NCBI GenBank assembly: GCA_948567375.1
Contig: OX419756.1
Location: forward strand, 70,136,333 to 70,200,332
DNA from: Lunularia cruciata
Taxonomy: Eukaryota > Streptophyta > Marchantiopsida > Lunulariales > Lunulariaceae
Reading direction: 5' to 3'
DNA: 64,000 bases
Shown here piece after piece: positions 1-64,000 of this stretch. Position 1 is the first letter of the stretch. The number at the start of each line of letters is the position of its first letter. Below the pieces are notes generated by a model. That model did no database searches. It saw only the letters and a list, made by a program, of their open reading frames with translations, and was not told the origin of the DNA. The position numbers and the translations under genes are program-made.

Positions 1-272
1 TGGTTTAGATTTTGAATGGAGGATTGAATAAGTATGGTTTGTGGAGACGCCACTTGGGTGATTGAGACCTCCAATTACCTTGGTTGACCATGTGCTATTG
101 GTTCAGCAAGCAAGCCTCTTTAACATCCTTCTCTTCTTACTTTCTACTCTATAGACAAGATCTAAATTTAAATACAGCCATTCATTGCAATGTTATTGTA
201 GTTTTCAACTTAGATGATCCACATGTATGGATGAGTGCATGCTATCATTGAGGATAGATCTTTCCAAGAGTG

Positions 273-605
273 ATGCCAATGGCCTTTGAGAACTTAGCAA
301 TTTCTTAGCATAAGGATACCGTATGCTATGCTACTATTCAAGGAAGAGGTTATAGACCTTTCATCTATTGATTTCATCCAAGTGATTATGTATATCTACA
401 ATAGATTACACCAATGATATTTGATGTGACTATAGGCCACAATATCTTGAAAGTGCATGAGGTTTTGCCTTTTGGAGTCATCATATTAGAAGGATATGAT
501 GATGTTTTTTGGAAGGATCATGTGTACAATTGTGCGCCATGTCATCTTCCAAACATTGATGACACTATGGACCTAAGCTTGGCAATTATAAATGCAAGCT
601 TGTAG
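273..605 (+). pseudogene. Retroelement pol C-terminal domain, decayed (MT-type element, second copy)
   Basis: One continuous frame from the ATG at 273 to the TAG at 603-605, broken by three internal stops. It reads as the region after the integrase core of a plant retroelement polyprotein: a PMAFENLAI start, then SDYVYLQ, then a beta-rich stretch with HNILKVHEVLPFGVIILEG, then NCAPCHLPNIDDTMD. Spaced hydrophobic and basic residues and the closing NCAPCHLP motif are, from memory, typical of the tail of pol proteins in plant retroelements that also carry a methyltransferase. The PHD-like segment follows at once and an LTR-D follows that, so this is the 3' end of an element whose 5' part lies left of the window. 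Family assignment is inference; the open frame and motifs are seen directly. Confidence 0.55.
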
Positions 606-742
606 TGTTTATTATGTGGCTCTTATGGTAGAGTTGTTATTATGTTGGTATGTGATAGCTATTGGGAGGATGTCATATGGTAAGTTTGGCTCCTCTTCTC
701 ATGGTGATTTCTCAAGGACAATTGTTATGTCCTCAATGTACT
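606..742 (+). pseudogene. PHD-finger-like segment at the end of the retroelement polyprotein, frameshifted
   Basis: Immediately after the stop ending the preceding domain, the same frame gives CLLCGS (606-623), then MLVCDSY, and a second frame from about 676 gives SLAPLLMVISQGQ followed by CPQC (728-739). Order and spacing resemble a PHD zinc finger: CxxC, hydrophobic-LLCD-x-C, LxPPL, PxGxWxCPxC. One zinc cysteine appears as Tyr (CDSY for CDSC), the central His is not seen, and one frameshift lies between the halves. PHD fingers bind histone H3 tails; here it would be the C-terminal domain of a retroelement polyprotein. A decayed RING or unrelated zinc ribbon is possible. Confidence 0.45.
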
Positions 743-1389
743 TGACCTATAGCTAGTTCAATCCTTCTATGGTATAGATGGTAAATAGGCTACTAACAAT
801 GAGGCTCAATACGACTTGACCTCTTGATCTTTGCCCACCATAAGGCATATCACATACTTGGAGTAGATTGCTATCTAGAGTTAGAGGAACTTAGGAGGTA
901 ATTGTGACACTTTAGAGTTCATGTGTGACTTTTGCATGAGTTGTGCTTCTATAATGTATGATGTTGACTATGATGTATGTTGTTGTGGTGCCCACATTTT
1001 TTGTTTTTTTTCTATTTATTAGCATTTGAGGGAAGAAGTAAGCACAGAAAGCCGAATTGCAAAAGAAGAATGGACAGAAGTAACTTCGGAGGAAAGCCAA
1101 AGAAGGCAAAATTAGATCCAATGATGGAGGTACTCAGAAGAAGGGTACGATGGGAAAAAAATCCAAAGAGCATCATCTTTGGGTCGAAAGGTGCAGGTGA
1201 TACAAAGACCATCTAAAAACCTTGGTACATGGCAAGAAAGTACACTTCAAGAAACGACAGAGGCAGAAGAAGCATGTCTTGATAGTGACCAGACATCAAC
1301 ACACAGAAGAGAGGAAGTTGAATTTGAAATCGACTAAAGAATGACTGCAATTTGGGGTAATATAAAATTGCGATTGCACAAGAACAAAT

Positions 1390-2657
1390 TGAATATGCCA
1401 AGTAAATTTCCAATTCCTTTGAGTAGTAGTCCTGCAGTAATGCATGTCCGAAAGCCAATTGAGAGTGCAATTTTCCAAAATCTAGAAGGGGTTAGAGTGT
1501 CTTGTCCAAGAGAGAGCATCGTCTTTCAATGCCAAAGAAAGAGAGAGCAGAACATGGTGAAAAAGGTCACAAATGCTCTGGCGGTGCAAAGTTTTGCAAT
1601 TCATAGGTTAGATGTGGTAGCCAGAATCGAGGTCTTGAATAGACTTTGTATTACGTTTTAAGCATGGAATTGGAATTTCAGTTTCCCAAGAATTATGGTA
1701 GAGATAGCTTCCAATAATTGTGAGGAGGGTCCCAAAGTTGAAGGGAAGAGAGGAAATCCGGCTTGATGGATTGAGTCAGATTGGAGGTTAGTATTGGGGA
1801 AGGAAATAGGAGAATCGATGGGGATCACCTTCTATCGGAAGTGTGATGCTACAGAAGAGATGGCGGAAATCCGAAACTCTTTCTTTGCTCCAAGAACCAC
1901 GAATGGCTACAAGGTGGAGTCCTATCAAGATCCAATTAGGAGAAGTATCATGGGGCGATGATGGCCATGTTCAAGCTAGAACATGCAGCAAGCGGTCTTC
2001 TTCTACTAGATGTTTGTAGGGGTAAAGGTGAATTGGGCGAAGTGTTTTCACCATCGAACGAGGCAGATAGTAATCAATTGGCAAATAGGTTCGCCTCTCC
2101 ATTATTTTGCACCATTTGTAGCACACTTCTACTTCGGGTTGAATTTGCTAACAGTGGAGGAGAGGCATCACATGGTGTCCTATTTCCATCCTGATTTAAA
2201 ACGGGAAGCGGATGAAGAAGAGCGACAATATATGAGACAACTACGAGCCAATGATGAACACTTCTTGAAGACATGACAATGGAAGATGGAAGAAGTCACC
2301 AATTCAAAGAAGAAGAAGCGCAATAAACCCAAAGAGGCAAAGTCGCCTCCTGCTCAAAGGAAGAATCAAAGACTGGTTGTGCAGAGTAAGAAGGTGGTGA
2401 GAGAAGCATCATTGGAATTAGAGTCTGAAGAAGAAACAACGTCGCGAGGAGAAGAATCAGAAGAGGATGAACTCACCTTACAAAGTGAGGAGTTTGGAAG
2501 TGATAGTGAGGGGGAACCTGAGGTTCAACAAGCAGTGGGAGTTAGTGAAGCTTGCCATGCAATGATTGATAGAGTACCAGGAACAACGAGTCATTGCGTA
2601 GGCCTGGTGGTGGATAAGCAGAGACCAGAGGAAAAGGAGGAGTATCCTACGCGGTAG
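1390..2657 (+). pseudogene. LTR-A internal ORF remnant (copy A)
   Basis: Decayed copy of the large LTR-A reading frame. FAIHRLDVVARIEVLNRLCITF (near 1,591-1,660) matches the N-terminal domain of copy C. Frames further on give PLHYFAPFVAHFYFGLNLL, then a YFHPDLKREADEEE block (2,187-2,235) and an acidic Ser/Glu-rich tail (2,286-2,657). Several frameshifts and stops interrupt it, and the coiled coil present in copies B, C and D is deleted. No known function or family is recognised. Confidence 0.55.
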
Positions 2658-2728
2658 AGTTCAATTGGTAATGGAGAAGAGATGTTAGGAAGTGGTGTAT
2701 AAGTAGGAAGAACTGCTGTTTGCTTCAG

Positions 2729-2736
2729 TATTTAAG
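2729..2736 (+). promoter_or_regulatory. TATA-like box of LTR-A (copy A)
   Basis: TATTTAAG, conserved in position and sequence in all four long LTR-A copies (2,729, 25,383, 30,640 and, on the minus strand, 38,797). It lies about 670 bp before the LTR 3' end and about 120 bp after the ORF stop in copies with an intact C-terminus. It is the likely core promoter separating U3 from R; inferred from position only. Confidence 0.45.
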
Positions 2737-3907
2737 GGGAGCATATGTAGTATTATGTTGTTCAGTATTCAAATTTCTGAAGATAGATAAAGCAAAGTAT
2801 TGTTTCCAATGCTCGTCACTTGAGCTTAATTCCAATTGTCAATTTTGTGTTTGTGTTTGTGAGTGTGTGAAGAATTCCAAAATGCAAGTCAGTGTGTCTG
2901 TGGATGTTGGATTTTGTAGCCTTGATCTTCATTCTGTGTGTTTGATCTTGAGTGAAGTGCATCGGAGCAATGCCTTGACAGATCTGAGAGGAATTATAGT
3001 ATTGGTAGTATTCTGCATTTGTGAGTGCAACACAAAGTTGATGTGAAGCAATTTCAATCGAGGAAGTTGTGCCTTCAGTGGAGGGGTGGAACACAATTCT
3101 GAGGCAAAATTGTTCTTCGTAGTGAAGTGCCATCTTCGGGAGAATTTGAATCATCACAATCAAGAGTTGTTTGGATAAAATTTGCTATATTGTGATTATG
3201 TGTGTGTGTATTCGTGACAAGTTGTCAAGATTGTGAGCTTGTTACTCTCTTCTGGGTGTAGTTTCTACCTGAGAGATTAAAGAAGAAATCATGAAGAACT
3301 ACAAGTTATTTTTTGACTTTGTATTTGACCAATTTTGACTCGTATCTGTGCGTGAACAAACTTTACTTACCCGATTACCGCAAATGTGATATTTGCCAGG
3401 TTGTCAGAGTTGTGTAGCAATGTATATACACAAGATGGCTATTATGACATTTGTAGTGCCAAAGCTAGTTTTCTCATATGTTGGATTGTTAGTCTTGGTA
3501 GTTAGAGTTATACCAATAGTGGCTCAAATACTACTTAATTGCAACTATATTTTATATTAGGGCTATTAATCACACCATTAGAGCCATTATTTGCACCATC
3601 AATTGCACCATCATGTGGGTTATCAATAGCAATGTTAGGGTTGGAGTTCAAGTTCAAGTCTAGAGAGGTCTACCTTTGAAGTGCAACTCCAAAGAGCTCA
3701 CTTCTTTGATGTTGCACCTTTGAGCTCCTAGCTATGGTGGATAGAGGCCAACAAGCATCACCTTGAGTCTCTTAGCTAGAGTGGATGTGGCTTGACTATG
3801 TAATCAAAGCACATGGATGATATTTTATGGATTTGAGAGTTTCATTTATCCATGAGAGTGTGACCACCTTATCGATTTGAATGATATGATTATGATTTAT
3901 TTGATTA

Positions 3908-3995
3908 TTGTGGCACTTTATAGTTCATAGGTGATGTTTGCATAAGTTTTACTTCTATGGTGTATGAGTTTGAGAGCAATGTATGTTGTGTAAGT
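3908..3995 (+). repeat. Second copy of the LTR-D-type start sequence
   Basis: TGTGGCACTTTATAGTTC and the following 80 bases repeat 903-983 plus 3,414-3,430 (the same sequence without the copy A insertion) in direct orientation, with scattered mismatches. It begins just where the LTR-D match breaks off at 3,898. It is probably the start of a second LTR or a tandem duplication junction. Confidence 0.4.
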
Positions 3996-4425
3996 ATGTA
4001 TTTGCGCATGAAAAGGGTTGTGTGGTGTATATTTTTCCAAAAGTTACTTTTTATTTTTTCTCTCTTTTCCACAAGTATATGGTAGGATAATTGCTTTTTC
4101 AAGAAAGAAAACCTCTTAATTTGGAGTTGTGCTTATACATGCAAGGTTAAAAAGGGAACAAGTATGAAGCCAAAAGTATTCTAAAGGAAGAATGTGAAAG
4201 GTATCAGGTTTGAATAATGGTCGGAGGTAAAGAACTCAAGTATGAATGACCTTCAGACCCACAGACCATACAATGAAAGTGCCACCCCCAAGATAAAGAA
4301 TTTCCACCAAAGACTAATGTTGTATGTTGGTTTGCTTAGCAAATGAAAAGGTAATTTAGTGCTATTTATCTCTATAATCTTGGAGAAGATTGTACAACAT
4401 ATCACATGGTTGAGCGGTTGCCATG
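3996..4425. other. Intergenic or repeat DNA, no gene recognised
   Basis: AT-rich sequence between the duplicated LTR-D start and the LTR-B fragment. Only short accidental frames are present, and I see no conserved motif. Confidence 0.5.
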
Positions 4426-4999
4426 TGTAATATTCTAAGGATAGGAAAACCCCAAAAGAAACAGAAGAGAAACATAAGGCTTTGATGCACCAAAGGAGCA
4501 CCTTGTCTTTATTATAAAGCAAAGAATATCTACTCAAAGGGAGCTCAACCTTTTGATCATATACATGGATTGGTGACATGTTAACAAGCTTCACCCTTAG
4601 ATTAGTTGTATGGATTGGTGCTATGTTGATCCTTGTCTTATCTAGTTGGTCAAACAAGTCTCATTGAAGGGAATATTTGGGGAATATTCTTGTAAGAAGC
4701 TCAAAACAACATGGGCGAGATATTGTTAGGAAGCTCTTGATGAGATGAACAAAGGAGGAGAAAGAAACTCTTTTTCCTATTGTTAGGGATTTTTTTCATT
4801 TTTCAAGGCCTAATTCATCTATTTGAGTATCCAAAATTGGCTCTTAAGTTTTTAGGGTATTTTTGGCCTCTGCCTTATTAGTGGAAGTACTCTTTTGGTG
4901 ACACCTCTATCTAAATCTATTTAGACAATCATATATAACATCCTTCTAGATATTACCAAACCAATTTCCACCTTTAGATAACTAGGTAATAGTTTTACA
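4426..4999 (-). mobile_element. LTR-B, 3' LTR of a truncated minus-strand Gypsy
   Basis: Begins TGTAATATTCTAAGGATAGG and ends TTTTACA on the + strand. It aligns along its length with the LTRs of G2 (35,887-36,597 and 45,522-46,228), but is more diverged and shortened. A CT-rich run follows at 5,000-5,016, a minus-strand polypurine tract, as in G2. Together these identify it as the 3' LTR of an older relative of G2. Confidence 0.65.
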
Positions 5000-5217
5000 A
5001 ATCTCCCCTTCCCCCTATTAATATCTAACATCCTTGTTGCAAAGTTGTTGCTCAAAAGATTACACTAACACTAGTGCATGGATTAAGTTAATTGTTGGCT
5101 CCCTATTACCCATACAATGTATGAGATATTTCACATGCGGATGGCCAGTAATATGGATGCATTTCTAGAGAATATATTCAACTCAGTACTCCTCCATGCC
5201 ATCAATGAGTGTTGGAT
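5000..5217 (-). pseudogene. 3' end of Gypsy internal region (LTR-B family), truncated
   Basis: Matches 36,598-36,825 of G2 in order: the polypurine tract, the stretch with GTTGTTGCTCAAA, then CCATCAATGAGTGTTGGA. It stops exactly at 5,217, where LTR-C begins. The LTR-C element therefore seems to have inserted into this Gypsy; the rest of the Gypsy is not adjacent. Confidence 0.6.
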
Positions 5218-5937
5218 TGTAACACCCATCTATGCATGTATGTGCTATTGTGATATTCAGTAATATTATAAATATAATATTGATATTATAAACATTTGAG
5301 AGATATTATTTATATAGAGATAAGTATGATTCTACATTAGTCATGAGTAACTAAAGTTAGTCACAACTAAAATAGAGGTAGCTATACTTTGGAGGAAGTG
5401 GAAAAGATGAGCACTACAATTTTGGATTCTAGTGTATTGACTTGGCATTATTCCTAGGTGTTTGGCTTTGAAGAAAGAGTTGAGAACTCTTGGACCCACA
5501 AGCCTTTTTGTTTTGGATTCTTCTATAGTCAAAGGATAGCCCATGTGAGGGAATCCTTGACTTAGTGATTGGGTCAAGATAAGACCACATGCTTAGGAGA
5601 ATATTCCAAGGAGCATGATATTCCTTTAGCCTAGTCCCTTAGCTTTTTGACTTTATTTGACTTTTAGCCTAGTAACTTGAGTTACTCCAATAATTAGTAA
5701 CTTTGATGTGTAACTAGTTCACAAGTATATAAAAAAGGGATGAGGAGGTACTCATCATCCTTTCATTTGCAATCATCTCTCCCTCATTGAGTTCTCTAGT
5801 GAACAATGTCTTGAGCCTTGGAGTGTTAACCTTGGAGAAGTATGATGGAGTTGGGGTTCTTTGCCTTCTTAGCCCATGGTGCACTATCATAATAGCCATC
5901 AAAGGTTCATCCAGAGTGAGAGATAGGCTGGCTCACA
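5218..5937 (+). mobile_element. LTR-C, probable 5' LTR
   Basis: Starts TGTAACACCC and ends GGCTGGCTCACA. It matches the solo LTR-C copies at 18,260-18,948 and 47,714-48,401 along its length. Unlike those, it has no matching flanking duplication (GGAT on the left, TTTT on the right) and is followed by gag-like sequence, so it is read as the 5' LTR of an element with internal DNA to the right. Confidence 0.6.
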
Positions 5938-6792
5938 TTTTTGGTTCCATTTTTGGGACCTTTCTAGAAGGCAAGATAATGTTCCTCATTCAATTCTACA
6001 TTAGGTAGAATGAGGCTATGATAGCTCACTTTGATAGAACATTAGGGGAGGAGAGAGTTGAACTTATGTTAGGGAACAAGACCCATTTGTATACCCTATT
6101 GTTCATTATGATGTCTTTGAGGTGATTTTGTACATTTGGTACACATGAGAGGAATTGGAAAGATTGTGTGAGGTGTATTGCAAATTTTGGGGATTACGGT
6201 GATTTTGGGCAAAATCTCAAGTTTGAGATCTGGATTTGGAATTTCTACACATAATGGCTTAGGCTATCCTTCCAGTTACCACACTTGAAATTATTATGAG
6301 AGCTAGTACACGCATTGAGTGGAAAGTTTTGAAAGTTGATAGGGTAAATTGCTCCTGCAACTGCATGCTCTTTGGAAAATTGTACAGAGTCTGCCATTTC
6401 TTCAGTTTTTTGTTGATTTTTCTAAGAAATTTTCAAGAAACTTCAGTGCCTAGTATTATACCTTTTGGCTCAAATATTAGAGAAAGATCATTTTTGCAAA
6501 AAAAATTATGAGTTTTTAAATTGAGGGGGGTGTTTTCAAACCAAATCTAAAATATATGTGTTGAATAGAAAGGTGCCTAGGCCAAATAGCTCAATGAAAA
6601 GATCTGAAATTTTCTAGAGAGGGAAAACCTAGAGTTTTGAGAAAGTGTGAAAAATTTTAGAAGACTGTGATATACAAGTTGAGAGATTTGAGTGACATTG
6701 TGAGGAAGGGTTTTGCAGAGTTGAGATCTCATGCATGAGGAGTGTGAGAGCAACAAAAAGCATGTTTGAGTGTTTAGACTCATATTGGGAAC

Positions 6793-7194
6793 ATGGAGGG
6801 TCACCAAGTGTGGAAATTGAGGTTATGCAAGGCTTCCCAAGGGTTTGAGGTGATTTTAGGGGTGGGTTTGAGGAAAAAAGAGTTTAGAATAGAATTTGAA
6901 GAGAGTGTTGAGAGGATCCAAAAACATACACCACTTGGAGGAAAGAGTGAATCTAAGTGTTTTTTCTACAAAGAGAAGGAATATAAGGCAAGTTCATGTC
7001 CATTGACCTTTGAGAGCAAGAAATCAAGGGAAAGGAGAGGCATAATTGACTTGGGTTTGCATGTTGGACCTTCTTCACCAAGATTGGGAGGGAGAAAATC
7101 TAAGACCAAGGAGTTATGTAGCGTTTGTGGAGTGGAAAGACTTCAAAAAGGACATGAGTGTAGTGGAGTAAAAATTTTTTGGAGACTTTGGTGA
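6793..7194 (+). CDS. Unrecognised ORF in the internal region of the LTR-C element
   Basis: A 133-codon open frame, basic, with a Cys/His cluster near its end: LCSVCGVERLQKGHEC (C-x2-C-x7-H-x-C). The spacing is not that of a retroviral zinc knuckle (C-x2-C-x4-H-x4-C). It lies between the LTR-C 5' LTR and the gag frame at 7,490, unusual because knuckles normally follow gag. It could be a rearranged nucleocapsid piece or a chance frame. No function is assigned. Confidence 0.3.
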   Translation: MEGHQVWKLRLCKASQGFEVILGVGLRKKEFRIEFEESVERIQKHTPLGGKSESKCFFYKEKEYKASSCPLTFESKKSRERRGIIDLGLHVGPSSPRLGGRKSKTKELCSVCGVERLQKGHECSGVKIFWRLW

Positions 7195-7489
7195 AAGATC
7201 TTAGAGAGAGTCTTAGTATAGCTATAGAAATACTACCGGCTAGTTCTCAAGATTAGTGATGGAGATAATCTTTCAACTTATGGATAAACTATCCATGAGA
7301 GTTTGATTCCTATGCACTCTAGGATTTGATGTTGCTATAGAAATCTGAGAGTAACTTGAACCTTTGGTGTTCCCTAGGATGGATTACTTTCAAATGGTGT
7401 TAGTTGTGTCCATACTTTTTTAGTTATAGAGTGAGAGAGAAGAAAAGAGAGAAGAATTTGAGAGAAAAGAAACATAGTGAGAAGTTAAG

Positions 7490-7987
7490 ATGGGGAAACT
7501 TCCGGTTTTCTTTGGCAAGGATGGAGAAGATATGAAGGCCTTTGTGAGAAACTTCAAGATAGCTTGCATAAGAAAAAATGAGAGAAGGAAGGATGAGTGG
7601 GTCTCATCATTACCAAATTTCTTTGAGGATGCATCACTTACATGGTATGAATCAGAAGACCAAAAGAGAGAGAAGAGAGATGGGCAAGAAGAATCTTGGG
7701 AGAGTTTGGCTTCAGCAATCATTGAGAACTTTCTTCTTGATGAGAGTTATGATAGATTGATTAGTGAAGTTACCTTTCTTAAACAAGGAGATGGAGAGAA
7801 AGTGAAAGTCTATGTGGAAAGAGTGGAGAAGTTGGATTCTAGATTTTGCATAGTGTTGAGGAAGGGTGGAGATGATGTGGAGACTACTATGATTGGCATA
7901 GGAGCCATGCTCACCAAGAATTTTGTGGGAGGGTTGAGACCACAAATAAGAAGCAAGGTGAGATATGAGAAAACTTTTTCCATGAAA
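7490..7987 (+). pseudogene. Retrotransposon gag (capsid domain), C-terminally truncated
   Basis: Open frame from the ATG at 7,490. The start MGKLPVFFGKDGEDMKAFVR, then WVSSLPNFFEDASLTWYES and ESWESLASAIIENF, follow the pattern of the retrotransposon gag domain (F-G-x5-F; LxGxAxxWY; W-x5-F-x-F). LISEVTFLKQGDGEKVKVYVERVEKL and a final FVGGLRPQIRSKV are also gag-like. Gag forms the particle that packages element RNA. After codon 166 the frame runs into inverted LTR-C sequence at 7,988, so the zinc knuckle, protease and pol are lost. Confidence 0.65.
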
Positions 7988-8299
7988 ACATGGGCTCTCC
8001 TTGGACTATAGAAGAATCCAAAACAAAAAGGTTTGCGGGCTCAAGAGTTTTCAACTCTTTCCTCAAAGCCAAACATCTAGGAATAATACCAAGTCAACAC
8101 ACTAGAATCCAAAATAATGGTGCTCATCTTTTCTACTTCCTCCAAATTAAGGTCCCTTCTATCTTAACTATGACTAAATTTAGCTAATCATGACTAATGT
8201 AGAACCATCCTTTATCTCTATATAAATAATATCTCTCAAGTACTTATAATACCAAGCTAAAGATCACAATACCACACACATGCACAAATGGGTGTTACA
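7988..8299 (-). mobile_element. LTR-C fragment, inverted
   Basis: Reverse complement of the first part of LTR-C: it ends GGGTGTTACA (LTR start TGTAACACCC), and 7,990-8,200 matches the GACTATAGAAGAATCC region of 5,218-5,560. Its orientation is opposite to the LTR at 5,218, so this is not a normal LTR pair. An inversion or an independent insertion with deletion is implied. Confidence 0.65.
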
Positions 8300-8960
8300 G
8301 GACAGACAAGGAAGGAGAAAACCATCAAAAGGCTGGCTGGCTGGTGTAAGAAGAGTAGGAAAAGGACATCGAAGGACAGAGAGAGATAACAACAAGGGAA
8401 ATTCTCAAGTTGGGGTTTTGCAAGATAGATAATAGGAAAGAAAAATTCTTGAGTTGGAGTTTGCAACGGACAGACAAGGAAGGAGAAAAATCATTGAGAG
8501 GCTGGCTGGCTGGCTGGTGCAAGAAGAGAAGGAAAAGGATATCAAAGGACAGAGAGAGATAATAGGGAGGGGAAATTCTAGAGTTGGGGCTTTGCAAGAG
8601 AGATAATAGGAAGGAAAAATATGTGGTTTTGCAAGAAGAGATAATAGGAAGGAAAAATTCTTGATGTTGTTTTCCTTCTCGTCCTACACCACTCACCTAG
8701 CCTCTTGATGATTTTTCTCCTTCCTTGTCTGTCCCTTGCAAACCTCCAACTGAAGAATTTTTCCTTCTTGTTGTCTCTCTCTGTCCTTTGATGTCCTTTT
8801 CCTTCTCTTCCTGCACCAGCCAGCCAGCCAGCCTCTCAATGATTTTTCTCCTTCCTTGTCTGTCCCTTGCAAAACCCCCAACTCAAGAATTTTCCTTTCT
8901 TGTTATCTCTCTCTATCCTTCGATGTCCTTTTCCTTCTTCCTTTGTTTTGTCACTCCTAA
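8300..8960. repeat. Inverted-repeat cluster with GGCTGGCTGGCT motifs
   Basis: A unit beginning GGACAGACAAGGAAGGAG with GGCTGGCTGGCTGG occurs at 8,300 and about 8,469. Its reverse complement (CTCCTTCCTTGTCTGTCC) occurs near 8,715 and 8,850, so the block is a large imperfect palindrome of about 170-bp units. A 13-bp inverted pair (8,292-8,304 and 9,158-9,170) brackets a slightly larger span. No coding signal is present; long frames here are by-products of low complexity. Confidence 0.6.
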
Positions 8961-9179
8961 ACACAAAAAATCCCCCAAGACTCATGTGCTCAAGGTAGCA
9001 CTAACTAAATACCTCATGTGACTCTTTGGTTCAAATGCTCTAACTAAAATACTCCCACAAGACTTATTTGCTCAAATGGCACTAAATAACATATTCCCAA
9101 GATTCTAGCACTATAAATGAAGTCTTGAGTTGATGTGTCACAAATTTAAGCTCCAAGTGTCCTGTAACACAAAGAGACT

Positions 9180-9765
9180 CTAGAGTCTAGGTACCATAAA
9201 AGGAAACTCTAGAGCTCACCAAATGGCACCAATGATAACTGTGGATCATTTTCTCGACAACACCATCCAAACCACTCTCTCTACTAAGCCATCTACCTCA
9301 GTGTGATCTTGAGATCTAGTATGATGATCAATCAAAGCCTCATCACACAAGACCTAAAACTCCTCCAAGAACTCTATACCCTAATCAGTCAAACCTCAGT
9401 TGGTGCACCAAAATGACTAAGAACTTGATATAGGAATGAGAAAGCCATCCCTTCACTAGACTTGTCAGGAATTGCCACCAACTCAATCCACTTGGAGAAG
9501 TGCTCCACCATCACCAAAACATACCAATGATGTCTCACAGTCAACGGTAAAGGTCCAATGAAGTCCAAAATCCAATGGTAATCCAATCCCATGATAGGTA
9601 ATGGGTGTAATTGTGGCATAGATAGGTAATCGGTCACAAACCACATATCTGGCAACAAACTATTGTACCTTGGTTTGCATATTGTGCCCCCAATAATGAC
9701 TCAAGAGTAAGCTATATGTACACTTTACTCCAAAATGTCCTAGCTCCTCATGAGCATGATGGACT
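9180..9765 (-). pseudogene. Gypsy G3 integrase, decayed
   Basis: On the minus strand the sequence gives an HHCC-type zinc region (HEELGHFGVK..., YWGH) near 9,690-9,765. The catalytic core runs to about 9,190: WILDFIGPLP with the first Asp (about 9,560), LTD-GIEFL with the second Asp, and HTEVDGLVER with the Glu. FSKWIELVAIPDKSSE between them is typical of Ty3/Gypsy integrases. Integrase inserts the cDNA into the host genome. Stops and frameshifts make it non-functional, and the C-terminus is lost near 9,170. Confidence 0.65.
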
Positions 9766-10249
9766 AACTGTGGTTTCTGAGACGGAAGTGGTACCACTCA
9801 CACTCTACTATCCTCCCATACACGCAAAAGGTGTTTACCCTCCAATCTGAATTGTCAGGCTTGCTGAAGGACACAATCTCTCTCCTTGGCCCCAACTATG
9901 CCACCCACAACACCAATGCAAAGATAGTCCATCACTAAGACATCACCATGGTTGTCTCGCTGAACTATACCAATCTCTTCACTCTTTGGATTTGTGACCT
10001 CAATAACTCCTCTTGTATGCGTTGAAAGAGATACCACCAAAGCCCAAAAAATATACACCAAAAGGCCAATGCATGCTAACATGGCACCATCTCCTCATCT
10101 GTCTCACCATGCCAACATGCTCCGATCTAATCCTACTCGCTAGGACATGGGTTTTTACTCAACCCATCTGCATCACGATTCACCACTCCAGGTCTATGAA
10201 CAACCATGAAATCATACTCTTATAAAAGTAGAGCCCTTTGTGCAAGCTT

Positions 10250-10600
10250 TGCTAAAAGCTTGTCGGACTCCATCAACGACTTCCACGGCTGATGATCAGT
10301 GATGAGAGTGAAGGGGTTACCAAACAGGTAACATCAGAAATGTGCTATTGCCCAAAGTACTACCAAGCACTCTCCCTCATATGAACTATATTTTTCCTCC
10401 GCTGAATTACTGGAGCAACTAGCAGAGGCCACCACAAACTCCTTCCCCTCATCATCATGTTGGGTAAGCACTGCTCCAAGCTCCAACATACTCCAATCAG
10501 TATGAACCTGAAATGGTTTTCCTATGATCGGTCTATTCAAAATAGGAGCAGATGTCAACCTCTCCTTGAGCTCTACAAAAGCTCTCCCCAACACCACTCC
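10250..10600 (-). pseudogene. Gypsy G3 RNase H region, decayed
   Basis: The frame 10,597-10,334 reads FVELKERLTSAPILNRP, then FQVHTDWSMLELGAVLTQHDDEGKEFVVASAS, then SSYEGECLVVLWAIAHF. This is the standard Ty3/Gypsy RT-RNase H linker and RNase H: the HTDWS position corresponds to the catalytic TDAS, and the Y-x3-E-x-E-CLAVVWA motif to the second acidic residue. RNase H removes element RNA from the RNA-DNA hybrid. TDAS to TDWS suggests decay. Confidence 0.65.
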
Positions 10601-10879
10601 TATGTAAGCTTGGTCAGCTTTGTCAAGGCCTTGGTAATGGGACTAAATCCTCTAACATAGTGGCAATAGAAGTTCACCAACCCAAGGAATGCTTGCACTC
10701 TACTCACATCCATAGGTCAAGGAATACGTGCAATAGCCTTCCCCTTGGTCTGCTAAACACCAAGTCCTCCAAGATAGATAGTGTGACCCAATAACTCAAC
10801 CTGCTCATAGAAGAACCTACACTTCCCAAGATGTTTTTTGAGTCCATGAGATCTCAACCTCTCAAACACCTCCAACAAC

Positions 10880-11340
10880 TATCTCTCATGCTCCTCCATA
10901 GTAATGTTATAGACCAAAATGTCATCAATATAGCACCAAGCAAAAGCCAATCTGGCTAGAATCCTATCCATGACCCTCTGGAACTCAACAAGAGCATTCT
11001 TTAATCCAAATAGTAAGAACTGATATAACCTATCCTTTCTATGAGGATCAATAGCCCAAAATGTTGTCTTGGATTTCTCCTTCTCTCTGATCGGCAACTA
11101 ATGATATCCCGCTCAAAGATCTAAAAGTATTGAAGACCTTTGCATGCCCAATTGCATCAAAAATCTCCTTTGATGTAAGCATGGCATACTGATCAGCCTT
11201 GGTCTGTCAATTGATGGGATGGTAATCTCCACACATCCACTTATCTGTGGATGTGTTGCCATGCATATCCTTCTTGGCTAGCATCAATGTTGGTGATGCA
11301 TACTCTCTATGTGAAATCTCCACCAAACCAGCTTCAAAAA
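10880..11340 (-). pseudogene. Gypsy G3 reverse transcriptase, decayed
   Basis: Fragments in several minus-strand frames. An upstream piece gives LAKKDMHGN and MCGDYHPIN (fingers, canonical KKDG...CVDYR-LN). The frame 11,097-10,879 gives YQFLLFGLKNALVEFQRVMDRIL and then WCYIDDILVYN, with the YxDD catalytic box intact (Y-I-D-D). Multiple stops separate the pieces. It is the same element as the integrase and RNase H to its left. Confidence 0.65.
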
Positions 11341-11399
11341 GGTCACCACTCTGGCTCTGAATCAATGTCCTCTCCATATCACTATATCAATAAGGACGT

Positions 11400-12090
11400 C
11401 AGAAAATTGATGTATCTCTAGTCAACTCAACCCAAATACTAGGTCCCTTCAAAGCACCTAAATTCTTCATGCTGAAGGCAAAACATATAGTGTAGCTCCT
11501 CAAGAACCTCCAAACTCTCCATCTTTCTTCTCCAATAAGCTTGGGTCCAAGATCTGGCTCCCAAGTATCCTCCGAACTGTTGCAAGAGTGGAAGAGATAT
11601 TGATTGGTTGTTACATTGGGCCCTTGGGAGCAATAGTGTCATGCTCCTAACCACTAGAGGTCTTAACCTCTGTGTGAAAAACTCCCTCCACTTTAGTTGC
11701 AAGCTCCACACATCCTCTAGCTGCATCCCAAGTGGACCAAGGGTGTAATCCAAGTAGCCCATGCTCACTTGGATGGACTCCAAGTAGACCACTCTCCCTA
11801 GTAGCCATTGGATGCGTCCCAAGAATACACTATCCACTAAGTCCATTGCCCCCAGTATGTGCCTAAATTTTCTTGATAGGCACAAGGCTCACAAGTGTTC
11901 AAGTGGTGATGCCTATCAAGCGCATCTTACATTGCTCTGCCAAGCCAAGGCTCACAATCCAGGTTCCTTCTTTAGCCACTTTGCTCACTTGCTGTTCCAC
12001 CTTCCTTTTGTTGGACCCAACCAGGATACTCCGAATAGGCACTTTGGCTATTGCTTCCTCATCTAGCTCTCTCTGCGTCCGCCTACGGCT
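11400..12090 (-). pseudogene. G3 region between gag and RT, product not recognised
   Basis: A 148-codon minus-strand frame (11,885-11,439) occupies the place of the protease in a Gypsy element, but I do not see a clear DSGA motif. The segment 11,690-11,850 has degenerate short repeats (variants of CCAAGTAG and TTGGA) that inflate the frame. It is best treated as decayed gag-pro sequence. Confidence 0.3.
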
Positions 12091-12149
12091 CACCTAGACA
12101 ATAGCTTCCTCAATCTTTCCCCACTCAACTGCTCCCAAGCGATCAGGTT

Positions 12150-12740
12150 GGAGCAGATCAAGCGCATATTCCTACTCATCCCGCAAATGACTATTTGCTG
12201 CCCATAGAAAATAGTTAGACCGCTGCAACTTAATAGCTTTGGCTTCACAAGTTGAGAACTATCTTAGCCTCCTATTGAATTCTCTTAGGAGATCCTGTGG
12301 CCCCAATCTCTTGCTCCTATTGTTCACCTAGTCCAAGAACATGGCTTGGGTGACCCAATCGCATCTTGTAATAGGAATTCTTCTTTCATCATCCGCGAGA
12401 ATTCCCCCCATGATGCAGTCTCTTCCACTAAACCCTCAACCACCTTCCTGATTTTGATCTCCACCAACTTAGGGAACCTCACAATGGCAACCTCCTCATC
12501 AAGACCATGAAGCTTAACCTCTCTCTAGTAGACCTTTAGGTACTTGGTCACGTCCTTACCGTTGAACTCCCCTTGCTGGTTTACCACAATTTGTAGGCAC
12601 TTCGTGATTTGTGAAGACTGCGCCTTCACCCTATCTCTTTCCTCATCCTGATCCTTCATGGCTCCCATGGTTGCCATGACAATCAGCGAGATCTCTTGTT
12701 CCCTTGTCATAGCTACAGATGAGGTCTTTGGCCCCATCTC
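12150..12740 (-). pseudogene. Gypsy G3 gag, decayed
   Basis: The minus-strand frame from 12,737 reads MGPKTSSVAM..., then a coiled, charged stretch, then GEFNGKDVTKYLKVY. In frame beyond the stop it gives EEVAIVRFPKLVEIKIRK and ASWGEFSRMMKEEF. F-x-GKDVTxYL and W-x-x-F-x-x-x-MKEEF fit the plant Gypsy gag domain. It lies just inside LTR-E with a leader of about 130 bp. Confidence 0.5.
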
Positions 12741-12845
12741 TACCGCAGCTCAACCAACTACTATCCACTTAGATCAGTCCAATCTGTCCTTGTTTCCTTC
12801 CCCAACCCCAACTAGTCCTAACATCTGAGCACAAGCCTCAAGATT

Positions 12846-12862
12846 CCCCAGCATGGTTGCCA
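12846..12862 (-). other. Candidate primer-binding site of G3
   Basis: On the minus strand TGGCAACCATGCTGGGG begins four bases after the LTR-E end (...GCGACA). A 3' end starting with TGG is what a tRNA primer site needs, but I cannot name the tRNA with confidence. Confidence 0.35.
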
Positions 12863-12866
12863 CTTA

Positions 12867-15264
12867 TGTCGCGGGGATTGTAAGGTCTTGAGATTGCGCA
12901 GGGCACCTGGCTGCATGTGCTTAGGCTATCTTGTTTGTCATGGACTCGGCAGTTCTTCCGTAGTCTGGCACTGGTTCTCTTCTCTGGATTTATGACAAGA
13001 GCTTCTCTTGGGAGATTGTCTGTCGCTATTCCGGGTGCTGATCCTCATCAATGAATATTTGCATAGGCTTTAGGTTAAATTTTCTTGCTTGTTCTTTGGC
13101 TACTATTCCTGATCTGTCATTCCAAACTCTTTTCTTAGTCTATCATTCTTAGGTGGGTGGGGTTTTTGCTATGACAGTCAGGCTTGGCCCAAAGCACAGA
13201 CTTGGTGGGATTTGAGGACCAGTCCATAGGTCATGCAACCAATTCTACCTCAGGATTTTGTCCAAAGATCATGCAAGGATGAAAGGCCATTCATTCACAA
13301 GGAATGTCACTTCCATCACCACACCGCATTCTCCAAATTTCATAAATTCTTCATGATGATCAAAACTCAGACTGAATAGTTTGCATCAAGCACATTGTCT
13401 AATCAAGCATATACAGAACAGGAAACATTCGGGTCCTAACTCCTATCCCTTACAGTGTTTAGCTTCATGTCTGCAGGTCTCTCCCCAAGATTGTTGTTTG
13501 GCAGATCTCCTTTGGTGATTCTCCCCTCTTGTCACTACAAATTTGTACTGTTGTCACCTCTGGCATTTCTCTCCTCACTCTCTGGCCATGCTCAGCCAAA
13601 AGATTTCTTTTGAAACTTCCTTCCTCTCTTGTCACCTCCTCAGCAGAGTAACTCCAAACCTTCACTCCAATTCCTCTCACTACTCAGGGAAAAACCCTTC
13701 AAAAATCTCCTTTTATCTCTCATTGCTCAGAGCAAAAGCCCTTGAAGATCCTCTTCTCTCCTCAGCAGGCCAACTCTCCAAACTTAACTCTAGTCCTGTC
13801 TTTTCTCTGTGAAATTCAACTCCTTCAGCCAAGTCCCATAAGGCTTTACACTTGAGGAAAATATCCTTGCCCTTGTACTATCAAAACCCTACAATCCCTT
13901 CATGAGGACACCTTCCTTGTCCACTGCCACCTCAACTCACTTGAAAAATTCCTGCACAGCCTTGCTTCCCTCTCCCACTGTCCAGCCCAAAGCACTTCTA
14001 AATTTCTCTTCTCCTGCACACCCTACCTTTTTTCAAAAATTCCTGCACAGTCCTGCTTTCCTCTCATTGTCCTACACAAAAGCACCTCAAAAATTTCCCC
14101 TCTCCTGCACACCCTATCTCAATTCAAAAATTCCTGCACATTCCTGCTTTCCTCTCCCACTGTCCTACACAAGAGCACTTTGAAAATTTCCCCTCTCTTG
14201 CACACCCTATCTCAATTCAAAAATTCTTGCACAGCCTTGCTTCCCTCTCCCACTGTCCAGCCCAAAGCACTTCTAAATTTCTCTTCTCTTGCACACCTTA
14301 TCTCAATTCAAGAATTCCTTCACAGTCTTGCTTCCCTCTCCCATTGTACAGCCCAGAGCACTTCTAAATTTCTTTTCTTGTGAACACACTATCTCACTTT
14401 GAAAATTCCTGCACAGCTCTGCTTTCCTCTCCCACTGTCCAGCCAAAGCAATTCAAAAATTATCCCTCTCCTGCACACCCTATCTCAATTTGAAAATTCA
14501 TGTACATTCTTGTTTTCCTCTCTGACTATTCTGCCCAAGTGCAATTCAAAAATTCACCTTTCTGGCCTTCACAATCTCAAGCCATACTTGCCTGCAAAAA
14601 TTTTCCTTCTGATGTTCACAATCTCAAGCCATACCTATCAAAATCCTCTCTTACACTGCACCTCAAGGCATACTTGCAAAATTCTTCTCTCATAGCATTT
14701 TCTCTCCAAGTTCCTTCCTTTCCAGCCACAAGATCTCCAACTTGAAATCCTCCTTACTGCCCTTTGTCGTCAACCAGGCAACTCCCGAAACCTTTCTCCT
14801 CAGTTCCTGTCCAGGCCAACCTTGCTAACTCAAAAATCTCATTGTTGCCCTCTGTCCTCAGCCAGACAACTCCCGAAACCTTTCTCCTCTGTTCCTGGCC
14901 AGGCAAAAAAAACAAACCTCTCCTCCCCAGCTAAGTTCCTTCACTATCCTCTCTCATTTTTCTGTTGTTATTCCACAAACCGTTCACTGTCAAAACTCCT
15001 CTAAAGCTTCCCAAAGTATTTCTACCTCAAAAGACTCTTTTTTGCTCCTCCATTGAGGAAAATACTCTTCACTCAAATAACATATAACAAAACCTGAGCT
15101 TGTGTAACCCATTATTTCTTGGCTCAAGCCACATTAAAAGACTCCTCGAGCTAATAACACCATAATTTTTTCTGGGCTTCACAATAATATAGGAAATATC
15201 TCCCATAGCAAAGTAGCATAAAACCACACTCGAGACATATTGACATAAATCCATGTTCCTTACA
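12867..15264 (-). mobile_element. LTR-E, 5' LTR of Gypsy G3
   Basis: On the + strand it runs from TGTCGCGGGG to CCTTACA (TG...CA), adjacent to the G3 primer site and gag. Its length is about 2.4 kb. Beyond it at 15,265 the MT element sequence resumes, so G3 appears to have inserted into the MT element. The matching 3' LTR is not found on the left side and seems lost. The right boundary is inferred from the CA end and the change in content. Confidence 0.5.
13945..14575. repeat. Tandem repeat inside LTR-E, about 91-bp unit, seven copies
   Basis: Units start at about 13,945, 14,037, 14,129, 14,219, 14,310, 14,401 and 14,493. Each has AAATTCCTGCACA, a CTTCCCTCTCCCACTGTCC run, an AGCACTTCTAAATTTC-like run and CTCCTGCACACCCTATCTCA. 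The last copy is degenerate. The open frames here are translations of the repeat, not genes. Confidence 0.8.
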
Positions 15265-15349
15265 ACAACAAGAAGAGAAAAAGGAAATTTATCACACCAA
15301 AAGCTTCAAGGGTACACGTGGGCTATTTTCACGATGAAACCGACCTAAC

Positions 15350-16330
15350 ACTTGATGCCTTGGATGCCTCTAACACTACTGAAACATTGGTAATACCGGT
15401 GCAAAAACCCATCACCCGCTCTTTCTCATTAGCAATGGGCTCCACCAACTACTGTAATTGTGAGTTCCAAACAAGTCCAAGTCCTCCCTCTCAAAAAGCA
15501 TGAGAGCCTGGGAAACTCATGAGTGTGGGAAATGCGGCTCTAGGCTATCCAACTAGGTTCACCACTGCCAGAGGTGACCTATCAACCACTACCATTGTCT
15601 AAGACTAACGCCCAACATCCAAGATGTCATCAACAAGGATGTGGTCAAGTCATTGAATCCGTGCACTCCATAAGCACATTGTAAAACCTCTCTGGGTAAG
15701 AGGTTCATCCACCAAAGACAAAGATGATGAGCCCGTGATCCTACTCTAGCTGCATCTAACAATACAATAGGTCCCATCCAAAAATGGACTTGACGTGTAC
15801 TTGCCACCACTCGAGTACAAGAATCACCCATCAAAGGAACATTCTCCAAAATGTAAGCTAGAGAAACGTATTGATGAACTTGGAGATGTCATAGTTTTTG
15901 TAACATCTCCCAAAACACACCTGAACAAGGATCTTGAAGACCCAAACTTTGGCCAACACGTGTATGTCCTTGACATGGCCATCTAGAAATCACCAAATGA
16001 ATAGGCCCATGTCTCTCCAAATCATGCACCCCCAGTAAGGAAATGTCTATTGGTAGGGCCTTTTGGTAACCTCTGACTGTTGACATTGGTAATAACTCAA
16101 GATACCTGGTAGGCCAAGGGTGCCACATGATGTAGAGAGAGAGATTCACCTAGCAATCTCATCTCTCTCCACATACAAGTATCTTTGTACTTGTATACCC
16201 ACCTGTAATACTACAGCTAGTCCGGTGCTAATCCCAACAAAGACCTCCAATAGACATACTCTCTCTACTAGATACTACCAAGCAATGAGTGTGGTGTTGA
16301 GAGGTGTCAAAGTAATTGACTCTAGAGGCT
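15350..16330 (-). pseudogene. Retroelement-encoded C5 cytosine DNA methyltransferase domain, decayed
   Basis: A minus-strand frame of about 240 codons gives C5-methyltransferase motifs in the right order. Motif I is LLEVFVGISTGL (Phe-x-Gly-x-x-x-Gly SAM loop, 16,227-16,244). Motif II is YLYVERDEIA. A motif-III-like IDISLLG follows. Motif IV is WPCQGH (15,970-15,978 codes PCQ; catalytic Cys codon 15,973-15,975), then GLQDPCSGVFWEML. Motif VI is YILENVP (ENV at 15,838-15,846). Motif VIII is VGSRAHHLCLWWMNL. After one frameshift near 15,600, FPTLMSFPGSHAF, then LVEPIANEKERVMGF, resembles the C-terminal motif IX-X region. Such enzymes transfer a methyl group from SAM to C5 of cytosine. Only two stops (both TGA) interrupt motifs I-VIII. 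It lies directly after the retropepsin of the same minus-strand element. This is not a plant MET1, CMT or DRM fragment by context: no BAH or chromo domain adjoins it. Confidence 0.8.
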
Positions 16331-16654
16331 CATCCTCACACTCATCTCTTGATTGTATGAAGGCTCTACTCCAAGCTTGTTGCACCAACTAATCTGCATG
16401 TTGCCGCAATGCCTCCTTTGAACTCCATAATAGAACATCCAAGGTGGATGGAACAATCCCACTCATACTCCAAATCCAAGTGATGTTTTTTGGTATTGGA
16501 GTATCTCTTACATGGGCGTTCCACTCCAACAAGTCACCAGGCCAAGTAATTGCATCATTGAAAGCTGAAACTGATGTTGCCATAGTCCCGGACTATAGTG
16601 AGCCAAGACTACCACTATTGAAGCATATTGGTAGGCAACATACCGTCTCTCACC

Positions 16655-17260
16655 AAACTACCAACCTGGTCTATAGGAGGTTATCTCCTCCCAATAGTCA
16701 ATGCTAAAACCCATGGGATATAACATTGCTCTTCCAACTAGCACATTGTATGACTCAACTATTGTTGCAGTAGCTTGAGCTCTCACCACCAAGCTATCAG
16801 TCGGATGACCGGGCTGAAGCTGAACAACTAGCTCTCCATGTGTGATGTACTGTGTCAAACCACCACCTAAAGATGTATGGATCTGAAATGGACACCTCTC
16901 CACATCAGTCTTCCGTAACCCCAGATTGACTACTATAGCCTTTCCCAACATAAGGGGCTACGCACTAGAGTCTAACAAGACTCTTTGTGGTGTATGAACC
17001 TTCCCTAAAGGTCCCACCAAATGGAAAATCCCCCTCAAGTTATCCAATAGGACAATGTCAAGTGTGAACCGTGCTCTCTCAAAGGCTGGTCTAGTTGGCC
17101 GGTCCCTAAACTCCTCCAGTCTAGCCACTATTGCTTGCCATAAACCACTAGTCACTAAACGGATCCCATGCTCCTCAACCAAGTCAGCTCCACTATCAAC
17201 CACCTCTGCTCTAGTAGTAGGAACCGTATCATCCCTACACTCACAAAGTGTGGTAGCCAA
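16655..17260 (-). pseudogene. Retropepsin-like aspartic protease of the MT element
   Basis: On the minus strand VLLDSSA (active-site Asp at 16,970-16,972; D-S-S-A for D-S/T-G-A) is followed by a TAG, then PLMLGKAIVVNLGL. Then come YNVLVGRAMLYPMGFSIDYWEE and YRPGW. D-x-G-A with a downstream hydrophobic-LG-R motif is the retropepsin layout. The frame 17,260-16,958 precedes it in phase. The protease would cut the gag-pol polyprotein. CAG to TAG (Gln to stop) in AQPLMLGKA fits cytosine deamination. It lies between gag and the methyltransferase. Confidence 0.6.
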
Positions 17261-17869
17261 CCGGAAGGTTGGTCAACTCCCAATGTAAACATGTCACTGG
17301 TTGAAGAAAAAGGGCACCGCATAATCAGCTTAGCCACCCCCAACATCGTGCTCGACTCAGTTTGTGTAGTAGTAGGTAGCTGACTAGCAAGTAATCTATC
17401 ATGTACTCCATCTCCACCTACCACACCTACATTGGGATGTCTAGGAGCCATGGATGTTGTCTACAATGCCTTAGAGAGTATGAAAGACTTGGGAAGTCTA
17501 ACTTGTCTCCCATTTTTCTTCTCTATGGGTCCAACTCCATTGATGCTCCTCTAGGCTTTGGAGCAAGTACTGCACTCCTGGTCACCGCTGCAGATGCATC
17601 CACTTGTGCTGCTCCGCACATGAAGTCCAAAGCATCTCCATCACCAGCATATGAGGTGGAAGCCTTAGCATCCAAATCTGATCTCCTCTAAGCAATGGCC
17701 ATACTAGTCAATCTTTGCTCCAACTGCTCAATCCGAGTAGCCATAGTTGTACCAAAAGTAAGGGCAGGTATTGCACCTCTACAAGGAGTAGATCCTCTAC
17801 TACCTTGTCCTCCATGAATTGGAGATCCTTTCTACTACCTGCCATAGCAGCCCTACCACTCCGTAACTT

Positions 17870-18080
17870 GGGGTGTAGGTCAAAGCACCAATCACTAGTG
17901 TGACCAAATCTATGACAATGCTCACACTACCTCTTTGATGGCTGTGATGCACCAAAAGTATCAAGTCCACTACCCTGAGTACACTCTCTCCTATGAGGTC
18001 CACCACAAGTCCAACAAGCAACACCACTACTCACTAGTTGCTACTGACCCAAAAATGAAGGTAAGGGTCTAACTATAGTA
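17870..18080 (-). pseudogene. Tandem zinc knuckles of the MT element gag
   Basis: The minus-strand sequence at 17,885-17,926 encodes CEHCHRFGHTSDWC, a perfect C-x2-C-x4-H-x4-C knuckle. About 40 codons upstream (near 18,000) CWTCGGPHRREC forms a second, shorter C-x2-C-x3-H-x3-C cluster. These bind nucleic acid in the nucleocapsid part of Gag and show that this minus-strand unit is a retroelement rather than a host gene. Confidence 0.75.
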
Positions 18081-18259
18081 GGCCCTCCACTTGCTCCATA
18101 GGACCTAGGTTGTCCATCCTATCCTCAAAAACCAACTGGACATGGTGCACTCTATTGCACTTTAGAAAAAGTCACAGTTGTGGATGAGGTCTCCCTACCA
18201 AATCCAGATGTCACCTCTCTCTCTTCCACCATGTTGAGCTCAATACGCTTAGTTAAACC

Positions 18260-18948
18260 TGTAATACCCATTTGTACATGTGTGTGGTATTGTGATATTT
18301 AGCTTGGTATTACAAGTACTTGAGAGATATTATTTATAGAGATAAAGGATGGTTCTACATTAGTTATGATTAGCTAAAGTTAGTCATAGCTAAGATAGAG
18401 TGGACCTTACTTTAGAGGAAGTAGAAAAGATGAGCACCACAATTTTGGATTCTAGTGTGTTGACTTGGTATTATTCTTAGGTGTTTGGCTTTGAGGAAAG
18501 AGTTGAGAACTCTTAGACCCACAAGCCTTTTTGTTTTGGATTCTTCTATAGTCCAAGGATAGCCCATGTGAAGGAATCCTTGACTTAGTGGTTGGGTCAA
18601 GATAAGATCACATGTTAGTGGAATATGCCCATGTGAATGGATATTCCTTTCTACTTTTTGACTTTACTTGACTTTTAGTCTAGTAACTTGAGTTACTATG
18701 GTAATTAGTAACTTTGGTACGTAACTATTTCACAAGTATATAAACAAGCGGTGAGGAAGTACTCATCATCCTTTCATTTGCAACTATCTCTCTCTCATTG
18801 AGTTCTCTAGTGAGCAATGTCTTGAGTCTTGGAGTGTTAGCCTTGGAGGAGTATGATGGATTTGGGGTTCCTTGCCTTGTTAGTCCATGGTGTGCTACCA
18901 TAATAGCCATCAGAGGTTCATCTTGAGTGAGAGAAAGGCTAGCTCACA
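18260..18948 (+). mobile_element. Solo LTR-C inside the MT element gag
   Basis: Starts TGTAATACCC and ends GCTAGCTCACA; flanked by a 4-bp direct duplication AACC (18,256-18,259 and 18,949-18,952). The minus-strand gag frame continues across it, so the insertion is younger than the MT element. It has no internal region. Counting five bases (AAACC) would also fit if the LTR ended CTCAC. Confidence 0.75.
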
Positions 18949-18952
18949 AACC

Positions 18953-19745
18953 AAAGACCACTGCCAAAGTAGGCAAAGTAGCTTGTAACAATGTAGTATC
19001 ACAAACTTTACGTTGCAACTCCTTGTACGATATCCCATAGTAAAACTAGACTGCTTGGGCCTCAGTATTCCCTGAGTGAGATTGATCAGCCAACTCATGC
19101 AAGTTTATGCCTTTTGTAGGCTCTCTCCAGCCTTCTATTGGAACTCCTACAAGCTCCTCAGCTTGTCAGTCCGCACTCCTTGGTAGTTCTACCTCAAACA
19201 TTGGAAGAACTCCACCATGGGGTTAAACCCCGATACCACACCACCTCCTATAGTGGTGCTTCCACTTGTGGTAGCACTATCTCCAGCTAGTGCACCTCAA
19301 CTAGCTCCACCAACACTAAAGTTAGAACTTATGGGTACAACCAATCTACTCCTAGCAACCAAGCCTTAAGTGATAGAGACATAGTTTGGAGACCAATACT
19401 GTCTCCATAACTCAATCTCCTCCAAATGAGCTCTCTTGAACTCATGGTAGTTGTCCATTGGTGGCACTCCAAATGTTGAAACAACTCCTTCCATGCCATG
19501 GAAGGTGTAAACAAAGTTGGGTTCTGCATTTGCTGCAAATCACACCAACTATCAAACTCCTAGATGAAGTCATCAAACTCAATGGTACCCATTGTACCAA
19601 AGTAACACCTAGGGCCTTTGGAGGCCCCATTATCTCGTCCATGTCCCACAACAACAATACGGACACGCCAAGTGCACTCTCACCTAAATCAGCTCCTATA
19701 TCAAGCTCCAACTTAGAGTCAATCCCCTCTCTCATTGGGACCTAA
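18953..19745 (-). pseudogene. MT element gag capsid region, decayed
   Basis: The minus strand gives, in two frames, WCDLQQMQNPTLFTPSMAWKE, then a Gly/Ser/Thr-rich linker, then a stretch resembling LRSL-EFQ-KAGESLQKA and MSWLINLTQG. The latter is the Gag QxxxESxxxxxxR pattern. It continues across the solo LTR-C into IELNMVEE and the zinc knuckles at 18.0 kb. Frameshifts are frequent. It is the N-terminal part of the methyltransferase-bearing element. Confidence 0.5.
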
Positions 19746-20114
19746 GATACAAGCTAATACCAAGTGCCACTCCAAGTAAACCCATTGCGTACTATACGGC
19801 CAACTCCTCTAGAATCCCCACAAACTCCATCATGACAAAGTAACCACAAACTGCAAATGCAAGTACTCCACCAAGTGCCAACACCAATTGAGCACTACCA
19901 AGTGCCAAAACCCACATAACACCACCCACTAATATAACTCTAACTGAGATAAATACACTAGGTGAAAAGATGACATGTAACCTACCATCACAACAAGCAC
20001 TTTCACAGTCTATAGGTCATCACTTCTTGTCTCACTAGAGAGAAACAAAGGTAGTCTGACTAGTCATCACTCCAGCCTCACTACCAAGAGTACAACAGAG
20101 CACCAATGCTCAAA
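19746..20114. other. MT element 5' leader, no gene
   Basis: Sequence between the start of gag and LTR-D. It has repeated short words (CACCAAGTGCCA-like) and no frame of note. A primer-binding site should be near 20,100; a TTGGTGCTC word on the minus strand is a weak candidate. Confidence 0.4.
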
Positions 20115-21415
20115 AGTCGGGGCACCTCACACAAACGTGGTGCACAATCAGGAAGCAAAGAATTGAGGGGGTCTAATCACAAGAAATCTAAAAAAAACCC
20201 TCCATCTCATAAAGCAAAATAGGACTGACTCTACCACCATATGGCATTTGACATAAGAGAAGTTTGTATTTGCGTCCTAAGCTACCAAGATCACCTAGAA
20301 TGGGATCAAATTGCCTTTCCTCGCCAAAGCTACAACTTTATAGATAATAGTGGCATAGTCACTAGGACAACAAGTGAGGGTGGACCAGTTGGCTAGGACA
20401 CCAGTCTAGGAACAAGACATCTAGGGATCAAACCCTGTTGCGCACAATCTAGCCGGATGGGGAGATTTTGCCAAACAATGACCATGATGTACTCTAAACT
20501 AGCTAGTCTCCCACCAACAAGTTGGCCCTTCTAGCCCTTTGTAGCTTCTCATAGCCCACAGCTCTATGCCTAAAAGCTAAATGAGGCCTTTCTTCTTGCC
20601 ACTTTGAACCCTCTCCAAATCTGGCAAAACTCTTCCAAACTTGCAAAACTCCTCCAAATCTGACAAAACTCCTCCAAACTTGCTAACCTCCTCCAAATCT
20701 GGCCAAAATCTGACATAAACCCTAAATTTGGTTGACCGTCAAATCCTCCACTAACTCTTCACTCAAGCCAAATTGAAAAAACAGGTTTTTCCAAATCACA
20801 AATTCACAAGAATAGGTTCCCAACTTCACCTTCAATTTTACTTTATGAGCCTAACTCGCAACAAATCATTCCTACTTTCACCTCTTGAGCTCAAAATCAC
20901 AACCACTGCTAAAAAATTGCTTCTTCTTTGCTCAAAAATTGGCCATCACTTCTGCACACCGTCTGCCTTATTGCCATATCTACATCAAGCAACAAGCAAC
21001 AAGCTTTTGCACACCAAGGAAAAATTGAACATCAATCAAGCTACCAATGATCCATCGAGCTTGGAGATACCACCAACACTAAGTTTATGCACCCAAATTC
21101 CCTCTGACTTCACTTCTCTAATGTAATCAGATTGTTTACAACTCTCAAATTAACTCAACTCAAATTAGTACTTGATTTATCACTCTATAAATTGCCAACA
21201 ACTGGGCACTGATTACAATCAAGCCAAACCCACTCTAGCTAAAAGAATTCAGGTGATGCTCATGACCCTCTGTCCACCATACCCAGGAACTCGAAGGTTC
21301 AACATCAAAGAAGTGAACTCTTTGGAGCTGCACTTCAAAAGTTTACCCTTGGACTTGAGCTAGATCTGAAACCCTAATGGTCTTGCTGATGGCACACTTG
21401 ATGGTGTGAACGGTG
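20115..21415 (-). mobile_element. LTR-D, 5' LTR of the MT element
   Basis: Matches 49,904-51,560 in the same orientation and 3,430-3,898 in reverse: CCCTCCATCTCA...ACTCTACCACCAT-TGGCATTTGACAT near 20,190, and CATCAAAGAAGTGAACTCTTTGGAG near 21,305. It lies upstream of gag on the minus strand, the position of a 5' LTR. It contains short CCAAATCTGGCAAAACTC-type tandem repeats at 20,600-20,720. The exact ends are uncertain. Confidence 0.55.
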
Positions 21416-21650
21416 CAAAGTGACAGTAGGCCCCACTATAAAGTCAGTACCCCAAACACAAAATCTGATCGCCACAAAGTCTTTTACGGGAGGCGGAACA
21501 CTTCTTTGTTTAGGCTTGGGAATGATCTTATATACCATGGTGCGCCCGGAGATACATCGTACGACAAGAGGAGCTATCCACTCTTTTTTGTGCCATTCAG
21601 GCTAGCTCATAAGCTAGTAGTCTATAGGAACTGCTAAAATACCTCTAACT
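21416..21650. other. Short segment of different composition, origin unknown
   Basis: This 230-bp block between LTR-D and the LTR-A remnant is less AT-rich than its surroundings and has open + strand frames of 61 and 74 codons. It does not match the other LTR copies I compared. It may be filler DNA or an organelle-derived piece. No gene is recognised. Confidence 0.35.
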
Positions 21651-22046
21651 CCTATCACTACCAGAGTCCGAGTAATCTAGATGGGACACTATAAAATGGT
21701 GTGAGAAGGAAGGTGTACCTTTAGTGGAGAGGTGGAACACAATTTGGAGGTGACATTTTTTCAAATTGAAGTAGCCTTCTTCAGAAGAGTTTGAATCATC
21801 ACAATCGCAATTTGTTTGGAAAGAATTGGAAGTATTGTGATTATGAGTGTTAATTTGTGACGAGACTGTGATCAATGCTTGTTACTCTCTTCTAGGTGTG
21901 GTTTCTACTTGAGAGACTAAAGAAGAACTCAAGAAGAGCTAAAGTATTACTATTTACTTCATATCACACCATTTTTGACATATCTTTGTGGGAGCAAAAT
22001 GTTACTTATTGATTAGCACAAAAGTGATACTTATCTGATTGTCATA
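21651..22046 (+). mobile_element. LTR-A 3' portion, remnant 5' LTR of Gypsy G1
   Basis: Matches the last 400 bases of LTR-A copies A-D in order: GTGGAACACAATT, GAATCATCACAATC, CTTGTTACTCTCTTCT, GTGGTTTCTAC, and the end GATTGTCATA (GGTTGTCACA in the others). The gag of G1 begins directly after it, the position expected for a 5' LTR. This ties the LTR-A family to G1. The 5' part of the LTR is missing. Confidence 0.65.
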
Positions 22047-22066
22047 TAACTTCTTGGAACAATTCT

Positions 22067-23644
22067 AGGAAGTTGATTATGATACAAGTGTCTTCATTGC
22101 ACTCAATGATTTGGAATGGGGAAAGAAAGAGAAGTTGAGAGATGACTCTGAGCAGTTCATGGCCTTATTGAATCGAGTGCCAAAGCAATCCGATGTGGTG
22201 GGTTACTCCAAGCCCAAGCCATCACTTGATTTCTTGATAAATTATTACCAAAGATCCAAATATTTGCCAAGGAGAGGAATGTAAGGCTCCTTGGACAAAG
22301 TACTCAAACATTTTGCTAGATACATGGCAGCCTACTCTCATTCATCTGACAACAAAAGAAATTGAGAAAAGAAAGCCAAGAAGCCAAGACAAAGAGCTTC
22401 TTGCAATCCCTTCCCTTCTTCAAAAGAATCTTCCACGTCTTCCAGTTCTTCTTTAAAATCCCAAGGAGACTCAAAGCCAATAAGAATTAGAAGGAGGAAA
22501 GAAAGTATCAACACCCCCAACTAAAGTCTTAAATAAGATTGACACTAAGCTAGAGACTGTTATCAAAGAGTTTGCGGATTTCAAGATCCAAATGATTGTG
22601 GCAAAGGACCAAAGAAAACCCCCTTCATTTGGTAGGCTAAATGTATGGTGCACTATTTGTGGTAGGTCAGGGCATGTGAACATGGAGTGTTTGATCCGAA
22701 TTTAGTGCAACAAATTGATTGGGTTCCAAGTTGGGACCAAAATGAGGAAGAGAAGGACGTGTACCAAACACAAGAGGTATAGCCTCAAGCAAGCACATCA
22801 TACCAAGGTCTGAGGTATGGACCAAGGGAATATACCAATAATACTCCTCCATGAAGACCACCAATGGGCAGCCAAATAGGCCTCAAAATTTTTCACTAGA
22901 GGCATGTAACAATTGTGGCTCTATGGGCCATTGGTCTCCAAATTGTTATGAACCAAAGTGTCAGATTAGGTATGTTCCACTATGTGGAAATTGTAAAGGT
23001 TTTGGGCCATGTTGGAAGTCAATGCCCTCAACTACCCAACCCAAAATCTCCAGTCAAGTATATATAGACTCTTGCTAAGTAAGCGGCACTTCAGCCAAAT
23101 GGAGATGCAATTGTGAATTGCATCCCTCTTGAGGAAGAAAGGCCTCAAGAAGGTGGTCCAGTTGTAGAAGGGAAATGGCCGGATCTTGAAGTATTGTGAG
23201 TTGAAACACACTTAGGGAAGAAGAAGTGTGACCCTAAAGAAGTGAGTACTACATCTTCATCTTCAAGAAAGGCAAAGTGCCTATGTCCAAAAGCAATCTT
23301 CTCTCCTAAGGAGAAGAAAATTTTGGCAAAAGCCAAAGCCAAAGCCTTGCAGAAGGAAATTCAAGAGGTAGTACAAAGAACTTGGGAGATGAGTTTGGAA
23401 GACGACACAACAATGAAGCCTCTAGTTTTTTTGGCTGATATCCAATCCAAAGTTGAGGATCTGATTCAAGCCGAGGTGGGTAAACCTGAAGAACCTTGAG
23501 TCAAGACCACCAATACTCCAATCACTATTCTAGAGCAACCCAAAGTCAAAATGGAACAAGTAGAGACTTCTAACCCAAAGACAAAGGTGAAGAAGGTGAA
23601 GTTGGGGGGAGTACCCTAACTTCACCTTCTTATGGCAGATTTGG
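22067..23644 (+). pseudogene. Gypsy G1 gag with zinc knuckle, decayed
   Basis: Plus-strand frames give SVFIALNDLEWGKKEKLRDD and YSKPKPSLDFLINYYQRSKY, then a Ser/Lys-rich linker. A zinc knuckle follows, CNNCGSMGHWSPNC (22,905-22,946; perfect C-x2-C-x4-H-x4-C), with a further LCGNCKGFGPCW. A Lys/Glu-rich region runs to 23,590. Several stops and shifts occur. Gag packages the RNA. Solo LTR-A copy B interrupts the polyprotein right after 23,644. Confidence 0.65.
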
Positions 23645-26048
23645 TGTGGTACCCATATTTTTTGTTTTTTTCAAAATGGAGAAGAAGAAGTGTATAGAGA
23701 AGTCGGATTGCGCTTGTATGGCCAAAGAAGGCAAAGAAAAGAGTCTTCGGGATGAAAATCGAGATAAAGTAGCTTCGGGTCATAAGGCAAAGTACTCGGA
23801 TTTGCCCTATCAGCATACAACCCAAAGTAAGGAGTCTTCGGATCGGGAGGAGCTCAACCCGAGGCGAAGACAATGTAACAACCTTTCTTCGGGGCAAGAA
23901 ATTCAAGAAAGGACCGTTCAAAAGTGCCGGCCCATACGCGTGAAGTACAATTGATAGTGATAGGCGCATGCAAGAGGTGTGATTTCTTGGTAGAAACTCA
24001 AATTGAAGAGAGATGAAGAAGGTGCGACTCTATAAAAATTGGGCTAACAACGAAGCAATGTCAAGCAATTTTCCTTCGCCGTTGAGAAGTCATCTTGTAG
24101 GTGATCTTGGGAAGGGAAGTAGTTGCGAGTGATGGAGTGGAGTACCTGCAAGAAATTGTGTGCCCATTGTTGGTGAACTTGGAGCACAGGAAGAAGGAGA
24201 TGAAGTCGACATGTCCGGAGGTGAAGACTATGTTGTAGGTTTTAGCAAGATTGGAAGAAGAGAACTCGGAGTTGAAGAAGAGTATAACCCGAGGCGAGGA
24301 GGAAAGAGAAGTACTACAAGGGGAGGTAGTAGTATAGAATCAAGTTATTGAGGACTTGAAGAGAAAAGTGAGGTATCAAGAAGAACTTGTGAAGAAGAGT
24401 GACCTAGCAAGGGAAAGACAAGTAGCAGAGTATGAAATCTTGAAGCAGCAGTTTGCTGATTCAAGACTAGAAATCATCCATGCTATGGCGAGGGTAGCAG
24501 CAAAGGAACAAGAACTCGATAGAGTGATGGAGAGTGTAGAAGAAAAGAAGCAACTGTGGCAGCGGGAGTTGACAGTAAGATATAGAGAAGAAGAGAGATT
24601 ACGAGAGTTACTTTGTAATCAAGAGGAGAAGATTGTGCAGAAGGAGAAGGAAAAAGAAACTGTGAAAGTTGAGTTCAAAGCAGAGTTGGCAATGTATAGA
24701 GAAGATTGGCTTGCAGATCGAGAGCGTGAAAGGAAGATGAGATTGGAGCCATTGAAGGAGATCGTAATCAAGATGAATGCGATGTTGAGTATAGAGGCCA
24801 GTATTCAAATTGAAGAGACGAGGTTGCACGAGTTGAAGTTGTTGGTGCAGGAGGCGAGGAGGAGACAGGCGAAGGATACAAATTTGAACGCGCTATTGAT
24901 TAGTCTCATAACTCATGTAGATAGGAAGATATTGGAAGTCAAAGACAATATCACAATTAGATTAGATCTAGTGAAATTGGAGATATATAAACTTCAGAAA
25001 GACGTTAGAGCCAAACCCAAAGTAGATGAGGTAGGAGTGTAGATGTCTTCGGAGTTACCATTAGAGAGATTAGAGAAGAGTGGGTTGGCAGATAAGGAGT
25101 TAGATAGATTACCCACTAGTGAAATATCAGATGAGGAAAGAGAACTGTTAGATTTGGTAGAAGATGTAGGAGTTATGAAACCCAAGGACAGAATAGTAGG
25201 AAGTACAGTTACTTTGGGATTGAGTTTGAAAGCCAAAGAAGAAGTAGACATTGGATCGGATTAGAAACCAATTTGAGATTTGAATAGGCAGATATGAAGA
25301 GGTGCATTGTCATTTCAAATCTATAGGTTTGTAGAGTTGTTAGGAAGAGGTGCATTAGGAAGATAACTGTCAATTGCTTCACTATTTAAGAGTGGCATTC
25401 GCAGGGATTTGTTGTTCAGTGCTCATTATTTTTGAGAATAGATAAAGCAAAGTGTTGTGAAGCAGTGCTCGTTGCTTGAGCTTGATTCCGAGTATTAGCG
25501 TTGCAATTGTGTTTGTAAGTGTGGAGAATTTCAAAGTGCAAGTCAATGTGCTTGTTGGATGTTGGATTCCCTAGCCTTGATCTTCATTCTGTGTGTTTGA
25601 TCCTGAGTGAAGTGCAATCAAAGCAATGCCTTGACAGATTTGAGAGGAAATGTTGTGTTGGTAGTATTCTGCATTTGTGAGTGCAGTGCAAAGTTGATGT
25701 GAAGCAATTTTGATTGATGAAGTTGTGCCTTCAGTGGAGGGGTGGAACACAATTCTGAGGTGAAGTCATTTTGTAGTGAAGTGTCATTTTCAGGAGAGCC
25801 TGAATCATCACAATCAAGATTGTTTGGAAAGAATTGATGGAGTTGTGATTAAGGAGTGCTAATTTGTGAGAAGACTATGAGTCAGTGCTTGTTACTCTCT
25901 TCTGGGTGTGGTTTCTACCTGAGAGATTAAAGAAGAACTACATCATTATTGTTTGACTTTGTATTTGACCAATTCTGACTCGTATCTCTACGGGAACAAA
26001 CTTTACTTACCTGATTACCGCAAAAGTGATATTTGCCAGGTTGTCACA
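23645..26048 (+). mobile_element. Solo LTR-A, copy B (internally deleted)
   Basis: Starts TGTGGTACCC and ends GGTTGTCACA. A perfect 5-bp duplication TTTGG flanks it (23,640-23,644 and 26,049-26,053). At 2,404 bp it lacks about 1.36 kb found in copy C: the text jumps near 24,118 from the AGGGAAGTAG site (copy C about 28,017) to GCAAGTGA (copy C about 29,385). The N-terminal domain of the ORF is deleted and the coiled coil kept, the reverse of copy A. TATTTAAG lies at 25,383-25,390. Confidence 0.85.
24356..25042 (+). CDS. LTR-A ORF, coiled-coil part (copy B), uninterrupted
   Basis: A 228-codon open frame from 24,356, the longest unbroken piece of the LTR-A coiled coil in the window. It has heptad-like Leu/Glu/Lys spacing, for example KQQFADSRLEIIHAMARVAA, then ELLCNQEEKIVQKEKEKE and a second helix ITIRLDLVKLEIYKLQKDV. 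A frame of 73 codons at 25,043-25,264 continues past the stop to the family C-terminus (DIGSD). No known domain is recognised. The protein would be cytoplasmic or nuclear; no signal peptide or membrane segment is seen. The N-terminal domain is missing, so this copy is a relic. Confidence 0.5.
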   Translation: MKRKVRYQEELVKKSDLARERQVAEYEILKQQFADSRLEIIHAMARVAAKEQELDRVMESVEEKKQLWQRELTVRYREEERLRELLCNQEEKIVQKEKEKETVKVEFKAELAMYREDWLADRERERKMRLEPLKEIVIKMNAMLSIEASIQIEETRLHELKLLVQEARRRQAKDTNLNALLISLITHVDRKILEVKDNITIRLDLVKLEIYKLQKDVRAKPKVDEVGV

Positions 26049-26053
26049 TTTGG

Positions 26054-26560
26054 CATCTATGCAGGCCAATGTTACATTCAAGCAATTGTAGGAAGACAAC
26101 AAGTTGTACAAGAAATAGCTAAGTATTGCCCTCAAGAAAGTAAGGGCAATGACCAAGAAAGAATTGCATGCCATATACCGTGTTAACAAGAAGATTTGGG
26201 ATCTCTTGAAGTGGATAAGGAGATCACGGGTTGCATGATCACAATCAAATTGGTACCTATTGATTTGGGTTCCAGTGTGAATGTCATGACAAAGGATACC
26301 ACACATTGATTGGGGTACCTTACGTTCAAACCAATACCTCAAATTTTAAAATTTGTAGATCAAACCAAGAGACAACCAATGTGCATGTTGTCCAACATAA
26401 TCACAATCATCAGAGTAGTGACCTTCAAGTTGAATTACATTGCATTGAAACCAATGACCAAAACTGGTTATTCATTGTACATTGGAAGACCCTAGTTGTA
26501 TAATGCTCAAGTTGTTTTGAATTTGCACCAATAGAAGTTGAGGTTTAAGGACATCTCATC
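26054..26560 (+). pseudogene. Gypsy G1 gag-pro junction and protease, decayed
   Basis: Resumes after copy B. It reads FGIYAGQCYIQAIVGRQQVV, then after shifts ITIKLVPIDLGSSVNVMTKD. IDLGSS-x-N-x-M matches the retropepsin active site (canonical DSGASxNxM; here D-L-G-S-S). PIPQILKFVDQTKRQP and YIALKP follow. The protease matures the polyprotein. Stops at several sites make it inactive. Confidence 0.55.
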
Positions 26561-27545
26561 CAAAGACCAGAAGTTGTTGATAGTGAGTTCAATGAAGGTT
26601 CCCCACCTCATGGAAAAAGCATTTTAGAAGACAAAGATGAATCCAAAGCTTCATTGTCTTCATCTTTTGAAGACTTGGATCAAGAAGTCCAAGTAAAGTA
26701 TTTGGAATGGTATGAGGTAGAGGTCAAAGGCAAAGATCCCTATGACATTGCCTTGGATGAAAATGATTTGGAGGAAGGGTGTTTCACCTCCTTAGGACTT
26801 GGGTTGAGCCGACTTAGTCATGTTGAAGGAGTCATCAACCCTGATGATTGTCAGGATGTTGTCTTGTCCAAAGGTAAAATTTTGAAATTTTCAAAGATAG
26901 TCACTTTAGATGAGTTGACAGGATACACCGCCTTTTTATTGAGTACCAAGATGCATTCACCTTGTCAATCAAATGATAGGAATTCCTAGACAATTTGGGG
27001 AACATCAAATTGATCTTGTTGAACGTGTAGTTTTGGTTTGGCAAAGACAATATCACTTGAACCCAAAGTACTTGCTCTTGGTGAAAGATAAGATTGACAA
27101 GTACTTGGAGGCCAAGATAATTTTTACAATCTTGAGCAATGAATGGGTTTCTCTTATTGTCATTGTTCCAAAGAAGAAGACGGGGAAGATTTGAGTGTGC
27201 CAAGACTTTAGCAAGTTGAATGCATCTACAAGAAAGGATCATCATCCTTTGCCCTTCATAGATACTATGTTGGACCAAGTAGTTAGTCATCCCTGCTATA
27301 ATTTTCTTGATGGATTTTTAGGCTATAATCAAGCATCCATTTGAGAAGAAGACAAAGATAAAATCACATTCACTACCAATTAGGGCACCTTTGCCTACAA
27401 TCAAATGCCCTTTGGTTTTTGTAATGATCTCGCTACATTCTAGCGGATGATGAATGCACTTTTTAAAGGTTTCCTGCAAAAATTTGTAAAAGTCTTCATT
27501 GATGACATTTTTGTATTGGGGCAAAGAGAAGTACATTTGGGTTAC
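26561..27545 (+). pseudogene. Gypsy G1 reverse transcriptase, N-terminal and catalytic part
   Basis: After an acidic linker (26,654-26,960) the frame gives HLNPKYLLLVKDKIDKYLEA and IVPKKKTGKI, then VCQDFSKLNASTRKDHHPLP. NFLDGFLGYNQ (canonical LDxxSGYxQ), FAYNQMPFGFCN and MMNALFKGFLQKFVKVFIDD follow. The FIDD box (near 27,500) is intact. It stops at VHLG, where copy C is inserted (TSD GTTAC). The rest of pol resumes at 31,322. Premature stops occur. Confidence 0.75.
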
Positions 27546-30500
27546 TATGGTATCCACATTCTTTTTTTAAATGGAGAAGAAGAAGTGTATAGAGAAGTCG
27601 AATTGTGCTTGTATGGCCGAAGAAGGCAAAGAAAAGAGTCTTTGGGATGAAACCCGAGGTAACGTGGCTTTGGGTCATAAGGCAAAGTACTTGGACTTGT
27701 CCTGTCAGCATACAACCCAAAGTAAGAAGTCTTTGTATGAAGGGGTGCTCAACCCGAGGCAAGGACAATGTAACAACTTTCCTTCGGGGTGAGAAATTCA
27801 AGAAGGGACCATTCAAAAACTGGCGGTCTTGCACGTGAAGGACACTTGACAATGACAAGAGCATGCAAGAGGTGTGATTTCTCGGTAGAAACTTGAATTG
27901 AAGAGCAACAAAGAAGGCACGACTCTATAAAAATCGAGCTAACGATGAAGCAATGTCAAGCAATTTTCCTTTGCCGTTGAAGAGTCATCCTACAAGAGAT
28001 CGTGGGAAGGGAAGTAGAGTTGAAGACGCGCTGGTGTGTAGAGGGGAATTTGAGAGAGCTAATCCAAGAGACAATGAGGAAGAAACAAAGATGGGAGGAG
28101 GAAAGAAGAACTCCAAATTCTCATTGAGAAAACATGCAATTCGAAGGTTAGATGTGATTGCAAGCATCGAAGTCTTGAGCCAACTTTGGATCACATTCTT
28201 GGCGTGGAACTGGAATGTGAGTTTTCTAGGATTCATGACCAAGATAATCGAGAGTAAATGCCTTGATGGCCCCGAGGAAGAAGGGAAGAGAGGAAATCCG
28301 GCTTGTTGGATGGAGTCGGATTGGAGATTAGTACTCAGAAGAGAGGCAGGCACGAAGCAAGGTGCCACATTCTTGGGGAAGGGAGAGGTAGCCAAAGAAA
28401 CCCAAGAAGTGAGGGATGCATTCTCTTCAAAGCGTTCAAAGAATGGGTACAAAGTAGAGAGTTACAAGGATCCGGTCAAGAGAAGGATTGTGAGTGCTCT
28501 CATGGCAATCTTGGAGCTGGAGAGAATGACTTATGTGATGAAGCACCAAGCGGTGTTCTTCCATAAGATGTTTGCAGGAGAGCCAATTAACTGGGCAAGG
28601 TGCTTCCATGGGCAAACGAGACAGATGGTGTGGAACTTGCAGGATAAATTGCCTTCACATTACATTGTGCCGTTTGCAGCACATTTCTACCTCAGGCTGA
28701 ATTTGCTCAATGCGGCGGAGCGCAACAAAATGGTGTCATATTTTCATCCTGACTTAAGAAAGGAGGTTGACGCGGAGGAGCAGCAGCACATTCTTCAGAT
28801 CTGAAGTAGCAATGAGTACTACGCGTAGATGGGGAAGAGTGTGCAGGTGGACGTAAGTACTCCAAAGTCAAAGAAGCGGAGTTGACAAGGAGAAGGCAAA
28901 GACATCAAGAGAACAAGACCTTGGAAGACCAGAAGAGTAAACCCGAGGAAAGGTATGGTGGTAATTGCATCATTGGAAGAAGACTCGGAAGGTGAAGCCG
29001 AGTGCAAGTCCGAGGACTTGGAGCACAAGGAAGAATTTGAGCTCACACTATAGAGTGGAGATACAAGTAGTGACAGCGATGAAAGCGAGGAGATGACATT
29101 GGTACCTACAGCAGAAGAAGAAGTCCGGATGGAGCTTGAGGAAGAGATTAATGTGAAGTTAGAAGACAAAGTGCCAGAGCAAGAGGAGAAGAAGGTTACT
29201 ATTCAGAGAGGAGTTTGGTCCACACAAAAGGCAAAGTGTGAAGCGGGTCCAAGCAAGGTAAGGGAAGAGGAGAATGCCAATTTAGGGAGTGAAGCGTCCA
29301 ATCCAATACGATGACTACAGAGAAGAAGGCAAGTATCAAGAGAAGAAGAGGTAAAGAAGGCGATCACTCCGCAAGTTGAAGTGGTCGCAAGTGACGGAGT
29401 GGAGTACCTGCATGAAGTTGTGTGTCCTCTATTGGTGAAATTGGAACACAAGAAGAAGGAGATGCAGTCTAAGTGTCTGGAGGTGAAGACTATATTGCAA
29501 GTATTAGCACAACTAGAAGAAGAGAACTCGGAGTTGAAGAAGAGTATAATCCGAGGTGAGGAGGAAAGGGAAGTACTGCAAGTGGAGGCAGTAGTGCAGA
29601 GTCAAGTGGTAGAAAACTTGAGGTGAGAAGCAAGGTATTGAGAGGAACTTGTGAAGCAAAGTGACATAGCAAAGGAAAGACAAATTGCTGAATATGAGAT
29701 CTTGAAGCAACAATTTGCTAATTCGAGACTAGAAATTATTCATGCTATGGTGAGAGTAGCAGAGAAGGAACAAGAGCTCAATAGGGTGATGGAGAGTGTA
29801 GAAGAGAAGAAGCAACTGTGGCAATGAGAGTTGACAATGAGATATAGAGAAGAAGAGAGGTTGCAAGAGTTACTTCATAATCAGGAGGAGAAGATTGTAC
29901 AGAAGGAGAAGGAAACTATGAAAGCCCAGTTTGAAGCAGAATTGGCAATGTATCAAGAGGACTGGCTTGCAGATTGGGAGCTCAAGAGGAAGATAAGACT
30001 GGAGCCCTTGAAGGAAATTTTAATTAGGATGAACGTGATGTTGAGTATAGAGTCCAGTGTGCATATTGAGGAGACGAGGCTGCACAAGTTGAAGTTGTTG
30101 GTGTAGGAGAGGAGGAGTAGACATGCAAAGGATACCGATTTGAACGCATTGTTGATAAGTCTCAAAACTTGTGTAGATAGGAAGATATTGGAGGTAGAAG
30201 ACAATATCACAATCAGATTAGACTTAGTAAAATTGGAGATAGATAAACTTCGGAAAGATGTTAGAACAAAACCCGAAGTAGATGAAGTAGGAGTACAAAT
30301 GTCTTTGGAGTTACCATTGGAGACATTAGAGAAGAGTGGGTCGGGAGATAAGGAGTAAGAAAGATTGCCCACTAGTGAAATTTCAGATCAGGAAAGAGAA
30401 CTATTAGATTTGGTAGAAGATGTAGGAGTTATGAAACCCGAGGACAGTATAGTAGGAAGTAAAGTTACTTTGGGATCGGGTTTGAAAGCCAAGGAAGAAG

Positions 30501-31316
30501 TAGACATCGGATCAGATTAGTAACCAATTTGAGATTTTGAAGAGGCAAATATGAAGAGGTGCATTTTCATTTCGGATCTGTAGGTTTGTAGAGTTGTTAG
30601 GAAGAGGTACATTAGGAAGATAATTGTCAATTGCTTCACTATTTAAGAGTGGCATTCACAATCATATGTTATTCAATGCTCATAATTTCTGAGAATAGAT
30701 AAAGCAAAGTGTTGTAGAGCAGTGCTCGTCGCTTGAACTTGATTCCAAGTATCAACTTTGTGTTTGTGTTTGTAAGTGTGTGGAGAAATTTGAAGTGCAA
30801 GTCAGAGTGTTTGTTGGATGTTGGATTCTGCAGCCTTGATCTTCATTTTGTGTGTTTGATCCTGAGTGAACTACAATCAAAGCAATGCCTTGACAGATCT
30901 GAGAGGAATTGTAGTGTTGGTAGTATTTTGCATTTGCAAGTGCAATGCAAAGTTGATGTGAAGCAATTTTGATCGAGGAAGTTGTGCCTTCAGTGGAGAG
31001 GTGGAACACAATTCTGGGGCGAAGTCGTTTTACAGTGAAGTGCTGTTTTTGGGAGAGCCTAAATCATCACAATCAAGATTGTTTGGAAAGAGTTGAAGGA
31101 GTTGTGATTAAGGAGTGTGAATTTGTGACAAGATTGAGAATCAGTGCTTGTTACTCTCTTCTGGGTGTGGTTTCTACCTCAGAGATTAAAGACTCAACCA
31201 AGAAGAAGTGAAACTGTTACTTTGCTTTGTATTTGGATATTTCTGACTCGTATCTATGTGGGAACAAACTTTACTTACCTGATTACAGCAAAAGTGATAT
31301 TTTCCGGGTTGTCACA
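27546..31316 (+). mobile_element. Solo LTR-A, copy C (full length, 3,771 bp)
   Basis: Starts TATGGTATCC (family TGTGGTACCC, G-to-A at base 2) and ends GGTTGTCACA; perfect 5-bp duplication GTTAC at 27,541-27,545 and 31,317-31,321. It sits inside the RT frame of G1, which continues on the far side. It carries the whole LTR-A reading frame, TATTTAAG (30,640-30,647) and the 3' motif CTTGTTACTCTCTTCTGGGTG. There is no gag, pol, PBS or PPT inside and no terminal direct repeat, so it is a solo LTR or a single-unit element. Confidence 0.85.
27953..30520 (+). pseudogene. LTR-A ORF, 855 codons, unknown protein (copy C)
   Basis: From the ATG at 27,953 to the TAG at 30,518-30,520 is 2,568 bases, one frame, with about ten in-frame stops and no net frameshift. 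Residues 1-283 form a conserved domain present in all LTR-A copies: LRKHAIRRLDVIASIEVLSQ, WNWNVSFLGFM, ESDWRLVLRREAG, VESYKDPVKR, KHQAVFFHKMFAGEPINWAR, HYIVPFAAHFYL and YFHPDLRKE. About 290-480 is acidic and Ser-rich. About 480-740 is a long coiled coil, and 740-855 a Leu/Asp/Glu tail. I recognise no known family; it is not gag, protease, RT, RNase H or integrase. Conserved length and frame suggest it was once translated. It lies wholly upstream of the TATA-like box, i.e. in U3. Confidence 0.65.
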
Positions 31317-31321
31317 GTTAC

Positions 31322-32325
31322 CTTTGCCAAGCTTTTGAAAGGTGTCATTTTTCCAGCTTGTCATTATACCCAGAGAAATGCTTCTTTGCAATGAAGGAAG
31401 GGCTTCTTTTGTGTCATTGGGTCTTAAGCCAAGGTATTGAAGTGAATGTCAAGAAGGTGAAAGTGATCTTAGCTTTGGATCCCTTAAACACATTTGGGAG
31501 TTGAGGGCCTTCTTGGGACATGTCAAATATTATAGATGCTTTGTATCAAATTATGTGGTGCTTACACCACTAACAAAGCTTCCAAAGAAGTTTGAAGACT
31601 ATTTGTGAGAAGCATAACAAGAAGAAGCTTTTAAAGTGTTGAAGAGGAAATTGGTTGAAGCACCAATTATGAGGACCCCAAATTGGGATGTCTCTTTTCA
31701 TGTGTATGTGGAAATTTTGTCCATGGCAATTAGATTAGTCTAGAGTTAGAAGGACAAGAAGAAGGACAACTATCCAATTTACTATGCTAGTTGACAACTT
31801 TCAATCACAAAAAAGAATTGTTTGACAACTTAAAGAAAAGCACTTGGAATGGTGTATGCTTGCAAGAAGTTTTGCCACTAATTTTTGGGATACAAGTTTG
31901 TCTTTTATGTGAACCATTATGCTTTGCAGTATTTGGTAAAGAAGGCAAATTTGTTTGGGCAAATTGCAAGATTAATCTTGTTGTTGCAAGAATTCATGTA
32001 CACTATAAAAGTAAGGAAAGGAGCTTTGCATCCAAATGCAGACTTCCTATCCAAGTTAGAAACTCAAGCCCAAGACTTGGAAGTCAATGATCAGTTTCCT
32101 AACAAAGAGTTATATCATTTGATAGCAATGAAAAGTACAAGGTATGTGGCTAAATATCATTACCTGCATATTTGCATGTGTCTTGAGGGCCTAGACCCAG
32201 AGCAAAGAATAGTCTTCCTCAAGAAAATGGGACCGTACCAACTAAAACACAATATTTTATTTAAAATGGGCAAAGACAATACTTTGGAGATGCCTAGAGA
32301 CATACAAAGTTGGAAGAGTAATTGA
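31322..32325 (+). pseudogene. Gypsy G1 RT thumb/connection and RNase H, decayed
   Basis: Pol resumes after copy C: SLYPEKCFFAMKEGLLLCH (canonical KC-F), LDPLNT, a PI-RTPNWD-like stretch, FHVYVEI at the TDAS position, and PIYYASXQLS. MVYACKK, GYKFVFYVNHYALQYLVKKA, GQIARLILLLQEFMYTIKV, then HPNADFLSKL close the RNase H. These are standard plant Gypsy RNase H landmarks. Multiple frameshifts; only the last 146 codons (31,885-32,325) are continuous. Confidence 0.7.
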
Positions 32326-33250
32326 GTCCTTACACTTGGAAGCATTGAGAGGACACTATGTCATGAAGAATACTATAAAGAAAATTCTTTCATCAAGGTA
32401 TTGGTGGCCTACAATGTACAAGGATAGTCAAGCCCATATCTAAATTTTTTATGCTTGTCAAAGAACATGAAAGCCAATGGCTACTTCCCAATGGCTTTTG
32501 AGACCAATTGTGCCATTGGCTCCATTTGAGAAGTGCGGAATTGATTTTGTGGATCCAAATCAACCAATGGCTTGATTCACAAGGAAAGAGTACATCTTGG
32601 TTTTCATTGATTATGCCACCAAGATGGTTGAAGTCGAGGCAACTCAGAGAGATGATGCAGAAACTATTGCAAAAATTTTCTTCCGCAACATCATTTCACA
32701 TTATGGATGTCCTTTGGAATCGGTCATTGACCAAGGGACTCATCTTTTGAACTCACTTGTGGAGTCATTAACCAAGAGCTTCCAAATCAAACATTGGAAG
32801 ATGATGCCTTATAACCCAAAGGCCAATGGATTAATGGAGAAAGCAAATGGATTGTTGTGCAAAATTTTGAATACAATGATTGTTAATTATGCCTATGATT
32901 GGGATATGAAGTTACTAGCCATATTGTGGGCATATAGAACCACCAAAAATATTACAAATAGAAAAACTCCATATTTCTTGACATACAGATTGCATCCCAT
33001 CCTACTAGTTGAATTTGAAGTACTGTCATATTGGATCCTTTGTGAGGAACAATTGTTGGAGGAAGAAAGTCAAGATCTTTGGATCCATCAACTAATGTGG
33101 TAAGAAGAGAAATGAGATGATGAAATGCAAACCATAAACAAAATACAAGATCAATGGAAAGTAAGGCATGATAAGAGAATAAAGTTTGCTCTTGTTTAAG
33201 AAGGAGATTTGGTTTTTTATATGACAATCTCCAAATAGTTTTTCCAGGCA
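32326..33250 (+). pseudogene. Gypsy G1 integrase, decayed
   Basis: Zinc-binding region: ALRGHYVMKN and RYWWPTMYKD, then an FYACQRT-like piece. Catalytic core: CGIDFVDP (first Asp), ILVFIDYATKMVEVEATQRD, SVIDQGTHLLNS (second Asp) and PYNPKANGLMEKANG (Glu). It continues with WDMKLLAILWAYRTTKNITN and KTPYFLTYRLHPILL. The D-D-E triad is present; stops and shifts lie upstream and downstream. Continuous frame 32,597-33,103. Confidence 0.75.
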
Positions 33251-33440
33251 AGCTACACTTAAGGTAGATGGGACCATACCTTGCAATTCACGTCTATGAA
33301 AATGGCTCTATTCAACTTGCAAACTTGGGAGGCAATCTATTTTCCATCAAGTGAATGGATGGAGAGTTAGAAAATATTGGACTGTGGACCCAAACTTGTA
33401 TAAGAAGCCAATGCAAGTGTTCATGGGGATGCTCACTTTT

Positions 33441-33453
33441 GAAAAGGGGAGTA
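33441..33453 (+). other. Polypurine tract of G1, next to an LTR-A start
   Basis: GAAAAGGGGAGTA lies immediately before TTTGGTACCC, the start of an LTR-A-like sequence. A purine run touching the 3' LTR is the plus-strand primer site of an LTR retrotransposon and supports LTR-A as the LTR of G1. Confidence 0.55.
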
Positions 33454-34246
33454 TTTGGTACCCACAATATTTTTTTTTTGAATTTACATTAGGAAGTATG
33501 TCAAATGATTAATAGTTGGAGAATGGACCTGCCACCCCATTACTTTGAACCTTTTATGGCTCATTTCTACTTTGGATTAAACCTACTTAGCTTGGAGGAG
33601 AGGAAGAATGGTGTCCCACTTTCATCTTGATTTACAAAGTGTTGCGGATGGAGACAATCAATATTACATAAAGCAAGTCCATGAGGGCAATGATCACTAC
33701 ATCAAGAGCAGGAAGGAGAAGATAGTGTCGGTGGACATCCCAAGCCCAAGAAAGAGAAGTAGACCCAAAGTAAGAGTATTGCCACTATAACGATAGAAGA
33801 CAAAGGCTAAATCCAAAGCTGAAGATGGTGGTAGTGAAGGACCAGTCTTTGGAGGAAGAATCAAAAACAGAAGCTAAGTTGAAGTGTGAGGAATCAAGAG
33901 AAGAAGAAGAGTTCACTTTGCTGAGTAGGAAGTCCAATAGCAAGAGTGAAGGAGAACCCAAATTCTAGCAATCGGTAGACAAAGTGGCTAGAGAAGAAGA
34001 ATGGAAGAATGAGGCAATCAATTGCATGGAAGGAAGAGACAAGCCTTGTTGGGAATTACTTGCAGTAGAGTTAGAAGATAGAGGAGCAGGAGAGATTGCC
34101 TTGCCATTCCCAAGGGCAGCAAGATCAAAGAGAAGTATGCAAGTCATAGCTGCATGGCCAAGCAAAGCCAAAGAGGAGAGAGAAAGCTTGGATGGAGTAA
34201 CTTTGAAGATATGAAGATCATGTCTTTGGGGTAATGCACCAACCAA
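33454..34246 (+). mobile_element. LTR-A-related copy E, truncated 3' LTR of G1
   Basis: Starts TTTGGTACCCACAAT and a poly-T run, as in LTR-A. It then jumps into the conserved ORF domain: WRMDLPPHYFEPFMAHFYFGLNLLSLEE (two frames), SHFHLDLQSVADGDNQYYIKQVHE, and a basic-acidic tail. The usual 3' part (TATTTAAG, TTACTCTCTTCT) is absent. Diverged more than copies A-D. No clean right end or duplication found. Confidence 0.55.
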
Positions 34247-34267
34247 AGAAGTTTTGACTATGACAAT

Positions 34268-34350
34268 GCTCTAATGCTCATGCCTTGCTAGAGTGAAAGC
34301 GGGAGGAGTACATTGGAGTGAAAATTCTAGCAAGGCATGAGCATTAGAGC
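34268..34350. repeat. 24-bp perfect inverted repeat with 35-bp spacer
   Basis: 34,268-34,291 is the exact reverse complement of 34,327-34,350. It lies between copy E (+) and copy F (-), which face each other, so it may be a junction palindrome or the foot of a small hairpin element. Confidence 0.75.
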
Positions 34351-34779
34351 ACCAATGAAAGCATTTGGGCAGGAGATGTTCCATGTTCCCAATTTTCCAC
34401 TCCCAAATCCTTTGCTCATCAAGCTTTGGATTCTACACCATGACAACTTACGGGACTGGATGGTGGCACATTTTGGGGCGGCATTCATGGAGTCAATGAT
34501 GGAAAACCTAGATCTAGTCATCCTTTTGGTGTTTAATTACAAGTAAGTTTGGGATTTGACAATCTATGTGCTCTTATAAATCAAGAATAACTTAATATCA
34601 TTCAATGGAATCAAATTGGAGTTGTGGGGTCCATTTGACAAAAAGAGAGCCAACTAAATGACAAAAAAATGCAAGTGATTGGGTCCCATGAGGAGAAGTA
34701 TGGAGCTTTTGACCATGAAAGGAGAGAGGAGACTAAAGCCTAAAGTCTAAAGCCTAAAGCCTCAAGTCTTGATCTTCTT
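34351..34779. other. Unassigned segment between copies E and F
   Basis: A + strand frame of 69 codons (34,337-34,546) reads MFHVPNFPLPNPLLIKLWIL and continues past a stop with GIKLELWGPFDK. It does not match a known retroelement domain that I can name. The rest is AT-rich with a short AAGCCTAAAG repeat near 34,735. Confidence 0.3.
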
Positions 34780-35886
34780 AACTTTAGAATGACATCCTCT
34801 GAGCTCTCCTCTCCTTTGGCTTCAAGTTCACTAGGTTCAGCTTGTGTAGCCTTGTTAAGTCTTTGGGATCATGCTCCCCTTAGGAACACTATCTTGAATT
34901 TTTCCTCCTCCAAAATATCTTCTTCCAACAAATCCATGCAAGGGTTATTGCCTCCTTCCATGCACTTGATCTTGGCATGGAACTCACAATTCAAACCTTC
35001 TTCAGCCTCCTCCTTTGCTGGCTGTTGGACTTTGGGTTTGCTCTCTCTCTCTCTCTCTCTCCCTGGTTGTCTCTTTGCTCTATAGAATCATCTCTCCTCT
35101 AAGTCTTCATCATTAGACTCAGCTCCTTCTTCTTCTTCTTCAGCGCTTGACAATAAATCCACCACTGCTACAACTCAACTGATTCACTTTCAAGTAGCTC
35201 TCGTCTTGGCTAGCAATGCAATGTCCTCAAGTTGGCTCCTCTTCTTTGATCAAGTAACTAGTATCATAAAGGTCTTCTCCCTATCAATTTTGGCAAAGTA
35301 TTGGTCATTCTCTTGCACTTTTGCCATATACCATTGCTCCTCTTTATTTGTATTCCAGTGAAAATTTGGATGAAAATGAGATACCATGTGTCTTCTCTCC
35401 TTAGGGTTAAGCAAATTCAAACCCAAATAAAATTGGGCTGCAAAAGTCACAAAATAGTAGGGTGACCAATCCGTTCTCCATTGTACTATCACTTGCCTCA
35501 TCCTTAGGTAGAAACATCTTGCCTAGTTTACACTCTCTCCAACAAACAAGAGATGAAAGAAAATGGCTTGTTTCTTTATGACAATGTAGTCTGATCTGGA
35601 TTTACAAAACCTATTTCCCTCCCTTCAACAACATCATGTTTCTTTTTGCACTTGGCTTCCCCCACAAAAATCCTACAATTTGATTATCAATTCCAACCCA
35701 AGTCTCAATACTACACAAAGATACATGGTAATCTTTCAACATTGCAGATTCTCCTTGACAAAGTCTTGATTTTATACTCATCTGATTCACCATCATTCTT
35801 CAATCAAACTTCAGTCAAGAATCACCTTCTTGCATGCATTACTCTTGTCACTTTTTAATTTATCCTCACACTATTCACAAGTGTAC
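34780..35886 (-). mobile_element. LTR-A-related copy F, 3' portion (split by G2)
   Basis: The minus-strand frame 35,501-35,250 reads YYFVTFAAQFYLGLNLLNPK and then HMVSHFHPNFHWN, homologous to the conserved LTR-A domain. Upstream on the minus strand KKQAIFFH and ARCF match KHQAVFFH and WARCF of copy C. Near 35,840 AAGTGACAAGAG..GCATGCAAGA matches the LTR-A leader before the ORF. It contains a (CT)n run at 35,041-35,062. G2 is inserted at 35,886/46,234 with the duplication TGTAC. The remainder of F is at 46,234-46,490. Confidence 0.6.
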
Positions 35887-36597
35887 TATAATACTCAGAG
35901 GATAGGAGACCTGAAGAGAAACACACCCTCAGAACACAACCTTTCACACTCAAACTCCAATGCTCTAAAGGAGCACCTTCTCTTTATTATATAGGCAAAG
36001 CGGATCTCCTCCAATGAAGCTCCACCATAGGATTACTTACTTGGATGGGTGACATGTCAGTCCTGGTCCTATCTGGTTGGTCAAACAAGCTTTGACCAGA
36101 GGGAATCTTTTAGGGAATCTTCCTGTAGGAATCTCAGAATCACGTAGGTGAGGTACCGTTGGGAAGCTCTCAACAAGACAAAGCAGGGGGAGGGAAGGCC
36201 AACATTTCCTTTGTTGGAAGGGGGGTAATCTGCACATTTTCGAGGCCTAATTCATTTGTTTGGGCCTCCAAAATTGCATTCAAAGATTTCAAGCATATTT
36301 CATTTCCAACTCTATTAGTAGAAGTCCCCTTTTGGTGATACCTCTTTCTGATCTATTCAGTCCATCCTATGTAACATCCTTCCAAATATTACCAACCCAA
36401 TTCTCACCTTCAAATCATATGTCTAGCTATTGGTTCTAAGGTTTTCAAATCTATTTTGGTTTTCTACCCTATTAGTAGAAGTACTCCTTTGGCAATACTT
36501 CTATCTGATCTATTTTGACCATCATGTATAACATCATTCCAGATGTTACCAAACCAAATTTCACATCTAGATCATATGGCTAGCTCTTGGTATTACA
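35887..36597 (-). mobile_element. G2 3' LTR (LTR-B, 711 bp)
   Basis: Starts TATAATACTC (TG mutated to TA) and ends GGTATTACA. It aligns end to end with 45,522-46,228. Relatives are at 4,426-4,999 and 46,895-47,651. Confidence 0.85.
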
Positions 36598-36612
36598 AAC
36601 CTCCCTCCTTTT
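36598..36612 (-). other. G2 polypurine tract
   Basis: The minus strand reads AAAAGGAGGGAGGTT directly before the 3' LTR, the expected plus-strand primer of reverse transcription. Confidence 0.75.
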
Positions 36613-36812
36613 AAGACACAACGTCCTCGTTGTGCAACTGTTGCTCAAATGCTTGCACCAACACCGGTGCATGTGTCAAATTTGCAGCGGGTTCCCAGGT
36701 TGCTTCATAGAGGAGGTAACCTTTCCACTGGACAAGATAATCCACCCGTGGATGATGAGTACCACGCATGCATTTTTGGAGAATACGCTCTACTTCATAT
36801 TTCTTGTTGCCA

Positions 36813-38117
36813 TCAATGAGTGTCGGACAATGTCAAATGTCTTGTGTGGAATGACCCAAGCCTAATCGGGGAGCATATACATAGTAGGGAAACATGGAAA
36901 CATGGATGGATCTTCATGTGTGGTGGTAGCTCAAGGTGATAGGCCACAACACCGACTCGATGGAGAATTGAGAAAGGCCCAATAAAACAAGGTCTGAGCT
37001 TACAAGGTCCCACTAATATGAGGTTGGTTGTCGATAGCCACACCTGATCTCCAACATTGAACTCCATGTGCCGACGGTGTGCATCAACATACTGCTTTTG
37101 GTGATTTTGTGCAATCTGTAATTTGTGCTTAGCGCTCTCCACCCCTTGTTGGATTCTAGAAACAAATGTGTTGATTGCATCGACCTTGGTAGCCACCAGA
37201 CGGATCTTCATCAAGTTGGAAGGTGTGAAGGGATGCTCACAATACATGAGGAAGAATGGAGTGACCTGGGTGGATGCATTTACTGGATTGTTGTATGTGA
37301 ATTCCACCAACGGGAGTAGGGTGTCCTACCTCTCTTGCTCTTCTAAGGTGAAGCCGCGTAACATGTCTTCAATAGTGCAATTAGCCCGCTCGGTTTGTCC
37401 ATCTTTTTGTAGGTGGTAAGCTGTGGACATGGCCAACTTGGTTTTGAAGGAACCAAAGAGGGTGCACCAAAACAAACTAGTGAATTGAGTACCCCTATCG
37501 GTGATGAGTACTTGAGACAAGGCATGGTGAGAGAAGACTGCATCTAAGTATAATTGAGCAAGTTGTGGAGCAATCACCTCCTTGGTGGTAGGGCGTACAT
37601 GAATCATTTTGCTAAGCCGGTCCACAAAGACCACGATGGAGTCGAATCCTGATGTGGTCTTGGGTTATTCACAGACAAGATCCATACACACCTATTCCCA
37701 ATGTTGTGTAGGAGTGGGGAGAGGTTGCAAGAGCCCTGTAGGAGCTTGATTAGAAGCTTTGTTTTGTTGACAAAGTAAGCAACTGCGCACATAGTCCATC
37801 ACATTGTTGCTCATCTTGGGCCAATAGTAATGGTGTTAGACTGCATCCAAGGTCTTGTCCACTCCAACATGACCTACAAGGGCCAAATCATGGCATTCCG
37901 CTAGAATGGTGGTGTGCAATTCTAGGACATTTGGAATCCATAATGTGCCATCATGAAAGGTGAGTCCTTGGGTGCTGGTGACGCCTTTGGATGATTGCCC
38001 TTCTACAATCTGTGGATCAATTTTTGCAATCGCCACAATCTCTAGCCAGAATTTAGGGTTAATTTGAACCTCTACCACCAAGTTGTTTGCTATTGGCATG
38101 TGGGTGAATGCATCTGT
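36813..38117 (-). pseudogene. G2 integrase with C-terminal domain
   Basis: Minus-strand order: KLTDAFTHMP (end of RNase H linker), HDLALVGHVGVDKT with CLLCQQNK (HHCC zinc site), CMDLVCE (first Asp), VVFVDRLSKMIHVRPTTKE, LITDRGTQFTSLFW (second Asp), and DGQTERANCTIEDMLR (Glu). Then VEFTYNNPVNASTQVTPFFL, FNVGDQVWLSTTNLIL and PCFIGPFSILHRVGVVAYHL, the GPY/F-type C-terminal region. Two or three stops interrupt it. Integrase joins element cDNA to host DNA. The frames 37,634-37,326 and 37,310-36,813 are the longest parts. Confidence 0.8.
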
Positions 38118-38122
38118 AAGTT

Positions 38123-41100
38123 TGTGACAACCCGGCAAATATCACTTTTGTGGTAATCGGGTAAGTAAAGTTTGTTCCCACAGAGATACAAGTCAGAATT
38201 GGTCAAATACAAAGTCAAAGTAACAATGTAGTTCTTCTTGGTTGCGTCTTTAATCTCTCAGGTAGAAACGCACCCAAAAGAGAGTAACAAGCACTGATTC
38301 ATAGTCTTGTCACAAATTAACACTCCATAATCACAACTCCAGCAAATCTTTCCAAACAATCTTGATTGTGATGATTCAAGCTCTCCCAAAAATGGCTCTT
38401 CACTGCAAAACAACTTCACCTCAAAATTGTGTTCCACCCCTCCACTAAAGGCACAACTTCCTTGATTGAAATTGCTTCACATCAACCTCACACTGCACTC
38501 ACAAATGCAGAATACTACCAACACTACAATTCCTCTCAAATCTGTCAAGGCATTGCTTTGATTGCACTTCACTCAGGATCAAACACAAAAAGTAAAGATC
38601 AAGGCTGTGGAATCCAACATCCAACAAGCACTCTGACTTGCACTTCAAAATTCTTCACACACTCACAAACATAATTGCAAAGCTGATACTCGGAATCAAG
38701 CTCAAGCAACAAGCACTACTTCACAGCACTTAGCTTTATCTATTCTCAGAATTATGAGTACTGAACAACAATTCCTTGCAAATGCCACTCTTAAATAGTG
38801 AAGCAAATGACAGTTATCTTCCTAATGTACCTCTTCCTAACAACTCTACAAACTTGCAGATCTGAAAGGACAATGCACCTCTTCATATCTGCCTATTCAA
38901 ATCTCAAATTGGTTACTAATCCGATCCAATGTCTACTTCTTCCTTGGCTCTCAAACCCGAACCCGAAGTAACTTTACTTCCTAATATTCTGTCCTTGGGT
39001 TTCACATCTCCTACATCTTCTACCAGATCTAGCAATTCTCTTTCTTGATCTGAAATTCCACTAGTGGGTAATCTATCTAACTCTTTATCTCCCAACCCAC
39101 TCTTCTCTAATGACTCCACTGGTAACTCCAAAGACATTTGCACTCCTACTTCATCGACTTTGGGTTTGGCTCTAACGTCTTTCCGAAGTTTGTCTATCTC
39201 TAATTTCACTAAGTCTAATCTAATCATGATATTATCTTCTACCTCTAGTATTTTCCTATCTACACGAGTCCTGAGACTAATCAACAGTGCATTCAAATAT
39301 GTGTCATTCGCCTATCTCTTCTTCGTCTCCTGCACCAACAACTTCAACTCGTGCAGCCTCGTCTCTTCAATCTAAATGTTGGCCTCTGTACTTAACATCA
39401 CGTTTATTCTGAGGACAATCTCCTTCAATGGCTCCAATCTCATCTTCCTTTCACGCTCTCGATCTGCAAGCCAATCCTCTCTATACATCGCCAATTTTGC
39501 TTTGAACTTGGCTTTCACCATTTCTTTCTCCTTCTCCTTCTGCTCAATCTTCTCCTCTTGATTACAAAGTAACTCTTGTAATCTCTCTTCTTCCCTATAT
39601 CGTGATGCCAACTCCCTTTGCCAGAGTTGCTTCTTCTATTCTACACTCTCCATCACTCTATTGAGCTCTTGTTCCTTTGCTGCTACCCTCGCCATAGCAT
39701 GGATAAGTTCTAATCTTGAATCAGCAAACTGTTGCTTCAAGATTTCACACTCTGCTACTTGTATTTCCCTCGCTATGTCACTCTTCTTAACAAGTTCCTC
39801 TTGATACATCACTTCTCTCTTCAAGTCTTCAATTACTTGACCTTGCACTACTGCCTCTCCTCGTAGTACTTCCCTTTCCTCCTCACCTTGGGTTATAATC
39901 TTCTTCAACTCCGAGTTCTCTTCTTCTAATCTCGATAACACCTGCAAGATAGTCTTCACCTCTGGACATGTCGACTGCATCTCCTTCTTCTTGTGCTCCA
40001 ATTTCACCAGCAATGGACATACAATCTCCTGCAAGTACTCCACTCCATTGCTTGCAACTACTTCCTCCTACATAGCAATCTCCTTCCTTACTTCTTGTTC
40101 ACCCGTTACTCGCCTTTGTCTCTGCAATCTTCGTATCGGAATCGACACCTCACTCCTCAAGCTTTCATTCACTTCTTCCTTTGCCTTAGTTGGACCCGCT
40201 TCACACTTCGTCTTGCGTCTTGAACAAACTCTCCTTTGGATTGCAGACTTCTTTTCCTCGGCCTCAAGTATCTCATCCTCCAACTTCTCATTATCTTCTG
40301 GCTTGAGCTCCAGCCAAACTTCTTCTTCTTCTACCGTAGCAGCTGGTACCAATGTCATCTCTCCACCTTCATCACTGTCACTACTTGTATCTCCACTTTG
40401 CAGCATAAGCTCCGGTTCTTCCTTGCATTCCAACTCTTTAGACTTGCACCGGCTTTGTCTTCCAAGTCTTTGTCTTCTGACGCGATCACCACCATGCCTC
40501 TCCTCGGGTTTCCTCTCTTGGTCTTCCAAGGTCTTGTCTTGTCTTCGGCTTCTCCTTGCCAACTCCGCTTCTTTGACTTTAGAGTACTCGCTTCTATCTC
40601 TACGCTCTTCCCCGTCTTCACATAGTACTCATCTGTGCTCCGGATTTGAAGAATGTATTGTTGCTCTTCCACATCAATTTCTCTTCTCAAGTTGGGATGG
40701 AAGTGAGACACCATTCAATTTTGCTCTGCCGAGTTGAGGAAATTCAACCCGAGGTAAAAGTGTGCTACAAACGGCACGATGTAATGTGGAGGTGACTTAT
40801 CCCGCAAATTCCACACCATTTGTCTTGTTCTTCCATGGAAGCACCTTGCCGAGTTGATTGGTTCTCCTGCAAACAACTTATGCAAGAACACCGCTTGGTG
40901 TTTCATCACATAAGTCGTTCTCTCCGGCTTCAGGATCGCCATGAGAGCACTCATGATCCCTCTCTTCACTAGATCCTTGTAACTCTCAAACTTATATCCA
41001 TTCTTTGTTCTCTTCAAAGAGAAAGCATCTCTCACTTCTTGAGTCTCTTCTGCTACTTCTCCCTTACCCAAGAATGTGGCACCCTACTCCATGCCTACTT

Positions 41101-41901
41101 CTCTCCCTAGCACTAATCTCCAATCCGACTCTATCTAGCAAGCCAGATTTCCTCTCTTCCCCTCTTCCTCGGGGCCATTGAGACACTTGCTCTTGATTAT
41201 CTCAGTCATGAACCCTAGAAAACTGACATTCCAGTTCCATGCCAAGAACGTAATCTGAAGTCGGCTCAAGACTTTGATTCTTGCGATCACGTCTAGTCTT
41301 TGAATTGCATGATTCCTCACTACAAATTCGGAGTTCTTCTTTCCTCCTCCCATCTCTCTTGCTTTCTCAATGTCTCTTGGTTTCACTCTCTCGACTTCTC
41401 CTCTACACACTAGCGTGTCTTCAACTCTACTTCCCTTCCCACGATCACCTGCAGGATGACTTCTCAACAGCAAAGGAAAATTGCCCGACATTGCTTTGCT
41501 GTGAGCCCAATTTTTATAGAGTCGTGCTTTCTTCATCTCTCTTCAATTTGAGTTTCTACCAAGAAATCACACCTCTTGCATGCGCCTATCACTGTCAATC
41601 GTACTTCACGTGTATGGGCCGCCGGTTTTGAATAGTCCCTTCTTGAATTTCTCACTCCGACAAAAGGTTGTTAGACTGTCTTTGCCTCGGGTTGAGCTCC
41701 CCTTGATACAAAGATTCCTTACTTTGGGTTGTATGCTGACAAGTCATTTCCGAGTACTTTGCCTTATGACCCAAAGTCACTTTACTTTGGGTTTCATCCC
41801 GAAGACTCTTTTCTTTGCCTTCTTTGGCCATACAGGCGCAATCGGACTTCTCTATACACTTCTTCTTTATTTTGAAAAAAACAAAAAATGTGGGCACCAC
41901 A
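38123..41901 (-). mobile_element. Solo LTR-A, copy D (full length, 3,779 bp) inside G2
   Basis: On the + strand it runs from TGTGACAACC to GGGCACCACA, i.e. on the minus strand TGTGGTGCCC...GGTTGTCACA. Perfect 5-bp duplication AAGTT (38,118-38,122 and 41,902-41,906). It lies between RNase H and integrase of G2. The minus-strand TATTTAAG is at 38,790-38,797, 674 bp before its 3' end. Younger than G2. Confidence 0.88.
38916..41491 (-). pseudogene. LTR-A ORF, unknown protein (copy D)
   Basis: Same architecture as copy C. N-terminal domain 41,491-41,135 (NHAIQRLDVIARIKVLSRLQ, WNWNVSFLGFM); 41,071-40,715 (VESYKD-like FESYKDLVKR, KHQAVFLHKLFAGEPINSAR, HYIVPFVAHFYLGLNFLN); 40,714-40,355 (SHFHPNLRREIDVEEQQ, basic then acidic); coiled coil 40,043-39,372; C-terminus 39,296-38,916 ending DIGSD. 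Substitutions relative to copy C are mostly conservative by eye. The length from ATG to stop is not a multiple of three, so at least one frameshift is present. Confidence 0.65.
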
Positions 41902-41906
41902 AAGTT

Positions 41907-42608
41907 GCTTCTTATCTTCAACATAGGTGATTTTCATGTTGAAGCGTTGTTGCCACTCTGCCTATCAAATTTGGCAAGGAGATAGATCCTTCTGTGTCTC
42001 AAGGTAGCCTAGAGGTTTGTGGTTTGTCTCTACCACAAATGCCTTCTCGCCCAAATAGTGCTTCCAATGTCTGGTTGCCAAGATGATGGCCAACTCTTCT
42101 CATTTTGTGGCGTGATAGTTGCACTCTACCGATAACAACTTTTGAGAGAAATATGCAATGGGATGCCATCCGTCATGCCACTCTTGTTGTAGGACTGCTC
42201 CGATTGCTATGCCTGATGCATCTGTAGCCAACTTGATTGGACGTTTGGGTTATACCACTTCAAGATTGGTGCATGTAGCAAGGTGGCTTTTAATTCTTGA
42301 AAGGCCAACTCTTTTGCGGTTCCCCATGTCCACTTCTTCCCCTTGCCAAGCAATGTTGTTAAAGGCTATGCAACCTTGGAGAAGTCCTTGACAAATCGAT
42401 GATAGAATCCCATCAAACCCAAGAAGCTCTTGAGTTAAGTCTAATCTTCTGGGACACTCCACTTTTGAATGACCTCTATTTTATCTATCAATACTTGAAT
42501 ACCTTCTGCACTTACTCTATGCCCCAAGTAGTCTACTTTAGACTTGCCAAACTCACACTTTGAGATTTTGGCATACAATTGATTCTGTCTTAGAATCTGG
42601 AGGACTTC
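41907..42608 (-). pseudogene. G2 RT connection and RNase H, decayed
   Basis: The minus strand continues from RT with LYAKISKCEFGKSKVDYLGH, VSAEGIQV, FLGLMGFYHRFVKDFSKVA, PLTTLLGKGKKWTW and FQELKATLLHAPIL. This is the standard Gypsy thumb/connection followed by RNase H. The TDAS region (42,200-42,250) is frameshifted. Copy D interrupts the end of the domain. Confidence 0.7.
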
Positions 42609-43240
42609 TCATAGACGTTGTTTGTGTTTTGTCATTGTGCTACTGTATACTAAGATGGCATCCAGGAAGACGATGACAGACTTATCTAAATATGGACAAA
42701 ATATGTCATTCATCAGACTCATGAAAGTGGCAGGTGCGTTGGTGAGACCAAAAGGCATCACGAGATACTCAAAGTGGCCATACCTGGTTTGAAAAGCAGT
42801 CTTGTACACATCCTCCTGTGCAATTTGGATTTGATTGTAACCGCTCCACAAATCTAGTTTGGTGAAGTGTCTTGCTCCATTGAGTTGATCGAGTAGATCA
42901 TCCATACAAGGTAAGGGGTATTTTTTCTTCACTATTTGCTGATTGAGACCCCGATAATCAATGCACATGCGCATTGTACTGTCTTTCTTCTTCACAAACA
43001 AGACCGGAGCCCCATATGGTGATACGCTAAGTTGGATGAACCCTTTCTGCAACATATCCTCAATTTGATTTTTTCACTCCTCCAACTCATGAGGTGATAG
43101 GTGATATGTGGCCTTACAGGGCGGTGTCTTCCCTGGGAGTGTCTCAATTTTATGATCTACTCTCCTTTTTGGTGGTAATCCTGAGGGTAGATCATCAAGA
43201 AAGACATTTTGAAACTCATTTACAACATCATTCAATTTCT
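42609..43240 (-). pseudogene. G2 reverse transcriptase, catalytic Asp lost
   Basis: The minus-strand frame 43,055-42,609 reads [76 protein letters not shown] and [14 protein letters not shown]. The catalytic box, normally FIDDILVY, is F-L-D-A, so the second Asp of YxDD is replaced. This copy could not reverse transcribe. The rest of the domain is well conserved. Confidence 0.8.
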
Positions 43241-43267
43241 CAGGCATTGTCCCTCAAGTTGTGCACT

Positions 43268-43825
43268 CTAGACTTCTCTTATTAGACCCATTAAACACCT
43301 ATTAGTCTTATAGGTAGATGTTGTCCCTATGACATAGAGAGGCAATTCTTGCCTATGTGATTTTTCTTTAACCCCAATGATCGACCATTGGTGGGTTCTC
43401 ACTACTTTCTTCCTCCAATCTTCCATAGGGTTGTAATGCTCCATCCATGACATACCTAAGATTGCATCATAATGAGCTAATTGTATCACTCGCCACTCAA
43501 TTGCTTCTTGATATTTTCCTACAGAGAGTGTTACCCGCCTGGGTAATGATTCAATCCTCTCTGTTTGTTTGTTAGGTAACTCTACTTCTTCACTCTCATC
43601 TCTCTCTAGATCTATTCCGAATCTTATTGCAATAGAGCGAGACAAAAAATTCTCTATGGCTCCCAAATCTATTAACACTCTCACTTGATTGCCTTCTAGG
43701 ACCCAATTCACTACAATCAATTGTGAGGTTACCTTTTGGTACCTTTGTGCGCTCGTCTTCTTCCTTCCCTCACTTTTCTGCTTCCTTATTGAGCCAGTAA
43801 GGCCGCGAGGTACGATTACTGGCAA
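43268..43825 (-). pseudogene. G2 retropepsin-like protease
   Basis: A 185-codon open minus-strand frame. QLIVVNWVLEGNQVRVLIDL-GAIENFLS contains the active-site motif D-L-G-A-x-x-N-F (canonical DSGAxxNF). Later AHYDAILGMSWMEHYNP is the conserved hydrophobic-LGxxWL region of plant Gypsy proteases. It cuts gag-pol. Ser to Leu next to the catalytic Asp may impair it. Confidence 0.75.
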
Positions 43826-43932
43826 TCTTCATTTTCCAAAGTGATTTCCACCTCCTCCTCTTCAATGCGTCTCTCCATGTTGTTCAAAGATTGCTTGTAT
43901 GAAGGTCGAGGGCCTCTAGGAAGTTGAGCACG

Positions 43933-43974
43933 ATAGTTGGTAGATATATGCCCAATACGACCATAATTGTAACA
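43933..43974 (-). pseudogene. G2 gag zinc knuckle with two Cys replaced by Tyr
   Basis: The minus strand encodes CYNYGRIGHISTNY where CxxCxxxxHxxxxC is expected. The second and third Cys are Tyr (TGY to TAY). The spacing is otherwise perfect. This is a missing-key-residue relic of the nucleocapsid knuckle. Confidence 0.75.
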
Positions 43975-44058
43975 ACGGCGTTGTTCTCCTTGTGGGACTA
44001 TGTCTCTCTATTCTTCTACCCATCCCCGTTCTCCTTGAACCGGTCGTGCTCCTCGGTC

Positions 44059-44820
44059 TCAAAACCAAAGGTTGTCTAGTTCTATCGATACTGGTCTACC
44101 CATGGGTGACATTTCTGCTTGATAATGTTGAGGTAGAACTTCTCCTTCACCTCCACCTAATGCTCCTGCTATTCTTTGCGCACAAGCAATGGCTTCAAAT
44201 ACCGTGTAAGGATTTTGTACCATGACTTCTTGGCAAATCCGCTCCTTCAACCCTCGTTTGAAATTGTCAAGAGCCTCTACTCGACTCATGTTAGTTATTG
44301 CAACTTGTAGATCTAGATATGCCTCCACATACTCTTGTATGTTGTTCTTCTGTTTCAATCCCCATAGTCGGATCTGGGCCATCTGCATAGAATCCACCGA
44401 TTGGAAATTCTTCAGCAATCCTTCTTGCATTGCTGTCCATGTGACCTCCCTTCTCTCGGCCAACATGGATCGTTCCTAAGCATTGTACCATGTGAGGGCT
44501 TTATCGATCAAGTATCCACATGCAAACACGCCTATAGCATGCTCGGTGATCTTTGTTGAGAACAACCAAAAATATTGAGTCATTGTCGAGATCCAGTTCT
44601 CCACTACTCCCATCATATGTTGCCCCTTGTAAGGCTCGATGTTGCAGGTCTTCTTCATCCGGAGTAGTAATGTGGCTTCATCATTGATAGGGTTTGGAGG
44701 CATGGGTGCCTCTCCAAGTACTTCAATCATAGGTATTGGAGTTTGAGACGGCTCTTCTTCTTGTATTGCGTGATCATTCCTGAGGGTCTGCACTTGACTT
44801 TGTAATACCTCCATAGTCAT
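44059..44820 (-). pseudogene. G2 gag capsid domain
   Basis: One minus-strand frame broken by a single stop (near 44,470). MEVLQSQVQTLRNDH, then CNIEPYKGQHMMGVVENWIS, DKALTWYNA and TWTAMQEGLLKNFQSV; RLWGLKQKNNIQEYVEAYLD; LDNFKRGLKERICQEV. The order (F/Y-x-G, ALTWY, F-x-x-F, QxxxxxEY, F-x-xGL) is that of the retrotransposon gag domain. It forms the particle shell. Its leader lies between 44,821 and the primer site. Confidence 0.8.
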
Positions 44821-45338
44821 CTTAATCTCTCAAAATTTGTTCAACATCCCTGCATTCCTTGCACCAAATCCTGCAATTGCGGATCCATAGTTCCTATAAC
44901 ACTCAATTGCTATACCCTAAACTTCAATAGAGAGTTAATATGATCACTCTAGAGGGTGCACAAACTATTGGAATTAACATTGGGACCTCAGAAGTTACCA
45001 CTTGTTGGTAATATTCCTCACCAAAATTCTTGACCATGAAATCCCTAAATATCACTTTTGGTCTCACTACATAACAAATTTCTACTTGATTGTTAAAAGG
45101 GAAAGGATTTGGGACATTCAAATCCATCACAACAAAATGTAAATTATCAAATCCCACTCTCTATCGTAAATCACTATAGGCAAAATCACTGGGTTTGGCA
45201 AACCCATTATTGTATCCATGAACTCTGTTCCGAAGTGAAAAACCAAATACACTCTCACTTGCTCGTGCTGAATGTACATAATCTTGATGTTGAATGGATT
45301 CAAAAATGTCCTCCTTGATAATCAATGCACATGCACAT

Positions 45339-45392
45339 GCTCTGGGAGGACAATATCCATACACAAGGCAGTGGATATTGTCCTCCCAGAGC
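45339..45392 (-). promoter_or_regulatory. Stem-loop in the G2 leader RNA
   Basis: 45,339-45,359 and 45,372-45,392 are perfect 21-bp inverted repeats with a 12-nt loop. It lies in the untranslated leader between the primer site (45,506-45,520) and the gag ATG (44,820). The position suits a packaging or dimerisation signal of the element RNA; the function is inference. Confidence 0.6.
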
Positions 45393-45505
45393 ATCCATTC
45401 TATTCTCTTAATCTACCAATTACACAAGAATGTCTCTCCTCAAAATTACTCAGTCTTAGAAGCCCATGTTCTTCCAAAAGGGGTGATCCTCTCTCTTGGA
45501 CAACA

Positions 45506-45520
45506 CCCGCTTTGATACCA
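45506..45520 (-). other. G2 primer-binding site (initiator Met tRNA type)
   Basis: The minus strand gives TGGTATCAAAGCGGG one base after the 5' LTR. TGGTATCA-AG is the usual plant site for the 3' end of initiator tRNA-Met, with one mismatch. Confidence 0.75.
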
Positions 45521-45521
45521 T

Positions 45522-46228
45522 TGTAATACTCCAAGGATAGGAGACCTGAAGAGAAACACACCCTCAGAACACACCCTTTCACACTCAAACTCCGATGCTC
45601 CAAAGGAGCACCTTCTCTTTATTATATAGGCAAAGCGGATCTCCTCCAATGAAGCTCAACCATAGGATTACTTACTTGGATGGGTGACATGTTGGTCTTG
45701 GTCCTATCTGGTTGGTCAAACAAGCTTTGACCAGAAGGAATCTTTTATGGAATCTTCCTATAGGAATCTCAGAATCACGTGGGTGAGGTACCGTTGGGAA
45801 GCTCTTGATGAGACAAAGCAAGGGGATGGAAGGCCAGCCTTTCCTCTATTGGGGGGCAATTTAACAAATTTTTGAGGCCTAATTCATCCGTTTAGGCCTC
45901 TGAAATTGCATTCAAAGATTTCAGGCATATTTTGGTTCCAACTCTATTAGTAGAAGTCCCCTTTTGATGATACTTCTTTCTGATCTATCCAGTCCATCCG
46001 TGTAACATCCTTCCAGATGTTACCAACCCAATTCTCACCTTCAAATCATATGTCTAGCTATTGGTTCTAAGGTTTTCAAATCTATTTCGGTTTTTTGCCC
46101 TATTAAAAGAAGTACCCTTTTGGTGATACTTCTATCGGATCTATTTTGACCATCATGTATAACATCATTCCAGATGTTACCAAACCAAATTTCACATCTA
46201 GATCATATGGCTAGCTCTTGGTATTACA
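45522..46228 (-). mobile_element. G2 5' LTR (LTR-B, 707 bp)
   Basis: TGTAATACTCC to GGTATTACA on the + strand. It pairs with 35,887-36,597. TTATTATATAGG (near 45,620) on the + strand is the likely TATA region in reverse. Confidence 0.85.
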
Positions 46229-46233
46229 TGTAC

Positions 46234-46490
46234 TTTCTTCGTTGGTATGGCACAAGTCAAGGTTGTTAAGGATACTTGGATTCCTTATTCTGATGTAGAG
46301 TGTCCTTACTTTAGGTCTTTCGTCCTTCCAAGTTTTCATCTCCTTCCATTTGAAGTCTACTTCCTTGGATCAGATTGGATCTCTTACTTTGGATCTAAAA
46401 CACAACACTTTTCTTCATTAGCTTCCCTTTCTACGTAAAAATACATTTTCTACATTAAGACTATCAAAAACAAAAATTGTGGGTACCACA
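46234..46490 (-). mobile_element. LTR-A-related copy F, 5' portion
   Basis: On the minus strand it starts TGTGGTACCCACAATTTTTG, the LTR-A terminus. It is the other half of the copy F that G2 split; the TGTAC duplication marks the joint at 46,229-46,233. More diverged from A-D. Confidence 0.5.
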
Positions 46491-46889
46491 ACATTTGGCT
46501 ATTATTTTGTTTGACTTTCCTTGAGCAATTGTTGCCACATCAGAGAAAGAATTGGTTTTGGTCACCATCAACCTACATGTCACTTTCCACATGTGGGAAT
46601 AATAATGTTTCACCATTGATGACTGAAAAAAATTGTAATGGGCCAACTAAAGGATATAAACATCTTGCTTCAAGGAGATTGTAAGTTTTCAATCAATTGA
46701 ATTTGCACTACCTCCAAATTCAAAGGCAATGCCTTGAGGTACATGATCTGATCTTGCAATACAAAGTCTTCAGTTGTAAGTGCAGCACAAGAGACATGGA
46801 GCTGCAAAGAGCCATAGGAGAATGGGACCAAAAGGTTCCATCTTATTTACAAACCAAAGGTTTGTAAGAAGGATAGTGACACCTTCCTA
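46491..46889. other. Unassigned sequence between LTR-A and LTR-B
   Basis: No gene recognised. A 60-codon minus-strand frame (46,646-46,464) overlaps the end of copy F and looks accidental. Confidence 0.4.
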
Positions 46890-46894
46890 GAATA

Positions 46895-47651
46895 TGTAAT
46901 GTTCCTAAAATAGCAGAGAAATACACGAGAGAAAACAGAGGTTTCACACTCCAAACTTTGGTGCCCCAAGACTTTGGTGAGAAGGTTTCACCTCCTCTTT
47001 ATTGTATAGCCAAAGAGGATCTCCTCCAAGGATGCTCCACCATAGTATTATAGGTACATGGATAGGTGACCTATCAGTGAGCTCCACCCTTAGATTACTT
47101 GCTTGGATGGGTGACATGTTGATCTTCGTCTCATCTGGTTGGTCAAATATGCTTTGACTAGAAGGAATCTTTTAGGGAATCTTCTTGAAGGAATCTCAGA
47201 ACCACATGGGTGAGGTACTATTGGAAAGCTCTCAATGAGACAAACCAGGTCTAATTTCGCACATTAGGAACATTAGGGGGAAATTTGCACATTTTTTAGG
47301 TCTAATTCATCTGCTTAGGCCTCCAAAATTACCTTTGAAGTTTTTAGGCCTATTTTAATTTCTACTCTATTATTAGAAGTGCTCTTTTGATGATACCTCT
47401 ACCTAATCTACTTCATCCGTTACGTGTACCATCCTTCTAGATGTCATCAACCCAAATTCTACCTTTAGATCATATGTCTAGCTATTGATTCTAACATCTT
47501 CAAGCATGCTTTGGTTTCTAGCCTATTAGAAGAAGTACTCTTTTGGTGATACCTCTATTTGATCTACTTAGTCCATCATGTATAACATCCTCCTAAATGT
47601 TACCAAATCAAATTTCATCTCTAGATCATGTGTCTAGCCATTGGTATTACA
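46895..47651 (-). mobile_element. Solo LTR-B
   Basis: TGTAATGTTCC to GGTATTACA, flanked by a perfect 5-bp duplication GAATA (46,890-46,894 and 47,652-47,656). Matches the G2 LTRs over its length. No internal region, hence a solo LTR. Confidence 0.85.
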
Positions 47652-47713
47652 GAATAATACCAAATAGAACTATGCCAAGTGAAGGTAGAACTCATAATGA
47701 TGAAGGTTGGTAC

Positions 47714-48401
47714 TGTAACACCCATTTGTGCATGTATGTGTTATTGTGATATTTAGTTTGGTATTATAAGTATTTGAGAGATATTATTTATATAGAGATA
47801 AAGGATAGTTTTACATTAGTCATTATTAGCTAAAGTTAGTCATAGTTAAGATAAAAGGACCTTACTTTAGAGGAAGTGGAAAAGATGAGCACCATTATTT
47901 TGGATTCTAATGTGTTGACTTGGTATTATTCTTAGATGTTTGGCTTTGAGGAAAGAGTTGAGAACTCCTGGACTCACAAGCCTTTTTGTTTCGGATTCTT
48001 CTATAGTCCAAGGACAGCCCATGTGAAGGAATCCTTGACTTAGTGGTTGGGTCAAGATAAGACCATATGCTTAGAAGAATATTCCCATGAGTATGGATAT
48101 TCCTTTATCTTTTTAAATTTATTTGACTTTTAGCCTAGTAACTTGAGTTACTATAGTAATTAGTAACTTTGGTGTGCAATTATTTCAAAAGTTCATAAAT
48201 TAGGGGTGAGGAGGTACTCATCATCCTTTCATTTGCAACTATCTCTCTCATTGAGTTCTCTAGTGAGCAAGGGTTTGAGTCTTGGAGTGTTAGCCTTGGA
48301 GTAGTATGATAGAGTTGTAGTTCTTTGCCTTCTTAGTCCATGGTGCACTACCATAATAGCCATCATAGATTCATTTTGAGTGAGAGATAGGCTGGCTCAT
48401 A
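47714..48401 (+). mobile_element. Solo LTR-C
   Basis: TGTAACACCC to GCTGGCTCATA, with a 4-bp duplication GTAC (47,710-47,713 and 48,402-48,405). Nearly colinear with 18,260-18,948. No internal region. Confidence 0.8.
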
Positions 48402-48405
48402 GTAC

Positions 48406-49132
48406 TACCAAGTGCAAACAAGCATTCATAGACTAAAAGGCTGCCCAAGATGAGAAACTAAAGATGAAGGAAGGAGAGATGTGCTTGATGAAGAAGGAGA
48501 TATTTGGAGCACAATAGCAAATTACATGCTTAGTTTCTAACATACTAACACTTAAGGAGTAATCCAAGCATCATGTTATGGAGAAGAAGAAGAACCACAA
48601 GGAGCAACTAAGTGCTAGGGATGAGGAGGTGGTGTCTCTCAAGTAGGAACTAAAGGTTCCTTGCAACCAAAGCCCCAAAGACAAACATGCTCTTAATGCA
48701 AAGGTGGAGAAAGCCCAAATGCACATTGAGGAATTGAACTTAATTTTTAGTAGCCATGAAGATTGTCAGCAGATCTTCCATGTGCAAATCAAGTACAAAG
48801 TAGACATAGAACTATAGTCCATCAAAGATACCTTGGATGAAGAGTAGATCACAATAGTGGAGGACATTGTAAATTAGTTAAAAATGCAATTGAGAGAAGT
48901 GGTGCTAACCCAAGTTCATCATGCAAACCTCGAAGAGTTGTATTTGGAAGTACATGCCATAAGAACAAAGAAGTATTCATTGGAGCAATTGGCCAAGTTA
49001 GACAAGATGCTACGGAAGCACATTGGTGAAAATTTTGACAACATCCTATCCAAGGTCAGCCAAGGGCTAGAAGAATACAAGGAGCATGTAGATAAGCTTA
49101 TTCTAAAATGCACGGGAGAAGATGCATTGTGA
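48406..49132 (+). pseudogene. Coiled-coil reading frame, decayed, unknown
   Basis: Plus-strand frames give KLKMKEGEMCLMKKEIFGAQ, then HKEQLSARDEEVVSLK and NAKVEKAQMHIEELN. The last 82 codons (48,884-49,132) are open: LEELYLEVHAIRTKKYSLEQ, then HIGENFDNILSKVSQGLEEY. The sequence is helical and charged with stops at intervals. It resembles a coiled-coil protein or a retroelement capsid linker; I cannot name it. Confidence 0.35.
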
Positions 49133-49903
49133 AGCCAAGTGGGTCAAGGAAGTAGAGACTTGTTGAACCCTTGTACATATGTAAGATAGATTACACCCTT
49201 GGAGTATGATCATTATGCCATGGCCAATAAAGTGTATGTATGAATGAACCTCTATGTTGGAGATAGTATGATAAGAACCTCTATGATCCTTAATGTGTCT
49301 ATGTCAATCTTGTGTATGATTTGTGATTTTTGGATGGAGTAGTGGTGAGGAACTCAAAGTAAGAATGCAAGTGCTGAGGTGCAAGAAGGTAATCAGGCTT
49401 AATTGGGATGTTGGATCCCAGGGTGTTCTATAGTATCAAGGCAATATGTTAGCCGACCACAAGGGTTGTGAGTGTTATGAAGTACCACGGGTAACAAAAG
49501 CTCCTCTCGTCCCAAACTTGTAGTATAGTAGGGAGTATGCCTTTTAAAAAGGGTAGAATTTCCTCATTGGAACTATAGTAGGCACAATATAGGTGACTAT
49601 GAGGGTATAGACCTTTGAGGCCAATGGCCTCCAATATAGACTGAACCATTATCTTCAAGAGCCAAGAGCCAAGACATCTTTTGTGAATGGGATTTATATA
49701 TGTGGTTTTCTTTTCTATATTGTGTTACGGTGAGTTGCAATACCCTCTTCTAGGAATGTCCCACCCAAGAAGATAAAGACATAATGATAGACAACTTATG
49801 ACAAATTAGCACTAATTCCTTCATCACTAGCCATTTCCAAACCGTGTCCTTGTAGGAACGACCTATTTGTACTTATTATATTATTATTACATTGACATTG
49901 GGT
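49133..49903. other. No gene recognised
   Basis: AT-rich sequence up to the start of LTR-D. Only one accidental 69-codon frame (minus). A Gypsy or host origin is not visible. Confidence 0.4.
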
Positions 49904-51560
49904 TGTCACACCAATCAATAAAAATTCCAATGATAACCCTCCATCTCACAAATCAGAATCAGATTGACTCCACCACCATTTGGCATTTGACATTATAGGA
50001 GTATCTCTCTACTCCTACATTACCAAGATCACCAAATGAGATCAAACATCCTTTCTTAGCCAAAGCAATATGGGTATAAATATGAGTCCACCAATCTCTA
50101 AGACAACAAGCAAGGGTGGACCAATTAGCTAGGGCACTAATCTAGGAACCAAATGTTCAAGGTTCGAAACTTATTGTGTACAATCTTGAAAGGTGGGTTG
50201 ATTTTGCCAAATGACTACCAAAACTAATCTAAACTAGATAACAGCATGCCAAGTTGGCTTGTTGATCCTTTTAGGTTTTTTTAGCATCTCTAATCAAAAC
50301 CTATAAATGCCAAAATTCAACCAATGTGCAATCTTAAAGAATGGGTTGAAGTTGGCTTGCTGACCCTTTTAGACTTTTGTAATCTCTCCAATCAAAACCT
50401 CTAAATGCCAAAATTCAACCAATGTGCAATCTTGAAAGGTGGGTTGATGTTGCCAAATGACCAACAAAACTCATCTAAACTAGATAGCCTCATGCCAATA
50501 AGTTGGCTTGTTGGCTCCTCAAAACACCAAAATTCAACCAATGTGCAATCTTGAAGGATGGGTTGATTTTATCAAATGACTAACAAAAACTCATCTAAAC
50601 TAGATAGCTTCATGCCAATAAGGTATTTTTAGCCTCTCTAACTTGTATCCTTGTGCCTCAAATTGTCAAATTATACCTTTCTTCTTGCCAAATCAAACCT
50701 TTTGCCAATCTAGAGAACCGCTAAGTCCTTTACTAAAATAGTCCAATGCCTCTAATTTGGGAGATGTAGAACTCTAAATCCCAATTTTGATCCCAATTTT
50801 GCACCTTGGTTCAACTTGCAAGCTCCAACCACCAATTCAACTCCTCATTCTTAAATTACATTCTCTAATCAATCAAATCCTACTTACACTCAATCTCAAA
50901 TTGACCTCAATTTCATGAGATTTAGATAATATTTTGCACAACATTAGCCTAATTGTTAAAATTTGTAGCAATTTCCATAACATTTCTACACATGATCCAC
51001 TCAACTAAAATATAAATTGAGTAATAACAATCATGGATTACAATGATCCTACCAAGCGTATAGATACCACCAATGCCTACAATTCTTGCATCTAATTTTT
51101 TTCTCTCTCTCACTTCTCAATCATAATCAGGTCACTCAGATCAATTAGATGGTCACACTCTCAACTCAAATAGAGATGCAACTCTCAACTCCATAAACTA
51201 CAATCAATGGGCTCTGATTATATAGCTAAGTTGCATCCACTCTAGCTAAGAGACTTTATGTAATACTCATTGACTCTACACATCAAAGACAAGAGCTTAA
51301 AGGCTCACCATCAAAGAAGTGAGTTCTTTGGAGCTACAATTTGAATGTATACACCTCTAGATTTGACCTAAAATCTAACCCTTATGATGCCACATATGGC
51401 CCATCTGACAATCTACCTAATGGTGAAAATAATAGCTCTAAAAATATGATCAAGATCCCTACCACAAAATTATGGCCACCATTAAGTAGTTTCTAAGCAA
51501 TTATTGATATAACTTTGACTGCTAAGACTAACACTCTAACATCCAACCAAACTAGCTTTG
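49904..51560 (-). mobile_element. LTR-D, isolated copy
   Basis: From TGTCACACC (49,904). CCCTCCATCTCAC...GACTCCACCACCAT-TGGCATTTGACAT matches 20,190 onward, and 51,290-51,550 matches the 3,430-3,700 region in reverse (CATCAAAGAAGTGAGTTCTT; CTAACACTC-AACATCC). The strand follows the coding orientation of the MT element. No gag or pol is next to it. The right end is not defined. Confidence 0.55.
50160..50640. repeat. Tandem repeat in LTR-D, four unequal copies
   Basis: Units begin CAATCTTGAAAGGTGGGTTGA-like at about 50,180, 50,329, 50,427 and 50,545, and end CAAAATTCAACCAATGTG. Lengths vary from about 100 to 150 bp. The LTR-D at 20.4 kb has a single unit, so the expansion is specific to this copy. 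Confidence 0.65.
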
Positions 51561-51959
51561 CCATTACAAATATCATGACACCCTTAAAATGTGTTTTTAT
51601 ACCTTGAAAATGATAGCATTGGTAAAAAATGAATAACCTTATATTTGAGAAATACATCAACAAATTAATCACCTCACTTAAGCATTGGAAGCCCAAAATG
51701 TGGAGTTACATGTTAAGCAAAATAGAATTATGCCTATTTTTTCAAGCTTAAACCATTCAATAAGTAAACAATTGGAAGTAAAGTGAAGAATTTTCTTCTT
51801 GATTTTGAGCATCATTTGTGTGCTACCAATATGCAATAAGATTAATATTTTTTTTTGCTACAAGCTAGCTAAAAGGAATCATAAATTCTTGGTAGAGGTA
51901 TCAAGAATATCCTCACATCTTGATTACAACTTGTCAATATAGCAAGAACAATACAACAT

Positions 51960-52430
51960 CTTCTTAAGGCAAATTGGTTTGGTGAAGAGCTATGCTACTT
52001 ACTTTCAAATTGTATTTATGTTGATTTTAGATTAACAAAAATAGAAACAATAGATCATTTTATATATGACTTTTGATACCTTGCACAAATATGGAGGATA
52101 GTTATGCAAAAACTAGAGCAACTAAAAGAAGCAGTGTAGATGGTTGAGAGATGTGATTCTATTATCTTTTCAACACTTATGTATCCAAAACCTCAACAAT
52201 TAGTACAAAAAAGCAATTCCCATGGAGATTAGTACAATCCAATGTAAATTGCTTTTGGATGTTAATGAAAAAAGATGCTTCTATTGTGATGCTATTGAAT
52301 GCTATTAAAAATAGAAGATGTTGTATTATCTATAACTTGGATGACAAAATTAAGATTCTCCAAATTATATGAGACAAATTGGTAAATTGCACAAGCAAAA
52401 TAATGGGGAGTTTTCAATGATAAAATAGAT
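51960..52430 (+). pseudogene. Possible LINE remnant (zinc-binding RT tail)
   Basis: A short frame reads KIETIDHFIYD, then YLAQIWRIVMQKLEQ. This recalls the zf-RVT tail of plant LINE reverse transcriptases (E-T-x-x-H-L-F-x-x-C-x-x-A-x-x-x-W). AT-rich decay on both sides. Low confidence. Confidence 0.35.
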
Positions 52431-53309
52431 GATTCTTATATTGTTTGAAAATTTGGATTAAATCTTTAAATCTCCACATTAATGAGAAAATGGACTAACT
52501 TTACAAGCTAAATTTGTAGAATAGTTGATTTTATCATTAGAATACCAATACTTAGTTAGACCAATCAAGAGCTTGACAACTAAAAGTATTCTCCCAATGG
52601 TTCTAAAGATTTAGAAGATGAGAGTTAGATATGCATCAATTAATTGTATCTTCATGATATCATTTGGCTATAATACTTTGGTGGATGAGGTTAGTTTACA
52701 AAATTGCATACCAATACAATTTGCAGAGGAGATTAGGATTTTTCATCAATAGGTGGTGTTTAGTTATGATGGTTGGTAGAAAAGAACACTTCAAGGATTC
52801 TTAATTTAATATTTCTTAATTTTGAACAAGATAGAAGGAGTTGATGACATCCATAGTTACATCTTTGTATAATGTTATCATTCTAGGATAACCTTTGAAT
52901 TTCATTAGTATGTTGCTAAAGTTGATTGAGTAAAACAAATCCAAGAGACTATACAAGGTAACAATCCTATAATAAGGAAATTTAGTACCTTTGGTAAAGA
53001 CATCTTTTCTTACAATGATATACAAGGCTTTTGCAAGCTTTAGTTAGAAATTTATATATTTGTAGGTACATGTTATTATATCACTCACCAATCTCCTAAG
53101 CAAGGATGCTAATTTCAATGACATCATAGTGAGAAGGTTGCTGATCAATAACTCAAGGACTTGTTGTAAACTTTTATATTCCTACATCCATTTGATCTTA
53201 AGTTACCTTGTGAAGATAAACTTGAAGGTTATAACTTTATTATTGGAGCAATACCCAAAGAAATAGTTCTAGATGGCTTAAGTACAATTGGCTTTACCTT
53301 GAGGTAAAT
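52431..53309. other. AT-rich, no gene recognised
   Basis: No frame above about 70 codons and no recognised motif. Possibly very old repeat DNA. Confidence 0.4.
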
Positions 53310-53770
53310 TAATTTTATAAATATGTATATTTGAGAGTTCTTGGATCCCTAGCTCCTTTTACATTTTAGCTCCTCTTAGATTTTTCTATAGTCTAAGGAT
53401 AATGTATATAAAATAATTACTCCTTTATGTTGTTCTTGGGTCAAAGTACATCATGTGTGTGTATTCTCATGAGCTTGGATATTCTTGTAGACTTTTTATT
53501 TTAGTACTTTTTTTTCCTAGCTCAACAATTACTCCAATAGTTGATAACTTTTGTTCAAAAACTTCATAATTATAAAAGGAGACAAGTGCTTATTATGTTT
53601 TCATTTTCAGTTATCTCTCTAGAGAGCAATACATTAGGTCTTGGAAGTAACTTAGTTTTTTAGCCTTGGAGAGTATGATATAATTCATTTCCATACATTC
53701 TTATGTCATGTTGCATTGCCTTAATAACCATCAAAGATTTATTATAAATGAGTAACATGGCAACTTATAA
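53310..53770 (+). mobile_element. Diverged LTR-C fragment
   Basis: Shares in order with LTR-C: GAGAGTTCTTGGA, TTCTATAGTCTAAGGATA, TTGTTCTTGGGTCAA, TATAAAAGGAGACAAG, TTTCATTTTCAGTTATCTCTCT, GAGAGCAATACATTAGGTCTTGG and GCCTTAATAACCATCAAAG. More decayed than the copies at 5, 18 and 47 kb, hence old. Confidence 0.6.
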
Positions 53771-53799
53771 GTCAAACTAAATGTACCTAATATATTTTA

Positions 53800-54240
53800 G
53801 AAGATATAATTTATGCTTCTATCAACAAGCCCAACTTATCCTTCTAACCGTAGATTTTACTTGCAACAACTCCAATCAAGCAAGCATTAGATACTCTCAC
53901 TTTTCTTAATAGGGGCCAAGATCCCTTATATCTAACTTTGAGTTACTTCTACTTTATTATGAATCTTATCCTTTTGCCAAAAGCCAAAGCTCCCATTCTT
54001 ATCACTCAGCCAAATCTTTTTTATTTATTCACATGAATCATTTTGATTTATCTTTTGAAGTTGGTGATAAATTTATTCTCCCTATACATAATTTTCTTTT
54101 AACCCTAATACTCAAGTTCATAAAGTTACTCCCACTTGGATTGATCCCTTCTATATTCTTAAAGTTATATGTCTTGTTATTTATAAACTTACTTTACAGC
54201 AAATATATATAAGGTACTTAAGAACTTCTTAGAGATAAAT
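53800..54240 (+). pseudogene. Gypsy pol C-terminal fragment, decayed
   Basis: Frames give LLKLVINLFSL (with a parallel FEVGDKFILP reading) and then TQVHKVTPTWIDPFYILKVI. The VGDKxxL...PxWIGPFxIL pattern is the GPY/F region after the integrase core. Frameshifted. Strand +. Confidence 0.45.
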
Positions 54241-56449
54241 TGTGCTAGTAAGTTACTTGAGAAAATTCATGTAGCTTGGACAGTAAGATGTTGAAGAACC
54301 TTCATAGGATTGACTAACCTTACTATTGAAGTACTAACAGATAAATTTGCTAAAATGTAAACTTCCTCCACTTATATTGGAAAATCTTTTGTATTTGGAG
54401 TATATTGCAAACATTATTTGTCCATAATTTCACCAAGAAGGAACAAATAGATAGGAAAGAGAATCTTCTCCTTTTTATCTTCTCTAATAATTTTTTCATA
54501 CTCTTGTCTTTTACAAAAAGCCTGCATGATTATTTTATGGTTAAAGAAAAGAGGTAATTATGATTGAGAAAAGAAGTTCATCTACAAATAAAGAAGAAAG
54601 GATTGCTTACTAATGAGAAACTATTGAGAGAGAAATATTTTATAATTGAGAGGAGAGGGCTTTTGGCTGAGGAACAAGGATCTAACAAGGATTGTCCTGA
54701 TTGGAGAAGAACAATTTAAGGACCTCTCTATGTTTAAATCCTTTTAGTACATAGGAGAGAAAAATGCCTAAGCATTCCATAATAATAAAGAAAATATCTG
54801 TTTCTAACAATACATAGATTTTCACCATCAAACAAAAGAGATTTATTTGTTATAAATTTTGATTTACAATCAAGTTAAATGAGTCAAAGGAACCTTAAAC
54901 TATCCTTGAGGAGGAGAGAAAAGAGAAAAAGAATAATGAACCTTTATATGGGTGGAGATGCTTGTGTGTCTCCACCCTTGTATGTTAAGAGTTAAGATGT
55001 GAGGTTTCAATCATTGAGGAAGAAATATACATTATGATCAGCAATTCTTTTATAGTTAAATTCAAAAGATCTAAGGAAGAATTCTATGATATAGGAATTC
55101 TAACCATTAAGATAGATAGATAGATAGATGAAGGAGATAAAGAAACAAGAGTCTATCAAGAGTAAATTTCATGATATAATTCTCTATCATGAACTAATTT
55201 ATGCTTGAGAAATTGGGAGTCTTTTAACAAAATAATTCATCGATTATTGGTGAGGTGTAAAAGTCATCTATTAATGTAAGAAGGATTTCTTTTGTTTGTG
55301 ATAAAGAAAAAAAATTTAACATAAAATAACAAAAGATGAAGAGCCTTGTATTAGTTATCTATTAAGATAAGAAGGACTCTTTTTTTTTAAGACAAAGTTT
55401 GTTATCTTTAAAATAACAATTGATAAAGAGACTTGTATAAAAAATATGTTGTTGATACAATGAGGTCTAATATTTGAGTAAGCGAGATTTTGTATTGGAA
55501 TTGGTTCTTTCATCCCTTGTAAATGAGAGATCAAGGAAGCTTTCCTCACAAGGCATACCGGATTATAACTATTAGCATGCTTTCAAATGGTATAGCGAAT
55601 TAGAAGTGATTATCAGTAGACTAATTTAGACATAATGGCAGATTGTCTATGAATATGCACTCCTAGTTTTTCTGGAAAGGTAATTTATTTCTGAATAGTT
55701 AGAATATATAAATTACAATACCACCTTTTAATTTGTAGGCTTGTTGCTACAATTAGTATACTAAGCTTTTCTAATACACCTAGCCTACAAATTCGTTGGT
55801 TGATGTGAAAGATCTAACAAATATTGATCCAGTAACCTTTAGTAAGTTTTATGATATTTGATGAAAGTTAGAACAAAGACTATATTTTCCACAATCATAA
55901 AATCCAAACTATGATAGAAGGAGTGTTTAGGAAGATTCCATAAGATTTCAATATGTATAGCTTCACCTTGAAAATAACAAGTTGCTAACCTTCCTTTGTT
56001 AAACTCTCTAGTACTAAAAACTCCTTAAATTTTTCTTCATATGAATTTTGGTTATGGATTCCTTGTATTACCTTTTTTATACTTTTTACTATATGTATGT
56101 ATATATGCATAATTCATGTTTGTGCATTTATATCATTTCCATTTTCTCCGTTAACTGACGTTAAAGGTTCTGAACATGAATTCATGAAGGAATGATACTA
56201 AAAAGTTTTAAACGATACAATTATATGTTCAGAGTAGTACATATGCCTTTATCAACTTGCAATTAGAGTGGACTATTTTAGACCTCTGAGTTAAACCAAC
56301 TAGTTGATGACTGTACTATCGGGAGACGTCTAACATCTTCGTTTCCTTGTCTTAAATTTTTCTAACAGAAAGAGAGCGCCTCGCTTTTGTTGTTGGCAAC
56401 ATTTATCTTTACTTTGGTTCTTACATTGTCTATTCTAATGTTTTCATCC
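54241..56449. other. AT-rich intergenic DNA, no gene
   Basis: No supported gene. Contains a (GATA)n run at about 55,108-55,128 and a tandem-like pair near 55,255-55,440 (GTAAGAAGGATT / ATAAGAAGGACT units with AACATAAAATAACAAAAGATGAAGAG-type text). Confidence 0.45.
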
Positions 56450-56492
56450 GCAAGAATACCCCATCAACAGGAAGTTGATGGGGTATACTTGC
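56450..56492. repeat. 19-bp hairpin with 5-nt loop
   Basis: 56,450-56,468 pairs with 56,474-56,492 with one mismatch; the loop is AGGAA. It is 1.2 kb upstream of the HisRS start. Function unknown. Confidence 0.7.
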
Positions 56493-57675
56493 TTGTGTAG
56501 CAAATTTGGTTTTGGCTGTTAGTGGATGAAGATGGTAAAAGAAGATACTTGTTCAATTATATGTTATGTTAGCTAGTTAGCATGTTGCTAAATTTTATAT
56601 AGTATATTTGATGATACAAAAATAAATAAACCTAGATCCGGATAGAAGTGGAAAATATTTACTTGTACGAATTTTTATCAAAATAGAAATGTCATAAATA
56701 ATACCATAGTTCTAAAGTAGATAAATTTGGGCCCTACTATGATTTGATTTCCTGATAGTAACGAGCTTGATTAATTTTGATAGAGCTTAGTGCATCACTA
56801 ATATGAGGAGCTCTTTACCAAAACACATATAGCTGACATACAGTTCATTGGATCAAGAGTTTAAACTCACTAGTGGAAAATAACCAGTAAACACGTCGAA
56901 CGTTGCATTCTTAGCCTATAAAGTTGCATTCATGTTTGGTCTAGAATCCCGTAGACTAAGAAAATTTGATCAAGGTGGAATCAAATAACGCGCATATTTT
57001 ACAAGACAGAAGAACCACAAGTAAAATACACCAAATTTGAAATATTTTTAATTCCAGAATACTATTATGATTGAGTTATTAAGTATATTTATAATATGTG
57101 TAATGAAAATTGTAACTTTTTCTATAACAGTGCATCCAATTCTCATACATCTGACTATTTTATCACTATAAAGAAATAAGCCTTTTTGAATGGTTCAAAA
57201 TTTGTGGGCGAGTCTATTAGTAGTGTCAGGCACTCTCATTTCAGAATATACATGTTATTAAGTTTTGATGGACAAACCCACGTACAGAAGATTTCAATCG
57301 GACAATTATCTCCCGTATCCTGATAATTATTAACTGTGGAAATTGGGCTTTCGCAGAAATCTGCTACACAAGACACGAAGGGATGCCATCGCTTCTCAGT
57401 TGACAAATGAGGGTCTCCCTCATATGGTTATCGCTAATAAGCAGTGAGTTACTTTGGGGTCTGGAGTAGTTCTTTAAAGTAAACAAGTTTCCAGTTCGCA
57501 TTAAGAACATCGCCACTTAAGGTAAGGGTAAGCAACCCGCAAACCCGTGTTTCCGGTGAAGAGGAGATAACTAGCATACGACAAGCATCCTCTTCCCGGA
57601 CGAGAGAAGCAATCTCATGATCGGAGGAGTTGAAGTTGGAACCTGCAGCTTGAATTTGAGCCTTGGAGTTCCGCC
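56493..57675. other. Upstream region of the HisRS gene
   Basis: No coding region. The last 250 bases are less AT-rich and probably hold the promoter and 5' leader. I do not see a clear TATA box. Confidence 0.4.
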
Positions 57676-60600
57676 ATGCATTCCTGCGGGCTCGTGCTCA
57701 ATCCTCCTTGCTCCAACAGGGGAACAACGCTGAGTCAGTGCATTATGATGCTTTCGAGGGGAAGCGCCACGCTTTCAAGCCATAGAGCTCTTTGTCGTCG
57801 ATGGAAGGACGAAATAGTAGCTGGACCTGCAGTGAGGAATTGCGTGCAGCAGAGAGATGAAATTCGTAGGAGGTTTTCTGGTTCCAGGGCAAGTAGCAGC
57901 GGAATCGATAGCTATGCTGGTGGAGTCGTCAGCTCAGGAGGATTGCGGGCAATTTGTGGTGCAAGTGGAATTGACACAGGGAGGAATTTCGGAGTGCGAA
58001 AGGATCTCTACGCGGAATGCAGCAGGTCAAGAAATTTTTGTGCATTTGCCACCACTCAAGAAGGAACAAGAGGTCCCTCTCAGGCTGGTCCCTCTATCTC
58101 TGATGGTGGTGTTATTGACACAGCTCCACCTCGTGGAACCCGGGATTTCCCACCAGAAGATATGCGTTTACGCACATGGCTTTTCAACAAATTCCGCGAG
58201 GTAAGAGTGCCAGGAGTGGAACATCTGAATCTGTTTTTATCGTCCACTTACTCAGGTGGAATTGATTCTGTTTTCAACTTATGTGGCTTACACATCTGAA
58301 GCGTAGAATATGAACACACCTGTAAACTGTGCCTGTTTATTACATTATGTTCCCATTCAAGGAGAGCGGTTGTACGATTTATGGACGTACATGTCTGTAA
58401 AGGTATCCAGGCTCTTTGGCTTTGAAGAAATTGACTTTCCGGTGCTCGAGTCTGAAGAACTTTATATTCGTAAAGCTGGGGAAGAGATTACTCAACAGGT
58501 CCGTATGTGAACCACTTGATAATTTTCTTTTGAACTATGTATGTTTATTTAACCTTCTGCTGACCTGAATAGATTTCTTCTCATTGTTTGTTGGAGCACA
58601 TTGCGAAAGCATGTAAGAGTTTCTCTGTTGTTATTTGCCGTGAGAAGTCCTAAAACGAACATAGCGAGATACAGACTTTTTTTTTAGATGTGAGCAGTTT
58701 CCATCAGTTCAGGCCGCACAGTACACTTTAGCTGCACTGGAACAGCTCTGTATGTTATTGAATTTCCCATGATGGATATACTGGTGTTAAATTGTAGGAT
58801 AGAGTACTTTGGGGAATGCAAGTTCTTTACCACTTTTCATGCTTGGATTGAGTCCATTAATTGCTCCAATTTCGGGTCGCTTTCTTTCCTTGACCAGACT
58901 GTTCAGTACCTCATTTTTGGAATCCATCGTGTGTTGGAATTATTTCTCTCTTAACTCAATGGATTTGGAGTTCTACTTTGCTGATGGTAAAGTTCTTTCG
59001 TTGGGTAAGCTGGTTGGCAGCTCTACAACTTCGAGGATAAGGGCGGCCGCAAAGTTACGCTGCGTCCAGAGCTGACCCCATCCTTAGCACGCCTTGTACT
59101 TCAGAAAGGGTCCGTAATCACTTTTCATTGTAGAATTAACCTGAATAGTAATTCATTGTGGATATATGATAACAGATAGCTTTTCTTTGCTGCTGTTTAT
59201 GCTACGAAAGATGTAGGGAGATAAGTGCCTAATCTGCACTCTAGGATTGTACCTGTTTTCACTCCGATATGTAAGAATGTTCTATGCACACTCTATGCGA
59301 CCTCATCAAAGCTCTTATGATTATCATTATGCAGGAAGTCAGCGTCTTTGCCACTTAAGTGGTTTGCAATTGGGCAATGCTGGCGATATGAGAGGATGAC
59401 CAGAGGGCGGAGACGTGAACATTACCAGTGGAACATGGACATTATTGGCGTCCATGGTGTTGAGGAAAGTACCGTCAAAACAGAACCTCATACATCACGG
59501 AACATTCGTGTCAATGCTACACTTCAATGCTTTTCTTTCCGCAAAAAATCGCCAGAGAACATGAAAAAAGAATTTCGCGTTTTTTAGCTTATTCAACTCA
59601 ATTCAACTTGAATAATTTTAACAGGCAGAGGCAGAACTTCTTTCTGCGATAGTCACTTTCTTCTCCGGGCTGGGCATCACGTCCAAGGACGTGGGTATAA
59701 AAGTCTCTAACCGCAAGGTGGGTTTACCTCCTCAACTACTCGTCTTCTCTTGTTTCTCGTCTGTCTTCCATTAGGATGGGCTTGAGTCGGGTCATGAGAA
59801 TAAGATCTACTCAACTAGCACACAGTCTCCTTACTGAAAAGCCCTATCAAAACTTCCACGATTATATCTGCTCATTAATCTCATCAAGTAGATGGCCGAT
59901 GAGACAATCTGCTGATTGATCAGAAACCTCATTGGACATCCATCCACACGGTGCTCACTTTGGACTCTTAGAGTTTCAGAGCAACCTATTATGCCGCTTA
60001 TGTTCTCCTCGTTTATTTTTGTGCAGGTTTTGCAAGAGGTTCTGGGGCGCAGTGTTATTCCCGAAAACTCATTTGCGGCTGTGTGCGTGATTGTGGACAA
60101 GGTTAGTGTGATCAAAGTTACCAGCTCTTGTCTTTATGTTTCGTGTAGGAAGGCTGATTGGGTCATCTTGGCTTGCTTCTTGTTGAACATGGCTCTGTCT
60201 CTTGCATAGATCGAGAAGATACCTAGAGCAGAGGTTGAGAAAGAGCTGGCAGCTCTTGGACTTCCCGTGGAAGCAGTTGACACGATTTTGAAGGCTCTTA
60301 CATTGCGATCACTTGATGCCCTTGAAGGTACTCTAAATTATAGTTATGGAGTGCCTCAGTACCAGGGGCTAACAACTTCCGATGGAAATTTATCCTTGGA
60401 ACATGAGGACAATCGATATTCATTTTGTTCACAATTGATTTCCTCTCATTTTCTATCTTGAGATAGGGCATTTTATTTACACCTTTCCATTATTCTGCTT
60501 GCCTTTTTACTAGAACCTGGTGATGGAACGCTGTGTTAGCCGCGTGACTTGTTACGATGTTTGTAAGCAGGACTAAAGTAACGTTCATGTAGATTTTCAG

Positions 60601-61945
60601 GAGCAGTTCCAGACGCGAACCGCTCTATCGATGAATTGATAATCGATGATCGATGAATTGATAATGTGGTTCTATTCTGTCAATAATACGTAGATGGTCT
60701 CTGGTGCAGAGCTTTTAGGATCAGAGAATGAAGCAGTTGTTGAATTGAAGCAGCTCTTCGCTTTGGCACGTGGATATGGCTTTGAGGATTGGTTGCAGTT
60801 TGATGCATCCGTGGTCAGAGGTCTAGCTTATTACACAGGAACAGTTTTTGAGGTCTTACCCAGCCTTCACTTCATATCAATCGTTACTATCATGCTCTTA
60901 GTTGCTCATGAAATATATGTGTGTTAAAATAGAAGATATATATTTGAATAATAAACAGTAATCTATTTGATGGTTCTTCCAGATTGCATAATCGATATCC
61001 CCCATTGTTTGCAGGCATTTGATAGGTCAGGGACCCTCCGTGCAATTTGTGGAGGCGGCCGATATGACAAACTCTTGTCCACTTTCGGAGGTGTAGACAC
61101 GCCTGCCTGTGGATTTGGCTTCGGGGATGCAGTTATTGTCGAGGTGAGAATTTTGAATCACTAATTCAATCTGTCAGCAACACATGAGGAATGTAGTCAA
61201 CTTCCACTGTACACTTTCTTTACCTGCTTCAGCCTGCCAATTCATGTCTACGTGCTTGTGCAGATTAGCGTCTTGACATAATATTTATCTCAGAGCTTTA
61301 GTCTCAGATACAATTATGTCGAGACAAAGCTCCGAGATACGCATTATGTTGAGACGCTAATCCGTATAAGCGACTTAAAACTACGACTTGAATATGACCT
61401 TGGATAAACATAAGTTTCTGGTTGGTCGCATGTGTCGTTACCAGGATACTTGCTTCATGGCAGTTTTAGGAAGTCATTTATGGTTCAAGGCTATGATGCA
61501 TGAATATAGAACTAAGTTTGTTCCGTTGGTGACAGCTTTTAAAGGAGAAAAATCTGATGCCCCAATTGAGTCACGAGGTGGATGACATTGTGATGCCCCT
61601 TGAAGAAAAGCTTCGACCTCAAGCGGCATCAGTTGCAGCTCTTCTTCGTGCGCAAGGACGCAAAGTCGATGTTGTTATGGGAAACAAGAAAATGAAATGG
61701 TATAGCATATCAGAAGTCCCCTTTGGTCACCTACCAAGCGGCAAAATTTCCATTTTGCGTCAGAACTGTGCCCCTTTTTTATGCTGAGTGAGATGAGTGT
61801 CTTCCACAGGGCTTTCAAGCACTCGGAGCGAATTCAAGCAAAGAGGATGGTTATGGTGGGAAGCACGGAATGGGCAAACGGAACAGTCCGGGTAAAGGAT
61901 CTGTCCTCAAGAGAGGAGTTGGACTTGTCTTTAGAGGAATTGTAG
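57676..61945 (+). CDS. Histidyl-tRNA synthetase, organellar, 11 exons
   Basis: Charges tRNA-His with histidine; class II synthetase. Exons: 57,676-58,200; 58,403-58,498; 59,021-59,109; 59,335-59,468; 59,629-59,717; 60,027-60,101; 60,210-60,327; 60,710-60,852; 61,015-61,143; 61,536-61,699; 61,810-61,945. They total 1,698 bases (565 aa), all introns GT-AG. Residues 1-145 are Ser/Arg-rich, transit-peptide-like (plastid and/or mitochondrion). [13 protein letters not shown] (about 150-162) opens the catalytic domain; LRPELTPS (221-228); motif 2 [18 protein letters not shown] (252-269); histidine motif VRGLAYYTG (411-419); GGGRYD (436-441); motif 3 [10 protein letters not shown] (454-463). The C-terminal anticodon-binding domain (about 475-565) ends SLEEL-stop. 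The exon 4/5 and 7/8 joints were chosen to keep frame and conserved residues. No stop or frameshift; the only clear single-copy host gene here. Confidence 0.93.
61263..61362. repeat. Foldback element in HisRS intron 9 (MITE-like)
   Basis: Arms 61,263-61,305 and 61,321-61,362 are imperfect reverse complements over about 42 bases (GATTAGCGTCT-ACATAAT...GAGCTTT..GTCTC). The spacer is 15 bases. It is a compact hairpin typical of small non-autonomous elements. No clear target duplication seen. It lies between the exons that end at 61,143 and start at 61,536, so it does not affect coding. Confidence 0.65.
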
Positions 61946-63054
61946 CAGTGTAGTAGGAGTTAAATTCCTTAGATTAAATTCATTCTTTCAATTTGGTTAT
62001 CTATATTTCTAATTTTATTTCTTACTATGAGATCCGCGCATTTGCTGTCTTCTCGTGACCTCTAACTTCCCGTCAGTTCATGTCCTCCGGTGTATCCCAC
62101 TAACATTCACCCATATCATTACCTTTCCGGGCTGTCAATTTATCAAGTTCACCCGCTTCAATATACGTAAGAATGAACCTCAGGTTTCATCCCGTCTCCC
62201 ATCATTCTCAACTTTCAAAGTATCCCGAGTCCGGAAGTAGTTTATCAAGCTAACCTTGAGCATAAACAACGTTGGACCTGCCTGAACCGAATTGACCTGA
62301 CCATGATGCCCTTTGGAAACCCGGAACACTGCCGTTATAATTTAATAACAGCATGAATTCTGCATTTTTCAAATTCATCATCTCCGGCGACCTCGAATGG
62401 ACTGTTGTCGATGATTTGATGGTAAAGTTTGAGGGGCATAAACTCAAAGGGCGACGTGGTTGATATCTTACAATTTAATATAAGTGATCATCTTCTGTAT
62501 TAGGCTCAGAGGCTGAGACGCTCTGGTGCCTGATGATCATTCGGGCTTATATTTTGGGTTTTTCACACATTAGATGAGGAGCTTTTTGAAGCTTATGTTA
62601 CAGGCAGTCCAAACGTGCTCTAGAGTAAATGTATATTGCAGCTCCTTATGGATGGTACATGTATGGATGCTCTGTACATAACGCCACGTGTTTAGTTTAG
62701 ATTGGCATGTTTGGAAATAGTATCAGACGACATTTAAATCAGGTTATTCAAGAAGCTTTTGACAACACTTGAGAGATAGTGCACCTCTAAACTGTACGAA
62801 CTTATCTGGTCTCTAAACTGTATGGTAGTCCAAAATAATCTCTCATCTCAATTTGCAGTCCTCTCGGTCCTCTCCTCCTTCTCGTCCATCAAATTTTGTA
62901 AAAGTTTATCCATGGTCCAATACAAAACATTTTGGTTACTAATTATAATTAGGTAGAGATGTCTTTCGTATGCATTGTCTTCTTGAAGTGGAATCGTATT
63001 GATTTCTTTCCATAGTCTACCCTAATCTTCAACACAAGCAGTTTGCGTGTTCCC
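61946..63054. other. 3' flank of HisRS, no gene recognised
   Basis: 3' UTR followed by intergenic DNA. Short frames at 62,055-62,240 (+) and 62,250-62,447 (-) have no known motif. Confidence 0.4.
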
Positions 63055-63420
63055 TTAGCTAAATATACTAACAGGTTTTTTTCTTTCGGACAGAGCTAAT
63101 TGTATACTGCAGTATTTCCCGAAGAGCAATACATAACACGTAAATTCCAAAACTTGGTCATCTTGATATTGGCGAAGAATTGTTGCTATGAAGTGACTTG
63201 GGATGAGGCACCGCTCGCTGTGCCCAATACTAGATGTCCTCAAGATGGGAGATCCATATGGATTTAATACACGCCATGATAAAGTATCCACGATGCCATT
63301 CAAATCCATACAGGAAATATGTAACTGTCGTGAGAAAGCCACGAATACCTTCATCGTATAAATCTCCTCATTTTCTCCTAGAAGTATTGACTTGCTTATC
63401 TTTCGAGGAGTAATGAGCAA
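63055..63420 (-). CDS. Hypothetical 121-codon frame
   Basis: Open minus-strand frame, MLITPRKISKSILLGENEEI at its start, with a mixed hydrophobic composition. No signal peptide, membrane segment or family recognised. It could be an exon of a gene that extends to lower coordinates or a chance frame in unique DNA. Confidence 0.2.
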   Translation of the reverse strand: MLITPRKISKSILLGENEEIYTMKVFVAFSRQLHISCMDLNGIVDTLSWRVLNPYGSPILRTSSIGHSERCLIPSHFIATILRQYQDDQVLEFTCYVLLFGKYCSIQLALSERKKPVSIFS

Positions 63421-64000
63421 AAAACCTAACTTACGAATCTCCGATTAGTAAAGTACCAAGTGATCTCTTCCTTACAAGAGGAATAAAGCAAGGCAAAATG
63501 AACAGTAGATTGTAGTGAGTACAACAATAATCAAACTTGAACTTAGTCATCATTCGAAAGGATTTATTTTGAATTCTCTCTATAATATATCAGTTAATAT
63601 TTCTTTTTGTTTAAATTTATCAAGCTAATAGTTATATTAAAATTTTGGGGAAATACTCATCTAACTCAATGATGGAGATGACAAGTCAGTTCTGAGAAAT
63701 TAGGTCTGGACAGTGTGCAAGCTCTAAATTTCTTTGAAACATCATTTTCAGTTTTGGCATTTACTTCTTCTTTGATTGATTAGTCCCTCAGAAGAAAAAA
63801 ATGATTTTGTGTTTAAGATCTAGATATTTATGAAATCTAGTTTTTAATTCTGGTGTCTACTTAATTTTAATTAAGAAAATTAGAATCTGTAGCCTGAAGT
63901 CAATTAGTTATGTTTACAACAAACATGGTCCAATCCGTCCATCATTTTAGGATTATATTTCTCCATAAACGTAAATGCAAGTAGTACAAATTTTATTGTG
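63421..64000. other. No gene recognised
   Basis: AT-rich intergenic DNA to the end of the window; nothing supported. Confidence 0.5.

Follow-up and report, generated by a model that had tools for sequence, protein, structure and literature searches.

The 64,000-nucleotide stretch of Lunularia cruciata DNA analysed here (the window, C2:70136333-70200332) contains an old, broken copy of an abundant and recently mobile family of Ty3/gypsy-type retroelements that carry a C5 cytosine methyltransferase (MTase), predicted to be of the DNMT3 class. The preliminary description of the window had proposed a retroelement bearing its own C5 MTase, and this is borne out by copies elsewhere in the genome (566 Mb in 74 contigs were searched), in which gag, protease, MTase, reverse transcriptase (RT), and integrase form one unit.

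In the window copy, the MTase motifs lie on the minus strand in conserved order and, on rereading, at the positions where they had been described: motif I (VFVGISTGL) at 16244-16218, motif IV (WPCQGH) at 15981-15964, motif VI (ENVP) at 15846-15835, motif VIII (SRAHHLCLWW) at 15738-15709, and a distal block (ERVMGFCTG) from 15421. When the translation is read, they are spread over three frames with stops, and the copy is dead, as was recognized from the start. Comparison with the genomic copy L013 and with a profile of relatives delimits a frameshifted pseudogene for a DNMT3-class C5 MTase, with motifs I-IX and the start of X, at 15342..16259 (minus strand). On the same strand, frame reading recovers the protease motif VLLDSSA at 16981-16961, inside a protease region at 16643..17272 that matches amino acids 448-654 of L013 ORF1 at 79%, and the two CCHC zinc knuckles of gag at approximately 17886..18016, both of which had also been noticed; 18265-17831 gives a 79% match to ORF1 of L013. 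The degraded left terminal repeat, A1, occupies approximately 21124..21706 (minus strand, 74-83% identical to the corresponding A repeat in copy L011), with a start-like motif at position 21706. Within gag, at 18260..18948 on the minus strand, is a nested solo LTR of an unrelated family, with TG..CA ends and a 4-bp duplication, GGTT. It is probably the “LTR-D” that the preliminary description, giving no coordinates, assigned to the element, and which is equated here with the repeat that immediately precedes the zinc knuckles; that assignment does not stand. The family of this solo LTR is about 690 bp long and recurs in the window at 47713-48399 and at 5218-5937.

The rest of the window copy has been dispersed. 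A 3.4-kb insertion in motif X of the MTase (11965..15341, unstranded) is evident as a gap between blast pieces with the four copies tried, and inside it, at 13936-14559, a 91-bp unit is repeated in tandem 6.8 times. The end of ORF1 after the MTase follows at 11614..11964 (minus strand, by comparison with L013), the MTase/RT junction has TAA CAA CCA as its stop and the two codons after it, and RT and RNase H are at 10049..11575 (minus strand, 76-80% to L013 ORF2; RVT_1 and RNaseH Pfam matches are found in intact copies), followed by the first part of the integrase at 9261..10040 (minus strand, 58% to L013 ORF2 amino acids 530-794). It is because the insertion cuts motif X that RT and this part of the integrase, at 11575-9261, lie away from the MTase. 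An inversion has moved the end of the integrase, the PHD finger, and the right end to 12-983 and 3409-4011 on the plus strand: the last part of the integrase, inverted relative to the remainder, is at 12..605 (65% to L013 ORF2 from amino acid 794), a degraded PHD finger at 606..742 (matching L013 ORF2 amino acids 992-1037), a cut B1 repeat at 901..983 (86% to the B repeat of L011), and a B1-A2-B2 right-end remnant at 3409..4011 (68.6% to positions 9008-9591 of the L011 element), split from position 983 by other sequence. The copy is therefore broken in three ways, by the solo LTR in gag, the insertion in motif X, and the inversion. Its A1 and the A2 remnant are only 78% identical over 201 columns, from which it follows that it is much older than the copies whose repeats were measured.

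A profile search of the genome contigs gave 123 scored MTase matches among 2161 candidates, on eight contigs. Inspection of 27 distinct matched places assigned 23 to the MTase-gypsy family (two loci, L006 and L023, being one copy that was counted once) and four to host genes, which are two multi-exon DNMT3 genes (L001 and L004), a DRM with rearranged halves (L002), and a CMT exon (L003); these names come from motif reading, that of L001 as DNMT3 being backed by a further comparison. Twenty stretches of 8-10 kb were fetched around copies picked for long open frames, and 18 of them contain gag, protease, MTase, RT, RNase H, integrase, and a PHD finger in this order on one strand, so the proposed linkage of the MTase to gag and protease in one unit holds in these 18. 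No gag is present within the fetched stretch at L015 and L017, at L015 because the stretch begins late. The complete element, of about 9.6 kb, has the layout A1-[gag, zinc knuckles, protease, MTase]-UAG-CAG-[RT, RNase H, integrase, PHD]-B1-A2-B2, where ORF1 terminates with the MTase and ORF2 continues in the same frame beyond a single stop. Both ORF2 proteins scanned match the Pfam families RVT_1, RT_RNaseH, H2C2, and rve in that order, and the protease, which is without a Pfam match, was recognized by its motif alone. The succession of protease, RT, RNase H, and a gypsy-type DDE integrase is that of Ty3/gypsy elements. The PHD finger (PF00628) at the C-terminal end of the integrase was detected in both ORF2 proteins (E=6e-11 and 7e-10), and the nearest solved fingers are those of CHD4, PHF12, KMT2D, MLL3, KDM5, PHF21A, and ATXR5, among which the fingers of CHD4, PHF21A, KDM5, and ATXR5 are readers of histone H3 unmodified at K4.

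The assignment of the enzyme depends on intact copies. With PF00145, the window copy alone scores below the cut-off (E=0.22, 11 bits, in one of three frames), so that the Pfam search proposed in the preliminary description is too weak there to decide, but the three ORF1 proteins scanned from intact copies all exceed the curated cut-off (E=1.5e-7 to 3.4e-7). A profile of 13 family and related MTases, searched against PDB, finds DNMT3A at E=2e-24; the bit scores are 82-89 for DNMT3A, 70-84 for DNMT3B/3C, 39-45 for DRM, up to 37 for HaeIII, up to 36 for HhaI, and up to 32 for DNMT2, and no DNMT1 or CMT chain is among the 58 PDB chains matched. In the customary nomenclature of C5-methyltransferase motifs, motifs I, IV (PCQ), VI (ENV), VIII, and IX/X stand in the unrearranged order of the class. 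The enzyme therefore appears nearer to DNMT3 than to DNMT1, CMT, DRM, DNMT2, or bacterial enzymes, a ranking that, relative to DNMT1, CMT, and DNMT2, rests on the PDB profile scores, the trees having been built without those three classes. Residues Cys107, Gln108, Glu150, Asn151, and Arg192 are invariant in all 13 rows of an alignment whose members are 36-72% identical to the first row. Among the 23 distinct copies, WPCQG is found in 22, ENV in 23 (ENVP in 22), AHRLR in 21, and LFGGISTG in 16, the catalytic motifs thus being retained in 21-22 of 23.

The abundance of the family can be judged from the MTase/RT junction: a pattern in which the stop codon was left free occurs at 1087 places in the genome, and in the 100 of these that were listed the codon is TAG in 95, TAA in 3, TTG in 1, and GAG in 1. 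Exact starts of the A repeat number 3342, with none for the reversed control. UAG is followed by CAG in all 23 distinct copies and by the full CARYYA in 22, and UAG-CARYYA is, according to passages of PMC5382211, the signal for type I readthrough in plant viruses. By its sequence, then, the stop between MTase and RT sits in a leaky context, although recent common descent alone could account for retention of the UAG.

The terminal repeats are not plain LTRs, as the preliminary description had assumed, but are split in the arrangement A-ORFs-B-A-B. A repeat of about 450 bp (A) opens the element, and the right end consists of B (about 106 bp), GC, A, and B, so the identical complete LTR at both ends that typifies Ty3/gypsy elements is not present: there is A only on the left and B-A-B on the right. 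What rules out plain LTRs is that, at 17 of the 18 loci where the right end of A could be read, the second A repeat is followed by a conserved block of about 106 bp; the exception is L027. The element starts with TGTC and ends with GACA, ends of the TG..CA type, and among 16 copies examined, a perfect 4-bp target duplication flanks 11 of the 14 in which both ends were seen (chance about 1e-24). Both ends but no duplication were seen at L013, L020, and L021, and the fetched flanks lack the left end at L016 and the true right end at L023. The combination of split repeats with target duplications indicates that a DDE integrase inserts an element with a DIRS-like repeat layout. The copy at L021 (C7:16616600-16626599, with L035) has the most similar repeats yet no target duplication, and its last B repeat contains a small internal duplication; it is possibly a recombination product.

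The family is real and recently mobile. Divergence between A1 and A2, measurable in 14 of the 20 fetched copies, ranges from K=0.0026 (L021) to 0.0815 (L013), and the younger copies predicted from the dead one therefore do exist. In the 14 repeat pairs, deamination per site amounts to 0.113 at CG, 0.058 at CHG, and 0.015 at CHH, and transitions are thus about 8-fold (CG) and 4-fold (CHG) more frequent than at CHH. Nine fetched copies have a CpG observed/expected ratio of 0.43-0.47, compared with 0.20 for the copy in the window and 0.34 for the remaining window sequence. Taken together, the transitions and CpG ratios indicate germ-line methylation of the copies, with a CG/CHG pattern that host enzymes could produce alone. 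The approximately 4-fold faster change of CHG than CHH sites in A1/A2 pairs (14 loci among L009-L028) suggests, for its part, that CHG sites of the family are methylated in the germ line of this host.

Constraint on the coding regions was assessed by a binomial test against the neutral spectrum of the repeat pairs, under which the MTase should have N/S of 2.59, with copies covering <85% of a domain omitted from the counts. For the MTase, polymorphisms shared by at least two of the 23 distinct copies have N/S of 37/33 (p=0.0005) and singletons 64/40 (p=0.0125). For RT, the values are 18/18 (p=0.011) for shared polymorphisms and 42/23 (p=0.23) for singletons; protease has 11/15 for shared polymorphisms (p=0.007), gag 13/12 (p=0.056), RNase H 5/7 (p=0.054), and PHD 3/2 (p=0.22). 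No constraint is seen in the shared polymorphisms of the integrase (17/7, p=0.51), which is stop-free in 8 of 20 copies and may be supplied in trans by a few copies. It should be noted that part of the MTase signal may reflect ascertainment, because copies were chosen for open MTase frames (11 of the 23 distinct copies are stop-free in this region and 12 contain a stop), and that the polymorphic sites are not independent, because the copies share ancestry. The deep conservation of the catalytic residues is a firmer sign of constraint than this polymorphism test.

Relatives are widespread in the green lineage. A protein search with the MTase region returned 50 proteins, including those of Calypogeia fissa and Marchantia polymorpha with up to 72% identity, together with proteins of Sphagnum fallax, Closterium, and metagenomes; a Closterium query returned 23, with additional Closterium and Haematococcus lacustris proteins; and an integrase-PHD query, with 8000 candidates scored, returned at least 330, the 120 listed including proteins of Riccia sorocarpa, Volvox, and Haematococcus, most with a PHD finger. 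The named relatives are thus from liverworts, which have the nearest named enzymes, a moss, and green algae, which does not agree with the seed-plant setting considered at the outset. One relative, P0074 (EukProt), has RT, RNase H, integrase, and PHD and is 67% identical to the family ORF2; its Trinity name marks a transcript origin, and a relative therefore seems to be transcribed. Among 191 proteins examined there are two layouts, one with the MTase before RT, in liverworts, Closterium, and others, and a second with the order RT-RNase H-MTase-integrase, of which 23 are complete with PHD.

In the MTase tree, from which nine named proteins whose domains were fused or truncated, and proteins with <270 profile positions, were omitted, 80 retroelement enzymes, among them those of liverworts, Closterium, Haematococcus, and metagenomes, form one clade (SH-aLRT 98), within which layout two is a single clade (100). 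The 27 retroelement rows of a second tree, which used 33 of 87 rows and left out DRM, again form one clade (100/98), and host and animal DNMT3, including DNMT3A, group together outside the retroelement enzymes. Nesting the latter with plant DNMT3 alone is 13 log units worse (AU p=0.076), which neither establishes nor rejects that placement. Layout two is also one clade (100) in the RT tree, where it includes four rows that have no MTase in the RNase H-integrase gap. MTase and RT distances of 30 elements are correlated (Mantel r=0.50, 0 of 2000 shuffles as high), with values of 0.75 within layout one (8/2000, n=7) and 0.27 within layout two (31/2000, n=23). These trees and distances support a history in which the MTase would have been captured once and passed on by shared descent, with one relocation in pol and some losses. 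The direction of the relocation, as read from nodes with 81-86 bootstrap, would be from the gag side, and the data are compatible with repeated exchange of MTases within layout two. For the source of the enzyme, the databases offer apparently no close phage or bacterial candidate: tblastn against phage gave 430 records, all below 60% identity and two covering 80% of the query; plasmids gave 31 records, none covering 80%, and no match in a DNA search; and 44 relatives in IMG/VR are 25-46% identical, one (L065) over most of the domain. The three phage rows do not fall into a single group in the 33-row MTase tree.

The kind of element is already known from Klebsormidium nitens, in which a DNMT3 lies in a gypsy-type element with DIRS-like repeats (KnitGypsy-Dnmt3; de Mendoza 2018, PMC5890265). 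The Lunularia family fits the published description of a DNMT3 in a gypsy polyprotein with such repeats, and shares with KnitGypsy-Dnmt3 the DNMT3-class enzyme, the unrearranged motifs, and the gypsy pol domains. It differs in its liverwort-type host, its 1087 junction places, its PHD finger, its leaky UAG, and its 4-bp duplications. Its MTase clade is common to liverworts, a moss, Closterium, and chlorophytes, KnitGypsy-Dnmt3 having been compared by description only, and no Klebsormidium-named protein is among the matches listed for the MTase, Closterium, and integrase-PHD queries. In the same report the K. nitens lineage is taken to have acquired its DNMT3 independently, and the main text contains neither the word Marchantia nor PHD. 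The land-plant host, the abundance, the youth of copies, the PHD finger, the leaky stop, the target duplications, and the clade spanning green lineages are absent from the available portions of PMC5890265 and msaf176, and no report of an MTase-gypsy family in bryophytes or chlorophytes is among the matches listed from the accessible part of the open-licence PMC literature. The Symbiodinium elements SymbioDIRS-Dnmt3 and SymbioLINE-Dnmt are likewise retroelements encoding a C5 methyltransferase, with two domain orders within pol, as in the relatives of the Lunularia family (PMC5890265), but SymbioDIRS has a tyrosine recombinase and SymbioLINE is a LINE, whereas the Lunularia family has a DDE integrase and target duplications. 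As described there, the Symbiodinium DIRS-type DNMTs methylated CG de novo and the authors propose methylation of cDNA, whereas the SymbioLINE enzyme gave no DNA methylation in yeast (PMC5890265).

No tyrosine recombinase is among the Pfam hits of the two ORF2 proteins, in which rve is present, so the family does not belong with the DIRS elements. DIRS/PAT elements, such as kangaroo of Volvox, have split direct repeats in the order A-ORFs-B-A-B; the Lunularia family shares these but combines them with a DDE integrase and target duplication. Chromoviruses are gypsy elements that carry a chromodomain, a chromatin reader, at the C-terminal end of the integrase. The Lunularia family resembles them in having a chromatin-reader module at this location but has a PHD finger instead, in addition to the MTase, and as no Chromo domain was found in the Pfam scan of the two ORF2 proteins, it is not a chromovirus.

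The best explanation of these features, to which we give a probability of roughly 0.6, is that the Gag-side MTase is packaged and premethylates the cDNA and that the PHD finger guides integration to silent chromatin. Most ribosomes would stop at the UAG and produce Gag-protease-MTase in the amounts of a structural protein, while the few that read through would add RT, integrase, and PHD. Because it is made as Gag-protease-MTase, the MTase would be packed with the genome RNA, and within the particle or preintegration complex it could then methylate cytosines of the newly made cDNA, likely in CG; the PHD finger would steer or anchor integration in silent chromatin. A copy premethylated and placed in this way would have a low cost to the host, would not be sensed as foreign naked DNA, and would be unable to disrupt active genes. 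The internal B-A junction could serve as a template for joined ends during copying of the repeats, as has been proposed for DIRS. More tentatively, and at somewhat less than even odds, the family may belong to a single ancient green retroelement lineage that unites a DNA-methylation writer and a chromatin reader with a hybrid DIRS-repeat/DDE mode, the writer having been captured once, kept in chlorophytes, zygnematophytes, mosses, and liverworts, and relocated a single time, from the gag side into the gap between RNase H and integrase, with premethylation of new copies as a self-silencing strategy.

An action of the MTase on the host, in which it alters chromatin methylation or competes with DNMT3 or DRM and so eases silencing of the element, is unlikely. 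The genome does contain a system with which to interfere (DNMT3 at two loci, DRM, and CMT), and 1087 junction places could supply the dose, but encoding of the MTase together with gag and protease in a single ORF suggests the particle, not host chromatin, as its site of action, and the plant-like CG/CHG deamination of the repeats means that silencing marks are not absent. We consider it equally unlikely that the domain is kept for a nonmethylating role, such as nucleic-acid binding or base flipping, or for DNMT2-like methylation of RNA. Its similarity to DNMT2 is weak, as it is to other C5 enzymes (up to 32 bits), and the authors of PMC5890265 bring up RNA methylation in connection with the LINE element; however, binding alone would not require invariance of the Cys, Gln, Glu-Asn, and motif VIII Arg in 13 diverse rows, and the catalytic motifs are retained in most family copies.

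That the MTase is a functionless passenger, captured by accident in one burst in the Lunularia genome and hitchhiking on gag and pol, is very improbable. The stops in 12 of 23 MTase regions would agree with it, as would the four rows of the layout-two RT clade that lost the MTase without losing mobility, but Marchantia and Calypogeia proteins have the same domain ahead of RT, with identities of 71-72% in the best rows, and homologous domains occur in Closterium, Haematococcus, and Volvox proteins; the single retroelement clade (100/98) and the constraint on shared polymorphisms of the MTase also argue against it. Chance adjacency of a host DNMT gene to gag and protease can hardly be entertained, as the MTase lies inside one unit in 18 of 20 copies, 11 of the 14 two-ended units are flanked by a target duplication, and the host DNMT3 genes are multi-exon and located elsewhere.

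In the preferred reading, a mobile element may write the very mark that plants use for silencing. The question of why a mobile element should encode the enzyme that silences it dates back to the 2018 report on algal hosts (PMC5890265), and the occurrence of the family in a liverwort and of its relatives in Marchantia polymorpha, a genetic model in which methylomes, mutants, and particle assays are feasible, makes this puzzle testable. The PHD finger and the leaky stop lead to separable predictions on the destination and the amount of the MTase, and a clade spanning green lineages would turn isolated captures into one long-lived strategy. The family may also bear on liverwort genome size, the L. 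cruciata genome being estimated as 581 Mb by k-mers and gypsy bursts being held to explain its large size (PMC9985172). Other gypsy RT and integrase fragments are found in the window at 43139-41980, 31322-33004, 27036-27515, and 37877-37026; they are about 27-36% identical to ORF2 of the MTase element and therefore represent other gypsy families.
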